Source: an uncultured Alphaproteobacteria bacterium
GTDB lineage: Bacteria; Pseudomonadota; Alphaproteobacteria; Rhodobacterales; Rhodobacteraceae
Direction of reading: 5' to 3'
Assembly (NCBI GenBank): GCA_902570265.1
Contig: CACFXF010000003.1
Location: 62,001 to 126,000, forward strand
Length of the DNA: 64,000 nt
Part shown: positions 1 through 64,000 of the stretch, piece by piece
Layout of the letters: every line of letters begins with the position of its first letter
Numbering within the stretch: position 1 is the first letter of the stretch
Program-made: the position numbers and the translations under genes
The notes under the pieces: model-generated
Seen by the model: the letters and a program-made list of their open reading frames with translations, nothing else
The model's database searches: none
Told to the model about the DNA's origin: nothing

Positions 1-2700
1 ATCTTTTATTAAAGATGCTAGGGCAGCAAATGGATTATTTGGATCTAGTCTTTTCCTATCTTTATTTTTTTTTATTTTAAAATTATTTTTATTTTTACTT
101 TCTAAAGCCTTTGTATGATTATTTTTATTTTTTGTACGCTTGTTAAAAGTTTTGCTTATTTTTATTTTTTTAAAATCAAATTTGAAAATAATTTGATTAT
201 GGTTAATTTCATCAAGATCTAATTTTGCTTCAGGTAAGCCTAAATTTTTGTCTTTATCATTATTGTTAATAATATTTTTTAATTTTTTTTCTTTATCTAT
301 TTCTAAGGTTTTGATTTCTGGAAATGGAATATTTTCGGATTTATAACCCAAATTTTCTAAAATATCCTTTAATTGAATAAAGCTAAGACCTGTAATTGAC
401 AACATTTCTGAATTTGCCTTAAATCCTTTTTTTGTATCTTCAGTCCTTATCAGATCTGCTAACCTCTCTAACATATCAATTCTTATAGCCCTTGATCCAA
501 GATTTTTAAATCCAGCAACCTCATAATAGGTATTTTCAACTCCATCTAATATTGGAATAGTCACTAACCCTGGTAAAGGAGGATCAATACTCTTTTCTAC
601 TTGATTAAATATTTTCCACAAAGTCATCCTTAACCTTGTTGGTTCTGGTTTTAAAAATAATGGGTGAAAAATACTATACTGACCAAATCTAAATCCGTAT
701 TTTCTAAATTTTGATCTACAATCTTGATCAAGACTTTTAACTTCCTTTTTTACAAGATCTCTTGATAAAACCCCCAAATGCTCACCTATTATGAAAACCA
801 ACCCAGAAGAAATACCAACAATTTCTTTATCGTCTATAATTGAGAAAAGTGAGGAAAAATTTTGTTTGATATAGTTATTTGCAAAATATTCAATACGGGT
901 TTTTATTTTTTCTACAATTGGGGAAGGAATAATATCAGAGATAATAGGTATAACAAAGGGTTTATATATTAAATTTCCTCTTACTAGTCTTCCAATTATT
1001 TTTTTTTGCCAAATAATCTCTCCCAAATTATTAATTGAGAATTCTGAATCAGGAGTTTCATATAACTGATCAACTATATTTTTTATTTTAGAAACAACAA
1101 TGTCTTTAGTTATCAATAGCAATCTTTTTTTCTCTATTGAACTTTCAGTATGGTTAAAAATAAAATTTAAACCTTCAACTCGCCCAATTATTTGATTTTC
1201 AACAAGTAAATCGTTATCTCGATTAAATTCTGCGTTCAACTTTCCTCTTTCCCTAATTGTTTTTAATAGTATTGTTGTTCTTCTATCAATAAAGCGCTCA
1301 ATAAGAAGTTGATGAAGCTTATCTGATAATTTTTCTTCAATTGATTTTGCAGCTTTTTGTAAAAATGATGGATTTTCAAGCCAGCTACCTCTATTAGCCA
1401 CATAATTCCATGTTCTAATATATGATAATCTCCTAGATAGTTTTTCAATTTCACCATCATATTTATCTAACGATATGATTTTTTTTTCAAGCCATGTTTC
1501 AGGTAATTCACCATTATCAATTAATAATAAAAAAATTTCAGTTAGAATTTGCACATGATCTGTTAAAGAAATTTTTCTATAATCTGGTATTTGACATACA
1601 TTCCACAAAAGTTTTACATCTTTAATATTTAGTACTTTTTCATATATCAATTGATTTTCTGACATCATCTTAAAAGTGCTAAGGTCAGTACTTTCTCTAG
1701 ATTTCATCAAACCTATCTTTTTTGGCTTAATATTTAAAGATTCAATCAGAGAATTAAGGTTCTCAAAAGATAAATTTGAATTTCTCCATTGAATTTTCTT
1801 TATATCTAAAAATCGATGGTTTTCTATATTATTGATTACATCATATGTTAATTGCTCACAATTAGCTGTAGTACCGAATGTACCGTCAGATGTATATCTG
1901 CCAGCTCTTCCAGCAATTTGGGCTAGCTCATTAACAAAAAGTTTTCTGTGATTAAATCCATCAAATTTGGTTAAACTTGCAAAAGAGACATTTGCTAAAT
2001 CTAAGTTTAAACCCATACCTATTGCATCAGTAGCCACAAGATAATCAACTTCACCACTTTGGTATAAAGCAACCTGTGAATTTCTTGTTTTGGGAGATAA
2101 CCCTCCAGTAACAATAGCAGCTCCACCTTTTTCTCTTCTAATTATTTCTGCAATAGCATAAACTTCCTCAACAGAAAAACAAACTATTGCAGACCTGGGT
2201 TGAATTTTGTTTATCTTTCTAGAATCTGAATAAGTAAGTTTTGACAATCTCTTTCTAGATAAAAATTCAACATCTGGTAAAATTTTAGATAGTATTCTTT
2301 TTATTGAACTAGAACCTAGAAAAATAGTTTCCTTTTTTCCCCTAAGGTTAAACAACTTGTCAGTAAAAATATGACCCCTATCAAGATCGGCACATAATTG
2401 AATTTCATCAATTGCTACAAAATCAAGTGTTAGACTTACAGGCATTGCTTCAACAGTACAAATCCAATATCTTGGATTTTCAGGCATAATTCTTTCTTCA
2501 CCAGTAATTAAAGCGACATTTTGTTTGCCACATTTTCGAGAAACTTTCTCATAAACTTCTCTTGCCAGCAATCTTAAAGGAAGGCCAATCATACCAGTTG
2601 AGTAATTAAGCATTTTCTCAATTGCAAAGAAAGTTTTTCCTGTATTAGTAGGACCTAATAATGCTTTTATATTTTTGTTTGAGTTAATTTTTTTAAGCAT
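1..2700 (-). CDS. SUV3/MgpS-type ATP-dependent RNA helicase (partial, 3' end outside window)
   Basis: The reading frame is open for 900 codons from ATG 2700 to the left edge of the window, so only the very end is missing. It encodes a superfamily 2 RNA helicase of the SUV3/MgpS type, a family common in alphaproteobacteria. Walker A GPTNTGKT is at residues 16-23, a DEIQ Walker B box follows in AIDEIQLCADLDRGH, and motif VI reads QIAGRAGRYTSDGTFGTT, typical of SUV3. About 500 residues of C-terminal scaffold follow, with a Lys/Asn-rich tail. The last visible residues, DPNNPFAALASLIKD, resemble the end of this family, so the stop is probably a few codons away. An in-frame GTG at 2721 is an alternative start; neither start has a clear Shine-Dalgarno. 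Confidence 0.85.
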   Translation of the reverse strand, partial: MLKKINSNKNIKALLGPTNTGKTFFAIEKMLNYSTGMIGLPLRLLAREVYEKVSRKCGKQNVALITGEERIMPENPRYWICTVEAMPVSLTLDFVAIDEIQLCADLDRGHIFTDKLFNLRGKKETIFLGSSSIKRILSKILPDVEFLSRKRLSKLTYSDSRKINKIQPRSAIVCFSVEEVYAIAEIIRREKGGAAIVTGGLSPKTRNSQVALYQSGEVDYLVATDAIGMGLNLDLANVSFASLTKFDGFNHRKLFVNELAQIAGRAGRYTSDGTFGTTANCEQLTYDVINNIENHRFLDIKKIQWRNSNLSFENLNSLIESLNIKPKKIGLMKSRESTDLSTFKMMSENQLIYEKVLNIKDVKLLWNVCQIPDYRKISLTDHVQILTEIFLLLIDNGELPETWLEKKIISLDKYDGEIEKLSRRLSYIRTWNYVANRGSWLENPSFLQKAAKSIEEKLSDKLHQLLIERFIDRRTTILLKTIRERGKLNAEFNRDNDLLVENQIIGRVEGLNFIFNHTESSIEKKRLLLITKDIVVSKIKNIVDQLYETPDSEFSINNLGEIIWQKKIIGRLVRGNLIYKPFVIPIISDIIPSPIVEKIKTRIEYFANNYIKQNFSSLFSIIDDKEIVGISSGLVFIIGEHLGVLSRDLVKKEVKSLDQDCRSKFRKYGFRFGQYSIFHPLFLKPEPTRLRMTLWKIFNQVEKSIDPPLPGLVTIPILDGVENTYYEVAGFKNLGSRAIRIDMLERLADLIRTEDTKKGFKANSEMLSITGLSFIQLKDILENLGYKSENIPFPEIKTLEIDKEKKLKNIINNNDKDKNLGLPEAKLDLDEINHNQIIFKFDFKKIKISKTFNKRTKNKNNHTKALESKNKNNFKIKKNKDRKRLDPNNPFAALASLIKD

Positions 2701-2855
2701 CAATTTTAAATTATTATCCACATCAAATAATAAGGTCTTGATTCTAATAACTACAAAAATTAATAAAAAATCAGAAACCAGAAATAAATTTCATTTTAAA
2801 TTTTTGAGTTTCATTTTACAATAACTAAAACTTAGAAAAAATATAAGGAATTCTT

Positions 2856-3146
2856 ATGTCAAATATAATAGAAAAAGCCTTAAAGGCTCTGGAAGAAAAA
2901 CTTCAAGATAAAAGTATCGATTTTAGTGCAAAATTTGAAATTGAAAATGAGGGATCCATAGTTGTTGACGGTAATGGTGTTAGAGAATCTGCTGAAGAAA
3001 CAGATTGTACATTAATAGCAAGTGCTGAAACTTTTCAAAATATTTTAGAAGGAGAAATAAATCCAACTTCAGCATTCATGGGTGGTAGTCTTAAAGTAGA
3101 AGGAAGTATGGGAGTAGCAATGCAATTAGGTAATATCCTTGCCTAA
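2856..3146 (+). CDS. SCP2 sterol-binding domain protein
   Basis: This 96-residue protein is a single SCP2-type lipid-binding domain, with the family's central pattern of acidic strand pairs followed by DCTLIASAETFQNILEG and the glycine-rich GGSLKVEGSMG near the end. Such stand-alone domains bind acyl or sterol-like lipids in a hydrophobic tunnel; the ligand here is unknown. AAGGAATTCTT precedes the ATG and serves as ribosome binding site. The stop overlaps the TTG start of the following hydrolase by 8 bases, so the two are probably co-translated and may act on the same lipids. Confidence 0.85.
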   Translation: MSNIIEKALKALEEKLQDKSIDFSAKFEIENEGSIVVDGNGVRESAEETDCTLIASAETFQNILEGEINPTSAFMGGSLKVEGSMGVAMQLGNILA

Positions 3147-4086
3147 AAGTACACTTAATCCATTACCTAGATTAGGAATTAAACTCCTACCTAAAGGAAT
3201 ACTTGATTATATTCAAACTGAAGACAGAAAATTTATAAGATACGGATATTGGGGACAAGGTAATAGAGGTACCGTAATAATTCTTCCAGGAAGAACTGAA
3301 TATATAGAAAAATATAATTTTGTAATACAAGAATTTTTAGATAGAAACTTTTCGGTTTTGTGTATTGACTGGAGAGGACAAGGTTTGTCACAAAGACCAC
3401 ATGGAAGAACAGATATAGGTCATGTAAAAGATTTCTTTGAATATCAAATAGACTTAGAAACTATACTAGAACACTTAAAAGATACTTTAAATCAAAAGCC
3501 CAAATTACTCTTAGCTCATAGCATGGGCGGCTGTATAGGTTTAAGGTATTTATTAAGAGATACAACTTTTCAATCTGCTATTTTTTCTGGCCCTCTTTGG
3601 GGATTACCCGTGTCAGATTTAACTGTATCAATTTTAATTCCAATCTTTAATTTAGCAATTTCTATGGGCCTTGGACTGCTAACTTATCCCTACAAAATTG
3701 ATGGATTTAACATTCTTACAAAACCATTTGAAAAAAATTTATTAACAAAAAATATAGATTCTTACAATGAAATGCGGGATAATTTACTAATAGATCCAAG
3801 GTTGGGTTTAGGACCACCAACACTTAGTTGGCTGAAAGCCCTTAACGATGAATTAAATAAACTGGCGAAAATGCCTCCACCTGAAATACCTCAACTTACA
3901 TTTTTAGGAGAATCTGACAAAGTGATTTCAAAAAAAGCCATCGAATCCCGAATGGCTAGAACTCCAATGGGAGAATTAAAAATTTTATCTGGAGCAATGC
4001 ATGAAGTATTTTTTGAAACATTAGATATAAAAGAAATAATCTGGGAAGAGATTGATAAATTTTTGAACAAAAACTTTCCTTATTAA
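3139..4086 (+). CDS. alpha/beta hydrolase, lysophospholipase/monoacylglycerol lipase-like (PldB family)
   Basis: This 315-residue serine hydrolase has the lysophospholipase/monoacylglycerol lipase layout: the oxyanion region HGR-like ILPGRTEYIEKYN near residue 50, DWRGQGLS near 78, and the nucleophile elbow AHSMGG with Ser128. A late Asp in FLGESDKVIS and His in GAMHEVFFE complete the likely triad. No signal peptide is seen, so it should act on lipids in the cytoplasm or at the inner membrane. The start is a TTG overlapping the SCP2 gene by 8 bases, consistent with translational coupling. Exact substrate is not shown by the sequence. Confidence 0.8.
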   Translation: MPKSTLNPLPRLGIKLLPKGILDYIQTEDRKFIRYGYWGQGNRGTVIILPGRTEYIEKYNFVIQEFLDRNFSVLCIDWRGQGLSQRPHGRTDIGHVKDFFEYQIDLETILEHLKDTLNQKPKLLLAHSMGGCIGLRYLLRDTTFQSAIFSGPLWGLPVSDLTVSILIPIFNLAISMGLGLLTYPYKIDGFNILTKPFEKNLLTKNIDSYNEMRDNLLIDPRLGLGPPTLSWLKALNDELNKLAKMPPPEIPQLTFLGESDKVISKKAIESRMARTPMGELKILSGAMHEVFFETLDIKEIIWEEIDKFLNKNFPY

Positions 4087-4112
4087 AAAAAATGATTAAC
4101 AAGTAAGGCTAA

Positions 4113-4895
4113 CTAAATGTATTTAGATAGTATTTCTAAAGCTTCTTTATGAACATGATCACTTCCACAAGCCACTATTCGTCCATCGCTAAAATCATTA
4201 CCACCTTTCCAATCTGAAAAAAATCCTCCTGCGGATTTGATCACACATAGGGGTGCCTGTATATCATAGAATTGCATAGAGGATTCAACTATAAGATCAA
4301 TATTACCATATGCTAATAATCCATATGCATAAGCATCAAGAGAATATCTTGAAAGTCTACAATAGCTTCTTAATTTTGACATAGCAAAATTTTCAATATT
4401 GGTCCCCATATTTGGATCAGTAGTATGAATAATTGCATTAGAAATTTTTTTACAATTTTTTACAAAAATTTTATTCGTCTTACTTTTATGTAAATAATTA
4501 CAAGAATTATTAAATCCAATAAACATTTCATCGGTAAAAGGCTGGTATATGATACCAAAATGATGCTTGTCTCCTTCATTTAAAGAAATCAATACTGTCC
4601 AGGAGGTTTGTCCTGCCATAAAACCTCTCGTACCATCTATTGGATCAATTATCCATGAAAAGCCACTGGAACCCTTAACATCAATACTTTCTTCACCAAT
4701 TATAGTATCATTAGGTCTATGTTGAAGAATTAAATTTTTCATAATATTTTCTGTATTTTTATCAGCTTTTGAAACAGGATCAAAATGGGTCTGAGATTTA
4801 TTATCAAAATCTAAATTTGGCTTTCTAAAATAATTCATTGCCTCTTTTCCACCAGCAATTGCAACCTTTTTACCTAAATTAATTAAATCTCGCAT
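4113..4895 (-). CDS. hisN: inositol monophosphatase-family phosphatase, probable histidinol-phosphatase HisN
   Basis: This 260-residue protein is a Mg-dependent phosphatase of the inositol monophosphatase superfamily. It has the metal-binding GEES (residues 67-70), the signature DPIDGTRGF (84-92) and the late DIQAPLCVIKSAGG helix with the third metal aspartate. The spacing and the RGFMAGQTSWTVLISL continuation fit the alphaproteobacterial histidinol-phosphatase subgroup better than SuhB, but an inositol or sugar phosphatase cannot be excluded. It converges on the upstream lipase gene with 26 bases between stops and is followed on its own strand by no other histidine genes, so it seems to stand alone. 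Confidence 0.7.
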   Translation of the reverse strand: MRDLINLGKKVAIAGGKEAMNYFRKPNLDFDNKSQTHFDPVSKADKNTENIMKNLILQHRPNDTIIGEESIDVKGSSGFSWIIDPIDGTRGFMAGQTSWTVLISLNEGDKHHFGIIYQPFTDEMFIGFNNSCNYLHKSKTNKIFVKNCKKISNAIIHTTDPNMGTNIENFAMSKLRSYCRLSRYSLDAYAYGLLAYGNIDLIVESSMQFYDIQAPLCVIKSAGGFFSDWKGGNDFSDGRIVACGSDHVHKEALEILSKYI

Positions 4896-4947
4896 CTTAT
4901 TTGTTTTTTAAAATTTTTATTAATATCATTTTAATTTGATAAGAAAA

Positions 4948-5613
4948 TTAATCCTTATTATTAAAGCTGTCTATAAAATTAGTAATAGTAGGTAGAATTC
5001 CCTGTACTATAATTTCAACTCCTTTTTCATTAGGATGTAACATATCTTCTTGAAGATAGAGGAATAAATCTTTTTCTTTATTTTTAATTGGAGCCATTAA
5101 ATCTGGGTATAAAAATAACTCAAATTCATCTGCTAAGTTGGAGAACATACTGTCAAATTCATTTTTATATTCTGTTCCATAGTTTTCAATTGATTTTATA
5201 CCTATCAAAAGTATTGGCAAATTATTTTCTTTAATTTTCATTATTATTTTCGATAAGTTTTCTTTAGAAAAGCTTGGTGGTAATCCTCTTAACATATCAT
5301 TAGCTCCAAGAGAAATAGCTACAGCTTTTATATCATCAGTAATACTCCAATCAATTCTTGAAAGTCCACCCGCAGTTGTATCTCCCGATACTCCACCATT
5401 TATCAGGAGGATATTATCTTTTTTTTCCAATAATTTTTTTTGTAGCTGATTTACAAAACCTTTATCTTTTGGCAGTCCATATCCTTGAATTAGGCTATCA
5501 CCTATGATTATTAATTTGTAGTTCTCTAATTTTTCTGTCGCATTAGTAAAGGAGCAAATAAACAAAAAGAATAAAACTAAATATGTCTTATTGTAATTAA
5601 AAATTATGCTCAT
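4948..5613 (-). CDS. tesA: secreted GDSL/SGNH arylesterase, TesA-like
   Basis: This 221-residue SGNH hydrolase starts with a hydrophobic signal peptide (about residues 10-26) and is expected in the periplasm. Block I is GDSLIQGYGL with Ser40, the oxyanion Asn lies in LGANDMLRG, and the catalytic Asp/His pair lies in DMLHPNEKG near the C-terminus. These are the marks of the TesA/arylesterase family (thioesterase I, lysophospholipase L1). It is divergent from the ABC exporter genes that begin 34 bases away, the same neighbourhood as tesA-ybbA-ybbP in E. coli, which supports orthology. Confidence 0.85.
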   Translation of the reverse strand: MSIIFNYNKTYLVLFFLFICSFTNATEKLENYKLIIIGDSLIQGYGLPKDKGFVNQLQKKLLEKKDNILLINGGVSGDTTAGGLSRIDWSITDDIKAVAISLGANDMLRGLPPSFSKENLSKIIMKIKENNLPILLIGIKSIENYGTEYKNEFDSMFSNLADEFELFLYPDLMAPIKNKEKDLFLYLQEDMLHPNEKGVEIIVQGILPTITNFIDSFNNKD

Positions 5614-5646
5614 ATATCAATTGCACCTATTCAAAAACTAGCTAAG

Positions 5647-6330
5647 ATGAAAAAAAAATTACTCATCCAAACTACTGATTTAAGTTTATCATTTCCATCT
5701 GCATCTGGTAAACTACAAATTCTAAATTCAGTAAATTTTTCACTATTTGAAGAAGAAACTGTGGCACTTGTTGGACCATCAGGTTCAGGAAAATCTTCAT
5801 TATTAATGTTATTAGGTGGTCTTGAAGATTGTGAATCTGGTTCAATTATTGTTAATGGTAGTGAAATCACTAAATTATCTGAAGACCAATTGACTAACTT
5901 AAGAAAAAAGACAATGGGAATAGTATTTCAATCTTTCCATTTAATTCCAACAATCACAGCACTTGATAATGTATCTATTCCTCTAGAATTAGCAGGTCAT
6001 TTAAATGTAAAAAATAGAGCAATAGAAATTCTTAATGAAGTTGGTTTAGAAAAAAGATTAAACCACTTTCCTTCTCAGTTATCTGGAGGGGAACAACAAA
6101 GAGTTGCAATTGCAAGAGCCTTAGCAATAAAACCAAAAATAATTTTAGCAGACGAACCTACCGGAAATTTAGATCAAAATACTGGGTTAAAAATTATTGA
6201 TCTTCTTTTTAGTTTAAACAAAAAAAATAAAAGTAGCTTAGTTATAGTAACTCACTCGACTGAACTTGCGGAAAAATGTCAAAGGCAAGTTAAATTAGAG
6301 GATGGAAAAACAATAGAAAGCAACTGGTAA
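5647..6330 (+). CDS. ybbA: ABC transporter ATP-binding protein, YbbA/LolD type
   Basis: This 227-residue protein is the ATPase of a MacB/LolD-class ABC system. Walker A is GPSGSGKSS (43-51), the signature is LSGGEQQRVAIARAL, and Walker B is IILADEPTGNLD; the GNLD extension is usual for this class. The partner permease starts 6 bases after the stop, so they form an operon, and tesA is divergent. YbbA-YbbP pairs act on the cytoplasmic membrane; the substrate is unknown but a role in export or extraction of a lipid-like or toxic compound is often proposed. Confidence 0.88.
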   Translation: MKKKLLIQTTDLSLSFPSASGKLQILNSVNFSLFEEETVALVGPSGSGKSSLLMLLGGLEDCESGSIIVNGSEITKLSEDQLTNLRKKTMGIVFQSFHLIPTITALDNVSIPLELAGHLNVKNRAIEILNEVGLEKRLNHFPSQLSGGEQQRVAIARALAIKPKIILADEPTGNLDQNTGLKIIDLLFSLNKKNKSSLVIVTHSTELAEKCQRQVKLEDGKTIESNW

Positions 6331-6335
6331 CTATC

Positions 6336-8876
6336 TTGTCTAATCTATCGATAATAAAATTTGCTTTTAAAGATTTAAGAGGTGGTTTAAGTAAATTTTG
6401 GATTTTTTTTATTTGTCTATTTTTTGGTGTACTTACTATTTCATCAATTGGAACTTTTAGAGAGAGTATTAAAGAGGGATTACAAACAGAAGCATCTGAA
6501 ATATTAGGCGGTGATATATCCCTCACTCTTGCCTATAGAGGTGCATCCTCAGACGAATTAAATGAAATAAAAAAAATTTCTTCTTCTTTCACAGAGGTCA
6601 TTACTTTCAGAAGCATGGTTTCTACAATTGATAATGGTGATGAATATAATCAAGCCTTAGTTCAAGTTAAAAGCGTAGATCAAAAATATCCATTAATAGG
6701 TAAAGTCAAAATAGAACCAGAAATAAGTATAAAAGAGGCTTTGAAAAAAGATGGTGATAATTATGGTATTTTAGTAGAAAATAATTTACTTGAACAACTA
6801 AATTTAGTGGTAGGTTCAAAATTAAAACTTGGTAATTCTGTATACAATATCAGAGGGACCATGTCTAGTATTCCCGATATTGGCTCTAATGGTTTTAGTT
6901 TAGGTTCAAAAGTTATACTGGATACCAATTCATTAAAAAATTCAGGATTGTTAAAACAGGGTACCCTTTTTGAGACAAATTACTATCTCAAAATTTCAAA
7001 TAATAAAGATTTAGAAGCCGTAAAATCTCTTTTCCTTAAAAAGTTTAATGGCAAAGGCTTTCGCTGGCGAGATATTAGAAACCCAGCTCCTGGTATCGAA
7101 GCAGTAGTAAATAGGTTGTATTTCTTTCTCACTATTTTGGGTATGTCTGGTTTAATTATCGGGGGGGTTGGAGTTAGTACCTCTGTTACATCTTACTTAA
7201 ATATTAAAAGAGGAACTATAGCAACATTAAAAACTATAGGTGCAACAAATAGCATATTGACTAGAATTTACTTAATTCAAATTTTGGCAATGTCACTTGC
7301 AGGAACTTCACTAGGCGCCATAACAGGTAGTTATCTGTTAAAATTAGCTGAACCTTCACTTAATGCTGTTATTCCATTCCCCTTAAAAGTAGAGATATTT
7401 ATTCAGCCAATTTTAATTTCCCTTATATTGGGTATTCTTATAAGCTTAATTTTTTCCTTAATTCCTCTTTTTAACTTTTGCGATAAAAAAATTACATACC
7501 TATATAGATCACATAGTGTTAATAGCAGGTTGGAATTACCTAATTTACGTCAGTTACTCTATATGTTTGGACTTATTTTTACTCTAATCACAATTATTTT
7601 GCTTATCTCTCCTGATATCACGTTAGCTCTTTGGTTTATTTTTGGATCAATATTTTCTTTTATCATTTTAAATTTGATGTCCTTATTCCTTAAGCACTCA
7701 ACTAAAAAATTAATTACTACTAATAAAATTAATAACATGCTTTCTTTAAAATTGGCTTTGGCATCAATTGGTAGTGAAAATGGTGAAAACAAATCCGTCT
7801 TACTATCTATAGGGATTGGACTCATAATTCTTGCAACTATGGGCCAAATTGAAAAAAATTTACAATTCACGCTTACCAACGATATACCTAAAAAAGCACC
7901 ATTATATTTTTTGATTGATATTCAAAAAAATCAAAAAGAAAGTTTGATTGACTTATTAAAAGAGAAAAATTTGATTTATGACATTAAAACTGCTCCTATG
8001 CTTAGAGGTTTTATTACAAAGATAAATAATCAGGATGTGTCAGAATTAAAGATAGATCATTGGGCTCTAAGAGGCGATAGGGGAATTACCTATGAAACTA
8101 AACCTACCACTGCTGAAAAAGTAACTAAAGGTGAGTGGTGGCCATCAAATTATGAAGGACCGCCACTAGTTAGTTTTGCTCAGAATGAGGCATTTGAACT
8201 TGGCTTAAAAATTGGTGATACAATAACTGTCAATATTTTAGGAAGAGATTTGACAGGAACTATTTACAGTTTTAGAGAAGTAAATTTTGCAACAATGGGA
8301 ATAAATTTTTTAATGGTTTTTAACCCTAGCGCACTCATAAATGCTCCTCATACTAATATTGCAACTATCTATGCAAATAAGAAATATGAAACAGAGATTA
8401 TTAAAATTATAACTCAAAAATTTCCTAACGTTACATCAGTATCTGTAGGAGAAACAGTTAAAAAAGTAAAAGAAATTATTTTGAAATCTTCATTAATTAT
8501 TAAGTGGTGTGCTGCACTAATTATATTTTTGGGTTTTTTCGTCATTATTGGAGCACTTTCAACTTCTGAACAAAATAGGATTTTTGAATCTTCTATTCTA
8601 AAAACACTTGGAGCTTCAAAAAAAATTATATTGTTATCTATTCTATTACGCTCTGTAATTATTGGTAGCTTTGCAGGCTTAGTTGCAATAATCTTAGGTT
8701 CAATAATGTCGTGGGTAGTCATTTCGTATTTTTTAAATAGTGAATTTTCTTTTTTTGTATCTTCTGCAATTTGGATAACACTAACTGGTATTTTTATTTC
8801 ATTAATTACAAGTACTTTTTTTGCTATTAAACCAATAAATTCAAAACCTGCAAAAATTTTAAAAATAATTGATTAA
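6336..8876 (+). CDS. ybbP: FtsX-like ABC permease, YbbP family
   Basis: This 846-residue membrane protein has one N-terminal membrane segment (about 20-40), a large periplasmic domain, then three helices in the 255-380 region, a second set of helices in the middle, a second periplasmic domain and three C-terminal helices from about residue 715. This duplicated MacB/FtsX plan with about ten helices is the YbbP type. The start is a TTG five bases after the ybbA stop. It works with YbbA in the cytoplasmic membrane. After the stop a weak TCAAGA/TCTTGA inverted repeat lies at about 8888-8914. Confidence 0.85.
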   Translation: MSNLSIIKFAFKDLRGGLSKFWIFFICLFFGVLTISSIGTFRESIKEGLQTEASEILGGDISLTLAYRGASSDELNEIKKISSSFTEVITFRSMVSTIDNGDEYNQALVQVKSVDQKYPLIGKVKIEPEISIKEALKKDGDNYGILVENNLLEQLNLVVGSKLKLGNSVYNIRGTMSSIPDIGSNGFSLGSKVILDTNSLKNSGLLKQGTLFETNYYLKISNNKDLEAVKSLFLKKFNGKGFRWRDIRNPAPGIEAVVNRLYFFLTILGMSGLIIGGVGVSTSVTSYLNIKRGTIATLKTIGATNSILTRIYLIQILAMSLAGTSLGAITGSYLLKLAEPSLNAVIPFPLKVEIFIQPILISLILGILISLIFSLIPLFNFCDKKITYLYRSHSVNSRLELPNLRQLLYMFGLIFTLITIILLISPDITLALWFIFGSIFSFIILNLMSLFLKHSTKKLITTNKINNMLSLKLALASIGSENGENKSVLLSIGIGLIILATMGQIEKNLQFTLTNDIPKKAPLYFLIDIQKNQKESLIDLLKEKNLIYDIKTAPMLRGFITKINNQDVSELKIDHWALRGDRGITYETKPTTAEKVTKGEWWPSNYEGPPLVSFAQNEAFELGLKIGDTITVNILGRDLTGTIYSFREVNFATMGINFLMVFNPSALINAPHTNIATIYANKKYETEIIKIITQKFPNVTSVSVGETVKKVKEIILKSSLIIKWCAALIIFLGFFVIIGALSTSEQNRIFESSILKTLGASKKIILLSILLRSVIIGSFAGLVAIILGSIMSWVVISYFLNSEFSFFVSSAIWITLTGIFISLITSTFFAIKPINSKPAKILKIID

Positions 8877-8975
8877 CCTAAAGTAAATCAAGAAAAAATT
8901 CAAAAAACTCTTGAAATTTTCATTAATAAATACGATATTAATCTCAGTTTAATCCATAATGTGAAGGAGATATTT

Positions 8976-9704
8976 ATGGCAGAATTTGAATCAATTAGAT
9001 CGACTACAAGATCTGATAGTAACATAAACATTGATAGTGGTCTCAGAGCTCATATGAATAAAGTTTATGGCTTGATGGCAGTTGCAATGGTAATTACTGG
9101 TTTAGTTGCTTGGTCAATAGGAACTTCACCTCAACTTGTTGGTGCTCTATTCAGTAATTCTATTATCTCACTTATAGTGATGTTTGCTCCTTTAGGCTTC
9201 GTATTCTTTCTCTCAGCAAGAGTAATGAAAATGAGTTATTCAGCAGGACAACTATCTTTTTGGTTGTTCTCTGCCTTAATGGGACTTTCTTTATCAACTA
9301 TTTTCGTAGTATATACTGGTGCTTCTATTGCAAACGCTTTTTTTACTACTGCAGTAGCTTTTGGAGCAATGAGTTTGTTCGGTTACACAACCAAAAAAGA
9401 TTTATCTGGCATGGGTAGATTTTTGTTTATGGGTGTAATTGGACTTATAGTAGCAATGATTATTAACTGGTTTACACAAAGTCCAGGCTTAGAGTTCGCG
9501 ATTAATGTTTTAGGAGTATTAATATTTGCAGGTTTAACAGCCTATGATACACAAAATATTAAAAACACTTACTTAAGTATTAGAAACGCACCAAACGGTG
9601 AAGAAATTGCTGCAAAAGCTGGAATTTTAGGTGCATTATCCTTATACATAAATTTCTTAAATATGTTTATGTTTCTTTTACAGTTTATGGGAAATAGAGA
9701 GTAA
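8976..9704 (+). CDS. Bax inhibitor-1 (BI-1/YccA-YbhL) family membrane protein
   Basis: This 242-residue integral membrane protein has seven hydrophobic segments after a short polar N-terminus, and the family motif region TAYDTQNIKN near residue 190 with the C-terminal LSLYINFLNMFMFLLQF helix. BI-1 proteins in bacteria are proton-sensitive calcium-leak-type channels or protease regulators. I chose the ATG at 8976 because AAGGAG at 8964-8969 sits just before it; the upstream in-frame GTG at 8961 overlaps that ribosome binding site. A strong terminator hairpin follows the stop by 25 bases. Confidence 0.9.
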   Translation: MAEFESIRSTTRSDSNINIDSGLRAHMNKVYGLMAVAMVITGLVAWSIGTSPQLVGALFSNSIISLIVMFAPLGFVFFLSARVMKMSYSAGQLSFWLFSALMGLSLSTIFVVYTGASIANAFFTTAVAFGAMSLFGYTTKKDLSGMGRFLFMGVIGLIVAMIINWFTQSPGLEFAINVLGVLIFAGLTAYDTQNIKNTYLSIRNAPNGEEIAAKAGILGALSLYINFLNMFMFLLQFMGNRE

Positions 9705-9729
9705 AAATATTTCTCAAATACTTATCTTC

Positions 9730-9755
9730 AAAGGCCACATTTAGTGGCCTTTTTT
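9730..9755 (+). terminator. rho-independent terminator after BI-1 gene
   Basis: The stem AAAGGCCAC/GTGGCCTTT with loop ATTTA is followed by a run of T, 25 bases after the BI-1 stop. It lies between converging genes and abuts the rpmG stop, so it may also help end rpmG transcripts, but the T-run is only good on the plus strand. Confidence 0.85.
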
Positions 9756-9921
9756 ATTTAATTTTACCCTCTTTATATTCTACGTGTTTTCTGGCTACAG
9801 GATCATATTTTTTTACAACCATCTTTTCGGTCATAGTTCTAGCATTTTTTTTTGTTACATAAAAGTGACCTGTGTCAGCAGTAGAATTTAGTCTAATTTT
9901 AATTGTTGTAGGTTTCGCCAT
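9754..9921 (-). CDS. rpmG: 50S ribosomal protein L33
   Basis: A 55-codon frame encodes a basic protein beginning [20 protein letters not shown] and containing [10 protein letters not shown] and the ending [18 protein letters not shown]. This is a canonical proteobacterial L33 of the Cys-free type, a small protein of the large ribosomal subunit. The length matches the usual 55 residues exactly. It stands alone, converging on the BI-1 gene. Confidence 0.95.
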
Positions 9922-9999
9922 TAATTTACCCTTCTATAAATTTAAATTTGTTCTACACAGAAAAAAAATTGTGTCAAGATAACATCAGACTAAATAATA

Positions 10000-10683
10000 T
10001 TAAAGATATGTATAATTACTTGATGAAGATCCTTCATTATAAAATGGTACTCTTTCTTTAATGTTTCCATTTTTAATGATGAAATTTACTTCTTTTAAAA
10101 CTATCCTTGTGATTATGGGAAGATCAAAATCTTCTGTTTTTTTGATTTCTATCCATTGCAAATGACTTAATTCTGAAGATGCTTTGGAAAAATCATCTAA
10201 ATTGCAATGTAAGTCTTCAGCAAAACATATAAAAAAACGAGCATCAAATCTTCTTGGTCTGCCAACTGGGGTTATAGCTCGAAAAAAAAATTTTAATTTT
10301 GAGACATCTGGCGCAATATTATTTTTGTAAAAATCATCCCATCCGTGAATCCTTAAATTATTCCAATGATAAGATTCTGCAATTTTCAATCCTGTCTCTT
10401 CCCATAATTCTCTAATCACTGTTGCAGCCAGTGATTCAGAACGCGACATAGAACTTTTTAGTGATAAAAGAGTTTTTTCTTCATCTGGAAGTGGTTTTGA
10501 AAAAGGAACCAAACTATCATTTTTTTCATATGCTCCGCCAGGAAATACAAATTTATTAGGCATAAAAACTGCATCTTTTCCTCTTTGCCCCATTAATATT
10601 TTATACTTGTTATTTTCTTTTCTAACTATAACAATTGTAGCAGCATCTTTAATTTCTTTAGATTTTGAATTATTTTTGTTCAA
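10000..10683 (-). CDS. Nudix hydrolase
   Basis: This 227-residue protein has a Nudix fold with the catalytic box split by an insertion: FPGGAYEKNDS in the first part and VIRELWEETGL about 45 residues later. The REx2EE metal ligands are intact. The insertion is common in a group of alphaproteobacterial and CoA-type (NUDT8/NUDT19-like) hydrolases. It should hydrolyse a nucleoside-diphosphate-linked compound in the cytoplasm; the substrate is unknown. The downstream VGRPRRFDARFFICFAE segment is shared by close alphaproteobacterial relatives. Confidence 0.8.
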   Translation of the reverse strand: MNKNNSKSKEIKDAATIVIVRKENNKYKILMGQRGKDAVFMPNKFVFPGGAYEKNDSLVPFSKPLPDEEKTLLSLKSSMSRSESLAATVIRELWEETGLKIAESYHWNNLRIHGWDDFYKNNIAPDVSKLKFFFRAITPVGRPRRFDARFFICFAEDLHCNLDDFSKASSELSHLQWIEIKKTEDFDLPIITRIVLKEVNFIIKNGNIKERVPFYNEGSSSSNYTYL

Positions 10684-10768
10684 ATCATCTTCCTTGTTTA
10701 ATGAAAATTTTCTATATAAAGTTCCGAATAATTTTAAATTTAATTTTTTTATAAATAAATAAAAGCCT

Positions 10769-11416
10769 ATGATTGAAAAAACTTATAAACAAATTAGAGA
10801 TTTAGATATAAAGTTAAACTTACCTCTTGTTATAGTAGATGCAGATGAAGTAATAGTACATTTTGCAAAACCTTTTATTTTATATCTAAAAGAAAGAGGA
10901 TGGGCATTAAAACTTAATGGATATACACTAAGTAATTCAATAAAAAATATTAAAACAAACAAAATTTTAGAAAATAGAAAATCACAAAAATTAGTAATTG
11001 ATTTCATACAAAAAGAAACTCATAGGCAACCAATTACAGAGGGAGCTTTAAAAACGTTAAATAATATTTCAAAATTTTCCCAAATAATCATTTTAACAAA
11101 TGTTCCTGGATATGCTTACGAGAAAAGGCTTAAAAATTTTAAGGATTTAAATATTTCATATCCGATTATTATGAATCAAGGTCCAAAAGGACTAGCCTTA
11201 AAACAATTATGTAAAGGAATGCAAAAACCAATAATTTTTATTGATGATAATTTGTCACAAATTGAAAGTGCAAAAAAATTTGTGCCAAGTATTTATAGAT
11301 TTCATTTCTCAGGATGTGATCTTGTACGCAAATTTCTACCAAAATCGTTAGCTGCAACCCATAATCCTAAAAGTTGGCAAGAAATAGAAATTTTATGTAA
11401 TAGGTTTCTAATTTAA
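10769..11416 (+). CDS. HAD-like hydrolase of unknown substrate
   Basis: This 215-residue protein shows a minimal HAD pattern: VIVDADEV with the Asp24/Asp26 pair, ILTNVP as motif II (Thr/Ser after a hydrophobic strand), a Lys in the middle, and IIFIDDNLSQI as motif IV with two aspartates. It is therefore probably a phosphatase-like HAD protein acting in the cytoplasm. I do not recognise a named family. The stop overlaps the convergent thioesterase stop by 4 bases. Confidence 0.6.
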   Translation: MIEKTYKQIRDLDIKLNLPLVIVDADEVIVHFAKPFILYLKERGWALKLNGYTLSNSIKNIKTNKILENRKSQKLVIDFIQKETHRQPITEGALKTLNNISKFSQIIILTNVPGYAYEKRLKNFKDLNISYPIIMNQGPKGLALKQLCKGMQKPIIFIDDNLSQIESAKKFVPSIYRFHFSGCDLVRKFLPKSLAATHNPKSWQEIEILCNRFLI

Positions 11417-11847
11417 TCTTTCATTAATGATTTTAGAGGTTCTAATAATTTTGAAGGAATTTTTTTTGGTTTTCTAGTTTTTACATCTACAAAAACATGT
11501 ATAAAAGAAATTCTAGCCGCAGTTTTTTCTTCAAAATTAGAAAAAAGACCTATCTCATAATGGACAGAAGAATTACCTAATTTATTTAATTTTAGACCAG
11601 CCGTGACTAAGTCAGGGAATTTAAGTTCAGAAAAATAAGTACATCTTGTTTCTACTACTAATCCCACAGTTTTACTTGATGGAACATTTAGCGATCCTTT
11701 ATTTATTAACCAGCTATTTACAATAGTATCTGCATATTCGTAAAAAACTGCATTATTCATATGACCATATACATCGCTATCCCTCCAACGAGTTTTTAGT
11801 TCCTCAAAATATAAATAATCTTGTTTGACTGTAGGGACTTGTCTCAT
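11413..11847 (-). CDS. acyl-CoA thioesterase, YbgC/4-hydroxybenzoyl-CoA thioesterase family
   Basis: This 144-residue hotdog-fold protein contains the family signature RWRDSDVYGHMNNAVFYEY, in which the Asp in DVYGHMNN is the catalytic residue of 4HBT/YbgC thioesterases. The remaining strands (TRCTYFSELKFPD, VHYEIGLF, FIHVFVD) are in the expected order. It probably hydrolyses a short or medium acyl-CoA in the cytoplasm. It is a single gene divergent from a phosphoglycolate-phosphatase-like HAD gene. Confidence 0.85.
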   Translation of the reverse strand: MRQVPTVKQDYLYFEELKTRWRDSDVYGHMNNAVFYEYADTIVNSWLINKGSLNVPSSKTVGLVVETRCTYFSELKFPDLVTAGLKLNKLGNSSVHYEIGLFSNFEEKTAARISFIHVFVDVKTRKPKKIPSKLLEPLKSLMKD

Positions 11848-11899
11848 AACTTAAATTTCCTTAAATGTATAAGTCACTAACAGTATAAAGGAACCTATA

Positions 11900-12586
11900 T
11901 TGAGATTTAAAGGACTAATTTTTGATAAGGATGGAACATTATTTCATTTCCAAGAGAGTTGGGGTGACTGGTTAGACGAAGTTTTAGAAATTCTAAGCGG
12001 TGATTCAATTGAAAAAAAGCAAAAAATGGCCTATCTATTAGGCTTTAATTTATCCAGAAAAAAATTTTTAAAAGGAAGTCCTTTTATTGCTGGAACAACC
12101 AAAGAATTTTTATACACAATTGAACCTTTCTCGAAAAAATTAAAAGGAGAAGCATTAGAAAAGTTTATAAATTCAAAATTAATGACACTTACCCCAAAAC
12201 CAGTGGGAGACCTGAGAGCATTATTCTATTATTTAAAATCAAAAGAAATTTTTATAGGTGTAGCAACAAATGATAATGAAACCCCCTGTAGATCCCAATT
12301 AGAAGATGCAAAAATAATCGAATTTTTTGATTTTATAGCAGGCTCTGATAGTGGTTATGGTTTTAAACCTGAAACAGGGCAGCTAGAAGCTTTTTGTAAA
12401 TCTTTGAAATTAAATGTAAGAGATGTTGCTATGGTTGGTGATAGTACTCATGACCTAATTGCTGCAAAAAAAGCTGGAGTACATGCAATTGGAGTTCTTA
12501 CAGGTGTAGCAGAAAAAAAGGAATTAGATCCATATGCAGATATTATTCTAGCATCTATTGAAGATATTCCTAATTATTTAAATTAA
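11900..12586 (+). CDS. HAD phosphatase, phosphoglycolate phosphatase-like
   Basis: This 228-residue HAD hydrolase has intact motifs: IFDKDGTLFHF at the N-terminus with the nucleophile Asp9, VATNDNETPC as motif II, a Lys in GYGFKPETG and VAMVGDSTHDLIAAKKAG as motif IV. These place it with Gph/phosphoglycolate-type phosphatases. The start is taken as the TTG at 11900 because the catalytic motif begins only seven residues later. It lies just upstream of the MttB-like gene on the same strand (about 60 bases), which may be chance. Confidence 0.75.
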   Translation: MRFKGLIFDKDGTLFHFQESWGDWLDEVLEILSGDSIEKKQKMAYLLGFNLSRKKFLKGSPFIAGTTKEFLYTIEPFSKKLKGEALEKFINSKLMTLTPKPVGDLRALFYYLKSKEIFIGVATNDNETPCRSQLEDAKIIEFFDFIAGSDSGYGFKPETGQLEAFCKSLKLNVRDVAMVGDSTHDLIAAKKAGVHAIGVLTGVAEKKELDPYADIILASIEDIPNYLN

Positions 12587-12650
12587 TTTGTAGATAATTT
12601 TCTTTACTTATTTTTTTTCTTAGTTTTTATTAAATAAAAAGTTGGTTACT

Positions 12651-14207
12651 ATGAAAGAAATGAGAAAGTCTAGATCAGGTGGACGCTCTGGCAATAAAAG
12701 AAGAGAAAATAGTTTTTCTATTTCTCAAACTCCCTGGTCACTACCTATTAATAATGATAATTTCATTGAACCTATACCATTGGAAGGTATTGAAAAAATT
12801 CATAATACAGCCATGCGAATTTTAGAGGATATAGGAATTGAATTTATTAATAGTGAAGCCAAATCTATTCTCAAGAAAGCAGGATGTAAGGTAGACCCTA
12901 ATTCTGACAATGTTAAGATGGATCGAAATTGGGTCATGGAAATGATAAAAAATGCACCTAATGAATTTGAAATCATACCTAGGAATAAAAAACATAAAGT
13001 AGTCATTGGTGGACGTCACATGACATTTGTTAATGTTTCTTCTCCACCCAACGTGATGGATTTAGACCGAGGCAGAAGACCTGGTGATTTTGAAAGTTTT
13101 AGAGACCTCCTTAAACTAACGCAATACTTTAATTGTATACATGTAGCAGGAGGCTATCCTGTAGAACCAATCGATGTACATTCCTCAATAAGACATCTTA
13201 AATGCATATATGAAAAGTTAATATTGACTGATAAAGTGTGTCATGCCTATTCACTAGGTTCAGAAAGAGTTGAAGACGCTATTGAAATGGTTAGAATAGC
13301 CAGCGGTCATGATGATGATGAATTTAAAAAAGAAGCCCGAATATATACTAATATTAACTCATCTTCACCCCTAAAACATGACTGGCCGATGCTTGATGGA
13401 GCAATGCGTTTTTCAAGAAAAAATCAGCCTGTTATTGTTACACCATTTACCTTAGCTGGTGCTATGGCACCGGTTACTATAGTAGGAGCTGTTGCACAAT
13501 CAATAGCTGAGGGATTAGCCGCAATTGCATTATTACAGTATATCAATCCTGGTTGTCCTGTTGTTTTAGGTACTTTCACTTCTAATGTAGATATGAAATC
13601 CGGAGCACCTGCATTTGGGACACCGGAGTATGTTCGTGCAACTCAAATAACAGGACAAATGGCACGATATTATAATTTACCTCTTAGATCATCTAATGCA
13701 TGTGCTGCAAATGCACCTGATGGTCAAGCTATGTGGGAAAGCTTAAATAGCCTATGGGCGTCAGCAACTTCGGGTACAAATCTAGTTTATCACAGTGCAG
13801 GTTGGTTAGAGGGTGGATTAATAGCTTCTTACGAGAAATTTGTAATGGATTGTGAAGTTTTACAACAATTCAAAAGATATTTTGAACCGGATTTGTGTAA
13901 TTTTTCGGAAGATGATTTAGCATTTGGAGCGGTATCAGAGGTTGGTCCAACAGGTCATTTTTTTGGATGCCAGCATACTCAAGAAAGATACTCAGATGCT
14001 TTTTATTCGCCTTTTTTGTCAGATTGGAGAAACTTTGAAGCTTGGAATGAGGCAGGAGCTGAATGGACGCATAAAAAAGCAAATAAAATATGGAAGAGAA
14101 TACTAGATGATTTTGAACCTCCTCCAATTGACCAAGGTATCAAAGAAGAACTCAATGAGTTTGTTGAAAGAAGAATAAAAGAAGGAGGAGCACCAACAGA
14201 CTTCTAA
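12651..14207 (+). CDS. trimethylamine methyltransferase (MttB) family protein, non-pyrrolysine
   Basis: This protein of about 518 residues belongs to the MttB superfamily, whose members move a methyl group from a methylated amine or betaine to a corrinoid protein. The N-terminal LEGIEKIHNTAMRILEDIGIEF, cut here as IEKIHNTAMRILEDIGI, and the glycine-rich core TPFTLAGAMAPVTIVG are characteristic. The frame has no internal amber codon, so it is of the bacterial non-Pyl type (compare glycine betaine methyltransferase MtgB). No corrinoid-binding partner lies in the window. ATG 12651 is preferred over the in-frame TTG at 12642. The substrate cannot be read from the sequence. Confidence 0.8.
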   Translation: MKEMRKSRSGGRSGNKRRENSFSISQTPWSLPINNDNFIEPIPLEGIEKIHNTAMRILEDIGIEFINSEAKSILKKAGCKVDPNSDNVKMDRNWVMEMIKNAPNEFEIIPRNKKHKVVIGGRHMTFVNVSSPPNVMDLDRGRRPGDFESFRDLLKLTQYFNCIHVAGGYPVEPIDVHSSIRHLKCIYEKLILTDKVCHAYSLGSERVEDAIEMVRIASGHDDDEFKKEARIYTNINSSSPLKHDWPMLDGAMRFSRKNQPVIVTPFTLAGAMAPVTIVGAVAQSIAEGLAAIALLQYINPGCPVVLGTFTSNVDMKSGAPAFGTPEYVRATQITGQMARYYNLPLRSSNACAANAPDGQAMWESLNSLWASATSGTNLVYHSAGWLEGGLIASYEKFVMDCEVLQQFKRYFEPDLCNFSEDDLAFGAVSEVGPTGHFFGCQHTQERYSDAFYSPFLSDWRNFEAWNEAGAEWTHKKANKIWKRILDDFEPPPIDQGIKEELNEFVERRIKEGGAPTDF

Positions 14208-14221
14208 ATTATTTTAATTTA

Positions 14222-15652
14222 TTAATCTATTTTAGTTAACAAACTATCGAGTGATTGTTTTGCATCTCCATAAAACATTCTTGTGTTTTCTTTAAAAAAG
14301 AGTGGATTTTGAATTCCAGAATATCCAGTTCCTTGACCTCTTTTTGAAACTATAACATTTTTTGATTTCCAAACTTCAAGAACAGGCATTCCTGCAATAG
14401 GACTATTAGGGTCATCTTGTGCTGCTGGATTTACTATATCATTAGATCCTATAACAATAACAACATCTGTATCAGGAAAATCATCATTTATTTCGTCCAT
14501 TTCTAGAACTATGTCATAGGGTACTTTTGCTTCAGCCAACAAAACATTCATATGTCCTGGAAGCCTGCCAGCTACAGGATGAATACCAAATCTCACTTTT
14601 TTGGATTTTGCTCTTAATCTTCTAGTTAATTCAGAAACTGTTTGTTGTGCTTGAGCTACAGCCATTCCATATCCAGGTACTATTATAATTTGATCTGCAT
14701 CATTTAATAATGAAGCAACACCATCTGCATCTATTGCAATTTGTTCTCCATCAATTTCAGTTTCTGTCTGAACTTGCGATCCAAAGCCACCTAAAATTAC
14801 ACTTATAAAATGCCTATTCATCGCTTTACACATTATATAACTTAATATTGCTCCTGAAGATCCAACCAAAGCGCCTGTTACAATTAACAAGTCATTTCCT
14901 AAAGTAAAACCTATGGCAGCAGCAGCCCATCCAGAATAAGAATTTAACATAGAGACAACAACTGGCATGTCAGCGCCACCAATACCCATTATCAAGTGCC
15001 AACCAATAAAACCAGCTAAAATAGACATTATAATAATTGTCCAAATGCCTGACCCGTTAAAATATAAAAGTCCCAATAATATTGAAATTACCAAAGCAAC
15101 CAAATTAAGACCGTGCCCACCTGGTAGTTTATAAACTTTACCATCAATTTTTCCTGATAATTTACCAAATGCTACTACAGAACCAGTAAAGGTAATAGCG
15201 CCAATAAAAACTCCAAGGAATATCTCTACAGCCATTATTGAAATCTCTGCAGAATCTTTAGATGCTATTTTTTTCGTGAATCCACTCAACTCATTTATAT
15301 TACCAGTAAAACTCTCAACAAAAGATAATTCAAGTTGAGCATTAATTCCTATAAAAACTGCCGCTAGACCAACAAAACTGTGGAGGGCAGCAACAAGCTG
15401 AGGCATTTCGGTCATTTCAACTTTTTGTGCAACATAATAACCGATTACAGAACCAATAATGATCATGGGAAAAAGTAACCAAAAATTCCCAGAACTACCT
15501 CCAAAAACAGTAAAAAAAACAGATAAGCCCATACCGGCGATACCAAACCAAACAGCCCTTTTTGCTTTCTCTTGGTTGCTTAAACCACCTAATGACAATA
15601 TAAATAATACACTTGCCGAAATATATGCTGCAGATACTAATCCATATTCCAT
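14222..15652 (-). CDS. pntB: NAD(P) transhydrogenase subunit beta
   Basis: This 476-residue protein is the beta subunit of proton-translocating nicotinamide nucleotide transhydrogenase. An N-terminal block of about eight membrane helices is followed by the NADP(H)-binding domain with [34 protein letters not shown] and the ending [18 protein letters not shown]. It uses the proton-motive force to make NADPH from NADH in the cytoplasmic membrane. It starts 15 bases after the pntA stop. It converges on the MttB-family gene with 14 bases between stops. Confidence 0.95.
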
Positions 15653-15667
15653 AGGAATGTCCTCTAA

Positions 15668-17233
15668 TTAAGATTTCTGAAACATTGCTAACATACGTCT
15701 TGTAACCAAGAAACCGCCAACTATGTTAATGGTTGAGATCAGTACTGAAATAGCTGCAAGTATGATTGCTATCCAACTTTCAGATGTCATTTGCAAAACT
15801 GCACCTATAATTATAATGCCTGATATTGCGTTAGTAACAGCCATAAGTGGTGTATGCAAAGCATGACTTACATTCCAAATGACTTGAAAACCAACAAAAC
15901 ACGCCAAGGCAAAAACAATCATGTGCTGCATAAACTCCGAAGGAGCATAGTTTCCAATTACAAACATAAATAGCCCGCCAATACATAATAAAATAGTTTG
16001 TTGGATTGTATTTTTTCTAAAAGCTTCAACTTCTTCTGCTTTAATATCCTCAGGAGTTTTTTCAACGGGTTTTGGAGCTTGCTTAGCTATAGCCTGAACT
16101 TTTGGAGGAGGCGGAGGAAAAGTAATTTCTCCGTTATGAGTAACGGTGCTTCCTCTTATGACGTCATCCTTCATATTGATGTTAATCTTACCATCTTTCT
16201 TTGGAGTTAAATCATCAATCATATGCCTAATATTTGTTGCATAAAGAGTTGAAGACTGAGAAGCCATTCTACTTGGAAAATCTGTATAACCGACAATAGT
16301 TACATTATTTTTTGTAACTATCTTATCGCCAGGTTTAGTTAAATCACAGTTACCACCTTTTTCAGCGGCCAAATCTACTATCACTGATCCTGGTTTCATT
16401 TTATCAACGAATTCTTTTAACCACAACTTAGGAGCATCCATTCCAGGTATTAGTGCCGTTGTAATAACAATATCTACTTCTTCTGCTTGTTTTCTAAAAC
16501 ATTCTAATTGTTTTTCTCTAAACTCTGGACTTGATGGAGCTGCATAACCACCTGTTTCAGATCCATCTGCACCCTCATCAAAGTCAAGCATTAGAAATTC
16601 AGCACCCATACTTTCAATTTGCTCTGCTACTTCAGGTCTAACATCAAAAGCCCTAACAATAGCACCTAAACTTACAGATGTTCCAATGGCAGCTAACCCA
16701 GCAACTCCAGCGCCAATTACCAAAACTTTAGCCGGTGGAACTTTTCCAGCAGCTGTTATCTGGCCAGTTAGAAATCTATCAAAATTATTTGTAGCTTCTA
16801 CAACTGCCCTATAACCAGCAATATTAGACATAGATGATAATGCATCCATTTTTTGAGCACGACTTATTCTAGGAACCATATCCATGGCAATAGAAGTAAC
16901 ACCTTTTTTTTGTAAATTTTCTAATAAAGAACTATTTTGAGCAGGCCAAATAAAACTAATTAAAACTTGTTTTTTTTGAAGTTTACTTTGCTCAATTTTG
17001 CTGGGTGCATTAACTTTTGCTATAACATCAGCTTCTTTGAAAATACCAGAAGATGATTTTAAGATTTTACAACCAGATGCCTTGTAATCTTTATCAGAAA
17101 ACCGAGCTCTATCTCCGGCACCTGATTGTATGATTACTTCATGACCTAATTTTATCAAAAATTTTGCAGATTCAGGCGTTATGGCTACGCGGTTTTCATT
17201 TTCACTTGTTTCTTTAATAGTTGCTATAATCAT
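15668..17233 (-). CDS. pntA: NAD(P) transhydrogenase subunit alpha (single-chain form)
   Basis: This is PntA as one chain of about 521 residues, like E. coli and unlike the split PntAA/PntAB of several alphaproteobacteria. The N-terminal NAD-binding domain contains [30 protein letters not shown] and [18 protein letters not shown] proline/alanine linker ([17 protein letters not shown]) leads to four C-terminal membrane helices. I start at ATG 17233 because MIIATIKE is the usual N-terminus; the in-frame extension to 17305 has no family similarity. Forms an operon with pntB. Confidence 0.93.
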
Positions 17234-17392
17234 GGTTTTTTTATTCTGATTAATGGAAAGAAAATATGCATTCGTGTTAAATAATATAAACAACAGGGAA
17301 TTCAAGTAAAAATTACAATATATTCTATAGAATTAATAATTAAAAAAAAATTAATGAAAACTTGTCAATACTAAGAGGTTTTAATTGAATAA

Positions 17393-18178
17393 TTAATTTT
17401 CAGGTTTTTGTGCAAGAAAATGATGAGGACAGTGTTCACCAGTATCTAAAACTCTAATCATAGCCTTCCAAGTTTTAATTTGATCTTCAATAAAGTTATT
17501 TGAAGTAATCTCCTCATAAGACTTTCTAGCTGGACCTGATAATATTTGTAATTCTTTTCTAGCTTCTTCTTTATACCATTTGTTCCTATTATTTTTTTTT
17601 ATAGAAACAAACCCACTTTTCTTTAATGCATTATGATATAATGATGGAGATCCCATTCCAAAACCTAAATCTTCCAGTTTCAAGTAATATTCCATCTCTT
17701 TTGATGGTTTCTGATCATGAGAAATTAACCAGTCTGAAAAGACAAAAAATCCTCCTGGTTTTAATACTTTAAAAACTTGAGAAAAAATTTTTTCTTTATC
17801 AGGAATATGTACAAAAGAATCTTTTGAAAAAACTATATCAAAGCAGTTATCTTCAAAGGGTAAATTTGACTTACCAATAAGAAGAATTTCAATGTTATCT
17901 TTTAATCGATTTTTTACTACTCTTTTAATAGCAGAATTCACTACATCTTCTTCTACATCTACGCCTATGACTTCTTTTGCACCATAATCTTTCACTAAAC
18001 TTACTGTTATACCACCTGCACCACATCCAACATCTAATATTTTTTTTTCAGTAAGATCTAAACCATTTAATAACCTATTAATTTCTTTTTTGCCACCAGG
18101 TGACATATATCCGTCACCCCATAGTTTCTCTAGAAAAGAGATGTGTGTAATATCATAATGAATTTCATCTTTACTCAA
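17393..18178 (-). CDS. SAM-dependent methyltransferase, phosphoethanolamine/sarcosine N-methyltransferase-like
   Basis: This 261-residue class I methyltransferase has motif I ILDVGCGAGGITVSL, the acidic VIGVDVEEDVV and motif IV FDIVFSKDSFVHI. The N-terminal FLEKLWGDGYMSPGG is typical of phosphoethanolamine N-methyltransferase and sarcosine/dimethylglycine methyltransferase relatives, which build choline- or betaine-type compounds. It is therefore a plausible maker of methylated amines in the cytoplasm, but the substrate is inferred from family resemblance only. It is divergent from the GYD-domain gene. Confidence 0.7.
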   Translation of the reverse strand: MSKDEIHYDITHISFLEKLWGDGYMSPGGKKEINRLLNGLDLTEKKILDVGCGAGGITVSLVKDYGAKEVIGVDVEEDVVNSAIKRVVKNRLKDNIEILLIGKSNLPFEDNCFDIVFSKDSFVHIPDKEKIFSQVFKVLKPGGFFVFSDWLISHDQKPSKEMEYYLKLEDLGFGMGSPSLYHNALKKSGFVSIKKNNRNKWYKEEARKELQILSGPARKSYEEITSNNFIEDQIKTWKAMIRVLDTGEHCPHHFLAQKPEN

Positions 18179-18291
18179 GGTTAATTATCCTTTTTTTAAA
18201 AATCCAGTTGAAAAAAAAAGAAATGTAAAACAAAATTAATTTAATCCTAACATAAGATTGAGATGATCATATCAAAAAGAAAGGAAAATGT

Positions 18292-18642
18292 ATGTATAAA
18301 TATATCATGATTGGAAAGCTAAGTATTGAATTTAGCTCTTCTATGGTTGGGAAACCACAAAATCGTACTGAAATAGTAACGCCCTTTTTTGAAAATCTTG
18401 GGGGTAAATTACTCCAAATGCTTTACATCAATCACCCAGAAATGAATGCCATAGCTTTTATTGAAGCTCCAAATGATGAAGCGGTGGCTTCAATGACAGG
18501 TATTATTAAAGCTAGTGGAAATTTTGATGATCTAAATTGGTATAGAGCTTTTGATGCTGAGGAATTACAAAAAATTTATGAATTTGCATCAAATAAAATG
18601 AATGAGTATGTATCTGCAAAAGCATTTTCGGAAGATTTATAA
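18292..18642 (+). CDS. small GYD-domain-like protein
   Basis: This 116-residue soluble protein has an alpha/beta pattern with MYKYIMIGKL, LGGKLLQMLYINHPEMNAIAFIEAPND and a helical C-terminus. The central part resembles the GYD domain, a ferredoxin-like fold usually forming dimers. No catalytic motif is evident. AAGGAAAA precedes the start. The gene overlaps the next small gene by one base (TAATG), so the two are co-translated. Confidence 0.5.
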   Translation: MYKYIMIGKLSIEFSSSMVGKPQNRTEIVTPFFENLGGKLLQMLYINHPEMNAIAFIEAPNDEAVASMTGIIKASGNFDDLNWYRAFDAEELQKIYEFASNKMNEYVSAKAFSEDL

Positions 18643-18896
18643 TGTATGCAAGAGTTATAAATTTCACTTTACTAGCACCTTCACTTTGGACAGTTATTCA
18701 AACTACTACATCAATTGAAACGGCTAAAGGTCATACTATACTTTTATTTAAATCTTCAGAGAATGCAGGAGTAGTTGTAGAATTATTTGCAGATATAAAA
18801 ATGGCTGGAAAAGAATTAAAAACTTTGGAAATACTTCAAAAGTTTAAAGAACAAGCTATGGCAAAAGTGAGCGTATTAGAGGGAAAACAACAATAA
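18642..18896 (+). CDS. small DUF3303-like protein
   Basis: This 84-residue protein has a beta-alpha-beta-beta-alpha-like pattern (MYARVINFTLLAPSLWTVIQ, GHTILLFKSSENAGVVVELF, then a long helix). It resembles dimeric alpha/beta-barrel proteins of the DUF3303 kind. It is translationally coupled to the preceding GYD-like gene through a TAATG overlap. Function is unknown; the pairing suggests a heterodimer. Confidence 0.45.
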   Translation: MYARVINFTLLAPSLWTVIQTTTSIETAKGHTILLFKSSENAGVVVELFADIKMAGKELKTLEILQKFKEQAMAKVSVLEGKQQ

Positions 18897-18901
18897 AATA
18901 T

Positions 18902-20383
18902 TTAAAAACTATATTCACTAGAAAGCATTATAACATCTTGACTTTTATATGGGTAAAGTGTGTCAGTAATCTTTTCAGCATCATATTTTACATATCTTGC
19001 TATTAAGGTTAAACCATCTCTTGGCTTATAACTAGTTGCTAGACTACTTATGGTACTGCTTTCCCCAGTCAACCTACTTATATTGGCGTTAATACTTAAC
19101 AAATCATTCATCCCAGACCATCTAGCTTGAACTGAATGTCCTAAAGTTTGTTTAGCTATAGTCAAATCTTCGTCATAATTATCAATTATTTTAAAATTAC
19201 CCTCATAGCCTATTACTAAGTTATTAATACCACTATAATCGAAACCAAAACCAAATAGGTTTTGGTTTTTTTTCAAACCAGTTGGAAGATCATCTGGGTT
19301 CACTATAAAAACTGACGCCCCACTTATATTTGCTCCCTCATATTTTATCAAAAAATCACCACGGGCAAGGTTACCATTAAACCCAATCATTCTAATCCTA
19401 TCATATCCAAAATTTAGTTGGCTCAGTAAAGGTGTAGATTTAATATTTTTTAAGATTCTCTGATTTTGGTTTTCATCAGATAAAATAAATGAAACATCAC
19501 CTCCATTAAATGAATAATTAATATTTGCAAAAAATTCTATCTCATTACTTGGTTTAAGATAATTAACCGTATATGGACTTCCACCTAAATTAACAAGGTT
19601 TTGTAAATATGGAATTGTAGGATCAAAACTTCCACCTTTTTCACCCATTAAATTACCGCCAGCACTGCTTGTTAAAACTAATTCTACTTTAACATCTGAA
19701 ATGGGAAAGTTTAATAAAATACCTGGAACTTGCTGTCTAAATTCCGATAATTCTCCCTGACCAGGAATTGACAAATCTCTTGGGTTAATAGTATCAGTTA
19801 TTGAAAGATTATCTAACTGTCCTCTAGCTATAATTTGATTTCCAATTCTTACCCAAATCTTGGAAGATGGATAGTAATCTAAATAGAAATCTTTTATATT
19901 AAATTTTGTAGTATTCTTATCAGTTTGATATTTATTATTTTCCCATTTCCCCCAGTAATAACGAGCACTAGCTCCTATCTTATAATGTAATTGAGATGAG
20001 TATTGACCTTTATAATTAAGATTGAGGATAGTCTCTACTCTTTCTACCCCAGACTTATTTCTACTAAATATAACTCCTGGATTTTGTATACCATAAACGA
20101 AATTTTGAATTATATTTCCTGAGAATCTCTCTATTAAAATTGAGGGTTTAGTTAAATTATTTTTGTCTAAATCTGAAAGGTTACTAGAATCTTCTAAAAT
20201 TAAATTATCAGTTTTTTCTAAATCTAATTCTAGCTGATCAAAAGATGAATCTTCTAGTAAATCAAAGTCATCAGATTCTAAATCAAAATCATCCTCTTGA
20301 GAATATGATATTGATGCATTAAGAATTACTAAAATTACAAAAAAAAGCCTGGAAGTTATCTTAAAAACATAATTATAGCCCAC
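18902..20383 (-). CDS. outer-membrane beta-barrel protein of an RND/LolA-like cluster
   Basis: This 493-residue protein has a signal peptide (about residues 8-28), an acidic low-complexity stretch with repeated DDFDLE/DDFDLL blocks up to about residue 70, then amphipathic strands ending in MLSSEYSF with a terminal phenylalanine. That ending is the usual mark of an outer-membrane barrel. It overlaps the LolA-like gene by 11 bases and follows the RND exporter, so it probably forms the outer-membrane part of one export system. Barrels of this kind often carry a DUF1302-like label; I cannot assign a substrate. Confidence 0.7.
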   Translation of the reverse strand: MGYNYVFKITSRLFFVILVILNASISYSQEDDFDLESDDFDLLEDSSFDQLELDLEKTDNLILEDSSNLSDLDKNNLTKPSILIERFSGNIIQNFVYGIQNPGVIFSRNKSGVERVETILNLNYKGQYSSQLHYKIGASARYYWGKWENNKYQTDKNTTKFNIKDFYLDYYPSSKIWVRIGNQIIARGQLDNLSITDTINPRDLSIPGQGELSEFRQQVPGILLNFPISDVKVELVLTSSAGGNLMGEKGGSFDPTIPYLQNLVNLGGSPYTVNYLKPSNEIEFFANINYSFNGGDVSFILSDENQNQRILKNIKSTPLLSQLNFGYDRIRMIGFNGNLARGDFLIKYEGANISGASVFIVNPDDLPTGLKKNQNLFGFGFDYSGINNLVIGYEGNFKIIDNYDEDLTIAKQTLGHSVQARWSGMNDLLSINANISRLTGESSTISSLATSYKPRDGLTLIARYVKYDAEKITDTLYPYKSQDVIMLSSEYSF

Positions 20384-21197
20384 GTTGCATTACCTCAGTT
20401 TCAAAAATAGAGTCTTCTACATTTGAATTATATTTTATGTTTTTTAGTTGAAAAATGCTCTTATGTACTAGCTTTTTATTTTTGGTTGTAATCATTTGTA
20501 ATGTTTTTGCAGTCCACACTCCATCAATTTTTTGAATATCTTTGGCAGCAAATAATTTTACCTTTTTACCTTTTTTAACAAGAATTCTATTCTTAACTAC
20601 AAAATAAATATCTTTTCTGACCCACTGAATAGACCTTAAATATCCAGTCTTCGCAATAACCTTTTTATTTTTAGGTGTGGACTCAATTACCCAACAATCT
20701 TTACCATCTACTACATCACTATCTTTAATGATTTTATAATTAAAATCTTCAAGTTCAAAACCATCTATATCTGAATAAGTAAAATCACTTCCCATAAATG
20801 AACCAGATCTATCAGCAGATGCTATTCTATTCACTTTCTGTAATGCTGGAAGATATAACCATGAATCATCCTCCTTTGATGTTGATGCCCAATTGTAAGA
20901 CATATAGGAGGTTCCCTTTACATCACCTGGACTTTTAAAAAAGGAAATTGATTTATCAACATCATTATATTCTTTACTAAAAATTTCAATTTCCCTTACT
21001 CTTTTTCGATCCTTTTTATCAATTAAAATCATACGCCAGTCAGAAACAGCTGAATCTCCAGTGTATCGGGCATCAACTTTAGTCATTATTTCCAGAGCAG
21101 ATGATCCATATAATACACCAGTAAAAGAAAATATTAATAATAAAACCGAAGTAAATAACTTTAATAATTTTGTTGTTATCATTTTTTTCCTATCCAT
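20373..21197 (-). CDS. periplasmic LolA-like outer membrane lipoprotein-sorting protein
   Basis: This 274-residue protein has a signal peptide (hydrophobic core about residues 12-30) and the LolA-like pattern: EIMTKVDARYTGDSAVSDWR, VKGTSYMSYNWA, DSWLYLPALQKVNRI, GSFMGSDFTYSDIDG and a late DGVWTAKTLQM. This variant family regularly sits between an MMPL-type RND exporter and a barrel, as here, and probably carries a lipid from the exporter across the periplasm. The start overlaps the RND stop by one base. Confidence 0.8.
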   Translation of the reverse strand: MDRKKMITTKLLKLFTSVLLLIFSFTGVLYGSSALEIMTKVDARYTGDSAVSDWRMILIDKKDRKRVREIEIFSKEYNDVDKSISFFKSPGDVKGTSYMSYNWASTSKEDDSWLYLPALQKVNRIASADRSGSFMGSDFTYSDIDGFELEDFNYKIIKDSDVVDGKDCWVIESTPKNKKVIAKTGYLRSIQWVRKDIYFVVKNRILVKKGKKVKLFAAKDIQKIDGVWTAKTLQMITTKNKKLVHKSIFQLKNIKYNSNVEDSIFETEVMQRGL

Positions 21198-23542
21198 TAT
21201 GCTGTTTGTAATTCTTCTTTATTGCCGTCCAAAATATATAGTATTGATGGTATAAAAAACAAAACACCAAATAACGCTAGTAGAAAAATAATTGCTGAAA
21301 ATCTACCAATATCAATAGTTGGGACCAAACTTGCCATTAAAAAAACACTGAATCCTATTACCAAAATAATAGATGTTGTAATTATTGCTCTTCCAGACTC
21401 ATTCAACGCTCTCTTCATTGCCTGATGTACATTACTACCCTCTAATCTAGCAAGCCTATAACGACTTACCATATGGATGCTATCATCAACAGCAATTCCC
21501 ATTGTCATAGCACCAACTATCAAGGAACCTAGATTTAAATCTCTTCCCATTACGGTTGCAATACCGCCAGCTAATAATATTGGTATTACACTAGGTATTA
21601 TTGCTATAGCTCCAAATTTTACGGACCTAAATAAAATGAAGAACGTTATACTTATCAAAAGTAAAGAAACAGAAAATGAACTTGTAATACCTTTGTCAGT
21701 ATATTCGTTTTGAGCCTGAAACATGACCATTGGGCCCGTAGCCAAAGCATTTAGAGAAGGAAATTTTTCTTCAATTTCTGAATTTAGTTTTCTAACAAAG
21801 ACATTAAATTCACTTGCATCCATATTGGTTATGGGAAAAGTCATCCTTAAATTTTTTTCATCAAAATCCTTTAAATCAGATAGATCCTCTTCTGGACCTG
21901 AATTTTCATACAATAACAAAAGTTGCGCAGTCATTTCTTTAGTATCAGGTAAGATAAAGTAATTAGGATCATCACCACTGAAGGCCTGCCTCGTCTGTTT
22001 TAAGAAATCAGGAACTGTCAAACCTTTACCAACATCAGGTTTGTCTTCTAAAAATTTTTCTAATTCTCCTACTTCTTTCAAAAACTCAGGTTCTTTGATT
22101 AAACCGTCATCAGTAAACTTTTCTTCTGAAGTTACTAAATATTCTACATTTGCTGCTCCCTTGTATGTATTATCAAAGTAAATTAAATCTTTTGTTACTT
22201 TCAAATCAGACTTAAAATATTTAAAGATGTTAGTATCTACATTTATTTGAGAAACACCATAAATACTAAGTATTAACAATACACATCCAAGAGAAGCAAT
22301 TATTTTGCGGTATTTAAAATTAAAGTCAGGTAAAAAATTTGTAAATTTAGTAAGCCATCCATCTTTAAATGTATTTGTTGTCCACTTTGGCATTTTGGAA
22401 AAGAAACTTAGTGCAGCAGGAAGTGCCGTCATTGAAAATAAAAATACTATCAATGGAATAAAAGCTGCAATTATTGCAAACTCCTTAACTGGCACCAACT
22501 TTGTTACATAGAGTGCAGAAAATCCAATTGAAGTTGTTAAACAGGTAAAAAAAATTGGTTTTAAAAGATTTTTAATCAATTTAACACTTGCATCCTTGGC
22601 ATTTAAACCTGCAGTTCTAAGTCCATAAAATTCAGAAAGGACATGAACAGCAGTCGCCATACCAATTAACATCGTTATAGGAGTCAAAGATTGATTCACA
22701 ACGGTTATTGGTAATCCTAAAAAGGCTTGCAAACCAGAAAATGTTATTGCACTGGTTGCTATCACAACCCAAGGAACAAACATACCAGCAATAGATTTAA
22801 ATATTATACCAAGAATAATAAACATTATAGCCGCCTGTGTTGGGATCATCCAACCAAATTCTGTATTACTTATAGTTTCAAATCTTTCTCCTATGTAGGG
22901 AACACCACCAAGCTTCAAATCATACCCTTTATCTAAATAACCTTTTTCTTTAATAAAATTCCTAAGGTCATTAACAACTTTTATTTTATGGGAATTATCA
23001 TTAGCACGATACTCTGTTCGAGCTAATATTCGCGTATGTTTAAGATCAGATGTTATAATGGAGTCTAATGCTAGTTCCTCACCTTTCATTATATTTCTAG
23101 CATTTTCTATGATGGTAGGATCATCACCAAGTTCCTCAAAATCTTCAATAAGATCATCTGTAGCAACCATTCCATTTTTATCGTAGGTTCTTTGATATTT
23201 GGATAAACTTCTAACTTGTTCAACGATTTCATGATCTTCAAGCATAGTAGAAATTTCATCAATCATAATTAAGGTTTCATATTCGAAAATATCCTTATCT
23301 TTATCTCTTGCTGTAACTCCTACTATAAGATACTCAGAGCTTCCAAAAAGATCTTGGAGTTTTTCAAAGGCTACGAGATTAGGATCACCAGGCAAAAACC
23401 ACATCTCATTTGAGTTGTTATGCTTTAAGGGATAGGAAATAATCATAGCTATTGCGATCAAAATTAATAAAAATGTAGCTATTAAAACTTTAATTCTGTT
23501 GCTAATAATAAATACAGCATATTTCGAAGTTAAACTTTCCAT
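21197..23542 (-). CDS. RND-superfamily exporter, MMPL type
   Basis: This 781-residue protein has the RND repeat: one helix near residue 20-40, a periplasmic domain, five helices (about 230-400), then the same again with helices from about 635 to the end. FIDxD-type relay positions appear in MGIAVDDSIHMVSRYRLAR. The MMPL/HpnN-like subfamily exports lipids. It is the first gene of an operon with a LolA-like protein and a barrel. A perfect TTACGT-A-ACGTAA inverted repeat lies 77 bases upstream and may bind the controlling repressor. Confidence 0.85.
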   Translation of the reverse strand: MESLTSKYAVFIISNRIKVLIATFLLILIAIAMIISYPLKHNNSNEMWFLPGDPNLVAFEKLQDLFGSSEYLIVGVTARDKDKDIFEYETLIMIDEISTMLEDHEIVEQVRSLSKYQRTYDKNGMVATDDLIEDFEELGDDPTIIENARNIMKGEELALDSIITSDLKHTRILARTEYRANDNSHKIKVVNDLRNFIKEKGYLDKGYDLKLGGVPYIGERFETISNTEFGWMIPTQAAIMFIILGIIFKSIAGMFVPWVVIATSAITFSGLQAFLGLPITVVNQSLTPITMLIGMATAVHVLSEFYGLRTAGLNAKDASVKLIKNLLKPIFFTCLTTSIGFSALYVTKLVPVKEFAIIAAFIPLIVFLFSMTALPAALSFFSKMPKWTTNTFKDGWLTKFTNFLPDFNFKYRKIIASLGCVLLILSIYGVSQINVDTNIFKYFKSDLKVTKDLIYFDNTYKGAANVEYLVTSEEKFTDDGLIKEPEFLKEVGELEKFLEDKPDVGKGLTVPDFLKQTRQAFSGDDPNYFILPDTKEMTAQLLLLYENSGPEEDLSDLKDFDEKNLRMTFPITNMDASEFNVFVRKLNSEIEEKFPSLNALATGPMVMFQAQNEYTDKGITSSFSVSLLLISITFFILFRSVKFGAIAIIPSVIPILLAGGIATVMGRDLNLGSLIVGAMTMGIAVDDSIHMVSRYRLARLEGSNVHQAMKRALNESGRAIITTSIILVIGFSVFLMASLVPTIDIGRFSAIIFLLALFGVLFFIPSILYILDGNKEELQTA

Positions 23543-23618
23543 TAATAATCCTACTCTTAAAGAAAAAAATTATTTTTGTTATCTATAAATTTTTATCTTT
23601 TTCAACAAAAATATTTTA

Positions 23619-23631
23619 TTACGTAACGTAA
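23619..23631. promoter_or_regulatory. operator-like palindrome upstream of RND exporter
   Basis: TTACGT-A-ACGTAA is a perfect 6+1+6 inverted repeat in the AT-rich leader of the RND operon, about 77 bases before the start codon. A possible promoter on the minus strand (TTGTTG, 17 bases, TAGATA) lies between it and the gene. Such symmetry is typical for TetR-type repressors; no regulator gene is adjacent. Confidence 0.4.
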
Positions 23632-23651
23632 GAAACAATATTTAAAATTTC

Positions 23652-23975
23652 TTAACTTAATCTGGATGATTTGTAAGATGGATTTATTGAAAATTCGCTT
23701 ATTAAACCCTCAAATCTTTCTATTTTAACATTTGCTTCTCTCAAATTTTGCAGTAGATCATCACCAATTTCTTTCATTCTTTTATCAGCAGAAAATTTAT
23801 CAGGCCAAACAAAAATTTGAACAATTTGATTTTCAGAAGTATCAAAAAAAATTCTCTGAATTAAACCCCTCTCAAAATCAACATCGTTAACGGATGAATT
23901 CAATTGGGAAATAAAACTTTTTTTTGCGAATTCACTTATAAATGTGAATTTTACTGTTCTACAATAATAAGACAT
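23652..23975 (-). CDS. hypothetical protein
   Basis: This 107-residue soluble protein is not one I recognise. It shows alternating strands and helices (VKFTFISEFAKKSFISQL, QRIFFDTSENQIVQIFVWPD, then a helix ending in FEGLISEFSI), which would fit a small ferredoxin-like or ABM-like domain. It starts 15 bases after the stop of the glycosyltransferase gene on the same strand, so it is probably the last gene of that operon. Confidence 0.5.
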   Translation of the reverse strand: MSYYCRTVKFTFISEFAKKSFISQLNSSVNDVDFERGLIQRIFFDTSENQIVQIFVWPDKFSADKRMKEIGDDLLQNLREANVKIERFEGLISEFSINPSYKSSRLS

Positions 23976-23990
23976 AAATAAAGAATATTT

Positions 23991-24650
23991 CTATTTAATT
24001 AATTCTTCAATACTATTTACCCATTTAATAAGCTTAACTTGTCGTTTAGATGTAATAGAAGGCATTTCTTTAATCATTTCACTTAAATCTTGAAATTCAT
24101 CAACATCTGTAAATATTTTTAACTTGTAAGGTTTAGGTTTCAGAGAGCGTACAAAAGTTTGTAAAGTTTTGGCACAACTCCAATCAGTATTTTCCCAAAC
24201 TTCTTTTTTGATATTAGATTTACTACCAATTAGATAAAATCCTCCATCAGTGGACGGGCCTATGATTTGATTATTTTTCTCAAGATACGTAAAGGCATTA
24301 TTGATAAATTTTTTACTTAATTGAGGAATGTCTATTCCTATAAGAATTACTGATTCATAAATTTGAAGTAATTCTTGAAATATGAAATTTTGCTTCTCTG
24401 CAATATTTTTTCCTTCAGCGAAAAAGGTATTAAATTCTTTCCAATAATCACTGGATACACCCTCTTTTTCAGCAGTGGCAATTTTAATATCGTAGTCAAG
24501 TTTTGATGTTAAATCCTCCAAACAATTTTTACATATCTCATAAAATATATGTGTATTTTTAATTCCTATTTTTGAAGATAATCTAGTTTTTACATCTGAA
24601 AGAAACGGTGTTTTTGCTAAGATAACTAAACATTTTTTCATTTTATTCAT
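23991..24650 (-). CDS. TIGR04282/DUF2064-type nucleotidyl/glycosyltransferase
   Basis: This 219-residue protein is of the GT-A-like DUF2064 family: LVILAKTPFLSDVKTRLSSKIG at the N-terminus (cut: AKTPFLSDVKTRLSS), ILIGIDIPQLSKK with the DxP motif and IGPSTDGGFYLIGSK. In databases this family is named TIGR04282 'rSAM/selenodomain-associated' or 'arsenosugar biosynthesis' transferase 1. It overlaps the partner TIGR04283 gene by 8 bases. The radical-SAM gene of the complete arsenosugar system is not in the window. Confidence 0.75.
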   Translation of the reverse strand: MNKMKKCLVILAKTPFLSDVKTRLSSKIGIKNTHIFYEICKNCLEDLTSKLDYDIKIATAEKEGVSSDYWKEFNTFFAEGKNIAEKQNFIFQELLQIYESVILIGIDIPQLSKKFINNAFTYLEKNNQIIGPSTDGGFYLIGSKSNIKKEVWENTDWSCAKTLQTFVRSLKPKPYKLKIFTDVDEFQDLSEMIKEMPSITSKRQVKLIKWVNSIEELIK

Positions 24651-25248
24651 TTCTTTTAAAATAAAAATTAAATAGTATCAAAAGTAGTCTCCATTGATGC
24701 TGTAAAGTTGTAATTAACCAACCATTATTTAAATATTTTCTTGAGCTAGTTATTATGTAATTTTGATTATTAAGGATAGATATTCCCATTTGCTTGAGTT
24801 TAAGAACAAAGTATAAGTCTTCACCATAATTTACATTTTCTGGGAATCCCCCTGTTTTCATAAAAAGTTTTCTTGATATACAAAACCCTTGGTCTCCATA
24901 AGGCAAAGAAAACAAAAAACTCCTTAAATTTGCTCCAATAGAATTTAATCTAAGAATTTTCCCTTTATCAAATTTTAGAGAAAAATAATACATCCCCTCT
25001 ACATTACAGACTTTTATGTAATTAATTAAATTTTCAATAGTGTCATCTTCAATTTTCGAATCTGCGTGTAAAAATAGGATATAATCGCTGGTTGTTTTTC
25101 TTACACCTTCGTTCAAACTTATAGCTCTGGTTTTTTTTGAAATAATAATTGGGATGTGACCTAAAGCTTCAAGATGGTTTGCTAAAGTTGAAGCATCATC
25201 TTGACTAAATTTTGGAATTACAATTTGTAAAAAATCAGAAACTGGCAT
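24643..25248 (-). CDS. TIGR04283-type family 2 glycosyltransferase
   Basis: This 201-residue GT2 protein has TRAISLNEGVRKTTSDYILF followed by LHADSKIEDD, which carries the DxD-like motif, and the downstream YGDQGFCISRKLFMKTGGFP and NYGEDLYFVLKLKQMG acceptor-site motifs. This is the TIGR04283 pattern. The N-terminus (LQIVIPKF) is a little shorter than usual. It is the first gene of a three-gene operon with the TIGR04282 partner and a hypothetical protein. It lies next to the integrated element. Confidence 0.75.
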   Translation of the reverse strand: MPVSDFLQIVIPKFSQDDASTLANHLEALGHIPIIISKKTRAISLNEGVRKTTSDYILFLHADSKIEDDTIENLINYIKVCNVEGMYYFSLKFDKGKILRLNSIGANLRSFLFSLPYGDQGFCISRKLFMKTGGFPENVNYGEDLYFVLKLKQMGISILNNQNYIITSSRKYLNNGWLITTLQHQWRLLLILFNFYFKRNE

Positions 25249-25313
25249 TTATGATTATTAAAAAAATATTGCTAAATACAAAAAAATCAATTTCAAAATA
25301 TGAATAAAAAAGA

Positions 25314-25358
25314 TGGAGCGGGCGATGAGATTCGAACTCACTACATTTACCTTGGCAA
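25314..25358 (-). repeat. displaced 3' half of tRNA-Gly, distal attachment site of integrated element
   Basis: These 45 bases match the 3' part of the complete tRNA-Gly at 26981-27025 with a single difference (25342 against 27009). The match covers the CCA end, the 3' acceptor strand, the T arm and stops inside the anticodon loop. No 5' half is present, so this is not a functional tRNA. It is best read as the original tRNA end pushed away when the element at 25359-26980 integrated. Confidence 0.85.
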
Positions 25359-25412
25359 TGGTATACTCGATAGACATATAGTCAATAAATTTTATAATTA
25401 AATATTTGATAA

Positions 25413-25985
25413 TTAATTTGCTTTTTTCATAAACCAAACTGCAGTTCCAATAATTTCAACTAATCCGTAATTAGGATCTATTTCTCCATAATCTGCAATT
25501 TCGGGATTTTCAGTTGTTAGATTTAATCTCATCGAAAGCGGATTCCAATTTGCTCGTGCTAAAAAATATTCAGAATCAGTCTTTAAAACTACTAAGCCAT
25601 TACTTCTGAAACTTTTAGGGACTGATTTGAATATGACAACATCATCTTGTTTAAGTGTAGGAGCCATTGAATCATCTAATATAACAAATCCGAATAAATC
25701 ATCATCAAATTGAATAAAAGGTAAATCTTTATCAATATGTATAAATTTTTTACCTTCTAATTTATTTATAATAGGTATTTCTAATAATCTTGGATGGTTA
25801 AATTCACCTATAATTTCAGATATTGATACATTCAAAACTTGGCTAAATTTTTTTAGTATCGGTATTGTCAATCGTTGATCTTGGTATTCATATCTACTTA
25901 TACTAGCAGGCGTAGTATTCATTTTATTAGCTAACTCTCTCTGGCTCATTTTTTTATCTATTCTGATTTCTTTTAATCTGTTCAT
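25413..25985 (-). CDS. CI-like phage repressor (XRE HTH plus S24-type domain)
   Basis: This 190-residue protein has an XRE helix-turn-helix (residues 2-60, with MSQRELANKMNTTPASISRY) and a C-terminal LexA/CI S24 domain with the nucleophile motif DDSMAPTL (Ser106). The usual catalytic lysine position (pattern TLKR) reads FLAR, with Ala143, so self-cleavage may be lost. ATG 25985 is chosen because AGGTGGAG lies 6 bases upstream; the in-frame GTG at 25997 overlaps that site. The upstream region holds palindromic half-sites that suggest autoregulation. It lies in the same orientation downstream of the integrase. Confidence 0.85.
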   Translation of the reverse strand: MNRLKEIRIDKKMSQRELANKMNTTPASISRYEYQDQRLTIPILKKFSQVLNVSISEIIGEFNHPRLLEIPIINKLEGKKFIHIDKDLPFIQFDDDLFGFVILDDSMAPTLKQDDVVIFKSVPKSFRSNGLVVLKTDSEYFLARANWNPLSMRLNLTTENPEIADYGEIDPNYGLVEIIGTAVWFMKKAN

Positions 25986-26020
25986 AAAAAACTCCACCTT
26001 TAAGGTTATTATTAATTCTA

Positions 26021-26088
26021 CAATGGTAATAAATATTTATTATATCAAACTAATTAATCTAATTGGTACACAATTACCATTTTGGTAA
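26021..26088 (-). promoter_or_regulatory. repressor promoter with operator half-sites
   Basis: On the minus strand a consensus TATAAT (26039-26044) lies about 45 bases before the repressor ribosome binding site, with a weak -35 ACCAAT 17 bases upstream. A perfect palindrome TTACCA-TTT-TGGTAA lies at 26074-26088, and further TGGTA half-sites lie at 26064-26068 (over the -35) and 26024-26028 (near the transcription start). The arrangement fits binding by the adjacent CI-like protein. Confidence 0.5.
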
Positions 26089-26101
26089 ACAAAATATATC
26101 A

Positions 26102-26902
26102 CTAATCTAACTTGTCAAGTAAATTTTCCGCTTTTAATTGTACATATCTTAACAAACATCTATGATCAGCGTGCCCTGATACCACCATCATTTCTGGAAT
26201 GGTAAAGCCTTTTTCTGCCAATCGACTGATGGCTTCGTGCCTTAAATCGTGGAATCTAAGGGATTTAACTGGCGGATATATCTTAGATGCTTGTCCTTTC
26301 CATCTTGCCCAAGCTAGACCTAAAGCGGTATTGCTCATGTTCAAAACTCTTAGGTTTCGCTGTTTCTGAAGCTGACGACAAATGGCAATGGTTTTGCTTG
26401 ACATCGGGATTTCTCTACCCTTCTTGGTCTTTGTTATTAGTGGTGGTAAAGATATAATTCTGCGTTCGAAATCAACCATATCCCAAGTTAAAGCTGACAA
26501 TTCATTTCTACGCATGGCAGTTTCAATCGCCAGATCGACAGCATGAATAATATTGCTCTCCCTTGGACGTAACGCATGGGTTTTCATTAAAGCTTGTCGA
26601 TCCAGTTGTGTCATCCTTCGATCTCTTTTTACATCCGCATTTTTAATAGGAACTTTTTTAAAGACCTTGGTTTTAAAACCAGCCAGCTTAAAAGATGCTT
26701 TTAAAACCTGAAATTCTTTGACGACAGTTGATGGTTTAATCCCTTCCCCTAATCGTTTCATTAGAAAATCTGTCAAAACTTTCTTATTTAGTTCATAATG
26801 TTTTACTCCTGAAAAATATGGCTTAACGACATTTGCCTTTATTCGCTTTGTGTAGTCGGTTTGCTGGCTAAATGTGTCTAAAAGTTCGGGTATGGTAATC
26901 AT
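26102..26902 (-). CDS. int: tyrosine recombinase / integrase
   Basis: This 266-residue site-specific recombinase has all catalytic residues: Arg131 in AMRRNEL, a Lys in ITKTKKGRE (about 158-161), His218 and Arg221 in FHDLRHEA, His244 in SGHADH and Tyr253 in LLRYVQL. The N-terminal core-binding region is short (about 90 residues) compared with usual phage integrases. It lies next to the tRNA-Gly attachment site, as expected for an integrase using a tRNA 3' end. Its base composition is higher in G+C than neighbours, pointing to transfer. It appears intact and could still be active. Confidence 0.92.
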   Translation of the reverse strand: MITIPELLDTFSQQTDYTKRIKANVVKPYFSGVKHYELNKKVLTDFLMKRLGEGIKPSTVVKEFQVLKASFKLAGFKTKVFKKVPIKNADVKRDRRMTQLDRQALMKTHALRPRESNIIHAVDLAIETAMRRNELSALTWDMVDFERRIISLPPLITKTKKGREIPMSSKTIAICRQLQKQRNLRVLNMSNTALGLAWARWKGQASKIYPPVKSLRFHDLRHEAISRLAEKGFTIPEMMVVSGHADHRCLLRYVQLKAENLLDKLD

Positions 26903-26980
26903 AAGTTTTTCCTTTTTTTGTTATTTAAAATCGAAAATGTTGGGTGGTTGGTTCACATCGATCCTAAATCAAAAGGATTC

Positions 26981-27055
26981 TGGAGCGGGCGATGAGATTC
27001 GAACTCACGACATTTACCTTGGCAAGGTAACGCTCTACCCCTGAGCTACGCCCGC
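26981..27055 (-). tRNA. tRNA-Gly(GCC)
   Basis: Read from 27055 down, the sequence folds as a complete tRNA: acceptor GCGGGCG/CGCCCGC, D stem GCTC/GAGC, anticodon stem TTACC/GGTAA with loop TTGCCAA (anticodon GCC), T stem and loop with TTCGAAT, discriminator T and an encoded CCA (26981-26983). Its 3' part serves as attachment site of the small integrated element that follows it. Confidence 0.97.
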
Positions 27056-27216
27056 TGATCAAAAACACATAACTTAAATTAAAATTAATGAAAAGCAAAA
27101 AATTCTATTCTTTCATAATCAAATTTTAATGATAAGCTATTGTAAAATTAAAAAATATGTAGAATTTAAGATTATAGTTCACAATAAAATATTAATAAAA
27201 ACCTTCATTAAATTAA

Positions 27217-28815
27217 ATGAAAAAAAGCAAAAAATTAAAATACTGGGGCTGGGGCTACGAAGAGACTACCCTTAATAAACAAGAAATAAAAAGCTTGCTA
27301 AACAAATTCTTCAAATATGGAATAGTAAGTTCAGATAAAAGATCTACACCACCCATTGAAAGTATTAATTTAAATAAGTCTAAAATAGAAATACCCCCAA
27401 ACTTAAAGTCTATAAGTACTGAAGATAAGTATCAGAGAATTCTTCACTCCTTTGGCCAATCTCAGCCCGATTCCATACGAACTTTTCAAAGTGATTTCAA
27501 GCATGCCCCAGATTTAGTTTCCTATCCAGAAAATGAAAATGATTTAATAACTTTGTATGACTTTTGTGAAAAATCAAATGTAGCCCTTATTCCTTATGGA
27601 GCCGGTTCCTCAGTAGTTGGTGGAGTAACGTCCGATGTGAGTAGTAAATATAATGGGACAATAAGTGTTAATTTGTCAAAATTTAATAAGGTACTTGAGG
27701 TAGACGATGTAAGTCTTTCCGCAAAAATACAAGGAGGTATTCGAGGACCAGATTTGGAAAGGAGTTTAAAAAACTATGGATTAACTCTTAGGCACTTCCC
27801 TCAAAGTTTTGAGCACTCTACTTTAGGCGGATGGATAGCAACACGTTCAGGTGGGCATTTTGCAACTCTTTACACTCATATTGATGATTTAGTAGAAAAT
27901 ATTTCAATGATTTCTCCTAATGGGAAAATGAATTCTTTACGAGTCCCCGGGTCAGGAGCTGGACCGAGTCCTGATCGTTTTATGCTGGGATCTGAAGGAT
28001 CAATGGGAATCATTACAGATGCGTGGGTTAAACTTCAAAAAAAACCAAAATTTAAAGCTACAGCTGGATATCTTTTTTCTGATTTTTTATCTGCAGCTCA
28101 AGCTGTTAGATCAATATCACAAGCTGGTCTTTATCCTGCCAATGTAAGAATAGTAGATGAGGTAGAACTTGATATCAATTCCGCGAGTAAAGATTCCTAC
28201 ACACTAATGGTTATCTCTTTTGAAAACGCTGATCACGAAATAGAGCCTTGGATATCTAGAGCAGAAGAGTGTTGTTTAGATCATGGTGGAATAAAAGATG
28301 TTGACTGGAGAAACAACCCACTTTCTAATCAGCACGGTGTGGTAGGGGCTTGGAGAGAAGCTTTTATAAAAATGCCCTATAACAGAGAAGAACTAACACC
28401 TAGAAATATAATATCTGATACTTTTGAGACCTCAATTACATGGGAAAAATTTGATAATTTTTACCATAGTGTCAAAAATACTACCGAGTTAGCAATTAAA
28501 ACAATAACAGGAAAATCTGGAGCAGTATCATGTAGGTTTAGTCATTCTTATCCTAATGGTCCAGCTCCTTATTTTGCATTTCATGCCAATAGTTCTGAAA
28601 AAACTATGTTGGAGGATTGGTTACAAATAAAAAAAGCAGCTTCAGATGCTGTTCATAAATTTGGTGGGACAATTACTCATCACCATGCTATTGGCAGAGA
28701 CCATTCACATTGGTATAAAAAGCAACGACCAAATGATTTTGGGGAAATACTAAGTAATGCTAAAGAATATCTAGACCCTAAATTCATAATGAATCCTGGT
28801 GTCATAGTCGATTAA
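27217..28815 (+). CDS. FAD-binding oxidoreductase, alkyl-DHAP synthase-like
   Basis: This 532-residue flavoprotein of the FAD/PCMH (GlcD/AGPS) family opens with KYWGWGYEE, the N-terminal signature of alkyldihydroxyacetonephosphate synthase. The FAD-binding loop PYGAGSSVVGGVT is near residue 127, with HSTLGGWIATRSGG and LGSEGSMGIITDAWVK after it. The C-terminal THHHAIGRDHSHWY resembles the His-rich active-site loop of AGPS. The bacterial reaction is uncertain: ether-lipid synthesis or oxidation of a 2-hydroxy acid are both possible. It is a single gene next to the tRNA. Confidence 0.8.
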   Translation: MKKSKKLKYWGWGYEETTLNKQEIKSLLNKFFKYGIVSSDKRSTPPIESINLNKSKIEIPPNLKSISTEDKYQRILHSFGQSQPDSIRTFQSDFKHAPDLVSYPENENDLITLYDFCEKSNVALIPYGAGSSVVGGVTSDVSSKYNGTISVNLSKFNKVLEVDDVSLSAKIQGGIRGPDLERSLKNYGLTLRHFPQSFEHSTLGGWIATRSGGHFATLYTHIDDLVENISMISPNGKMNSLRVPGSGAGPSPDRFMLGSEGSMGIITDAWVKLQKKPKFKATAGYLFSDFLSAAQAVRSISQAGLYPANVRIVDEVELDINSASKDSYTLMVISFENADHEIEPWISRAEECCLDHGGIKDVDWRNNPLSNQHGVVGAWREAFIKMPYNREELTPRNIISDTFETSITWEKFDNFYHSVKNTTELAIKTITGKSGAVSCRFSHSYPNGPAPYFAFHANSSEKTMLEDWLQIKKAASDAVHKFGGTITHHHAIGRDHSHWYKKQRPNDFGEILSNAKEYLDPKFIMNPGVIVD

Positions 28816-28851
28816 TTAACTTTGAACTTATTTAAAAATTAGGTTAAGTAT

Positions 28852-29580
28852 TCAATTATTTATATTTACTCTATTAAATTTAATTTTTGTTCGCTTTACT
28901 CTTATTGATAAATCTTTCTGGATTTTTTCTTGCCAATTTGGTTTTTGCCTAAAAGCATTACTACAATCTCTTGAACAAAATTCTTTATTGTCTCTGGTGA
29001 TTTCAAAATGCTGTATACAATTTTTTCTCATTCCAAAAAACTTAAAGTACTTACATGTTTTTTTTATTTTTTTTGATTTTTGATTAAGACCCCAAGCTAA
29101 ATAAATTGCACTAAAGAGAGTTTTTGGTTTAAAAGCAGGATGTAACTCTCCAGTATCATCATAGTGCCATTCTATTTCCTGATATTTTTTACTGAATAAA
29201 TCAGAACCAAAATCATAGGGAGGATATTCCATATGTAGCTTAGCAAATTCAGAATCTTCTAATAATTGAAATAGTTTTTTTGTAATTTTATAATTCTCGC
29301 CTAACTTTATAAAAGGGCCCCATTTATTATAAAATCTAATAAGTAATTCCATAAATTCGTCTTCCCTCAAGAATCTCGATAAATATATAAAATCATCTAA
29401 AGCCTCTACAGTAAAAGGTTTACTGCGAGGTTTTTGTTTTTTGATTTTTTGAATCATACTATAGTTATTGTTGAAATAAGAAGGAGATTTTGCTGGATTA
29501 ATCAAGGAGGTCTGAAGTGAGTAACCACCTTCTACAACTTCACAATCAAAATTTATTGATATTTTAGAATAAAAATTCAT
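28852..29580 (-). CDS. hypothetical protein with C-terminal Cys-rich (CGNR-like) finger
   Basis: This 242-residue basic protein is not one I recognise. A helical middle (about residues 60-110) is followed near residues 185-215 by Cys residues in TCKYF, KNCIQHF and FCSRDCSNAFR, an arrangement like the treble-clef/CGNR zinc finger, so nucleic-acid binding is possible. The gene stands alone, is AT-rich, and its start codon is immediately preceded by two sets of short tandem repeats (29587-29640). No Shine-Dalgarno is visible. It has the look of an accessory gene. Confidence 0.55.
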   Translation of the reverse strand: MNFYSKISINFDCEVVEGGYSLQTSLINPAKSPSYFNNNYSMIQKIKKQKPRSKPFTVEALDDFIYLSRFLREDEFMELLIRFYNKWGPFIKLGENYKITKKLFQLLEDSEFAKLHMEYPPYDFGSDLFSKKYQEIEWHYDDTGELHPAFKPKTLFSAIYLAWGLNQKSKKIKKTCKYFKFFGMRKNCIQHFEITRDNKEFCSRDCSNAFRQKPNWQEKIQKDLSIRVKRTKIKFNRVNINN

Positions 29581-29586
29581 GGCATT

Positions 29587-29640
29587 TATGTACTTTATAT
29601 GTACTTTATATGTACTTTAATATTTAAAGGATATTTAAAG
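29587..29640. repeat. tandem repeats before orphan zinc-finger-like gene
   Basis: Three exact copies of the 11-mer TATGTACTTTA (29587-29619) are followed by two copies of ATATTTAAAG separated by one G (29620-29640). They lie 7 to 60 bases upstream of the start codon of the minus-strand gene at 28852-29580. The spacing of about one helical turn would suit cooperative protein binding. Confidence 0.8.
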
Positions 29641-29677
29641 TATATGCAATAATTAAATAAATTAATTTTAAATTATG

Positions 29678-30850
29678 TTAAGTCAAAATTTCTTTAGGTA
29701 AATTTTTATTTGTATCAAAAAAAGGTAGGTCTTTAACTTCACATTCACAAAAATTATTCTCTTCGTTTTTCACAAAAAATTTCTTACCTACCCATTCTAT
29801 TTTTTTTGAAAATTTCACATAACCTATGCCAGATTTGAATTGTGGAGAGTATGTACCTGTTGTAATCAAACCCACAGGTTTTTTTTTAGCATCATACATG
29901 ATAAATCCTCCTTTTGGAATAATAGCATTTGATATAATTCCAAATAGTAGTTTATGCTTTGGTAAATTTACTAATTTATCTTTTCCAATAAAAAATTTTT
30001 TCTTTAGGTCAATAAAATTACCTAGTCCAACTTCATATGGATTGTCATATGTACTAAAATCACTACCACAATCTAAGATACCAGCTTCAATTCTTCTTAT
30101 ATTCATAGCTTGCATACTAGAAATTTTTAAATCATAATTTTTACCACCTTCTAAAATATCACTCCATAATTTTTTATAATTTGTATTTTTGCAAAAAGTA
30201 TAAATCTCATAACCCAATTCACCCGTCCAACCAGTTCTAGAAATATAAACGAGTTGGGAATTAATCTTAAAAAATCCCGCACTAAAATAACTAAATTTTG
30301 AATCTATTTCACCTTCTGTTAACTGATTCAATATCTTGTAGGAATTGGGTCCCTGAATTTGTAAAACTCTTGAATTAGGCTCATTGATTTTAATTTGATA
30401 ATTTTGTTTATGAGCTAAAAGCCAGGTATGCATATCACCATCAGGCTGTACAAACCAAAAACACTTCTCTGATAACCTAAATAAAATACCATCCATAAAA
30501 ATATTTCCCTCATGGGTTAAAGCGGTTACATAAATACCTCTACCGATTTTAAGTTTGGATATTTGTCTTGGAAATATTTTATCCAGAAAAAGAATTACTT
30601 CTGGACCTGTAATTTCTAATGGACGTTCAGGTGTATCACAAATTATGGCGGATTTTCTTAATGCCCAGTAAGTTTGATTTATATCTTCACCATTATAATG
30701 AGCATAAAGTCTTCCACCACAATTTCTAAGAATAGTTTTTTTATTGCAATAAAAAGGGTGAAAAGGTGAAAGTCCAGAATTACCACTAAAGACTTTAAAA
30801 ACTTTTTTTTGGTCAATTTTAAACTTTAATTCCATTAAAGAATAAATCAT
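29678..30850 (-). CDS. GcvT-like folate-dependent aminomethyltransferase/demethylase (paralogue 1)
   Basis: This 390-residue protein is of the GcvT/DmdA superfamily, whose members pass a methyl or aminomethyl carbon to tetrahydrofolate. Recognisable blocks are FMDGILFRL, VLQIQGPNSYKIL, ISRTGWTGELGYEIY and RRIEAGILD, with the C-terminal barrel from about residue 290. It is clearly paralogous to the gene at 31282-32481. Its ATG overlaps the VOC-protein stop as ATGA, so it is translationally coupled. DMSP, betaine or TMAO-type substrates are all conceivable; the sequence does not decide. Confidence 0.8.
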   Translation of the reverse strand: MIYSLMELKFKIDQKKVFKVFSGNSGLSPFHPFYCNKKTILRNCGGRLYAHYNGEDINQTYWALRKSAIICDTPERPLEITGPEVILFLDKIFPRQISKLKIGRGIYVTALTHEGNIFMDGILFRLSEKCFWFVQPDGDMHTWLLAHKQNYQIKINEPNSRVLQIQGPNSYKILNQLTEGEIDSKFSYFSAGFFKINSQLVYISRTGWTGELGYEIYTFCKNTNYKKLWSDILEGGKNYDLKISSMQAMNIRRIEAGILDCGSDFSTYDNPYEVGLGNFIDLKKKFFIGKDKLVNLPKHKLLFGIISNAIIPKGGFIMYDAKKKPVGLITTGTYSPQFKSGIGYVKFSKKIEWVGKKFFVKNEENNFCECEVKDLPFFDTNKNLPKEILT

Positions 30851-31233
30851 TTTGACAGTTCATAGTAAGCACAAATCTTATTTCCATCAAAATCTCTTAA
30901 ATATGAAAAATAGTCTTCATATCCAGGCCTGAAACCTGGAGCGCCTTCGTCTTTAGCTCCATTTTCTAATCCTAACCTGTGGAAACTATCTACAGATTTT
31001 TTATCCTGACACAAAAAAGCTATCATTGAACCATTACCAAAAGTAGCATTTTTTCTATTATAAGGTTTTGTAATGTAGAAAGTAATTTTTTCATCATCAC
31101 TCAAAATACTTGCATAACCTACATAATCAGAAGTAGATTCAATTTTTTTCATTCCAGAACAAGGCAAAATTTTATCATATAATTTAAGTGATTGCTTAAT
31201 ATCATTAGTCCCCACCATTACATATCCTATCAT
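30847..31233 (-). CDS. VOC/glyoxalase-fold protein
   Basis: This 128-residue protein has two beta-alpha-beta-beta-beta units of the vicinal oxygen chelate fold: VMVGTNDIKQSLKLYD, then GYEDYFSYLRDFDGNKICAYYE, where DFDGNKI is the family's C-terminal signature. Candidate metal ligands are not complete, so it may be a binding protein rather than an enzyme. It lies between two GcvT-like genes on the same strand and overlaps the second by 4 bases, implying a role in the same pathway. Confidence 0.75.
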   Translation of the reverse strand: MIGYVMVGTNDIKQSLKLYDKILPCSGMKKIESTSDYVGYASILSDDEKITFYITKPYNRKNATFGNGSMIAFLCQDKKSVDSFHRLGLENGAKDEGAPGFRPGYEDYFSYLRDFDGNKICAYYELSK

Positions 31234-31281
31234 TATCTTTTTCCTTGCTAGAAAATAAAAATGTTAATATTTGTTAATGAA

Positions 31282-32481
31282 TTAGTAAGCATCATACTGA
31301 AAATCATTAGAAATTGTTGGGATTGATTTATCAATTCCCTTGATTATTTTTTTCTCTTTATCAAAAAATGGTAAGTCCACAATTTCTGCAGTATGAAATT
31401 CTCCATTAGGTAAAGAAAGTTTTAGCTGTTTACCTTGCCACTCTTTACCTTTTAAAAATCTTGCATACCCAATTCCAAGACCTAAAGTTGGTGAAGGAAC
31501 ACCAGCAGTAACGTAACCTACTTCTTCATTGCCATCCAAAATTTTACTTCCTGATGATGGTGTAGCTGTTTTACAAGTTAACCCATATAAAAGAACATTT
31601 TTTTCTTTTTTTAATAATGCTTTTTTTCCTATAAAATCTTCTTTATCTAAATCAACAACAAAAGATAATCCTGCTTCAAAAGGAGACATATTAACGTCCA
31701 TATCTGTTGTATTACCAAGGATCCCACCTTCTATCCTTCTTATAGTTAAGGCTCTTGTAGATGAAAATTCCATACCATAATTTTGACCAATTGACATTAA
31801 ATGATCCCAAAGAGCCAAATGATCTGTTTTATAACCATCACAATAAATTTCATAGCCTAACTCACCAGTAAAGCCTGATCTGGAAACATAAAGATTCTGT
31901 CCATTAAAATTAAAAAAACCAGAACTATAATATTTCATTGCTTCAGTTATTTGACCATCTGTTGCATCCTGCATGATATTTAGTGAAGCTGGTCCTTGTA
32001 TCTGAATTACTCTAGATTTTGGATCGCTGATTTCAACATCAAAACCCTCACTATGTGCTAATAACCACGTTTCAAAAGGACCATCCGCTTGTACATACCA
32101 AAAATGATTTTCATCAAATCTAAAGACAACACCATCCATAAAAATACCACCCTTGGGAGTACATGCCATTGCATAATAACCTCGTCCAATTTTCATATTT
32201 GATATTTTTCTGGTAAGAACTTTATCAAGGAACTTAACAGCATCAGACCCCTTTATTTCAATCGGTTTTTCGGGAACATCAAAAATTAACGCTTTTTGTC
32301 TAAGTGTCCAATACTTTAGTATGGGGTCTTCCCCCATATATACTGCTTGAAAACGATTTGCATAAACACCTCTAATCATTTTAGAAGTATCATGCCTTTC
32401 AATAAATGGAGATTCTTCAAATCTCCTTGCACTTATTTCAACTGTATTTAATAAATCTTTTTCTTCTTGAAGGTTAATCAT
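31282..32481 (-). CDS. GcvT-like folate-dependent aminomethyltransferase/demethylase (paralogue 2)
   Basis: This 399-residue GcvT-superfamily protein has IFMDGVVFRFDENHFWYV, VIQIQGPASLNIM, SRSGFTGELGYEIY and RRIEGGILGNTTDMD in the THF-binding core. It is close in sequence to the gene two positions downstream, so the pair arose by duplication. It follows the molybdoenzyme gene by 33 bases. A cytoplasmic demethylase feeding methyl groups to tetrahydrofolate is the most likely role. Confidence 0.8.
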   Translation of the reverse strand: MINLQEEKDLLNTVEISARRFEESPFIERHDTSKMIRGVYANRFQAVYMGEDPILKYWTLRQKALIFDVPEKPIEIKGSDAVKFLDKVLTRKISNMKIGRGYYAMACTPKGGIFMDGVVFRFDENHFWYVQADGPFETWLLAHSEGFDVEISDPKSRVIQIQGPASLNIMQDATDGQITEAMKYYSSGFFNFNGQNLYVSRSGFTGELGYEIYCDGYKTDHLALWDHLMSIGQNYGMEFSSTRALTIRRIEGGILGNTTDMDVNMSPFEAGLSFVVDLDKEDFIGKKALLKKEKNVLLYGLTCKTATPSSGSKILDGNEEVGYVTAGVPSPTLGLGIGYARFLKGKEWQGKQLKLSLPNGEFHTAEIVDLPFFDKEKKIIKGIDKSIPTISNDFQYDAY

Positions 32482-32514
32482 AAATTTCCTTTTCTACTTA
32501 TATTTCTATAGTTG

Positions 32515-34827
32515 CTAAATAAAACTAGGTGGTTCATAGGCTGTTACAGATGGGATTTCACCTTCAGCCAACCTAATTTCAACCATACATGTATGCGCAA
32601 TTGGTCCCTGACCCAAGGATGAAGTACCTTTATCAGGAGTTAAAGTATTTGGATTTCCATTCTTACATGGACTGTCAGGAATAGAGGGGTCAATAGGATC
32701 ATACCAAGCCCCAGTACTTATTAATATTACGCCTGATCTTAAATTATTATCTATAACTATAGAAGCATAACAAGAACCTCTATCATTATATACTTTTACC
32801 AAATCTTTATCTTTTAAATTCCTTTTATCAGCATCTATTTTATTTATATAGACGGGTTCCCTCCCATTAATCTTATTCGATCGACTAAAATTTCCATGGT
32901 CTAGTTGAGAATGAAGTTTGTCTTTTGGTTGATTAGAAATTAGATGTAATTGGTATTTTTTGTCTTTTTGTCCTAACCATTCACAAGGCTCCAACCACAC
33001 AGGGTGACCTGGGCAATCCACGTACCCAAAACTATGAATTGTTTCTGAGTATATTTCAATTTTTCCACTTGGTGTATTTAATTTGGAATTTATCGGATCA
33101 GCTCTAAAATCTTCTAACATTACAACATCTTCTCTATGGTTCGGAAATTTGAACCATCCCTTTTTGATAAAGTCGTCATAAGAAGGCATATTTATATTTT
33201 GCTCTAAAGATTTTTCCCTTGTCTCATTATAAATCCACTTCTGCCATTGTTCCTTGGTCTTACCATCCGTAAAATTATCTAGTACGCCCATTTCCTTTGC
33301 TATACCTGAAAAGATATCAAAATCATCTCTACTATCTTGGTAAGGCTCAGTCAATTTTGACATCTTTATGATATAAGGATCCCTTGGAGTAAGTCCTAAA
33401 TCTTCTCTTTCTAAAGGCGTAGTACATGGAAGAACTATATCTGATCTTTTTGCCAAGGAATTCCAACACCATTCATTACAAATAACTGTATCTGGTTTTT
33501 TCCAGGCTTTCATTAACAAGCCTAAATCTTGATGATGGTGGAAGGGATTTCCACCTGCCCAATATACTATTTTTGTGTCGGGATAAGTGTAGTTCTGTCC
33601 ATCAAATTCAAAATTTGTTCCAGGCTTAAGCAGTAAATCACTTATTCTAGCAACTGGAATGAAATCTTTTACTTGATTAATACCTTGTGGAAATGCTGCA
33701 GCAGGAGGAATAACAAAATTACCACCAATAAAATTCGTAGCACTATAGCCAAAACCAAAACCGCCACCTGGTAACCCAATCTGACCTAACATACAACTTA
33801 AGGCTATAGCCATCCAAAATGGTTGTTCGCCATGATCTTGACGTGTTAAAGACCAACTTATAGATATCATCGTTCTTTTTGAAGACATCTTTTTAGCTAG
33901 TGTCTTAATTATCTCAGTTTCAATTTCACAAATATAAGAGGCCCATTGAGCAGTTTTAGGAATTCCATCTTTCTTACCTAATAAATAAGATAAAAAATTA
34001 TCAAAACCTACTGTATATTTTGAAATAAAATCATAATCTACTAGATCAAGTTCATAAAGAGTATATGCTAATCCTAACATAAAAGCAGTGTCAGTATTCG
34101 GCCTAGGTGCAATCCACTCACCATTTACTTCACCTATTAAATCAGACTTTAAGGGAGAAATATTTATAAAATTTGTTCTTGATTTAAAAGCCTCCAGCAA
34201 TTTTTTTTTCTGAAAATGATTACCGGTCCCCCCCTGGCTTATCTGTCCATTTTTAAGAGGTATGCCACCAAAGGAAACAAAAAGTTCCGTATTTTCCCTA
34301 ATAGATTCCCAGCTCGTACAAGTATCTAAGAAAGCTCTATAACTTCCTAAAATGTGAGGGACAACTGTTTCTGCAGCAGCAAAACTATATGTAAATTTTG
34401 ATTTAGTATACCCTCCAATACAATTTAAAAATCGGTGTAACTGACTTTGTGTATGATGAAATCTTCCAGCACTAGACCATCCATAGGAACCAGCAAAAAT
34501 TGCTGAATTTCCAAAAATATTTGATACCCTTTTTAACTCATTTGCCACTAATTTTTCAGCTTCTGACCAAGTTACTTCAATGAATGGATCTACACCTCTT
34601 AAATGATTATGACTATTAGGACCATTTTCTAACCAACTTCTCCTAATAGATGGTTTAGAAATTCTTGTAGGTCCATCCTGAACATCAATTATACCAGAGC
34701 CAATTGGAGAGGGATCATTGTCATATTCAAAACCATAAAGTTCTTGAACCCTCCCATTAGTTACCCTTGCTCTATATGTCCCCCAATGAGTACTGGTTAA
34801 TGGTAATGTATCTATTTTTTTTTCCAT
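32515..34827 (-). CDS. cytoplasmic molybdopterin oxidoreductase, BisC/TorA (DMSO reductase) family
   Basis: This protein of about 770 residues belongs to the single-subunit TMAO/biotin-sulfoxide reductase group. GSYGWSSAGRFHHTQSQLHR and the presumed molybdenum-ligating Ser in KFTYSFAAAETVVPHILG match the DorA/TorA/BisC pattern, and WAGGNPFHHHQDL and the C-terminal molybdopterin-guanine-dinucleotide domain are present. There is no iron-sulfur motif and no Tat signal, so it is BisC-like and cytoplasmic. ATG 34827 is preferred to the in-frame TTG at 34842. Context with a betaine/TMAO-type importer suggests an N- or S-oxide substrate. Confidence 0.82.
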   Translation of the reverse strand: MEKKIDTLPLTSTHWGTYRARVTNGRVQELYGFEYDNDPSPIGSGIIDVQDGPTRISKPSIRRSWLENGPNSHNHLRGVDPFIEVTWSEAEKLVANELKRVSNIFGNSAIFAGSYGWSSAGRFHHTQSQLHRFLNCIGGYTKSKFTYSFAAAETVVPHILGSYRAFLDTCTSWESIRENTELFVSFGGIPLKNGQISQGGTGNHFQKKKLLEAFKSRTNFINISPLKSDLIGEVNGEWIAPRPNTDTAFMLGLAYTLYELDLVDYDFISKYTVGFDNFLSYLLGKKDGIPKTAQWASYICEIETEIIKTLAKKMSSKRTMISISWSLTRQDHGEQPFWMAIALSCMLGQIGLPGGGFGFGYSATNFIGGNFVIPPAAAFPQGINQVKDFIPVARISDLLLKPGTNFEFDGQNYTYPDTKIVYWAGGNPFHHHQDLGLLMKAWKKPDTVICNEWCWNSLAKRSDIVLPCTTPLEREDLGLTPRDPYIIKMSKLTEPYQDSRDDFDIFSGIAKEMGVLDNFTDGKTKEQWQKWIYNETREKSLEQNINMPSYDDFIKKGWFKFPNHREDVVMLEDFRADPINSKLNTPSGKIEIYSETIHSFGYVDCPGHPVWLEPCEWLGQKDKKYQLHLISNQPKDKLHSQLDHGNFSRSNKINGREPVYINKIDADKRNLKDKDLVKVYNDRGSCYASIVIDNNLRSGVILISTGAWYDPIDPSIPDSPCKNGNPNTLTPDKGTSSLGQGPIAHTCMVEIRLAEGEIPSVTAYEPPSFI

Positions 34828-34865
34828 AAACTTAATTTTCAAATATAGTTTTTAATTTTTGATTT

Positions 34866-36947
34866 CTATTTAATTGATAAACCCAAAGCTTCACTTCTTT
34901 TTTCACTAATGGTCTTGGTAATTCGATCAACAATCATCGCGATTATAGCCATAGATATTCCAGCTATGAATCCTTTACCCATATTACCGTCTGTTAATCC
35001 AATAAATACAATCTGCTCTAGACCATTTGTACCAATCAACGCAGCAATCACTAACATAGCAATTCCATACATTATTGTTTGATTCAAACCCAACATTATT
35101 ACAGGTAATGCAAGAGGTATTTTTACAAGAAAAAGCAACTGCATTTTTGTTGATCCCATCATTGTTGAAGCATCGATAACTTCACTTGGTAAATTTCTAA
35201 TTCCATTTTCAGCATATCGAATTGAAGGAACTATGGCGTAAATGATAATTGCTAAAAGACCAGTAAAATCACCAATTTTAAAAAGCATTACAAAAGGAAT
35301 TAAAATTACAAATAATGGAATAGTCTGTAGAGTATCGTTTATAGGCCTAATTATCGAGGATACGACTGAATTATGTGCTGCCCATATACCTAAGGATGTT
35401 CCCACGATAAAACAAAAAACTACAGCTATTCCACAAAGATAAATTGAAATCATAGCTTCTGGCCACATTCCAACAACAACAATAAATCCAAGACCAAAAA
35501 AAGTACCCAAAGCTAGCTTATAACCACCTACACGCCATGCAAAAAAACTATAAATTAATAGAAGTGAAAGCCATGGCATATTAGTTAAACCAAAATAAAG
35601 AAAAATCATTAACAATAATAAGAAAATAAATATTTCATTTTTTTTATTTTTTAAAAACCAAAGAGCACCTAGAATAAAAGACATAAAATAAAATATCTTA
35701 TGACCCATTTCTAACTGAAAACCCCAAGTAAAAGGACTTACTGCTTGTTGAAAACCAATTTTTGTCGGCAACATAATGAAAAATAAAGTGTATGTCTTTA
35801 ATAGTTTAATTTCAGTTCTAAAAGTTTTAACAAAAGTTTCAAAAAAATTATTAATATAGCTTGATACCCATATACTCAAATTATAGGGCCAATCAGCCAA
35901 TACTTGAAAAAAACTTGCTACTATAAATAATAAAATGCTAACCAAGATAGCGAAGCCATAATAATTAAGCCGCATGTTCTTTAAATATTTTGGACCTTTT
36001 ACTGCTTTATCAGAATTAAGTGCAAAGCCCGAAGTAATTCTATCAATTATTATAGCCATCAAAGCAATTACTAATCCTACAACTAAACTCTGTCCTACCT
36101 CAGCTTTCCTTATATAGTATAAAACTTCCCAACCTATATCAGCTGTTCCTCCAATAATTGCAGCAATAATAACCATACTTAAGGCTGCCATGGTAGATTG
36201 ATTTATTCCTAAAAGAATCTGTTTTTTGCATGAAGGAAGCATTGCTTGCCAAAATAATTGTTTAGTGTTTGCACCTGACATAATGGCAGATTCAATTATA
36301 TGGTCGGGGACCCTTTTAAGTCCTAGTATCGTATTTCTTACCATAGGTGGAAAAGAATATAAAATACTTGCAATCAAACCAACTACGGTTCCAAACCCAA
36401 ATAAGAGCAAAATTGGTAATAAATAAGCAAATGTAGGTACAGTCTGAAATATATCTAAAATTGGCATTATTACTTTTTCTGCTCTTTTTGAAAAAAATCC
36501 CCAGACTCCTAATCCAAAACCTATAAATACTGCCATTGGAACAGATATGATTACTAATGCCAAAGTATTCATACTTTCTTCCCAATATCCAATCAAGACC
36601 ATGTAAAAGGTAGCAGACAAGGTAAATAGTGCTAATCTAACACCAGAAGATAAGATGGCTATAAAACATACTAAAAAAATTACCACAATCCAAGGAAGAC
36701 TATGCAATAGCCACTGCGCTCCAATTATTGGCCAACTTAGCAACCAAGAAATATTCAAGAAAAACCAACCAAATTGCTCAATAAACTTTTCCATCGAAAA
36801 ATTTATCCAGTCTGAAAAAGGAACAATTAATTCCCTTGGGTATTTTGATGCCCAAACCCACTTATCTTGAAAAATAAGTAGAATTAAAGTGATAAAAATT
36901 ATCCCTATCCAAGTTAAAGTGTTCTTTTCAAAAATACTATTTTTCAT
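34866..36947 (-). CDS. fused double permease of quaternary-amine (ProW/TmoV-like) ABC importer
   Basis: This 693-residue membrane protein contains two complete ProW-type permease domains: the first centred on SAIMSGANTKQLFWQAMLP (about residue 235) and the second on DASTMMGSTKMQLLFLVKIP (about 600). Both have the EAA-like loop that contacts the ATPase. Fused permeases of this kind occur in TMAO and betaine importers of marine alphaproteobacteria. It sits between the ATPase and the molybdoenzyme in one operon. Confidence 0.85.
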   Translation of the reverse strand: MKNSIFEKNTLTWIGIIFITLILLIFQDKWVWASKYPRELIVPFSDWINFSMEKFIEQFGWFFLNISWLLSWPIIGAQWLLHSLPWIVVIFLVCFIAILSSGVRLALFTLSATFYMVLIGYWEESMNTLALVIISVPMAVFIGFGLGVWGFFSKRAEKVIMPILDIFQTVPTFAYLLPILLLFGFGTVVGLIASILYSFPPMVRNTILGLKRVPDHIIESAIMSGANTKQLFWQAMLPSCKKQILLGINQSTMAALSMVIIAAIIGGTADIGWEVLYYIRKAEVGQSLVVGLVIALMAIIIDRITSGFALNSDKAVKGPKYLKNMRLNYYGFAILVSILLFIVASFFQVLADWPYNLSIWVSSYINNFFETFVKTFRTEIKLLKTYTLFFIMLPTKIGFQQAVSPFTWGFQLEMGHKIFYFMSFILGALWFLKNKKNEIFIFLLLLMIFLYFGLTNMPWLSLLLIYSFFAWRVGGYKLALGTFFGLGFIVVVGMWPEAMISIYLCGIAVVFCFIVGTSLGIWAAHNSVVSSIIRPINDTLQTIPLFVILIPFVMLFKIGDFTGLLAIIIYAIVPSIRYAENGIRNLPSEVIDASTMMGSTKMQLLFLVKIPLALPVIMLGLNQTIMYGIAMLVIAALIGTNGLEQIVFIGLTDGNMGKGFIAGISMAIIAMIVDRITKTISEKRSEALGLSIK

Positions 36948-36964
36948 TACTTCTAAATTATCAT

Positions 36965-38023
36965 TTAATTTTCTGCAGTTGCTAATGCTGTTACGAAACT
37001 CTGAGCATTTGCCATCCCAAGCTTTTTACCAGCCTGATCCACAACAACAACCCCCACAGATTTTTTAGAAAGTAACGGAAGCATCTTTGCAACTGGCATG
37101 TCAAAAGGAACTTCTTCAGCTTTTTGTAATATTTTCTGACTTTTATCTATGATATCCGAAGCTTTTAGAACACTTTCCCATGGTACATCTTTTGTAAAAT
37201 CTCTTATATAATTATCTTTTGGGTTTAAAATAAGATCTACTGGCTTTCCAATCTGAACTATTTGACCGTCCCTCATTATAGCCATTCTATCTGCAATTCT
37301 TAAAGCTTCTTGAAAGTCATGAGTTATAAAGACTACTGATTTTTTTTGTAAGGATTGTATTCTTAAAAACTCATCCTGCATTTGTTTTCTTATTAATGGA
37401 TCCAAAGCAGAGAAAGGTTCATCCAAAAACCAAACGTCAGGTTCTACAGCAAGTGATCTAGCTATACCAACTCTTTGCTGTTGACCACCTGATAATTCCA
37501 TTGGAAAATTATTCTCTCTTCCATTAAGACCCACTAATTCGATTACTCTAACTGCTTTTTCCAGCCTTTCTTTTTCTTTTAAACCTTGTAACTTTAATGG
37601 AAATGCAATATTTTCAATTACATTTAAATGAGGCAAAAGTCCAAAATTCTGAAATACCATACCCATCTTGTGCCTTCGTATTTCAATTAATTCTTTCTCA
37701 CTTTTTCCTAAAAGATTCTCTTCATCTAGTAAAATTTTACCCACTGTGGGTTCAATTAGACGTGAAAGACAACGAACAATAGTTGATTTACCTGATCCGG
37801 ACAACCCCATTATCACAAAGATTTCACCAATATGAACATCAAAGCTTACATCAGCATTAGCAACGATATGACCGTGCTCTGTAATTTTTTTACTTAAAAT
37901 TGAAGGGTCTTCTTGAGAATATGAGTTGTTTGAAAAAAAATCATCTGAATTATCACCGTAAACTTTCCATAAATTGCGACATGACAATTTTATTTGTTTA
38001 GACAATTCAACATTATTTTTCAT
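36965..38023 (-). CDS. ATPase of quaternary-amine (ProV/OpuAA-like) ABC importer
   Basis: This 352-residue ATPase has Walker A GLSGSGKST (73-81), signature ELSGGQQQRVGIARSLA and Walker B DVWFLDEPFSALD. The extra N-terminal 60 residues and the C-terminal CBS-like segment (KKSVGVVVVDQAGKKLGMA) mark it as ProV/OpuAA type, where the CBS part senses ionic strength. It starts 71 bases after the binding-protein gene, across a stem-loop, and is followed 17 bases later by the permease gene. Confidence 0.88.
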   Translation of the reverse strand: MKNNVELSKQIKLSCRNLWKVYGDNSDDFFSNNSYSQEDPSILSKKITEHGHIVANADVSFDVHIGEIFVIMGLSGSGKSTIVRCLSRLIEPTVGKILLDEENLLGKSEKELIEIRRHKMGMVFQNFGLLPHLNVIENIAFPLKLQGLKEKERLEKAVRVIELVGLNGRENNFPMELSGGQQQRVGIARSLAVEPDVWFLDEPFSALDPLIRKQMQDEFLRIQSLQKKSVVFITHDFQEALRIADRMAIMRDGQIVQIGKPVDLILNPKDNYIRDFTKDVPWESVLKASDIIDKSQKILQKAEEVPFDMPVAKMLPLLSKKSVGVVVVDQAGKKLGMANAQSFVTALATAEN

Positions 38024-38032
38024 TTAAAGATC

Positions 38033-38072
38033 CAAAAATAATATGCTGAGAAACTTTAAGTTCCTCAGCATA
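38033..38072 (-). terminator. stem-loop between binding-protein and ATPase genes
   Basis: TATGCTGAG/CTCAGCATA is a perfect 9-bp stem (38042-38050 and 38064-38072), with extra pairing inside the loop, and on the minus strand it is followed by ATTATTTTT. It lies between the binding-protein stop and the ATPase start, so it could end part of the transcripts or protect the upstream message. Confidence 0.6.
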
Positions 38073-38093
38073 TAAAGTCAAAATGAATAAAAA

Positions 38094-39017
38094 TTAATTC
38101 ATCCAATTTTTCCAAATATTTTTATTATTGGCAATCCATTCGGCTGCAACTTCTTCAACTTTTCTACCTTTTTCATCAACTTCTAGGATCGCTGCATTTT
38201 CATCAGCGTTAGTTAATTTCATAGCGTTAAACATTTTATAAGCTGCGGGCCACTTATCTGCAAAACCTTTAGATACTACTTTTTGAACTTTAGCTTGTTC
38301 AAAACCACAAGCTGTATCTTTCTTTTGGGATTCCTCAATACATTTTCCATCAGTTGGATTCCATTCTACCCAATTAAAATCATATGCTGCAAATATCCAA
38401 TGAGGTTGCCAAAACATCATTATTACTGGTTCTTCTGCAGCTAATGCAGATTTTAGCTCCGCAACCATCGCTCCTTCACTACCACCTGGAATTGGTTCAA
38501 AAGGCATCTCAATACTTGCAACCATATCCCTAGAACGTGTTCCCCAGCTTGCTGGATAAGTAATTAATCTTCCTTTTGGAAAGGTTTCAGCTGATCCAAA
38601 TGCTTGAGCACATTCATAAAGGGCTTTATAATCAGGTAAACCGGGACATCTTTCTTCCATATATGGTGGATAAATCCAGCCCTCTTTTGGAGAAAGACCT
38701 AGTTCACCTACTACAACAATATCCCCTTTATCGACCAAGCCATCATATAGATCACCTACATTATTAGTCCAAACTTCCGTGGAAAGGTGAATATTTCCCG
38801 AAGCAATTGCTGGATGCTGAGTTATAGCGTCTGAAACAACTATTTCTACGTTATATCCCATTTCTTTTAGTAGACCAGCTGCAACATGCGTTGAAAAATG
38901 CTGTCCCGTCCAATCCTGGATTGTTACTTTAATTGGGTCGTTGTTTTCTGGATAACTACTGGCATTTAGTATGTTACCAAAAAATAAACCCAAGAAGATC
39001 AAAGTTCTTAAAATCAT
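38094..39017 (-). CDS. periplasmic substrate-binding protein, ProX/OpuAC type (glycine betaine/TMAO-like ligand)
   Basis: This 307-residue protein has a signal peptide (residues 1-20) and the OpuAC fold pattern: VTIQDWTGQHFSTHVAAGLL, DAITQHPAIASGNIHLSTEVW, and VIMMFWQPHWIFAAYDFNWVEW cut here as MFWQPHWIFAAYD. The scattered Trp/Tyr residues could form an aromatic cage for a trimethylammonium-type ligand. It is the first gene of the importer operon, preceded by a strong GGGGAG ribosome binding site and a promoter with TTGACT and GATAAT. Which ligand it binds (betaine, TMAO, choline, DMSP) is not decided. Confidence 0.82.
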   Translation of the reverse strand: MILRTLIFLGLFFGNILNASSYPENNDPIKVTIQDWTGQHFSTHVAAGLLKEMGYNVEIVVSDAITQHPAIASGNIHLSTEVWTNNVGDLYDGLVDKGDIVVVGELGLSPKEGWIYPPYMEERCPGLPDYKALYECAQAFGSAETFPKGRLITYPASWGTRSRDMVASIEMPFEPIPGGSEGAMVAELKSALAAEEPVIMMFWQPHWIFAAYDFNWVEWNPTDGKCIEESQKKDTACGFEQAKVQKVVSKGFADKWPAAYKMFNAMKLTNADENAAILEVDEKGRKVEEVAAEWIANNKNIWKNWMN

Positions 39018-39037
39018 ATTTTTACTCCCCGTTAAAT

Positions 39038-39076
39038 GATAATAAAATTATCCAACAAAAATTAAATGAAAGTCAA
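39038..39076 (-). promoter_or_regulatory. promoter and overlapping palindrome of the ProX-type operon
   Basis: On the minus strand TTGACT (39071-39076) and GATAAT (39047-39052) are separated by 18 bases, a good sigma-70 promoter. The perfect palindrome GATAAT-TTT-ATTATC (39038-39052) covers the -10 box and the likely transcription start, so a repressor may bind there. Confidence 0.55.
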
Positions 39077-39218
39077 GATTATAAAGGAAAAAACTTAAAT
39101 TTTTAAAAAAAAAATCAGCAATTTTTTTTATATAGATTATTAATGATTAATTTATCAAAGGTAAGTATTAAAGTGCTAAAAACTTCAGCACATTTATAAA
39201 AAAATTCTATTTTTTTTA

Positions 39219-39360
39219 GTGAGACATTCTGAAGCTTTGCGTAAATTAGTTAATTATGTTAATGAAAGTCCGAGGTGGTAGCGTAGCCTAAACTTAATTC
39301 CTCCGGATTGGTGATTAAAGCCCGTAACTACCTCACCACAATTTATTATTTTTTATAAAA
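39219..39360 (+). ncRNA. candidate structured RNA, unassigned
   Basis: This segment stands out from its AT-rich surroundings in base composition and pairing potential. AGTCCG (39267-39272) pairs with CGGATT (39304-39309), and GGTGGTAG (39274-39281) pairs with CTACC..ACC (39328-39337, two-base bulge); because they interleave, together they would make an H-type pseudoknot. An alternative hairpin extends the first stem with AGG/CCT. GTGAG (39219-39223) and CTCAC (39332-39336) could close the element. A T-rich tail (39341-39355) follows. I do not recognise a known family; orientation is inferred from the tail. Confidence 0.35.
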
Positions 39361-39411
39361 ATTATTGAAGCCTACTCTGTTTCAGTAATGATAATTTTAT
39401 TCCATTTTATA

Positions 39412-39461
39412 TAGCAAATTTAAATGGCTTCCTAAAGCCATCTGGTAAGGACATTTTGCTA
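39412..39461 (+). promoter_or_regulatory. stem-structured leader before a 26-codon reading frame
   Basis: The outer stem TAGCAAA/TTTGCTA (39412-39418 with 39455-39461) encloses a 7-bp hairpin ATGGCTT/AAGCCAT (39424-39430 with 39435-39441), leaving a 13-base single-stranded stretch CTGGTAAGGACAT. It ends 18 bases before the ATG of the small reading frame, so it may be its 5' leader or a cis-regulatory element. Confidence 0.3.
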
Positions 39462-39478
39462 CGAATGACTTAGAGGTT

Positions 39479-39559
39479 ATGATTTTCATAACAGCATTTG
39501 GAGGATCATTTTTAGTTTTTTACTTTCTAGCATGTTTTCCATTATTGATAAAATTCTGA
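39479..39559 (+). CDS. possible 26-residue single-span membrane peptide
   Basis: ATG 39479 opens a 26-codon frame encoding a peptide that is hydrophobic throughout (beginning MIFITAFGGSFLVFYF and ending FPLLIKF), enough for one membrane span. AGAGG lies two bases before the start, closer than ideal. The TGA stop lies inside the first strand of a terminator-like hairpin, as expected at the end of a compact transcription unit. Small size means that it could be fortuitous. Confidence 0.35.
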   Translation: MIFITAFGGSFLVFYFLACFPLLIKF

Positions 39560-39585
39560 TAAACTCATTATTTTATCAGTTTATT
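39556..39585 (+). terminator. terminator-like hairpin after the small membrane peptide
   Basis: A perfect 8-bp stem CTGATAAA/TTTATCAG (39556-39563 and 39572-39579) is followed by TTTATTG. The stem is AT-rich and the T-run is interrupted, so termination would be moderate. It ends the small reading frame and isolates pepT from upstream transcription. Confidence 0.45.
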
Positions 39586-39722
39586 GTATTAAAAAAAATA
39601 ATTAGGATGAATCTACTTTATGACTTCATAAAAATTTCCAAAACTAGTTAAACTAAAATCTAACATTATATCAGTAATAACATCTATTTCATAAATACAA
39701 TCAGCAATATAAGTGAGGGAAT

Positions 39723-40979
39723 ATGTTATTTAATTTCAAGGATGAATTAGCTGAAAGGTTAATGAGGTATGCATCTATAGATAGTCAAAGTGATGAAGAA
39801 TCCCATAGTACGCCAAGTAGCGAAATACAATATGATATGCTCTATTTATTAGAGAAAGAATTAAAAGAATTAAATTTAGCTGATATAAAAATAACTGAAT
39901 ATGGGACACTAATTGCAACTGTGCCTGGAAAAATCAAGGGAGCAGCTATTTGTTTTTTAGCTCATGTAGATACGGCTCCACAATTTAATGCTACAAATGT
40001 AAAACCAAGAATAATTAAAAATTACGATGGTTCTGATATAAAATTCCCTGATAATGATAATTTAATTTTAACTCCTAATGAATTTTCTTATCTTGGTGAA
40101 AAAATTGGGCATGATATTATAACTGCATCAGGTAAAACATTGCTTGGAGCGGATGATAAAGCAGGTATCGCAATAATAATGACCGCTGTTAATTTTATAG
40201 TGTCAAATCTAGAGCAAAACCATAGTGAAATAAGAATAGCATTTACAACTGATGAAGAAATTGGAAGGGGAGTTCATAAAGATCTTCCTAATGATTTAAG
40301 TGTTAAATTTGCATATACATTTGATGGAGGGAAAGTTGGTGAAATTGACAATGAGACTTTTTCAGCAGATTCAGCGGAAGTTATTATAAAAGGAGTATCC
40401 ATTCATCCTGGAGAGGCAAAAAATGAAATGGTAAATGCAACACATCTGGCATCAGAAATTATTAATAGTTTACCTTTAAAAACTATGACACCAGAAGTTA
40501 CAGAAAAACGAGAAGGTTTTATTCATGCTACTGAAATGATTGGTAATTCTTCGGAAATGAAAATTAAATTCATTATACGAGATTTTGAAATAAAAGGATT
40601 AGAGAATAAAAAAGAAATCTTGAAAGATATATGCAAAAAAATACAAAATTTAGAGCAAAGAGCCAAAATTAATATTTCATTTAAACGCCAGTATAGAAAT
40701 ATGCGCTACTGGCTTGACGAAAACAAAATCCCTCTAGAAATCGCAGAAAATGCTCTTATTAATAAAAATATCAAGCCTATTAAAAAGCCTATAAGAGGAG
40801 GAACCGACGGCTCACTACTAACTGAAAATGGAGTTCCTACTCCAAATATTTTCACTGGAATGCAAAATGTTCACGGACCACTCGAGTGGATATCTTCTAC
40901 AGATATGTCGTTAGCAACTGAGGTAATGCTTGAGATTATCAAGCTTAATTCAAATCTCGAAGCAAAAAATAATTCATAA
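39723..40979 (+). CDS. pepT: peptidase T (tripeptide aminopeptidase)
   Basis: This 418-residue M20B metallopeptidase removes N-terminal residues from tripeptides in the cytoplasm. Zinc-binding and catalytic elements are AHVDTAPQFN, LLGADDKAG, TTDEEIGRG and the DGG segment of YTFDGGKVGEID; the C-terminal IRGGTDGSLLTENG and HGPLEWIS are also conserved. The length matches PepT (about 410). GTGAGGG precedes the start. The gene stands alone between a long intergenic region and the convergent DMT transporter. Confidence 0.93.
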   Translation: MLFNFKDELAERLMRYASIDSQSDEESHSTPSSEIQYDMLYLLEKELKELNLADIKITEYGTLIATVPGKIKGAAICFLAHVDTAPQFNATNVKPRIIKNYDGSDIKFPDNDNLILTPNEFSYLGEKIGHDIITASGKTLLGADDKAGIAIIMTAVNFIVSNLEQNHSEIRIAFTTDEEIGRGVHKDLPNDLSVKFAYTFDGGKVGEIDNETFSADSAEVIIKGVSIHPGEAKNEMVNATHLASEIINSLPLKTMTPEVTEKREGFIHATEMIGNSSEMKIKFIIRDFEIKGLENKKEILKDICKKIQNLEQRAKINISFKRQYRNMRYWLDENKIPLEIAENALINKNIKPIKKPIRGGTDGSLLTENGVPTPNIFTGMQNVHGPLEWISSTDMSLATEVMLEIIKLNSNLEAKNNS

Positions 40980-40996
40980 AATCTTCAAATAAATTT

Positions 40997-41896
40997 TCAA
41001 GTATTTTTTTTACTAAATCCAAATATAATTTCAACTACTCCTGCCAGTAATATTGCTAAAGCACCAATCCATTGAAGAATAACCATCTGCTCTTCAGGTA
41101 ATAAAATTTTAGCACTTATTACAGCAACTGCAACTTCTGACATCATCAAAATTCCAACACGTCCTGGAAATAGTATTTGAGAAATTCTAAAAATAATGCA
41201 AAAAGAAGGAAGAAGTACTATAACTGACCAAATAAATGCAATAGGAAAATTTTGACCAATTAATGCGAGACTTGGAATAGGTGCTTTATAAACCACAATA
41301 GCTAATAAAATTGAAAGTGAAGTCGTAGAAAAATAAACTATGGCAGTTAGTGGTATAATGGGAAGGTTGGACCATCTCTTTAGTATAGATGCACCTAATG
41401 CCCAAAAAAGGCCTGAAAGTATACTGGAAAAATCTCCAAAATTTAAAATTACAGTTTCTTGATCCCTAAAATCATATAAAAGAAAAATAATACCTATCAA
41501 TGCAACAATTATAGAAATAACTCGAGCAATTGTTAAACGCTCGTTTAACCAAATAATACCAATAATAGTTGACCAGATAGGACTAAGATAAAATAAAAGA
41601 GTTGCTCTGATAACTGATGTCTCAACTAATCCATTTGCATAAAATGTAAATGCTGCACCAATCATAATTCCGGCAAAAAAAATAGGTTTGGGATATTTCT
41701 TTAATCTATCAAGATTAAAAAATATTAATGGAACTAGAATTAATAAAGGGCACGCATTTACTAAAACAATACTCCATGATCCTACTATGCCGGATTGTTC
41801 TATTGATCTTAAAGGCAACCAATATAAACCCCATGCACAGGAACTCACCACAATAATGAGACTAAGGATTTTGTCTGATTTAAATATTAATTGCAT
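40997..41896 (-). CDS. EamA/DMT-family transporter
   Basis: This 299-residue protein has ten membrane helices in two EamA repeats; the first repeat ends near LLYDFRDQETV (residue 145) and the second runs to the end. The motif-like LLFYLSPIWSTIIGIIWLNE and MMSEVAVAVISAKILLPEEQ at the ends of each repeat, both with the acidic residue after the helix, are typical. Substrates of this superfamily are metabolites or amino acids. It lies just downstream of ureG on the same strand, but a link to urea is not shown. Confidence 0.85.
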   Translation of the reverse strand: MQLIFKSDKILSLIIVVSSCAWGLYWLPLRSIEQSGIVGSWSIVLVNACPLLILVPLIFFNLDRLKKYPKPIFFAGIMIGAAFTFYANGLVETSVIRATLLFYLSPIWSTIIGIIWLNERLTIARVISIIVALIGIIFLLYDFRDQETVILNFGDFSSILSGLFWALGASILKRWSNLPIIPLTAIVYFSTTSLSILLAIVVYKAPIPSLALIGQNFPIAFIWSVIVLLPSFCIIFRISQILFPGRVGILMMSEVAVAVISAKILLPEEQMVILQWIGALAILLAGVVEIIFGFSKKNT

Positions 41897-41964
41897 TTAA
41901 TTTTCGTTAAGTCCTATTAATCTCTTAGAAATCAATTTTAGAAAAATTTTAAAAATAAATTATT

Positions 41965-42585
41965 TTAAAGTCCACCTAAGTATTTTAGAGATGAAATGAC
42001 CTCATTAATACCTTTTTGAGCTTTTAAATTTACAAAATGAAATGGCTTATGAGGCCTCTGATTAATTGTATCATGTTTCATTTTTTCAATTGAAACATCT
42101 ACATACTCAGCTAAATCGATTTTATTAATAACTAAAATATCAGATTTGGTAATTCCTGGACCTCCCTTTCTTGGGATTTCTTCACCCATAGCCACGTCAA
42201 TCATGTAGATTGTTAAATCTGCTAATTCTGGACTAAAAGTAGCCGCAAGATTATCACCACCACTTTCAATTAATATTAAATCTAAATCAGGAATTTTCTT
42301 TGTTAAGTCTTCTACAGCAGATAAGTTGATTGAAGCATCTTCTCTAATTGCAGTATGAGGACAACCTCCTGTTTCAATCCCTCTTATTCTTTCTAATGGA
42401 AGAACTTGTTTTCTCATTAAATATTCTGCATCTTCTGCTGTATAGATATCATTTGTAATTACTGCCATTGAATAGTTTGAACTTAAATTTCTACATAGCA
42501 TTTCTGTTAAACTTGTTTTACCCGCACCAACTGGGCCACCTATTCCTACTTTTAAAGGTAAACCTTTTATCATAACTAACTCCAT
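41965..42585 (-). CDS. ureG: urease accessory GTPase UreG
   Basis: This 206-residue SIMIBI-class GTPase delivers nickel to apo-urease. It has the P-loop [11 protein letters not shown] (16-26), the nickel-related CPH motif in [15 protein letters not shown], and [19 protein letters not shown] and the guanine-specificity NKID. It is the last gene of ureDABCEFG. A second possible start ([10 protein letters not shown]) lies four codons in. Confidence 0.97.
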
Positions 42586-42605
42586 TAATTACTAAAATTT
42601 TTTCA

Positions 42606-43280
42606 CTAGGATTTAAATAACCTTACTTTAAGAGTTTCATGTTTCATAGAAGCTAAATCTGCGAGAACACATTTATTTTTCATATCACATATATTTGATT
42701 TCAGTGCTTGTTTTGAAACTTCATCTATTAAAGGAAATAAATCAAATAATAATTTTTGTGCCTCTGTTTGGCCAAGTGGAATTAGTCTAGTGGAAGCATT
42801 AATGAGATTTGATATGAAACTATGTGCATAAAGTGGAAGAATATATTCCAAAGAAATAGTTTCTAATTTGGAGATATAACCTACTATAATAGGAAGGGGC
42901 ATAGGTTGAAAATCAGATCGCCTAATAGAAGATATAATTTTAGAAAAGGCTTTTCCCATTTCTATTGTTTCATTATACCTCTCTTTACTTTGTGCAAATG
43001 CTTTTGCAATTTCCGACAAATGATTAAGTGTATTTTCTTTAGCTTTATATGACTCACAAAATAATATTAAGTCATTCCAGATGGATCCATATTGTAAAAT
43101 ATCTGATAGCCAATAGTACAAATCATTAGATCTTGAAATATTTCCCACAGAAATTTCAAATTCCAAACCATGAGAATATGCAAAGGCTCCAATTGGAAAA
43201 CTAGAGGATAACCAGGCCATAACTTTATGATTTTTTGGACTAATGCTGATGTCCGGTTGTTCTAGAGTCACCGTATGCAC
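42606..43280 (-). CDS. ureF: urease accessory protein UreF
   Basis: This 224-residue all-helical protein bridges UreD and UreG during nickel insertion. The N-terminal WLSSSFPIGAFAYSHGLE and SNLINASTRLIPLGQTEAQ are diagnostic. Its start overlaps the ureE stop by 41 bases, an unusually long overlap; an internal ATG at MAWLSSSF (about 43220) is an alternative. Confidence 0.95.
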   Translation of the reverse strand: MHTVTLEQPDISISPKNHKVMAWLSSSFPIGAFAYSHGLEFEISVGNISRSNDLYYWLSDILQYGSIWNDLILFCESYKAKENTLNHLSEIAKAFAQSKERYNETIEMGKAFSKIISSIRRSDFQPMPLPIIVGYISKLETISLEYILPLYAHSFISNLINASTRLIPLGQTEAQKLLFDLFPLIDEVSKQALKSNICDMKNKCVLADLASMKHETLKVRLFKS

Positions 43281-43698
43281 CTCCTTCAGGATTAAATGGT
43301 TGGTATATAATTTCTACAACTAATCCTAAATTTTCAAGCATTTGCTTGATTACGTGATCAAAACGAAGTGTAATGCTTCCTGTATCTATCTCACAAGATA
43401 GATGCCTGTTACCAATATGCCAAGCTCCTTTCATTATAAGTAATTGATCACTGGAAGAAGCTTTCATTAACTTTTCAGATGCAGCAATAATTTCAATCAG
43501 TCTTCCATCCTCTAATTCGATAAAGTTTCCAGATCTTAATTCCGTGGTTTTTGCTAAGTCCAGAAGAAACTCTAAACCATTGTCACTTTTCATTACTATT
43601 CTACGCCTATATCTGTCATCGTATGTTAAGGTAATGGTATCAAAAACTTCTACATTGTTAAAATCTTCAGTGGTTTTTAATTTAAATGCTTTATTCAT
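43240..43698 (-). CDS. ureE: urease accessory nickel metallochaperone UreE
   Basis: This 152-residue protein has the UreE N-terminal domain (DRYRRRIVMKSDNGLEFLLD) and the metal-binding C-terminal domain with AWHIGNRHLSCEI. The C-terminal tail is only GHQH rather than the long His-rich tail of Klebsiella UreE, so its nickel storage capacity is probably low. It sits between ureC and ureF. Confidence 0.95.
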   Translation of the reverse strand: MNKAFKLKTTEDFNNVEVFDTITLTYDDRYRRRIVMKSDNGLEFLLDLAKTTELRSGNFIELEDGRLIEIIAASEKLMKASSSDQLLIMKGAWHIGNRHLSCEIDTGSITLRFDHVIKQMLENLGLVVEIIYQPFNPEGGAYGDSRTTGHQH

Positions 43699-43728
43699 TA
43701 CTTTCCCAAATATATAGAGAATAAATGT

Positions 43729-45438
43729 CTAGTATAGAAAATATCTTTGTGCCATTGGAAGCTCCGATGCAGGTTCACATGTTAAAATTTCTCCATTTGC
43801 TCTAACTTCATAAGTTTCTGGATCAACTTCAACTTTTGGACACAAATCGTTATATACCATATCTGACTTATTTATATCCCTTGTATTTTTAATGGGAGTA
43901 GTTTTTTTTCTTAGTTCAAGAGTATTCCCAATATCATTTTCATAACTAGCCTGCGATACAAATGTTACTGCTGAATTTTCTAAAGATCGACCAAATGCCC
44001 CAAACATCTCCCTTGAATAGACCGGTTGCGGGGTTGGTATAGAAGCATTTGGATCTCCCATTTGAGCACAAGCAATACTTCCCCCTAATAAAACCATTTC
44101 AGGTTTTACTCCAAAAAAGGCAGGATTCCATAATACTAAATCAGCTCTTTTACCCTCAGTAATACTTCCAATTTCATTACTTATTCCATGTGCTATTGAT
44201 GGATTTATTGTATATTTTGCTAAGTAGCGTTTAACCCTAACATTATCATTTTCACCATTTTCTTCTTTTAAACGCCCGCGCTGCACTTTCATCTTATGTG
44301 CAGTCTGCCATGTACGGATAATAACCTCTCCTACTCTTCCCATTGCTTGACTATCTGAAGCTATAATAGAAAAAGCGCCAAGATCGTGCAAAATATCTTC
44401 AGCAGCAATAGTTTCTTTTCTAATTCTACTTTCTGCAAAAGCTATATCTTCTGGAATTGATTTATCTAAATGATGACATACCATTAACATGTCCAAATGC
44501 TCCTCTAGAGTATTTATTGTATATGGTCTTGTTGGATTTGTAGAACTTGGAATGACATTTTTTTCACCGCAAACTTTTATTATATCTGGAGCATGACCAC
44601 CCCCCGCTCCTTCAGTATGAAAAGCATGGATAGTTCTATTATCAATAGCTTTAACAGTTGTTTCTACATATCCACTTTCATTTAAAGTATCAGTATGAAT
44701 CATAACTTGGACATCTAGGTTATCTGCAACTGATAAACAATTATTGATAGCTGCTGGAGTTGTCCCCCAATCTTCATGAAGTTTTAAAGCACAGGCTCCT
44801 GCTAAAATTTGTTCTTCTAATGCTTCAGGTAAACTTGCATTTCCTTTACCTGCAAAAGCAAGGTTCATAGGAAAGGCATCTGCTGATTGTAGCATTCTGC
44901 CAATATGCCATTTTCCAGGAGTACAAGTTGTAGCTAATGTACCATGAGCTGGACCAGTCCCTCCACCTAACATTGTGGTAAGTCCTGAATGTAAAGCATC
45001 TTCTATTTGTTGTGGGCAAATAAAATGGATATGTGAATCAAATCCACCTGCTGTCAAAATTTTACCTTCTCCTGCAATTACTTCAGTACCAGGGCCAACT
45101 ATTATATCAACATTTGGTTGAGTATCTGGATTCCCTCCTTTACCAATTTTAAAAATTCTTCCATCCAAAATTCCTAAGTCAGCCTTATAAATTCCAGAGA
45201 TATCAACTATTAAAGCATTAGTAATAATAGTATCAACTGCCCCTTTGCTTCTTGGAATTTGAGACTGCCCCATACCATCTCTTATGACTTTACCACCACC
45301 AAATTTAATTTCTTCCCCATAAGTTGTGTAATCTTCCTCAACTTCAATAATTAACTCTGTGTCTGCTAACCTAACTTTATCGCCTTTGGTGGGACCATAC
45401 ATATCTGCATAAAGGTTTCTCGGTATAATATTAGACAT
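43729..45438 (-). CDS. ureC: urease alpha subunit UreC
   Basis: This 569-residue protein is the catalytic subunit, hydrolysing urea to ammonia and carbamate in the cytoplasm. The two-nickel site is complete: His136 and His138 in DSHIH, the carbamylated Lys219 in [10 protein letters not shown], His221 next to it and His248 in MIHTD; the flap CHHLD is also present. Length is standard. Its start overlaps ureB by 8 bases. No urea transporter lies beside the operon in this window. Confidence 0.98.
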
Positions 45439-45742
45439 CTAAATCACCCATAACTTTGGCATTAAATCCATATATTTTTCTATTCCCTTTAAATGGTATT
45501 AAATTGACTATTTTTATCTGACCAGGCTCGAATCTAACTGCCGTACCAGATGGTATATTTAGCCGACATCCGAAGGCCTTTAATCTATCAAATTTAAGAG
45601 CTTCATTAGTTTCAGCAAAATGAAAATGACTTCCAACCTGTATTGGTCTATCACCTGAATTAGAAACTTGCATTTCAAAAGATTTCGTTTTTTGATTTAA
45701 GATAAGGTCTCCTTCTAATGTGATTACTTCCCCTGGTTTCAT
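45431..45742 (-). CDS. ureB: urease beta subunit UreB
   Basis: This 103-residue structural subunit shows the family's [16 protein letters not shown] opening, [12 protein letters not shown] and [10 protein letters not shown]. It overlaps ureA by one base at its start and ureC by 8 bases at its end. It forms the (UreABC)3 core with its neighbours. Confidence 0.97.
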
Positions 45743-46056
45743 TATTTTTTTTCCTTTCTAATAGGGTAATGTACAGTTACTAGTTTTGTTCCATCAGGAA
45801 AAGTAGCCTCAACTTGAACATCTTTTATCATGTCTGCTATACCATCCATACATTGTTCAGCTGTTAAAACCTTACCACCTTCCTCCATTAATTGAGAGAC
45901 TGACTTACCATCTCTCGCACCTTCTATAACAAAGTCAGTGATTAAAGCTATTGCTTCTGGATGGTTAAGTTTTACTCCTCTATCTAAACGACTCCTTGCA
46001 ACCATTGCTGCTAAACTTATTAATAATTTGTCTTTCTCTCTTGGGGTCAAATACAT
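45742..46056 (-). CDS. ureA: urease gamma subunit UreA
   Basis: This 104-residue subunit begins [20 protein letters not shown] and contains [10 protein letters not shown] and [20 protein letters not shown], all characteristic. It is a few residues longer at the C-terminus than the usual 100. It is separated by 15 bases from ureD. Confidence 0.97.
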
Positions 46057-46071
46057 TTTATAATCTTACCT

Positions 46072-46908
46072 TTAAATACTTAATATTCGTGGAATTTTTG
46101 ATTTTTCATTTACAAATAAAATCAAGATATCCTCAATAGTTTTTTTAAATTCTATTGGATTTTTGGCTAATGCTCTTAAAGATATAAAATCATTCCAATG
46201 ACTAGCCTCACCAAATACACTTTCAGAGGATATTATATTTCTCATTTTATTTAAAAAGTTTTTTGAGTCTTTTGATAAATACATAATATTCAGTAGAGAC
46301 CTATAATTACCTAAATTTGTTTTTCGGTACATAGTTTTTTTATCTTCAAATAAAAAATTTTCGGCAAATATTAATTTTTCATCTCTTTTAATACGCCAAT
46401 GGTCAGAAAAGAAGCAATCAGCGTTTAATTCACCACTAGCTAGACGCCCAAAAACGATATTTTCAATAATAAGAAGTTTACTAGAGCTTTTAATATTAAA
46501 ATTTAAATTTCTAATCAGTTTTGAATTATGAAATAATATAGTTTCTTTAGGACACCAAAATAAAGTGGAATTATCTTCAAGAGTAACTTTAGTACTTAAA
46601 ATACTTCGTTCACTGCTTGATTTATAAACTTTCTCAGATGCCTGAGTAGTTATCCAAGTATTAGTTTTTTTTGCAGCTTCTACTTCAATTGATAAGTTAT
46701 CACCCCCAACAATACCTCCACCAGTATTAATTAGAACTGCTTCGGCATATTTTGATTTAGATTTAGGAATCAAAACTTTCAAAGCACCAGACTGATGTAA
46801 ATCATGAATTGAAGTTTCTTCATTACTATTCATGAATGAAATTTTTAACTTACCTTTTGCTCGCTGATATTTATTAGTACTTATTAAATTTTTATTTTTT
46901 GTTTTCAC
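46072..46908 (-). CDS. ureD: urease accessory protein UreD
   Basis: This 278-residue scaffold protein binds apo-urease and passes nickel from UreG/UreF. TGGGIVGGDNLSIEVE is the family signature, followed by TQASEKVYKSS and WCPKETILFHNSKL. It opens the ureDABCEFG operon. An AhpD-like gene ends 28 bases upstream on the same strand and may share its promoter. Confidence 0.95.
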   Translation of the reverse strand: MKTKNKNLISTNKYQRAKGKLKISFMNSNEETSIHDLHQSGALKVLIPKSKSKYAEAVLINTGGGIVGGDNLSIEVEAAKKTNTWITTQASEKVYKSSSERSILSTKVTLEDNSTLFWCPKETILFHNSKLIRNLNFNIKSSSKLLIIENIVFGRLASGELNADCFFSDHWRIKRDEKLIFAENFLFEDKKTMYRKTNLGNYRSLLNIMYLSKDSKNFLNKMRNIISSESVFGEASHWNDFISLRALAKNPIEFKKTIEDILILFVNEKSKIPRILSI

Positions 46909-46935
46909 TTTTAAAATTTAAATTCAAATTTGTAT

Positions 46936-47508
46936 TTATCTTGATTGTTCATGGTATTCTTCATTGGGAAGCATTGCTACTGCGCTAGCTACTCTATTTG
47001 TCATATTAAAGAAACCTGCTACATTAGCGATATCCCAAATATCACGGTCACTGAAACCAACATATCGAAGTTTTTGCCTATCATCTTCATTAATATCTGA
47101 ACTATTCTTTGTTATTTTTTCTGTGAATTCCAACATAGTTTTTTGTCTATCATCCAAAGGAGCCATTTTATAGTTCATTACTATCATTTCACCTAAAATA
47201 GGATTTTTTGATAATTCTCTTACAGCTGCTCCGTGTGCTACCAAGCAATAAAAACATTTGTTTATTGATGAAACTGTAACAGCAATCATCTCCCTTTCTA
47301 ATTTTGAAAGGCCACTTTCAGATAACATCAACTCATTATAAATAGAGGTAAATGCATCTAATTTATTAATATCAAAAGCATAGGCTTTTAATACATTCGG
47401 GACCATACCCAACTTTTCCTGACATATATCAAAATATTTTTTTGTATCTTCTGGTAATGGATCAACCATTGTTAAATTAAGTGCTGTGACTTTTTTAGAT
47501 GAATTCAT
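46936..47508 (-). CDS. AhpD-like peroxidase-related protein (carboxymuconolactone decarboxylase family)
   Basis: This 190-residue protein of the AhpD-like fold contains the CxxC active site in NKCFYCLVAHGAAVRE and the C-terminal FSDRDIWDIANVAGFFNMTNR typical of 'peroxidase-related enzyme' members. It probably reduces a peroxide or acts as a thiol reductase in the cytoplasm. ATG 47508 is chosen because AAGAGG lies 6 bases upstream; the ORF could otherwise extend to 47523, which overlaps that site. It precedes ureD. Confidence 0.8.
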   Translation of the reverse strand: MNSSKKVTALNLTMVDPLPEDTKKYFDICQEKLGMVPNVLKAYAFDINKLDAFTSIYNELMLSESGLSKLEREMIAVTVSSINKCFYCLVAHGAAVRELSKNPILGEMIVMNYKMAPLDDRQKTMLEFTEKITKNSSDINEDDRQKLRYVGFSDRDIWDIANVAGFFNMTNRVASAVAMLPNEEYHEQSR

Positions 47509-47573
47509 ATTATACCTCTTCATAAAAATTATTAATTATATTTCTTACCAGATAGCTAAGCATTTCAATAAAT

Positions 47574-47595
47574 AGATTTCAAAAGAAATCTTTTT
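47574..47595. terminator. hairpin between quinone reductase-like and AhpD-like genes
   Basis: AGATTTC/GAAATCT with loop AAAA (47574-47591) is followed on the plus strand by TTTT and on the minus strand by ATTTATT. It lies downstream of the minus-strand oxidoreductase, so it may end that transcript, although the minus-strand T-run is interrupted. Confidence 0.4.
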
Positions 47596-47618
47596 AATAG
47601 TCCTCAAAAAAGGAAATC

Positions 47619-48611
47619 TTAGGGTAACAAAATTATAGAACCTTCTGTCTTTCCAGACTCTATAGCCTCATGAGCCTTTACAGCATCTTTTAATGGAAAT
47701 TCATAATTCACGTTCGATTTTATTACTCCTTTAGAAATTGCATTGAATAGATCATTGGCAGTCCACTCCAGGTCATTTCGTTTTGCCACATAATGCATAA
47801 TAGCTGGTCTAGTTATAAATAGTGAACCACGACGCCCCAAATCTTGTATAACATCAATTGGGTCAGGCGGGCCAGATACATGGCCATAAGCTGCACACAT
47901 TCCCATTGGTTTTAAACTGTCTAAAGATTGCTGTAATGTATCTTTTCCAATTGCTTCATAAACTACATCACATCCTTCACCATTTGTAACTTCTTTAACT
48001 ACATTTACAAAATTTTCTTTAGATCGAACAACTGGATAATCACATCCTATGTCTTTAATAAGCTCTGCTTTATTTTCAGTAGAAACAGTGCCAATAACTA
48101 CTGCTCCTAATGCTTTTGCCCACTGGCATAAAATAAGACCCATTCCACCTGCAGCGGCATGCACTAAAACTACATCACCTGCTTTTACCCTATAAGTTCG
48201 GTGTAAAAGGTAATGTGCTGTCATTCCTTTCATGAGTAATGAAGCAACCAATTTATCATCTAGTCCACTTGGTAAATGTAACAACTTATCTGCAGGGTAA
48301 TTTCTGGATTCAGAATAACTACCAAGTGGTGGTATCCCATAAGCAACTTTATCACCAATAGAAAAATTACGAACACCTTGTCCTATACCTTCTACTATTC
48401 CAACACCTTCAAAGCCTATAATTACCGGTGGCTTTGGGACAGGCCAAGGGTGTGAAATTCCAGCTCTATGATAGGTATCTGCAAAATTTAAACCTATGGC
48501 TGTATGTTTAAGCCTTACTTCCCCCTCGCCAGGATAATTAACAGGCCATACTTGCCATTTCATCGCATTTGGTGAACCTAGCTTATGAATAACTTGGGCT
48601 TTATTAGTCAT
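47619..48611 (-). CDS. NADPH:quinone reductase-like zinc-free medium-chain dehydrogenase
   Basis: This 330-residue protein has the QOR layout: N-terminal GroES-like domain with NFADTYHRAGISHPWPVP and GFEGVGIVEGIG, then the NADPH-binding AAAGGMGLILCQWAKALGA near residue 152. Zinc-binding cysteines of true alcohol dehydrogenases are absent. It probably reduces quinones or enones in the cytoplasm. It lies 53 bases downstream of the HAD gene that has a LacI-type operator in its promoter, so it may belong to that regulon. Confidence 0.85.
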   Translation of the reverse strand: MTNKAQVIHKLGSPNAMKWQVWPVNYPGEGEVRLKHTAIGLNFADTYHRAGISHPWPVPKPPVIIGFEGVGIVEGIGQGVRNFSIGDKVAYGIPPLGSYSESRNYPADKLLHLPSGLDDKLVASLLMKGMTAHYLLHRTYRVKAGDVVLVHAAAGGMGLILCQWAKALGAVVIGTVSTENKAELIKDIGCDYPVVRSKENFVNVVKEVTNGEGCDVVYEAIGKDTLQQSLDSLKPMGMCAAYGHVSGPPDPIDVIQDLGRRGSLFITRPAIMHYVAKRNDLEWTANDLFNAISKGVIKSNVNYEFPLKDAVKAHEAIESGKTEGSIILLP

Positions 48612-48664
48612 AAATTACACCATAAAAAATAAAATAATAGCTTATGATTATAAATTTAATTTTT

Positions 48665-49321
48665 CTAGCCCAAAACTTCTTCAACTTTGCTCATTAAATT
48701 ATAAGTCAATGTATAATATTTATTACTTATTGGTATTTCAGCATACTCACCAGGAAAAAGAATACATTTAACACCAGCTTGCAATGCGCAGTTTTGATTC
48801 ACAACTGTATCTTCTATTACAATTGCTTCATCTTCCGCTAAATCAAGTATACCTAAAGCGTATTGATAGATTTCAGGATCAGGCTTAGGCTTTTCAACAT
48901 TTTTATTTGTGGTTATTAAATCAAATACTTTAAAGTCTAACTCATCAATAATAGCAGATTTAATAACATTTATATTTGACTCTGAAGTAGTTGATATAAA
49001 TCCAAGTTTTATACCATTATTCTTTGCATAGCGTATTACATCTATTACTGTTGGCCTTAAGTACAAAGTACCAGGAATTAATTCGGTAAAAAACTTTTCT
49101 TTGTAGAAATGTATAGACTGAATTTTATCCTCAGATAGGGAATTATTTGCAAATTTCCTTATTCTTTTTATACCTCCTGGTTCTGTAAGAAGATTACAAT
49201 ATGTAGCGGTATTCCAATACCAATCAACACCAACTTTTTCAAAGGCAAGATTATAACTTTTTCTTTGAATTTCTGATGTTTCTACTAAAGTTCCTATCGA
49301 CCCAAATAAGATTGCTTTCAT
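48665..49321 (-). CDS. HAD-fold CbbY-like protein lacking the catalytic Asp pair
   Basis: This 218-residue protein has the CbbY/HAD architecture (helical cap, FISTTSESN as motif II, a KPKPDPEIY lysine loop and EDEAIVIEDTVVNQNCALQAG as motif IV). However the first motif reads ILFGSIGTLVETS, where active HAD enzymes have FDxDGTL. Both the nucleophile and the acid/base Asp are missing, so classic phosphatase chemistry should not work. Relatives with FGSIGTL are found in other alphaproteobacteria as far as I recall, so this is a variant subfamily, not random decay. A LacI-type operator precedes the gene. Confidence 0.75.
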   Translation of the reverse strand: MKAILFGSIGTLVETSEIQRKSYNLAFEKVGVDWYWNTATYCNLLTEPGGIKRIRKFANNSLSEDKIQSIHFYKEKFFTELIPGTLYLRPTVIDVIRYAKNNGIKLGFISTTSESNINVIKSAIIDELDFKVFDLITTNKNVEKPKPDPEIYQYALGILDLAEDEAIVIEDTVVNQNCALQAGVKCILFPGEYAEIPISNKYYTLTYNLMSKVEEVLG

Positions 49322-49377
49322 TTTAGGATAGCTTTCATTTATTCATTACTTAGAAATTTCTTAATTAATAACTATAA

Positions 49378-49393
49378 TTGCATACGTTTGCAA
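49378..49393. promoter_or_regulatory. LacI-type operator before the HAD gene
   Basis: TTGCATACGTTTGCAA is a CG-centred 16-bp palindrome (extended to 20 bases as AA..TT) with mismatches only at one pair of positions. On the minus strand TTGCAA (49388-49393) could be a -35 box with TATTAA 17 bases downstream. The same motif occurs at 61782-61797 in front of the ABC transporter operon that encodes a LacI regulator. Confidence 0.6.
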
Positions 49394-49422
49394 TTTTTTT
49401 TTTACCCAACCAAATTTATAAA

Positions 49423-50559
49423 TTATGAAATTAAAGCAGCACCCTCTGATAATGTACTTAATTTTGCATACGCTATTTCTGGATCAACTGCACCAAATCC
49501 TGCAAAAGTACCAAAACCACAGTCAGTTCCAGCAACAACTCTATCTTTACCAACAATATTTATAAAACGTTCAATCCTCTGACGAACCAGTTCTGGATGT
49601 TCAATAAAATTAGTTGTTGTATCAACTACACCAGGTACTAAAATTTTGTTGTCAGGTATCTCAGACTTTCTATTTTTAAATACCTCCCATTCGTGTGCGT
49701 GCCTAGGATTAGATGTTTCAAACAAAATAAATTGAGCTTTCGCTTTCATTAATGTTGAGAATACTTTATTCATGTCTATGTCGCAACAGTGTGGACCTTC
49801 ATAATTCCCCCAACAAATATGTACTCTTACTTTTTCTTCGGGAATATCTCTGAGAGCATAATTTAGTGTTTCAATATGTAACTCTGCAATTTTTAAAAAT
49901 TCATCATCACTTAAATCATTAAATAACATATGTCTGCTTAAAGCTAAATCAGGACAATCCAGTTGAAGATATAAGCCTGAACCTGTAATTGTTTCGTATT
50001 CAGTTTTCATTACATCAGCAAGTGCAGCTAAATACTCTTCTCTGGAAGAATAGAATTGGTTCTGTAAAAATAATGAGATTACACCAGGAGAAGCAGCATT
50101 CATGAAACCTTTTGATACATTACATATTTTCATTGCAGTCTTTAAGTTAAAAATGTCTTTATTTAAATCAACCTGACCTTTAGATGAAACACGGTCTGTA
50201 CACATAGGCCTGGAATATGTTGGCGTTCCACCATCATCAGCTAATCGTTTTAAAAAACTTGGAAACAACTTTAAATCAGCTGGTGGATTACGAGGACTAT
50301 CTCCTGAAAAACCATTATATCTATCTTTAACATAGGTAGCATAACTTATTTTTGATGTTTCACCATCACTCACAATATCAACTCCAGAATCAACTTGCTT
50401 TTTTACTGTTTCTAGGACTGCTTTATTCATTACATTATCAAAATCATCTTGATTATATTTTTGATTATTCTCACGAGCAAAAATAAAATCTACTACTTCC
50501 TGTTTTCTTGGTAAACTACCAACGTGTGTTACTGATATTTTTTTCAAGTTGACCTCCAT
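49423..50559 (-). CDS. MetE-like (cobalamin-independent methionine synthase C-terminal domain) protein
   Basis: This 378-residue protein is a stand-alone MetE/UROD-fold catalytic domain. It has the N-terminal THVGSLPR typical of such proteins, His and Cys zinc ligands in VRVHICWGNYEG, and the last Cys in VVAGTDCGFGTF. It lacks the N-terminal half of MetE, so it may use a simple methyl donor rather than polyglutamylated methyl-THF. It is the last gene of the LacI-controlled operon, 10 bases after the hydrolase gene, which suggests methyl transfer from or to an intermediate of that pathway. Confidence 0.75.
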   Translation of the reverse strand: MEVNLKKISVTHVGSLPRKQEVVDFIFARENNQKYNQDDFDNVMNKAVLETVKKQVDSGVDIVSDGETSKISYATYVKDRYNGFSGDSPRNPPADLKLFPSFLKRLADDGGTPTYSRPMCTDRVSSKGQVDLNKDIFNLKTAMKICNVSKGFMNAASPGVISLFLQNQFYSSREEYLAALADVMKTEYETITGSGLYLQLDCPDLALSRHMLFNDLSDDEFLKIAELHIETLNYALRDIPEEKVRVHICWGNYEGPHCCDIDMNKVFSTLMKAKAQFILFETSNPRHAHEWEVFKNRKSEIPDNKILVPGVVDTTTNFIEHPELVRQRIERFINIVGKDRVVAGTDCGFGTFAGFGAVDPEIAYAKLSTLSEGAALIS

Positions 50560-50568
50560 CTTTATAAT

Positions 50569-51264
50569 TTATTGTATCAACCATTCACATAGTATTTTGT
50601 TTAAATAGGCAGGTTGCTCTAAAGTAGGTAAATGTGCAGCATCAGGTATGATTTCTAATTTAGAATTTTTAATTAAACTCTCCATTTCCATATGAACTTT
50701 GATAGGACATAATCGATCGTATTCTCCACATATTATTAAAGAAGGTACCTTTATATTTTTTAGTGTGGACTTATAGTCTTTGCGTGTAGCCAGTGCTTTT
50801 GATTGATTTATATAAATCTCCTTGCCTAAACCATTGGCCATACTTAAACATAAATCAAAAATCTCTTGGTTTTGTTTATCTTTCCTGAGATAATTATTTT
50901 TTATTTGTTGACACATAACTTCTTCTAACAGACCCTCCTTTACTAACTGGATTTGTGGTAATCTCCTAGATTTAATTTCTGACGTTTCTGATTTATAATT
51001 GGTATCCATTAAAACAATTTTCATTACTCTTTCAGGAACCTTTTTAATAATTTCCATTGCTAAGATACCTCCCATAGATAATCCAATTAAAACAAATTTT
51101 GTTGGCAAATATCTAAGGATTTCAAATGAAATATTCTCTATGGAGTTAGAACAACTTGCTGGAGTTACACATACCATATATTGTTTGGAAAATTCATTTA
51201 TTTGTGGCTGAAATAATCTAGAATCACACATCATTCCAGGAATGAAAACTAATGGATATTTCAT
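50569..51264 (-). CDS. alpha/beta hydrolase
   Basis: This 231-residue serine hydrolase has the nucleophile elbow LIGLSMGGILAME, an acid in LIICGEYDRLCPI and the His in AAHLPTLEQP. It is of the small 3-oxoadipate enol-lactonase/esterase kind without a signal peptide. It sits 1 base after the cupin gene and before the MetE-like gene, so it probably cleaves an ester or lactone intermediate of the locus. Confidence 0.8.
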   Translation of the reverse strand: MKYPLVFIPGMMCDSRLFQPQINEFSKQYMVCVTPASCSNSIENISFEILRYLPTKFVLIGLSMGGILAMEIIKKVPERVMKIVLMDTNYKSETSEIKSRRLPQIQLVKEGLLEEVMCQQIKNNYLRKDKQNQEIFDLCLSMANGLGKEIYINQSKALATRKDYKSTLKNIKVPSLIICGEYDRLCPIKVHMEMESLIKNSKLEIIPDAAHLPTLEQPAYLNKILCEWLIQ

Positions 51265-51265
51265 T

Positions 51266-52231
51266 CTATTTTTTTACAGTTGGCCCAGGTTTATCATCAG
51301 TATTTCTTATTCTATATAAAGATGAATTACCCGTCATATTTGGGAAAAGCGACCTATTCAAAAGTGGGGGTACAAGTACTGTGTCTCCAGGATTAATTAC
51401 ACTCTCTCCATGATCCCACTCAAATTTCCAATGACCTTTGACAGGCATCAATATTTCATGTCTTTCAGTAGAGTACCTTTTGTTTGAAATAGAATTTCTA
51501 GATATAAAATCTACTTCAAATCCTGGTTTATCATATAATACTCCTTTCTCCCCAATTACATTTGCAGGTTGGTTATCCGACAGTGCCATTAAATCCCAAT
51601 AGCGAGCCACATGAAAAGGTACAACATCTTTAGTACTTGGTTCAGGAAAATTTAGTAACTCTTCATCTGAAAGCAAAGGCATTTTTTTTATTCCAGAAGG
51701 TAAAGATTCACCTTTTTTCGTATCAAAAAGTCTTCCCGTTTCAGATAAAATTAAACCATGCTTTGCTGCTTCCTGAATAACATGAGGAGCCCAAATAACC
51801 CCACCCCCTGCATCATCCCCACCAAGTATCGCCATTAACATACCGTAATCAGATCCTATATTTTCAAAACCTCGAAAAATACCAGTTGGGATATTAAATA
51901 TATCGCCCTCTTCCAGTGTTACCTCACCTGCTTTTCCAGTTCTTCCCCAAAAAAATCTCCAACGACCTTTTAAAACAAAAAAAACTTCTGCTGTACGATG
52001 TGAATGTAGACTATTTCTACATTTTGGAGGTTGACCTGCTGCTCCAATGTTGAAACCAACTTTTTCATTAATGTGCACATGTTGATCTGGGCTTTCAGAG
52101 ACACCTCCACCAAGAATAGTAAAATTTTCTTTTTGATCTGATCCTGGAGTATGAGCGTCTATAAATGCTGTTTTACAGGGTTTTAAACTTCCATAACGAA
52201 CAATTTTTTGTTCCATTGCAATTTGATCCAT
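51266..52231 (-). CDS. bicupin (two-cupin-domain) protein
   Basis: This 321-residue protein has two cupin barrels. The first contains HSHRTAEVFFVLKGRWRFFW with metal-type histidines and EEGDIFNIPTGIFRGFENI; the second STERHEILMPVKGHWKFEW and NPGDTVLVPP. The pattern resembles gentisate 1,2-dioxygenase-like and other bicupin oxygenases. AGGAGATATTA precedes the start. It lies within the LacI-controlled operon between a double-SnoaL protein and a hydrolase; oxidation or isomerisation of an intermediate is likely. Confidence 0.75.
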   Translation of the reverse strand: MDQIAMEQKIVRYGSLKPCKTAFIDAHTPGSDQKENFTILGGGVSESPDQHVHINEKVGFNIGAAGQPPKCRNSLHSHRTAEVFFVLKGRWRFFWGRTGKAGEVTLEEGDIFNIPTGIFRGFENIGSDYGMLMAILGGDDAGGGVIWAPHVIQEAAKHGLILSETGRLFDTKKGESLPSGIKKMPLLSDEELLNFPEPSTKDVVPFHVARYWDLMALSDNQPANVIGEKGVLYDKPGFEVDFISRNSISNKRYSTERHEILMPVKGHWKFEWDHGESVINPGDTVLVPPLLNRSLFPNMTGNSSLYRIRNTDDKPGPTVKK

Positions 52232-52245
52232 TAATATCTCCTAAA

Positions 52246-53223
52246 TTAATAAACGGCTCCAGTATGAATTAAAATTTGTTTCCATATTGAAACATAGTCA
52301 AACAAACAATATTCTCTGCGCAATCCTTTTGGCCCAAATTCAGAATGAGAAGCACCAAGAATAAAAACATTAGCACCAGTTGGTTCTCCAAACGTACCCC
52401 ATCCGTCATGTTTTCCATTTAAAATCCATCTGACTGCGGCCCGAGGAGGCATTTTATCATCCAAGCGACCAATTTGATGACAAATTTTAAATTCTGCACT
52501 TGGGAAAGAGGACCTTAATCCCATCCAAAATTTATCTGCACCTTTATAAGAAATATCACTTATTCCCCCAGCATATTCTAAATTAACAGCTCTATCATAT
52601 TCTTTTGGAATAACAGAGAAATCTGCAGACATAATACGAGTTAAAATATCAGAATAAAGTTGACCCCACTCATTATCATTCCCAGCACCTAAATAAGGGC
52701 CTTTTATTTCATTCTCATAAGAATATGGCTTTACACAATCTTCAGGACCACCTTCTATAGAAATCAGATCACGAGCAAAGTCCTTAGGATCCCAGTCTAA
52801 TTGTTTAAGAATAGCTCCTTGATCTCTGATTAACCATTCATCATCAATTTTGTTATTTTTTGCATGGCAGTCGGCAATAATTCTGTAGTTCAGCCTCCTA
52901 CCAGTAGGCTCCCCATAAATACCTTTTGTTAAATGAGTTACAGTTGAATGAATTCTATGGGAGCTAAGCATTCCTTTCTCGGGATTACCAGACCATATTA
53001 CATCCTCTCCATATAAAGTTCTATCTGGAAATTCCGCAAGTGTAGAAATAGTTGCATCTATTACTTTTTGATTACCTACAACAACAGAACTTGGTGATCT
53101 AACTATAATGTCTTTATCATAATATTTATGTAATGAAGATATTTCTCTACCTTCCCAAATTTCTTTGGTTATACTTATTATATAATCTGGTAAATCTTTA
53201 AATTTTGGATCAAATCCCTTCAT
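52246..53223 (-). CDS. double SnoaL-like (ester cyclase/NTF2-fold) protein
   Basis: This 325-residue protein contains two SnoaL-like NTF2 domains. The first has LHKYYDKDIIVRSPSSVVVG and TLAEFPDRTLYGEDVIWSG; the second NLEYAGGISDISYKGADKFW and RSSFPSAEFKICHQIGRLDD. Such domains catalyse aldol-type cyclisations, hydrolysis or isomerisation, or simply bind ligands. It is the most divergent of the three double-SnoaL proteins in this locus. It follows the lacI-type gene by 4 bases. Confidence 0.75.
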   Translation of the reverse strand: MKGFDPKFKDLPDYIISITKEIWEGREISSLHKYYDKDIIVRSPSSVVVGNQKVIDATISTLAEFPDRTLYGEDVIWSGNPEKGMLSSHRIHSTVTHLTKGIYGEPTGRRLNYRIIADCHAKNNKIDDEWLIRDQGAILKQLDWDPKDFARDLISIEGGPEDCVKPYSYENEIKGPYLGAGNDNEWGQLYSDILTRIMSADFSVIPKEYDRAVNLEYAGGISDISYKGADKFWMGLRSSFPSAEFKICHQIGRLDDKMPPRAAVRWILNGKHDGWGTFGEPTGANVFILGASHSEFGPKGLRREYCLFDYVSIWKQILIHTGAVY

Positions 53224-53227
53224 TTGC

Positions 53228-54238
53228 CTAACCTTTTGGTATAAGTGTAGATCCCCTAATTATAAGAGGGCCGTCTACAGTAATTTTCTGCGGTTTGATT
53301 TCTTCATGCTCAATTTTTTTTAATAATATATCTACAGTTTTTTGAACCATAGTATCAACTGGCTGTTGGACAGTTGTTAAATTAAAAGAAGACCAAGATG
53401 CTGCTGGAACATCATCATAACCAACTACAGATACATCTTCTGGAATTCTAAACCCTAACTCAAAACGTAATGTATCCATAACTGCAAATGCCATATGATC
53501 ATTAGCAACAAAAACAGCATCTGGTGGATTTTTATAAAACATTTTTCTAGTTGCCTCTTTAGCCTCATCCATAACAAAATTACCAACTTTTCTGTTATAA
53601 AGTTTTGTACCATAATGTGATAATCCTGATATAAAACCTTTTTCACGATCCCTTTGTGTAGAAGCTCCTTCCCATCCTGCAATATATCCAATTTTTTTAT
53701 GACCTAATGATAAAAGGAAATCGGCTATTTTCTTACCTCCTTTAATATTATCGGAGGTAACAGATGACATTTTTGAAACATCTTGAGATCTATTGAATAA
53801 TACGATAGGAATCCCAGCACTTGTACACCTCTTTGTTAAGTTTGAAGACATAGATACAGAAGCTGTTATTATTCCATCAACTTGATAATCAAGAATTTCC
53901 TCAATTACTCCATCAATACTTTGCATATTTTTTCCAGCCATAAATATTAAAGCATGATAGCCTTTCGACTGTAATACATTTGATAGTTTTTCAATGGCCT
54001 CTGGATAAAATTGGTTCTCTAAATAAGCCACAACAATTCCTATCATTCTACTTTTACCCGATACCATTGCACGAGCCAAAACATTAGGACGGTATCCTAA
54101 ATCATTAGCAACTTTTTTGACACGTTCTGTAGTACTTTTAGAAGCAGAGGCCCCGGGTGTAAAAACTCTACTTACAGCAGATTGAGAAACACCAGCTAAT
54201 TTGGCTACTTCTGCAGAAGTTATTTTTGTATTACTCAT
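53228..54238 (-). CDS. LacI-family transcriptional regulator
   Basis: This protein of about 336 residues has the LacI HTH (SAEVAKLAGVSQSAVSRVF) with the minor-groove hinge helix RPNVLARAM, and a periplasmic-binding-protein-like ligand domain (IGIVVAYLENQFYPEAIE, PDAVFVANDHMAFAVMDTLR, VSVVGYDDVP). The start ATG 54238 overlaps the SDR stop as ATGA. It lies inside the operon it most likely represses by binding the CG-centred palindromes at 61782, 61893 and 49378. The ligand is presumably the imported substrate or a derivative. Confidence 0.92.
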   Translation of the reverse strand: MSNTKITSAEVAKLAGVSQSAVSRVFTPGASASKSTTERVKKVANDLGYRPNVLARAMVSGKSRMIGIVVAYLENQFYPEAIEKLSNVLQSKGYHALIFMAGKNMQSIDGVIEEILDYQVDGIITASVSMSSNLTKRCTSAGIPIVLFNRSQDVSKMSSVTSDNIKGGKKIADFLLSLGHKKIGYIAGWEGASTQRDREKGFISGLSHYGTKLYNRKVGNFVMDEAKEATRKMFYKNPPDAVFVANDHMAFAVMDTLRFELGFRIPEDVSVVGYDDVPAASWSSFNLTTVQQPVDTMVQKTVDILLKKIEHEEIKPQKITVDGPLIIRGSTLIPKG

Positions 54239-54999
54239 CCAGCTGTCCAACCCCCATCAATCAATAAAGAGGATCCAGTAACTAGACTTGAAGCATCTGA
54301 AGCAAGATAAACAACAGCACCCATTATATCTTCTACCTTCCCTATTCTTCCAATTTTTATTTTTTCCTCTATCCATTTTCTTTTTTCTGGTACTTCAAAT
54401 GTTTTTTTGGTCATATCTGTTAAAATGAAAGTAGGACATATAGTATTGACCCTAATATTGTGATTACCAAATTCAATTGCCATCGCTTTAGTAAAACCTT
54501 CAACTGCGTGTTTAGATGCACAGTAAACAGCTCTTTCCTGACCACCTACTAGCCCCATTTGTGAAGATATATTAATAAGTGAACCTTTTTTCTTTTCCAA
54601 AATTAAGTTTTTTGCAACTGCTTGTGTTAAGAAATATGCACCCCTTAAATTTGTATTCATAACTACATCAAAATCATGGAATACAGTATCTACAGAGGCA
54701 GAATGTTTTGCTATACCAGCAGAATTTACTAAAATGTCAAAGGTCTCTAATTTAGAAATAGTATCTGAAGTTTTTGTAATATCAGTAATATTTAACTCTA
54801 GAATTTTAACTTCAAATTCTTTTTTTTCCATTTGATGTGCTAATATTTCAAGCTTATCTTTTCTTCTTGCTGCTAGAGTAACTTTTGCCCCATGTTCAGC
54901 AAGTGCTACAGCACAAGCTGTTCCTATACCTGAAGAGGCACCTACTATTAAAGCTGTCCGCCCTTTCAACGAAAATGATGGCATTTTTGGTAATTGCAT
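54235..54999 (-). CDS. short-chain dehydrogenase/reductase
   Basis: This 254-residue SDR has the NAD(P)-binding GASSGIGTACAVALAEHGA, the structural NSAG in LVNSAGIAKHS, catalytic Ser in INISSQMG and YCASKHAVEGF with the YxxxK pair, and the C-terminal TGSSLLIDGGW. It is of the gluconate 5-dehydrogenase/3-oxoacyl reductase kind. In the locus it may oxidise a polyol or hydroxy intermediate upstream of the HpsN-like dehydrogenase. It starts 4 bases after the double-SnoaL gene. Confidence 0.88.
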   Translation of the reverse strand: MQLPKMPSFSLKGRTALIVGASSGIGTACAVALAEHGAKVTLAARRKDKLEILAHQMEKKEFEVKILELNITDITKTSDTISKLETFDILVNSAGIAKHSASVDTVFHDFDVVMNTNLRGAYFLTQAVAKNLILEKKKGSLINISSQMGLVGGQERAVYCASKHAVEGFTKAMAIEFGNHNIRVNTICPTFILTDMTKKTFEVPEKRKWIEEKIKIGRIGKVEDIMGAVVYLASDASSLVTGSSLLIDGGWTAG

Positions 55000-55002
55000 A
55001 AT

Positions 55003-56055
55003 CTATTGATCCTCTAGACTGGGAAGTGATCCTAAATTCCTAGCTTTATTAAATTCATTTAATCTTTCAAAAACATTAATACCTACTTGATTAAAAACAT
55101 CTAACAAATCTACTAGCACCCAATTCTCTCTTATTAAACCAGACTCTAATCGCCAAAAATCTAAGCTTTTTAACATAATCTCTTTATTTACTGGTGCAAT
55201 TCCTAACCAACCATCATTGGTTAAATTCATCTTCATGTTTGGCCAACCAGTTTCACATACATATGGACCAGATGCAATCCAATGTGTTTCAGCAATCCAA
55301 TTTGAATTAACATCAGAATTTTTATCTACAGTTCTATTTGGCATTCCCCTTAAAAAAGGAATTTGATGCCAATTTCTAAAACCTGAAACACCCCTACAAG
55401 CTCCAATCCCGGCTGGCCCATACCAATTAAATTTAGGGTGCCAATATTTATCCAAATTCATTATCTTGGGATCAGGATTTTCAGGATGTAGACACATGTC
55501 ACTGAGCATATTTTTTATATGATCAATACTTTCTTTACCATCTCCATGATCATCTAAGCCGTCTAATGTCATTGGGGATGGGGTACATAAATAAGCTCCT
55601 AGCTGGGGAGACATAGGCCAGGAATTTGTTTGCATCATTAGTTCTGGGATATCCCAAATTATCTGCATTTCAACAATTTTATTTTCTTCCATACAGAAAA
55701 ATTCATGATATCTCATATGAACTAAATGACCATTTGGTGGGATTTTCAAAAAAGGCTTAACGAAAGTTCCCATGTAGTTACCCATTGAACCAACCCATTT
55801 GTTACCCTCTGGGGTAGTTCCTGCTATAAGAATCATATCTCTTCTTTCTAAATCTGGAAGAGCACTTAATAAAGGCCTGTAAGCAGTATTAAAAAAACTT
55901 TCTGAACCATTCAGTATCCCAAAAGGGTGGCACATTTTTATATTTACACTATCACTGAAAAGCAATTCTAGTGACTTTTTAACATTATATTCATTAAAAC
56001 TTCTCATAGAATTTAGTAATGGTTTTACAAACTCTTTAAGTCCAAAATCTTTCAT
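55003..56055 (-). CDS. double SnoaL-like (NTF2-fold) protein, close paralogue of 61941-62948
   Basis: This 350-residue protein consists of two SnoaL-like domains. Landmarks are GSMGNYMGTFVKPFL, MRYHEFFCMEENKIVEMQII, WDIPELMMQ and in the second half WYGPAGIGACRGVSGFRNWH and ENWVLVDLLDVF. The same landmarks occur in the divergent gene at the right end of the locus. ATG 56055, 4 bases after the HpsN-like stop, is preferred; the longer frame to 56100 would overlap that gene and lacks a ribosome binding site. The reaction is unknown. Confidence 0.78.
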   Translation of the reverse strand: MKDFGLKEFVKPLLNSMRSFNEYNVKKSLELLFSDSVNIKMCHPFGILNGSESFFNTAYRPLLSALPDLERRDMILIAGTTPEGNKWVGSMGNYMGTFVKPFLKIPPNGHLVHMRYHEFFCMEENKIVEMQIIWDIPELMMQTNSWPMSPQLGAYLCTPSPMTLDGLDDHGDGKESIDHIKNMLSDMCLHPENPDPKIMNLDKYWHPKFNWYGPAGIGACRGVSGFRNWHQIPFLRGMPNRTVDKNSDVNSNWIAETHWIASGPYVCETGWPNMKMNLTNDGWLGIAPVNKEIMLKSLDFWRLESGLIRENWVLVDLLDVFNQVGINVFERLNEFNKARNLGSLPSLEDQ

Positions 56056-56059
56056 ACTT

Positions 56060-57370
56060 TTACTCAGCTGCACTACCAAATGGTATATTTTTTCCACCAT
56101 AACGACGAACTCTTAAGTTACACTGCTCTGCATGTCCTACAAAACCTTCTAGCATGCAAAGTCTTGAACCATATTCTCCAATTTTAACAGCTGCATCGTC
56201 AGTTTTAATTTTTTGATAACTATGTGTTTTTAAAAACTTTCCTACCCATAGACCTCCAGTATATCTACCTGCTTTTTTTGTTGGTAAAGTGTGATTAGTC
56301 CCAATTACTTTATCACCATTGGCTACATTTGTCCTAGGGCCTAAAAAGAGCGCACCATATGAATGCATATTTTCTAAATACCATTCATCTCTTTCTGTCA
56401 TAACTTGAACATGCTCATATGCCATTTCATTGGCTACAGATAGCATTTCTAAATGATCATCACAAAGAATAATGTCTCCATAATCTTCCCAACTAACCTT
56501 GGCTGTTTCTGAAGTGGGTAAAATTTTTAAAATTCTATCAATTTCATTTAAAGTATCTTGAGCCAATTTTTCAGAATTAGTAATTAAGCATGCAGGAGAG
56601 TTATAGCCATGTTCCGCTTGACCAAGAAGATCAGTTGCACACATTTCGCCGTCAACAGTTTTATCAGCTATTATCATAGTTTCTGTTGGTCCCGCAAATA
56701 GGTCAATACCTACTCTTCCAAATAATTGTCTTTTTGCCTCTGCCACAAATGCATTACCTGGACCAACTAACATATGAACGGGTTCTATTGTTTCAGTACC
56801 TAAAGCCATTGCAGCAACTGCTTGTATTCCTCCCAAAACATATATTTCATGTGCACCACCTAATTTCATAGCTGCTACGATTGCAGGATGAGGCTGACCA
56901 TTAACTGGTGGCGCAGAGGCTATAATTCTTGGAACTCCTGCGACTGAAGCTGTTAATACAGACATATGAGCTGAAGCAACCATTGGAAACTTACCACCAG
57001 GTACGTAACACCCAACTGATTGAACAGGAATATTTTTGTGACCGAGAATAACACCAGGAAGTGTTTCTACTTCAATATCTTTTAAACTCTTAAGTTGTTC
57101 GTTAGCAAATTTACGTATTTGCTCTTGAGCAAACTTTATATCGTTCATTTCTCTAGTTGAAACTTTTTGTATAGCTGCTTCTATTTCACTTTCTGATAAT
57201 GAAAAACTGTGTGGATTATATTTATCAAATTTTAAGGATAGTTCTCTTACAGCATTGTCACCTCTTTTTTCCACATCTTGAAGGGTAGCCTCAACCATCG
57301 TCTTAACTTTAATATCATCCTCTTTTTTTTGTATTTCTGGTTTGCTACTCTTTAATCTTCTTACTGACAT
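56060..57370 (-). CDS. histidinol dehydrogenase homologue, sulfopropanediol 3-dehydrogenase (HpsN)-like
   Basis: This 436-residue zinc-dependent NAD dehydrogenase has the HisD fold: [65 protein letters not shown] (zinc ligands) and [20 protein letters not shown]. The last block and the overall sequence match the HpsN group better than biosynthetic HisD, and no his genes lie nearby. HpsN oxidises (R)-2,3-dihydroxypropane-1-sulfonate to sulfolactate. Here the neighbours are a sugar-type importer and an SDR, so a polyol or sulfonated polyol substrate is likely; identity of the substrate remains inferred. Confidence 0.75.
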
Positions 57371-57444
57371 TTTATTCCCTTTAAAATATTTTCATTCAAA
57401 TTCATTACTCTCTTTAATTTCAATTTTTCCAACCACTATACATT

Positions 57445-58326
57445 TTAACCTTTGACTGCTCCTGCAGTTAATCCACTTACAATTTGTTTTTGGAAGAACA
57501 TAACCAATAAGAAAAGGGGAATAGTTGTAGAAACAACGGCCGCTACTGCAAACATTATATTACCTTCCGTGTAAGTAGTTCCTAGAAAAGCTTCAATAGC
57601 GGGAACCATAGTTCGATTATTTTCAGATAAGAGCATAGAAGTAACAGCAAAGTCATTGTAAGCTAAAAGAAAAGAAAACAAACCTGTTGTGATGACTCCT
57701 GGCCACATTGCAGGAATAATAACAAACCGAAAAGCCTCAAATTGAGTACAACCATCCACTTTAGCACTTTCATCAAGTTCCTTTGGAATATTTTGGAAAA
57801 ATGAATGTAACATCCAAAGAGTAAATGGTTGGTTAATCGCAACTAAAACTATTATTGTGGTAGGTAAAATTCCCCATATATTCCACTCAAAAAAGGGAAG
57901 CATATATCCAGCAACTAAAGTAATAGGAGGCATTGCTCTAAATATTAAAGCTATAACTAATAACCAAAAGGTATATTGATAACTTGATCTTGATAATGCA
58001 TAACCTCCCAAAGTACCAATTGTTAAAGAAGTGCAAACAACAAAAAAACATATAATAAAAGTATTTAGTGCATTACGCCAAAAATAATTCTCAATCCATG
58101 CGCCTTCATAACCCCTGCCAGTAAAAGGTGTACCATATTCAGCTTTCGTTCTTTCACCAGTTAGAGCGTATGTCCAATCAGAAATAGAAAAAAAATCAAG
58201 TTCTACTTTGAAACTTCCCCATACAGTCCAAATAAATGGAAATGCTGCAATAATTAACCAGATTACAATAAATACATAAATTAAAACCTTAAGGCTAGTA
58301 GGTCTTTTTTCTAATTTAGTAGTCAT
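57445..58326 (-). CDS. sugar ABC transporter permease, MalG type
   Basis: This 293-residue permease has six helices and the EAA loop ELDESAKVDGCTQFEAFRFV (about residue 200), and a C-terminal SGLTAGAVKG typical of MalG-like proteins. ATG 58326 overlaps the MalF stop region (TGAAATG) and is preferred to the longer frame that would extend into malF. It forms the transmembrane channel with the MalF-like protein. Confidence 0.9.
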   Translation of the reverse strand: MTTKLEKRPTSLKVLIYVFIVIWLIIAAFPFIWTVWGSFKVELDFFSISDWTYALTGERTKAEYGTPFTGRGYEGAWIENYFWRNALNTFIICFFVVCTSLTIGTLGGYALSRSSYQYTFWLLVIALIFRAMPPITLVAGYMLPFFEWNIWGILPTTIIVLVAINQPFTLWMLHSFFQNIPKELDESAKVDGCTQFEAFRFVIIPAMWPGVITTGLFSFLLAYNDFAVTSMLLSENNRTMVPAIEAFLGTTYTEGNIMFAVAAVVSTTIPLFLLVMFFQKQIVSGLTAGAVKG

Positions 58327-58327
58327 T

Positions 58328-59356
58328 TCAGGTTTTCTCCCTAAAGTCTTGCCAAGTCCTAAGCAAAACTGGGAATAATAGTATCGATACTCCAATAATT
58401 GTTAATACAGATGAAGCTGCAGCAGAAGATAGTTGTCTTGTTTCACCACCCAAATCATTAAAAATAAACCAACTCAAACTTTGAGCATGGGCAGAAGCAT
58501 TAAAACCTACAATTGGCTCAAAAACCCTAAAGTTATCCATTAATTGTATCAATGCAACAAAAGTTATGAGAGGAAATAAATGAGGAATAATAATATATCT
58601 TGTTTGCTGATATCGTGAAGCTCCATCAATTTTTGCAGCTTCAATTTGATCTTGAGGTAATGTTTGTAAACCAGCGTAAAAAATTACGAAGGCAAATGGA
58701 GCAGCATGCCATATACCATAAATTATAAGTGAAACCCACATTACCCCAGTCGAAGCTTTTAATGATAAGTTTGGATCAGACAAAATCCATTGTACAGCAT
58801 TACCTAAAATACCTCTACTATCAATCATCCAGAATAAAACTAAAGCGCCTATTAATTGTGTAACAACGAAGGGCAGTAATGAGAAAAAAATAACAAGTCC
58901 TTTGAGTTTAGAATTAATAGCATTTACTGTTATAGCAATTAAGAAACCTAATATAATTACAAAAGGGGTTACTACAAAAGTAAATGTTAATGTAAATCCC
59001 ATTGCCCTATAAAATGGTAAATTTGAAACTTTTTTGAAAATTTCATACAAAGAGTTAGAATTTATAAAAATTTCTTTAACCTCTGAGATTGCAAGATGTC
59101 CTCTATCAAAATAAATATCAAACCCAACAAATCGACCAAGTGGCTCTGCATTTCTAAGTGCCTTAGTTGCATCTTGATCCATAACCGTTTCAATAGTACA
59201 TCCAACCAAAGGAGTACATGTTTCAACTTCTACTAAAACAGCAGGGTGAGGAGCATAAACTGACTGCAATAAAACGGATACTATTGGGAACGCAATAAAA
59301 AGTATCATTGCGCTCACAGTAGGAAATACAAACCAAAAAAAAGTTCTATGTCGCAT
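58328..59356 (-). CDS. sugar ABC transporter permease, MalF type
   Basis: This 342-residue permease has a first helix at about residues 5-28, an unusually long periplasmic segment of about 80 residues with a Cys pair in TCTPLVGCTIETV, then five helices with the EAA loop QIEAAKIDGASRYQQTRYII. The periplasmic insertion could contact the binding protein. ATG 59356 is chosen since the longer frame begins inside the terminator hairpin at 59361-59393. Confidence 0.88.
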   Translation of the reverse strand: MRHRTFFWFVFPTVSAMILFIAFPIVSVLLQSVYAPHPAVLVEVETCTPLVGCTIETVMDQDATKALRNAEPLGRFVGFDIYFDRGHLAISEVKEIFINSNSLYEIFKKVSNLPFYRAMGFTLTFTFVVTPFVIILGFLIAITVNAINSKLKGLVIFFSLLPFVVTQLIGALVLFWMIDSRGILGNAVQWILSDPNLSLKASTGVMWVSLIIYGIWHAAPFAFVIFYAGLQTLPQDQIEAAKIDGASRYQQTRYIIIPHLFPLITFVALIQLMDNFRVFEPIVGFNASAHAQSLSWFIFNDLGGETRQLSSAAASSVLTIIGVSILLFPVLLRTWQDFREKT

Positions 59357-59360
59357 AATT

Positions 59361-59393
59361 CCAAAAAATAAAAAAGGGGGCCTAATGGCCCCC
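59361..59393 (-). terminator. strong stem-loop between binding-protein and MalF genes
   Basis: On the minus strand GGGGGCC-ATTA-GGCCCCC is followed by TTTTTTATTTTTT, a textbook intrinsic terminator, 8 bases after the binding-protein stop and just before malF. It likely ends most transcripts so that binding protein is made in excess of permease. Confidence 0.85.
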
Positions 59394-59400
59394 AAAATTA

Positions 59401-60636
59401 TTAATTAATAAAACCTTTTTCTTTGGCCGCTGTCATGTATGCTGCTTCTACGTCAGCTAAAGCCTGACTTGCACTTTCTTTCCCCTGCAAAAAGTCGGCT
59501 ATCTCGTTACCAAGTGCCCCATGTAAAATACCCATATATGGTAACATAGGATATGGTGTTGTACTCATTTTTGCAGATTCAAAAACTCCAATAGCTGCAT
59601 CTGTTGGTTCATAGCCTTCTATTAACCAAACTGCTTGAGTACGAATTTTTTGATCTTGCATCATATCAGGACGAATTCCATTCATCATTGCTATGAATGT
59701 TGCTTCTGCTTCTTCATCAGAAATATTTTTAGCAACTGTCCAACCATCCCACCATAAAGTAGACGCTGGAATTGATCCACCACCAACAGTCATTGGTCCA
59801 GCAATTGAATGATTATTTTTAACTGCATCAATAACACCATCTGCAGTAGTTTGTGAAGCTGCTCGTGATCCCCACATATTCAACAAAGCTATATTTCCAG
59901 CTCTATACTCTGCATTTGTAGCATTTGAGTCATGAGTTAAAAAATCAGGGTTCATATATTCTGAAAGAGCTTTCATCAAGTTAAGTGTTTTAATACCAGC
60001 TTCAGAGTTAACATTTGGTTGAGCCGTACCTGATTTAAAATGTGAGCCTCCATACCCCATGAAAATATTATTAAATTCTTGGCCCAAATTCCAGCCTGCA
60101 GCGTAGGCTCCACCAACTGGATTTTCCATTATGCCTTTTTCTCTAATTATTTTCGCAGCAGATAGCATTTCTTCATATGTTTTTGGTGGCTCAACACCAA
60201 TTTCTTTAAGCACATCAGCCCGATACATAAGGTGTTGTGAATTAGCCATAAAAGCGACAGCCATTATGTTATCTCCAATTTTTATTAATTGGCTGGATTG
60301 AAGATCTTTACCATATTTAGCAACTAAATCATTAAGAGGACGTATTAAGTCTTCATTCATTAAGGGCACTATGGAAGAAGTAGAAATAATAGCTGACGTA
60401 TATTCTGCTGGGTTTCCTTTCATTCCAGGCACTTGAATATCTTTATGTTCAGAAGTGAGATTGGAAGTAACCTCAGCTCCTTTACATTCTTGTGCCCCTG
60501 CTCCTACAGTTTGTATTGCAGGAAACTCATTTCCAATAATACTAACTCTAGCTGAAATTTCACAGCCAGCAAAAACTGGAATACTAAAGAATAAAGCAAA
60601 TCCAAATATTGCCGGATAAAAAAGTTTTTTGATCAT
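59401..60636 (-). CDS. extracellular sugar-type solute-binding protein (family 1)
   Basis: This protein of about 411 residues has a signal peptide (KKLFYPAIFGFALFFSIPVF) followed by AGCE, then a family 1 binding-protein fold with MYRADVLKEIGVEPPKTYEE and LNMWGSRAASQ. The GC after the signal could be a lipoprotein cysteine, but the position -3 Phe makes this doubtful. ATG 60636 is chosen because GGAG lies 7 bases upstream; a longer frame starts at 60663. It lies 76 bases downstream of the ATPase gene. Confidence 0.87.
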   Translation of the reverse strand: MIKKLFYPAIFGFALFFSIPVFAGCEISARVSIIGNEFPAIQTVGAGAQECKGAEVTSNLTSEHKDIQVPGMKGNPAEYTSAIISTSSIVPLMNEDLIRPLNDLVAKYGKDLQSSQLIKIGDNIMAVAFMANSQHLMYRADVLKEIGVEPPKTYEEMLSAAKIIREKGIMENPVGGAYAAGWNLGQEFNNIFMGYGGSHFKSGTAQPNVNSEAGIKTLNLMKALSEYMNPDFLTHDSNATNAEYRAGNIALLNMWGSRAASQTTADGVIDAVKNNHSIAGPMTVGGGSIPASTLWWDGWTVAKNISDEEAEATFIAMMNGIRPDMMQDQKIRTQAVWLIEGYEPTDAAIGVFESAKMSTTPYPMLPYMGILHGALGNEIADFLQGKESASQALADVEAAYMTAAKEKGFIN

Positions 60637-60712
60637 TTTTTTCTCCATATTTATAAAGTGCAAATTTAATTACACTGATTGACATCGCTAAAGCGAATTT
60701 TATTAAGAGTTT

Positions 60713-61762
60713 TTATACTCTTATACGTTCCCCTGTTTTTTTACTAAACAGGTGACATTTTTGAGCAGGAATTTTAATAGAAACTTTGTCTTCAATATTT
60801 GCTCTAAAATTTTTGTCTGCTTTTATACTAACAAGCGTTTTACCAATTTTAACTGTTACCATTGTCGCATCACCTAAAATCTCAAGTGTGAAGATTCGAC
60901 TATTCAATTGACCTTTTTCTTTTGTCACCATTGCATCTTCTGCTCGGAAACCTAGTATAATTTCACTATCTTCAGTATTTAAGCCATTGATTATTATATT
61001 TTCAGATGTAAAAACTCCTTTATTAATTTTTCCATCTACAAGGTTCATGGCTGGAGATCCAATAAATCCTGCTACAAAGGAATTTGCCGGCATATCATAA
61101 ATATCCGTTGGACTTCCCACTTGCTGAACAACACCTTGTTTCATCACAACAACTCTGTCTGCAAGTGTCATTGCTTCTACTTGATCATGAGTCACATAGA
61201 TTGTAGTTATAGCTAATTCATGACTTAAATTCTTAATCTGAGCTCTTGTAGATACACGAAGTTTAGCATCTAAATTAGAAAGTGGTTCATCCATCAGAAA
61301 AACATTAGGCTCTCTAACAATAGCACGAGCTAAAGCAACTCTCTGCTTTTGTCCACCAGATAATTCTGCTGGTTTTCTATTAAGGAAATCTGATAATTCA
61401 ACCATTTGGGCTGCTTTTTTTACCTTACTATCCTGAGTACTTTTATTTATTTTTCTAACTTTAAGAGGAAACCTGATATTATCATATACATTCATATTGG
61501 GGTATAGAGCATAACTCTGAAAGACCATAGAAATGTCTCTGTCCTTTGGTTCTAAATTGTTTACCAGTTTGCCATCAATAAATATCTCACCCTCTGATAC
61601 ATCCTCTAGACCAGCTATCATTCTCATAGTAGTAGTTTTGCCACATCCTGAGGGGCCAAGTAATACAAGAAATTCCTTATCAGCAATAGTTAAATTGAAA
61701 TCTTTAACAGCAACAAAATTTCCCCAGCTTTTGCTAAGATTACGTAACTTAATTTCTGCCAT
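60713..61762 (-). CDS. sugar ABC transporter ATPase, MalK/UgpC type
   Basis: This 349-residue ATPase has Walker A GPSGCGKTT (36-44), signature LSGGQKQRVALARAIV, Walker B FLMDEPLSNLDAKLR and a C-terminal TOBE/OB-fold regulatory domain (IILGFRAEDAMV). It energises the MalFG-like permease. It is the first gene of the operon; a promoter (TTGAAA, 18 bases, TATTAT) with a LacI-type operator lies in front of it. Confidence 0.93.
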   Translation of the reverse strand: MAEIKLRNLSKSWGNFVAVKDFNLTIADKEFLVLLGPSGCGKTTTMRMIAGLEDVSEGEIFIDGKLVNNLEPKDRDISMVFQSYALYPNMNVYDNIRFPLKVRKINKSTQDSKVKKAAQMVELSDFLNRKPAELSGGQKQRVALARAIVREPNVFLMDEPLSNLDAKLRVSTRAQIKNLSHELAITTIYVTHDQVEAMTLADRVVVMKQGVVQQVGSPTDIYDMPANSFVAGFIGSPAMNLVDGKINKGVFTSENIIINGLNTEDSEIILGFRAEDAMVTKEKGQLNSRIFTLEILGDATMVTVKIGKTLVSIKADKNFRANIEDKVSIKIPAQKCHLFSKKTGERIRV

Positions 61763-61781
61763 TAGAAACCTATTGAATTTT

Positions 61782-61826
61782 TTGCATACGTATTCAATAA
61801 TACAATTAAAAGAATAAACCTTTCAA
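61782..61826 (-). promoter_or_regulatory. promoter and LacI-type operator of the ABC transporter/catabolic operon
   Basis: On the minus strand the -35 box TTGAAA (61821-61826) and -10 box TATTAT (61797-61802) are separated by 18 bases. The CG-centred operator TTGAATACGTATGCAA (61782-61797, one asymmetric pair) overlaps the -10 end and the transcription start, the classic position for LacI repression. Confidence 0.65.
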
Positions 61827-61892
61827 TATTTTTTTTAATAAAGAATGCAAGAAAGTTATGTTTAAATTTGATTTAATTGATAAATAAACGAA

Positions 61893-61908
61893 TTGAGTAC
61901 GAAATCAC
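61893..61908. promoter_or_regulatory. weaker LacI-type operator before the divergent SnoaL gene
   Basis: TTGAGTACGAAATCAC is centred on CG and shares most left-half positions with the operator at 61782 (TTGxATACG). It lies 32 bases before the ATG of the divergent double-SnoaL gene, next to a TATAAT at 61913-61918, so the repressor could cover both promoters. The right half is a poor match. Confidence 0.35.
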
Positions 61909-61940
61909 ATTATATAATCAATTGTTTTTAAAGGTTTATT

Positions 61941-62948
61941 ATGAATTTTCAATCTGAAAAAAAATTAGTACAAAAATTTTACAAAGAAATTGAAATGTCA
62001 GAAAATCAAGAAATACCATCAATTTTCAATGAGTATTGTTCTGACAAATTGTTATGGCGTGGTTTCCATCCTTTTAATATGATTCGTGGTTCAGAAGAGG
62101 TAAGCAAAACATTTTGGCAGCCCTTCCTTAAAAGTATTAAAAAATGTCAAAGAAGAGAAGATATCTTCCTTGCAGGCTTTAATGAAATTCAAGGACATGA
62201 GGGTATTTGGGTTATATCAATGGGACACTTAATGGGTCTTTTTGATGAAAACTGGTTAGGTATTCCAGCAACACATAAACTCATTATGCTCAGATATTGT
62301 GAATTCAATAAGATTGAAAATGAAAAAATCATCGAGACAGCAATGTTTTTTGATATTCCACATTTAATGGTTCAAGCAGGAATTAAACCTTTTACCTCTC
62401 AAACTGCAGCTCACCTTGTACAACCAGGACCTAGGACACATGATGGTTTGTTATTTGAAAAACAGAACGAAGAAGAAGGCAAAAAAACTAAAGAAGCTAT
62501 TGAGTCTATGGTGAGTGATTTAAAAGATTGGAAAAGTTTTGATCAAAAATCCTTAAAAAATGAACTTAAACAAAGTTGGAACAATGATATGATTTGGTGG
62601 GGACCTGAAGGAATTGGAGCTACTTACACTATTGATAGATATGCCTCACAGCATTCTGGACCCTTTAGAGCAGGATTTAAGGATAGAAAATTCGTTGGAC
62701 ATATATGCCGTATTGCCGAAGGAAATTATGGAGGGTTTTTTGGTTGGCCAAATTTATCTCTTATTCCTAATGGAGGTTTTATGGGAATGCCATCAAGTCA
62801 AATACCTGGTGAGATGAGAGTAATAGATATGTATAGGAGAGAGGGAAAAAAATTATCAGAAAATTGGATTTTCATTGATCTTCTTCATTTTTGGAAGATG
62901 CAAGGAATTGATATATTGGAAAAAACATTAACAAAAGAACTTACCTAA
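61941..62948 (+). CDS. double SnoaL-like (NTF2-fold) protein, divergent from the transporter operon
   Basis: This 335-residue protein is clearly paralogous to the one at 55003-56055: ISMGHLMGLFDENWLG, LRYCEFNKIENEKIIETAMF, FDIPHLMVQ, then WWGPEGIGATYTIDRYASQH and ENWIFIDLLHFWKMQG. Two SnoaL-like domains are present. It is transcribed divergently from the malK-type gene with 178 bases between, which hold promoters and LacI-type operators, so it belongs to the same regulon. The function is unknown. Confidence 0.78.
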   Translation: MNFQSEKKLVQKFYKEIEMSENQEIPSIFNEYCSDKLLWRGFHPFNMIRGSEEVSKTFWQPFLKSIKKCQRREDIFLAGFNEIQGHEGIWVISMGHLMGLFDENWLGIPATHKLIMLRYCEFNKIENEKIIETAMFFDIPHLMVQAGIKPFTSQTAAHLVQPGPRTHDGLLFEKQNEEEGKKTKEAIESMVSDLKDWKSFDQKSLKNELKQSWNNDMIWWGPEGIGATYTIDRYASQHSGPFRAGFKDRKFVGHICRIAEGNYGGFFGWPNLSLIPNGGFMGMPSSQIPGEMRVIDMYRREGKKLSENWIFIDLLHFWKMQGIDILEKTLTKELT

Positions 62949-62991
62949 AAAACTTTATTGGTTATTCAATAATTTTGAATTATTAATAGGT

Positions 62992-63390
62992 ATGACTGGA
63001 TTAAGATTATTTTCAAATATCATAATAGCTTTACTGGCAGTTTGGGCAAGTTATGCATATGTAAACTCAATAATAGGTAATACTATTATGTTTACATTAG
63101 TCTCCCCAAGTGAAGAAAATATTCCATATTAAAAGTTACAACAAGTAAGATTGTCAGTTTTTATTACTTTTGTATATTACTCACTTTTTCATTTTATAAA
63201 AGGAAGCGAGAAAATATATCCAATACACTTTTTAAAAACTTAATTACTTGCTTTAGCATTTACTGGTTTTATTACTTTGTTTCAATATCATGATACAAAA
63301 TCAACTGACACTTGGCTTGTTTTATTCTTCACTATAAGTGCAGTAATTTTACAAATAGCTACAAGACGTTGGTTTAAAAAGTATTTTTGA
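62992..63390 (+). pseudogene. small membrane protein interrupted by two in-frame TAA codons
   Basis: One frame of 133 codons (TGA at 63388) reads as a membrane protein: an N-terminal helix (SNIIIALLAVWASYAYV), a second one (VFITFVYYSLFHFI) and two more near the C-terminus (LLALAFTGFITLFQ and WLVLFFTISAVILQIA), ending RRWFKKYF. It is interrupted by TAA at 63130-63132 (codon 47) and 63241-63243 (codon 84). The coding character continues unchanged after each stop, and all parts stay in frame, so this is a recently inactivated gene with two nonsense changes. The intact first part alone would be 46 residues. Family not recognised. Confidence 0.6.
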
Positions 63391-63449
63391 AAAAAATAAA
63401 ATAGTGATCAGAAAAAGATGATATATTTTTTTAATAATAAATTAAAATT

Positions 63450-63998
63450 TTAAAAATTTTTGTTGTTCAAAAAAGGAGATTTTTCATAATTCAATAGTTT
63501 TTCTTTTATAGACAGTCCCCAATGATATCCACCTAACATTCCAGACTTTCTTAAAACACGATGACAAGGTATCAACCAGCTAACCGGATTACAACCGATT
63601 GCAGTAGCTACTGCTCTTGTAGCTTTTGGAAGACCGATATTAGTAGAAATTTCAGAATATGATTTTGTGTGACCTTTTGGAATTTTTAAAAGCTCCTCCC
63701 ACACCTTAAATTGAAACGATGAACCATTTAAATGCAAACATAATTCACCTGAACCTGAGAGAATAATTTTAGTGTATTGTTTGACTGCTTTATAGTTTTC
63801 AAAAAAGCTAGTATTTGGCCATCTTTTTTTCATATCCTGTAAAGCAAATTTCTGCCCAAATTCAGATGCAAATGCTAATCCGCATATACCCCTTTGATTT
63901 TTCATTATTAGAGTTCTACCAAAAGGAGTATCAAACAAACCAAAATCGATTTTGTCTACAGCCAATGTTTGATTATTTCTATTACTATCTATAAATTG
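63450..63998 (-). CDS. methylated-DNA-protein-cysteine methyltransferase (Ogt/Ada C-terminal domain), N-terminus outside window
   Basis: This protein repairs O6-methylguanine by suicidal methyl transfer to a cysteine. It has VWEELLKIPKGHTKSYSEI, the invariant NPVSWLIPCHRVLRKSG with the acceptor Cys, and GGYHWGLSIKEKLL. From a TTG at 63965 it would be 171 residues, but the frame stays open to the window edge (DSNRNNQTLAVDK), and similar alphaproteobacterial proteins carry an N-terminal AraC-type HTH as in Ada. I therefore treat the start as lying outside the window. Confidence 0.85.
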   Translation of the reverse strand, partial: QFIDSNRNNQTLAVDKIDFGLFDTPFGRTLIMKNQRGICGLAFASEFGQKFALQDMKKRWPNTSFFENYKAVKQYTKIILSGSGELCLHLNGSSFQFKVWEELLKIPKGHTKSYSEISTNIGLPKATRAVATAIGCNPVSWLIPCHRVLRKSGMLGGYHWGLSIKEKLLNYEKSPFLNNKNF

Positions 63999-64000
63999 AA

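Follow-up and report, generated by a model that had tools for sequence, protein, structure and literature searches.

Is the short element beside the tRNA-Gly gene of this genome an integrative unit that is minimal by nature, or is it what remains of a larger phage? The window, by which we mean the whole 64,000-nucleotide stretch of DNA that was analysed (G000:C3:62001-126000), belongs to a draft genome, G000, of 2.16 Mb in 87 contigs that is 81% complete and whose host is probably a marine bacterium. The window contains one tRNA gene, tRNA-Gly(gcc), at 26981-27055 on the minus strand (ARAGORN), and the 3' 45 bp of this intact gene recur 1.7 kb away as an orphan tRNA 3' end. The element is very probably a deletion remnant of a prophage, a reading that includes a presumed grounded (stuck) state and a putative present immunity role for the repressor.

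Layout of the element at tRNA-Gly(GCC)

The two copies of the direct repeat, at 25314-25358 and 26981-27025, are identical at 44 of 45 positions with a spacing of 1667, exactly as given in a preliminary description of this DNA, and a match of 45 bp is far beyond chance. The identity had been said to end inside the anticodon loop, and it does stop just 5' of the anticodon GCC within that loop. The sole mismatch is at position 25342, where a T in the orphan copy stands against the G shared by the tRNA, the empty site and four phage cores. The features of the locus are as follows.

26981..27055, minus strand: intact tRNA-Gly(GCC), of which 26981-27025 is the tRNA-side attachment core (ARAGORN, the repeat, identity to phage attP cores)
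26903..26980, minus strand: arm from the core to the integrase start, near-identical in L089/L090 (side-by-side sequences, BLAST)
26102..26902, minus strand: tyrosine integrase, 266 aa (Pfam, PHROGs, alignment)
26074..26088, no strand assigned: perfect palindrome TTACCATTTTGGTAA, putative repressor operator
25413..25997, minus strand: CI-like repressor, 194 aa from GTG (Pfam, PHROGs, alignment)
25359..25412, no strand assigned: residual arm from the repressor stop to the orphan core, 54 bp
25314..25358, minus strand: orphan attachment core, tRNA-Gly 3' end, 44/45, adjoining the host glycosyltransferase gene

Only two ORFs of at least 60 aa lie between the repeat copies, both on the minus strand and separated by 104 bp, in agreement with the earlier account of a complete tyrosine integrase and a CI-like repressor, and nothing else, at an intact tRNA-Gly. 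The orphan core directly follows the repressor gene with no phage genes in between; the first base beyond it, 25359 (T), agrees with the phage contigs described below and differs from the tRNA. The G+C content of the element (32.4%) is close to that of the window (31.8%). ICEs and IMEs carry relaxase or conjugation genes; none was present between the cores, where the integrase and repressor are the only ORFs of at least 60 aa, and an assignment to either class was rejected. Elsewhere in the window, the translations of ORFs 29678-30850 and 31282-32481 are similar by eye and may be paralogues.

The integrase matches the Pfam family Phage_integrase (E 1e-19). Arg131/132, His218-x-x-Arg221, His244 and Tyr253, which we take to be the catalytic set of tyrosine recombinases, are all present, and none of them varies when the protein is aligned with two relatives from phages, L090 (85% identical) and L091 (83%). 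Between the window's integrase gene and these two, dN was 0.11 in both comparisons and dS was 0.80 and 1.0, values that mainly reflect phage history. Matches in IMG/VR comprised five contigs at 75-85% amino acid identity and two unrelated contigs at 28-36%, and all of the 207 named phage records that matched were below 60% identity. One match in a named genome, a Nautiliaceae MAG at 25% identity, was set aside as uninformative.

Close relatives of the integrase were not found in samples of 394 family genomes (393 genera) and 385 class genomes, with at most six candidates scored per genome. At E 1e-25, 7 family and 12 class genomes matched, G000 included, and the best match outside G000 scored 121 bits vs. 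589 bits. The best matches within the genus, at 35-37% identity, were encoded on other contigs in G008 and G009. These two proteins, L002 from G009 (321 aa, 37% identical to the window's) and L004 from G008 (318 aa, 35%), are tyrosine integrases whose 3.5-kb loci show no further evident phage genes, and one of the two loci is near a tRNA-Phe.

The attachment site in genus relatives

The site was located in relatives by means of the glycosyltransferase and FAD-oxidase genes on either side of it. Seven of the 11 other genus genomes could be read at this locus, tRNA included (G001, G002, G005, G006, G008, G009, and G010); the comparison did not extend to G011, whose contig ends before the tRNA, or to G003, G004 and G007, which had no glycosyltransferase match. 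The element's integrase was absent at the locus in all seven relatives. Six of the seven had a single copy of the tRNA 3' end in a search with its last 28 bases that allowed up to seven mismatches. In G005 and G006, the tRNA lies between both flanking genes with no element, and in G009 it adjoins the glycosyltransferase gene, with one 456-aa ORF on the other side. When the window's two flanks were joined, they were identical to G009 across the tRNA at 828 of 868 positions. The empty site that the preliminary description proposed to look for, with one tRNA and no element, was thus present in G009, G005, and G006.

Over window positions 24601-28300, identity to G009 (L081) is about 95% from the glycosyltransferase gene up to and including the tRNA and about 80% towards the FAD-oxidase gene, a shift that suggests a recombination breakpoint near the tRNA. 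The site is variable within the genus, since G001 and G002 hold other genes between the tRNA and the glycosyltransferase gene, as does G010. In G001 and G002 (L083 and L084), these appear, from reading the ORFs, to be a transporter-like operon and a lyase-like gene. A transporter had its best match on a Pseudohalocynthiibacter plasmid (50%), and the host is probably a member of the Rhodobacteraceae. In G010, a 490-aa ORF beside the tRNA has an N-terminus like that of the ankyrin-repeat protein of G008, and no scar was seen there.

The seventh relative, G008, differs. At the same place it carries a decayed orphan core (40/45, with one gap and four mismatches), and the DNA between this core and the tRNA encodes an ankyrin-repeat protein of 754 aa that also has SH3 domains (L082, G008:C13:31500-39500). 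An old insertion shared by the two genomes, with the decayed core of G008 deriving from the same event, could account for the common position but is unlikely: the sequence beyond the G008 core differs by eye, the contents differ, and the window's copy is less decayed (44/45). The preliminary description had also counted an orphan core in a relative lacking the integrase against its proposal, and the decayed G008 copy is in part such a case. In our view it does not overturn the reading of the element as an inserted and later reduced prophage because G009, G005, and G006 are empty and the flank and contents of G008 differ by eye.

Related phage contigs and the probable deletion

The nearest relatives of the element are phage contigs with many more genes. 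Five IMG/VR contigs bear a related integrase (3300020413_000190, 3300020416_001531, 3300020457_001568, 3300030104_006102, and 3300029448_008236) and a further contig, 3300020411_003083, covers the repressor side only. These contigs, presumably of marine origin, are fragments, the longest of 14 kb. In all five, the related integrase is followed by a related repressor in the same order and orientation as in the window. The exact 45-bp core, with no mismatches, lies directly upstream of the integrase gene in L089, L090, L091, and L093, and a variant core (listed by accession for 3300029448_008236) is found in L119. From core to integrase, the window and L090 differ very little.

Beyond these shared parts, the contigs hold further phage genes. 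On the other side of attP are an HTH gene and late genes, including a tail lysozyme gene in L089 and L091 (in L091 by Pfam). Downstream of the repressor, L091 has nucleotide-kinase-like, Holliday-resolvase-like and HTH genes and, farther on, a Sak4-like gene. The nucleotide-kinase-like gene follows the repressor in six of six contigs with a full-length repressor relative, with the PHROG test covering the L091 copy. Between the integrase and the repressor, L089, L090, L091, and L119 have a gene of 119, 134 or 162 aa (L090:3070-3429, L091:7896-8300, and L119:1195-1683) that is a candidate excision or switch factor; Pfam searches with its L090 and L091 copies and a PHROG search with its L091 copy found nothing. 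An 845-aa late protein (A1, with a relative in L089) fell into no Pfam or PHROG family, and two late proteins had no match among 50,697 phage records. A small protein matched, at 43% identity, the acetyltransferase that Octadecabacter Antarctic DB virus 2 encodes.

The position of the orphan core right after the repressor, where the relatives have further phage genes in all six contigs, points to a deletion remnant rather than a naturally minimal element. Of the two origins that the preliminary description had offered, a deletion remnant is therefore the one favoured and a genuinely minimal mobile unit is the one left unsupported. A temperate tailed phage would have used its own 45-bp attP core to enter the 3' end of tRNA-Gly(GCC), so that one side regained a whole tRNA and the other was left with the orphan 3' end. 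A later deletion would then have removed most of the phage, together with the small gene between integrase and repressor, leaving an attachment core, the integrase, the repressor with its putative operator, and the second attachment core in a presumably grounded state. Against a grounded state, neither the two cores nor the integrase shows visible damage. The deletion scar presumably lies within or beside the residual arm at 25359..25412; a phage with this variant of the repressor, which would allow the deletion ends to be mapped, was not found.

The same contigs bear on an integrative element or satellite that is truly minimal and moves by its integrase with a helper phage. The intact attachment cores and integrase are compatible with this, and possible helper phages share the core and the palindrome. 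We nevertheless regard it as improbable, and it was rejected as a first choice: the close phage relatives are all larger, the short form was seen in none of the five integrase-bearing viral contigs, no second copy appeared in the 394 family and 385 class genomes (up to six candidates scored in each), and there is no third ORF of at least 60 aa. The far arm also differs from those of the phages. In three phages this arm has two, four and two TTCTAAT boxes, compared to means of 0.16, 0.13, and 0.07 in shuffled sequence, whereas the 57-bp far arm of the window has none; the motif was chosen by eye and three copies lie inside the window's two genes, and the lack of boxes is only a hint. Alignments of the whole residual arm to those of the phages did not exceed the level of shuffled sequence.

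When IMG/VR was scanned for exact copies of 39 bp of the core, 20 stretches matched. Their identity to the tRNA extended over exactly 45 bp in 14 of the 20, 49-52 bp in three, and the whole tRNA in three; a length of 45 bp is what insertions at this tRNA-Gly site leave. An integrase of the window's type was found in four of the 20 (tblastn), and so other viruses also seem to use the site.

The missing phage genes could in principle be present in the cell and lost from the contig by mis-joining, as the draft consists of 87 contigs. Such an assembly artefact is very improbable: the contig keeps host synteny on both sides, and A1, Sak4 and the tail lysozyme were not found elsewhere in G000, although its 81% completeness limits the weight of these absences. 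In the wider searches, A1 was found in none of 12 genus genomes (three phage-record controls were recovered, two of which had built the profile), Sak4 in none of eight (its source contig was recovered as a control and fragment L098 was not), and the L091 tail lysozyme in none of eight (the source was recovered, and L089 at 51%).

As a relic, the remnant is of an ordinary kind, a grounded prophage, and it is equally ordinary as a mobile element. Grounded, cryptic and defective prophages are reportedly also treated by Bobay et al. 2014, a reference of PMC8224337. A review describes such prophages as integrated phages with attachment sites that have lost genes, with immunity proposed as a benefit (PMC6379469); the element resembles them in this and differs in being reduced to two genes with an apparently intact integrase and cores. 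PICMI satellites are likewise very small integrative units with an integrase, but they need int, alpA and a primase and sit by fis (PMC10803314); this assignment was rejected, since the element has only two ORFs, lacks alpA and primase, and is at tRNA-Gly. CRP-810-type roseophages, which are temperate and belong to a marine Roseobacter lineage, have tRNA-Thr as their integration site, with a 13-bp core (PMC11288001); they are like the present phages in using a tRNA gene, here tRNA-Gly with a 45-bp core, and are likened by site and not by gene content. No papers on the element were found in searches of open-licence papers, and passages of PMC9934374 contain no case of this kind.

The repressor, its putative operator and predicted immunity

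The repressor combines an HTH_3 domain (E 9.9e-13) with a Peptidase_S24 domain (E 3.5e-6), both by Pfam, and, to judge by the alignment, its start may be an internal ATG (Met5, about 25985). It matched six IMG/VR contigs at 44-51% identity; a seventh, L122, matched at residues 6-36 only and is excluded from the counts. In an alignment with three phage relatives, identity was 50, 46, and 51%, and it was concentrated in the HTH domain (44-49 of 61 residues identical, compared to 44-46 of 127 in the C-terminal domain). Among the matches listed to solved structures, the alignments cover the HTH part.

Upstream of the repressor is the perfect palindrome TTACCAnnnTGGTAA, whose copy at 26074-26088 is the sole perfect one in G000. 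Only two sites occur in the 12 genus genomes, the G009 copy being inside a 530-aa ORF. A control in which the palindrome's letters were reversed gave 13 sites across these 12 genomes, including one in G000; such a site can therefore arise by chance, and the case for an operator rests on position and on the phage match rather than on the count. A promoter scan of the element was no more telling (eight sites vs. 9.3 in shuffles) and gave no terminator.

The phage match came from the pattern TTGAC-N4-ATTACCA-N3-TGGTAA, a -35-like hexamer with the palindrome, which was found in 13 IMG/VR stretches. It is present in all five contigs of the phage group that reach the presumed early region; L089 ends short of this region. 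The copy in L119 is the exact reverse complement of the window's. Of the other eight stretches, five have the pattern inside an ORF (L138, L139, L141, L144, and L146), one is unplaced (L140), and two have it upstream of an ORF (L142:1628-1652 and L143:1862-1886). L142 and L143 may be other phages with a like operator, and operators of this type may extend beyond the present phage group. Both have genes distantly related (36-37%) to the resolvase or HTH gene.

The repressor would bind TTACCAnnnTGGTAA at its own promoter. In an incoming related phage, it would bind the same palindrome and thereby cover the presumed early promoter, so that cross-immunity to superinfection is predicted. Retained superinfection immunity is our best functional guess from the sequences. 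A different arrangement, the integration-dependent immunity of mycobacteriophage BPs, also has integrase and repressor as neighbours close to the attachment site, but there attP lies inside the repressor gene (PMC4557955). It was rejected here: in the phages the core is upstream of the integrase gene, and the window's repressor ORF is uninterrupted.

The deletion reading also has a stronger version, compatible with it, in which the same remnant has been domesticated and is kept by selection as the repressor blocks co-circulating phages. The preliminary description had proposed an element kept for its repressor; the role is plausible given the shared operator-like palindrome, and the selection part is still conjectural. 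The perfect palindrome is retained, the same palindrome is present in presumed phage early promoters, the HTH is conserved and both ORFs are intact. On the other hand, drift alone could have left both ORFs unbroken after a recent deletion, the integrase, dispensable for immunity, is likewise intact, and the element is in none of the seven relatives read at the site. We hold domestication to be possible, but only tentatively.

How much the intact ORFs tell depends on age. The orphan core has one change in 45 (95% range 0.06-12%), and the 65-bp spacer beside it has nine mismatches and a gap relative to G009. At 1/45, the two ORFs together should have gained about 1.7 stop-making changes, with a probability of 0.19 that none occurs; at 7.5%, this probability is 0.004. 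Since the chance of escaping stops by drift depends on age, the intact ORFs would hint at selection only in an old remnant. The fullest version, that a prophage in a small AT-rich genome was reduced to a self-contained immunity cassette in which the integrase and cores simply accompany operator and repressor, and which selection keeps as it silences co-circulating phages through the shared palindrome, is in our view rather doubtful.

Under the preferred reading, a deletion remnant of a prophage, the integration site and the presumed immunity operator tie the host lineage to temperate phages found only as IMG/VR contigs. The remnant may still protect the cell, and if the repressor still works, the locus would be a compact case of a cell that keeps phage immunity while discarding the phage.
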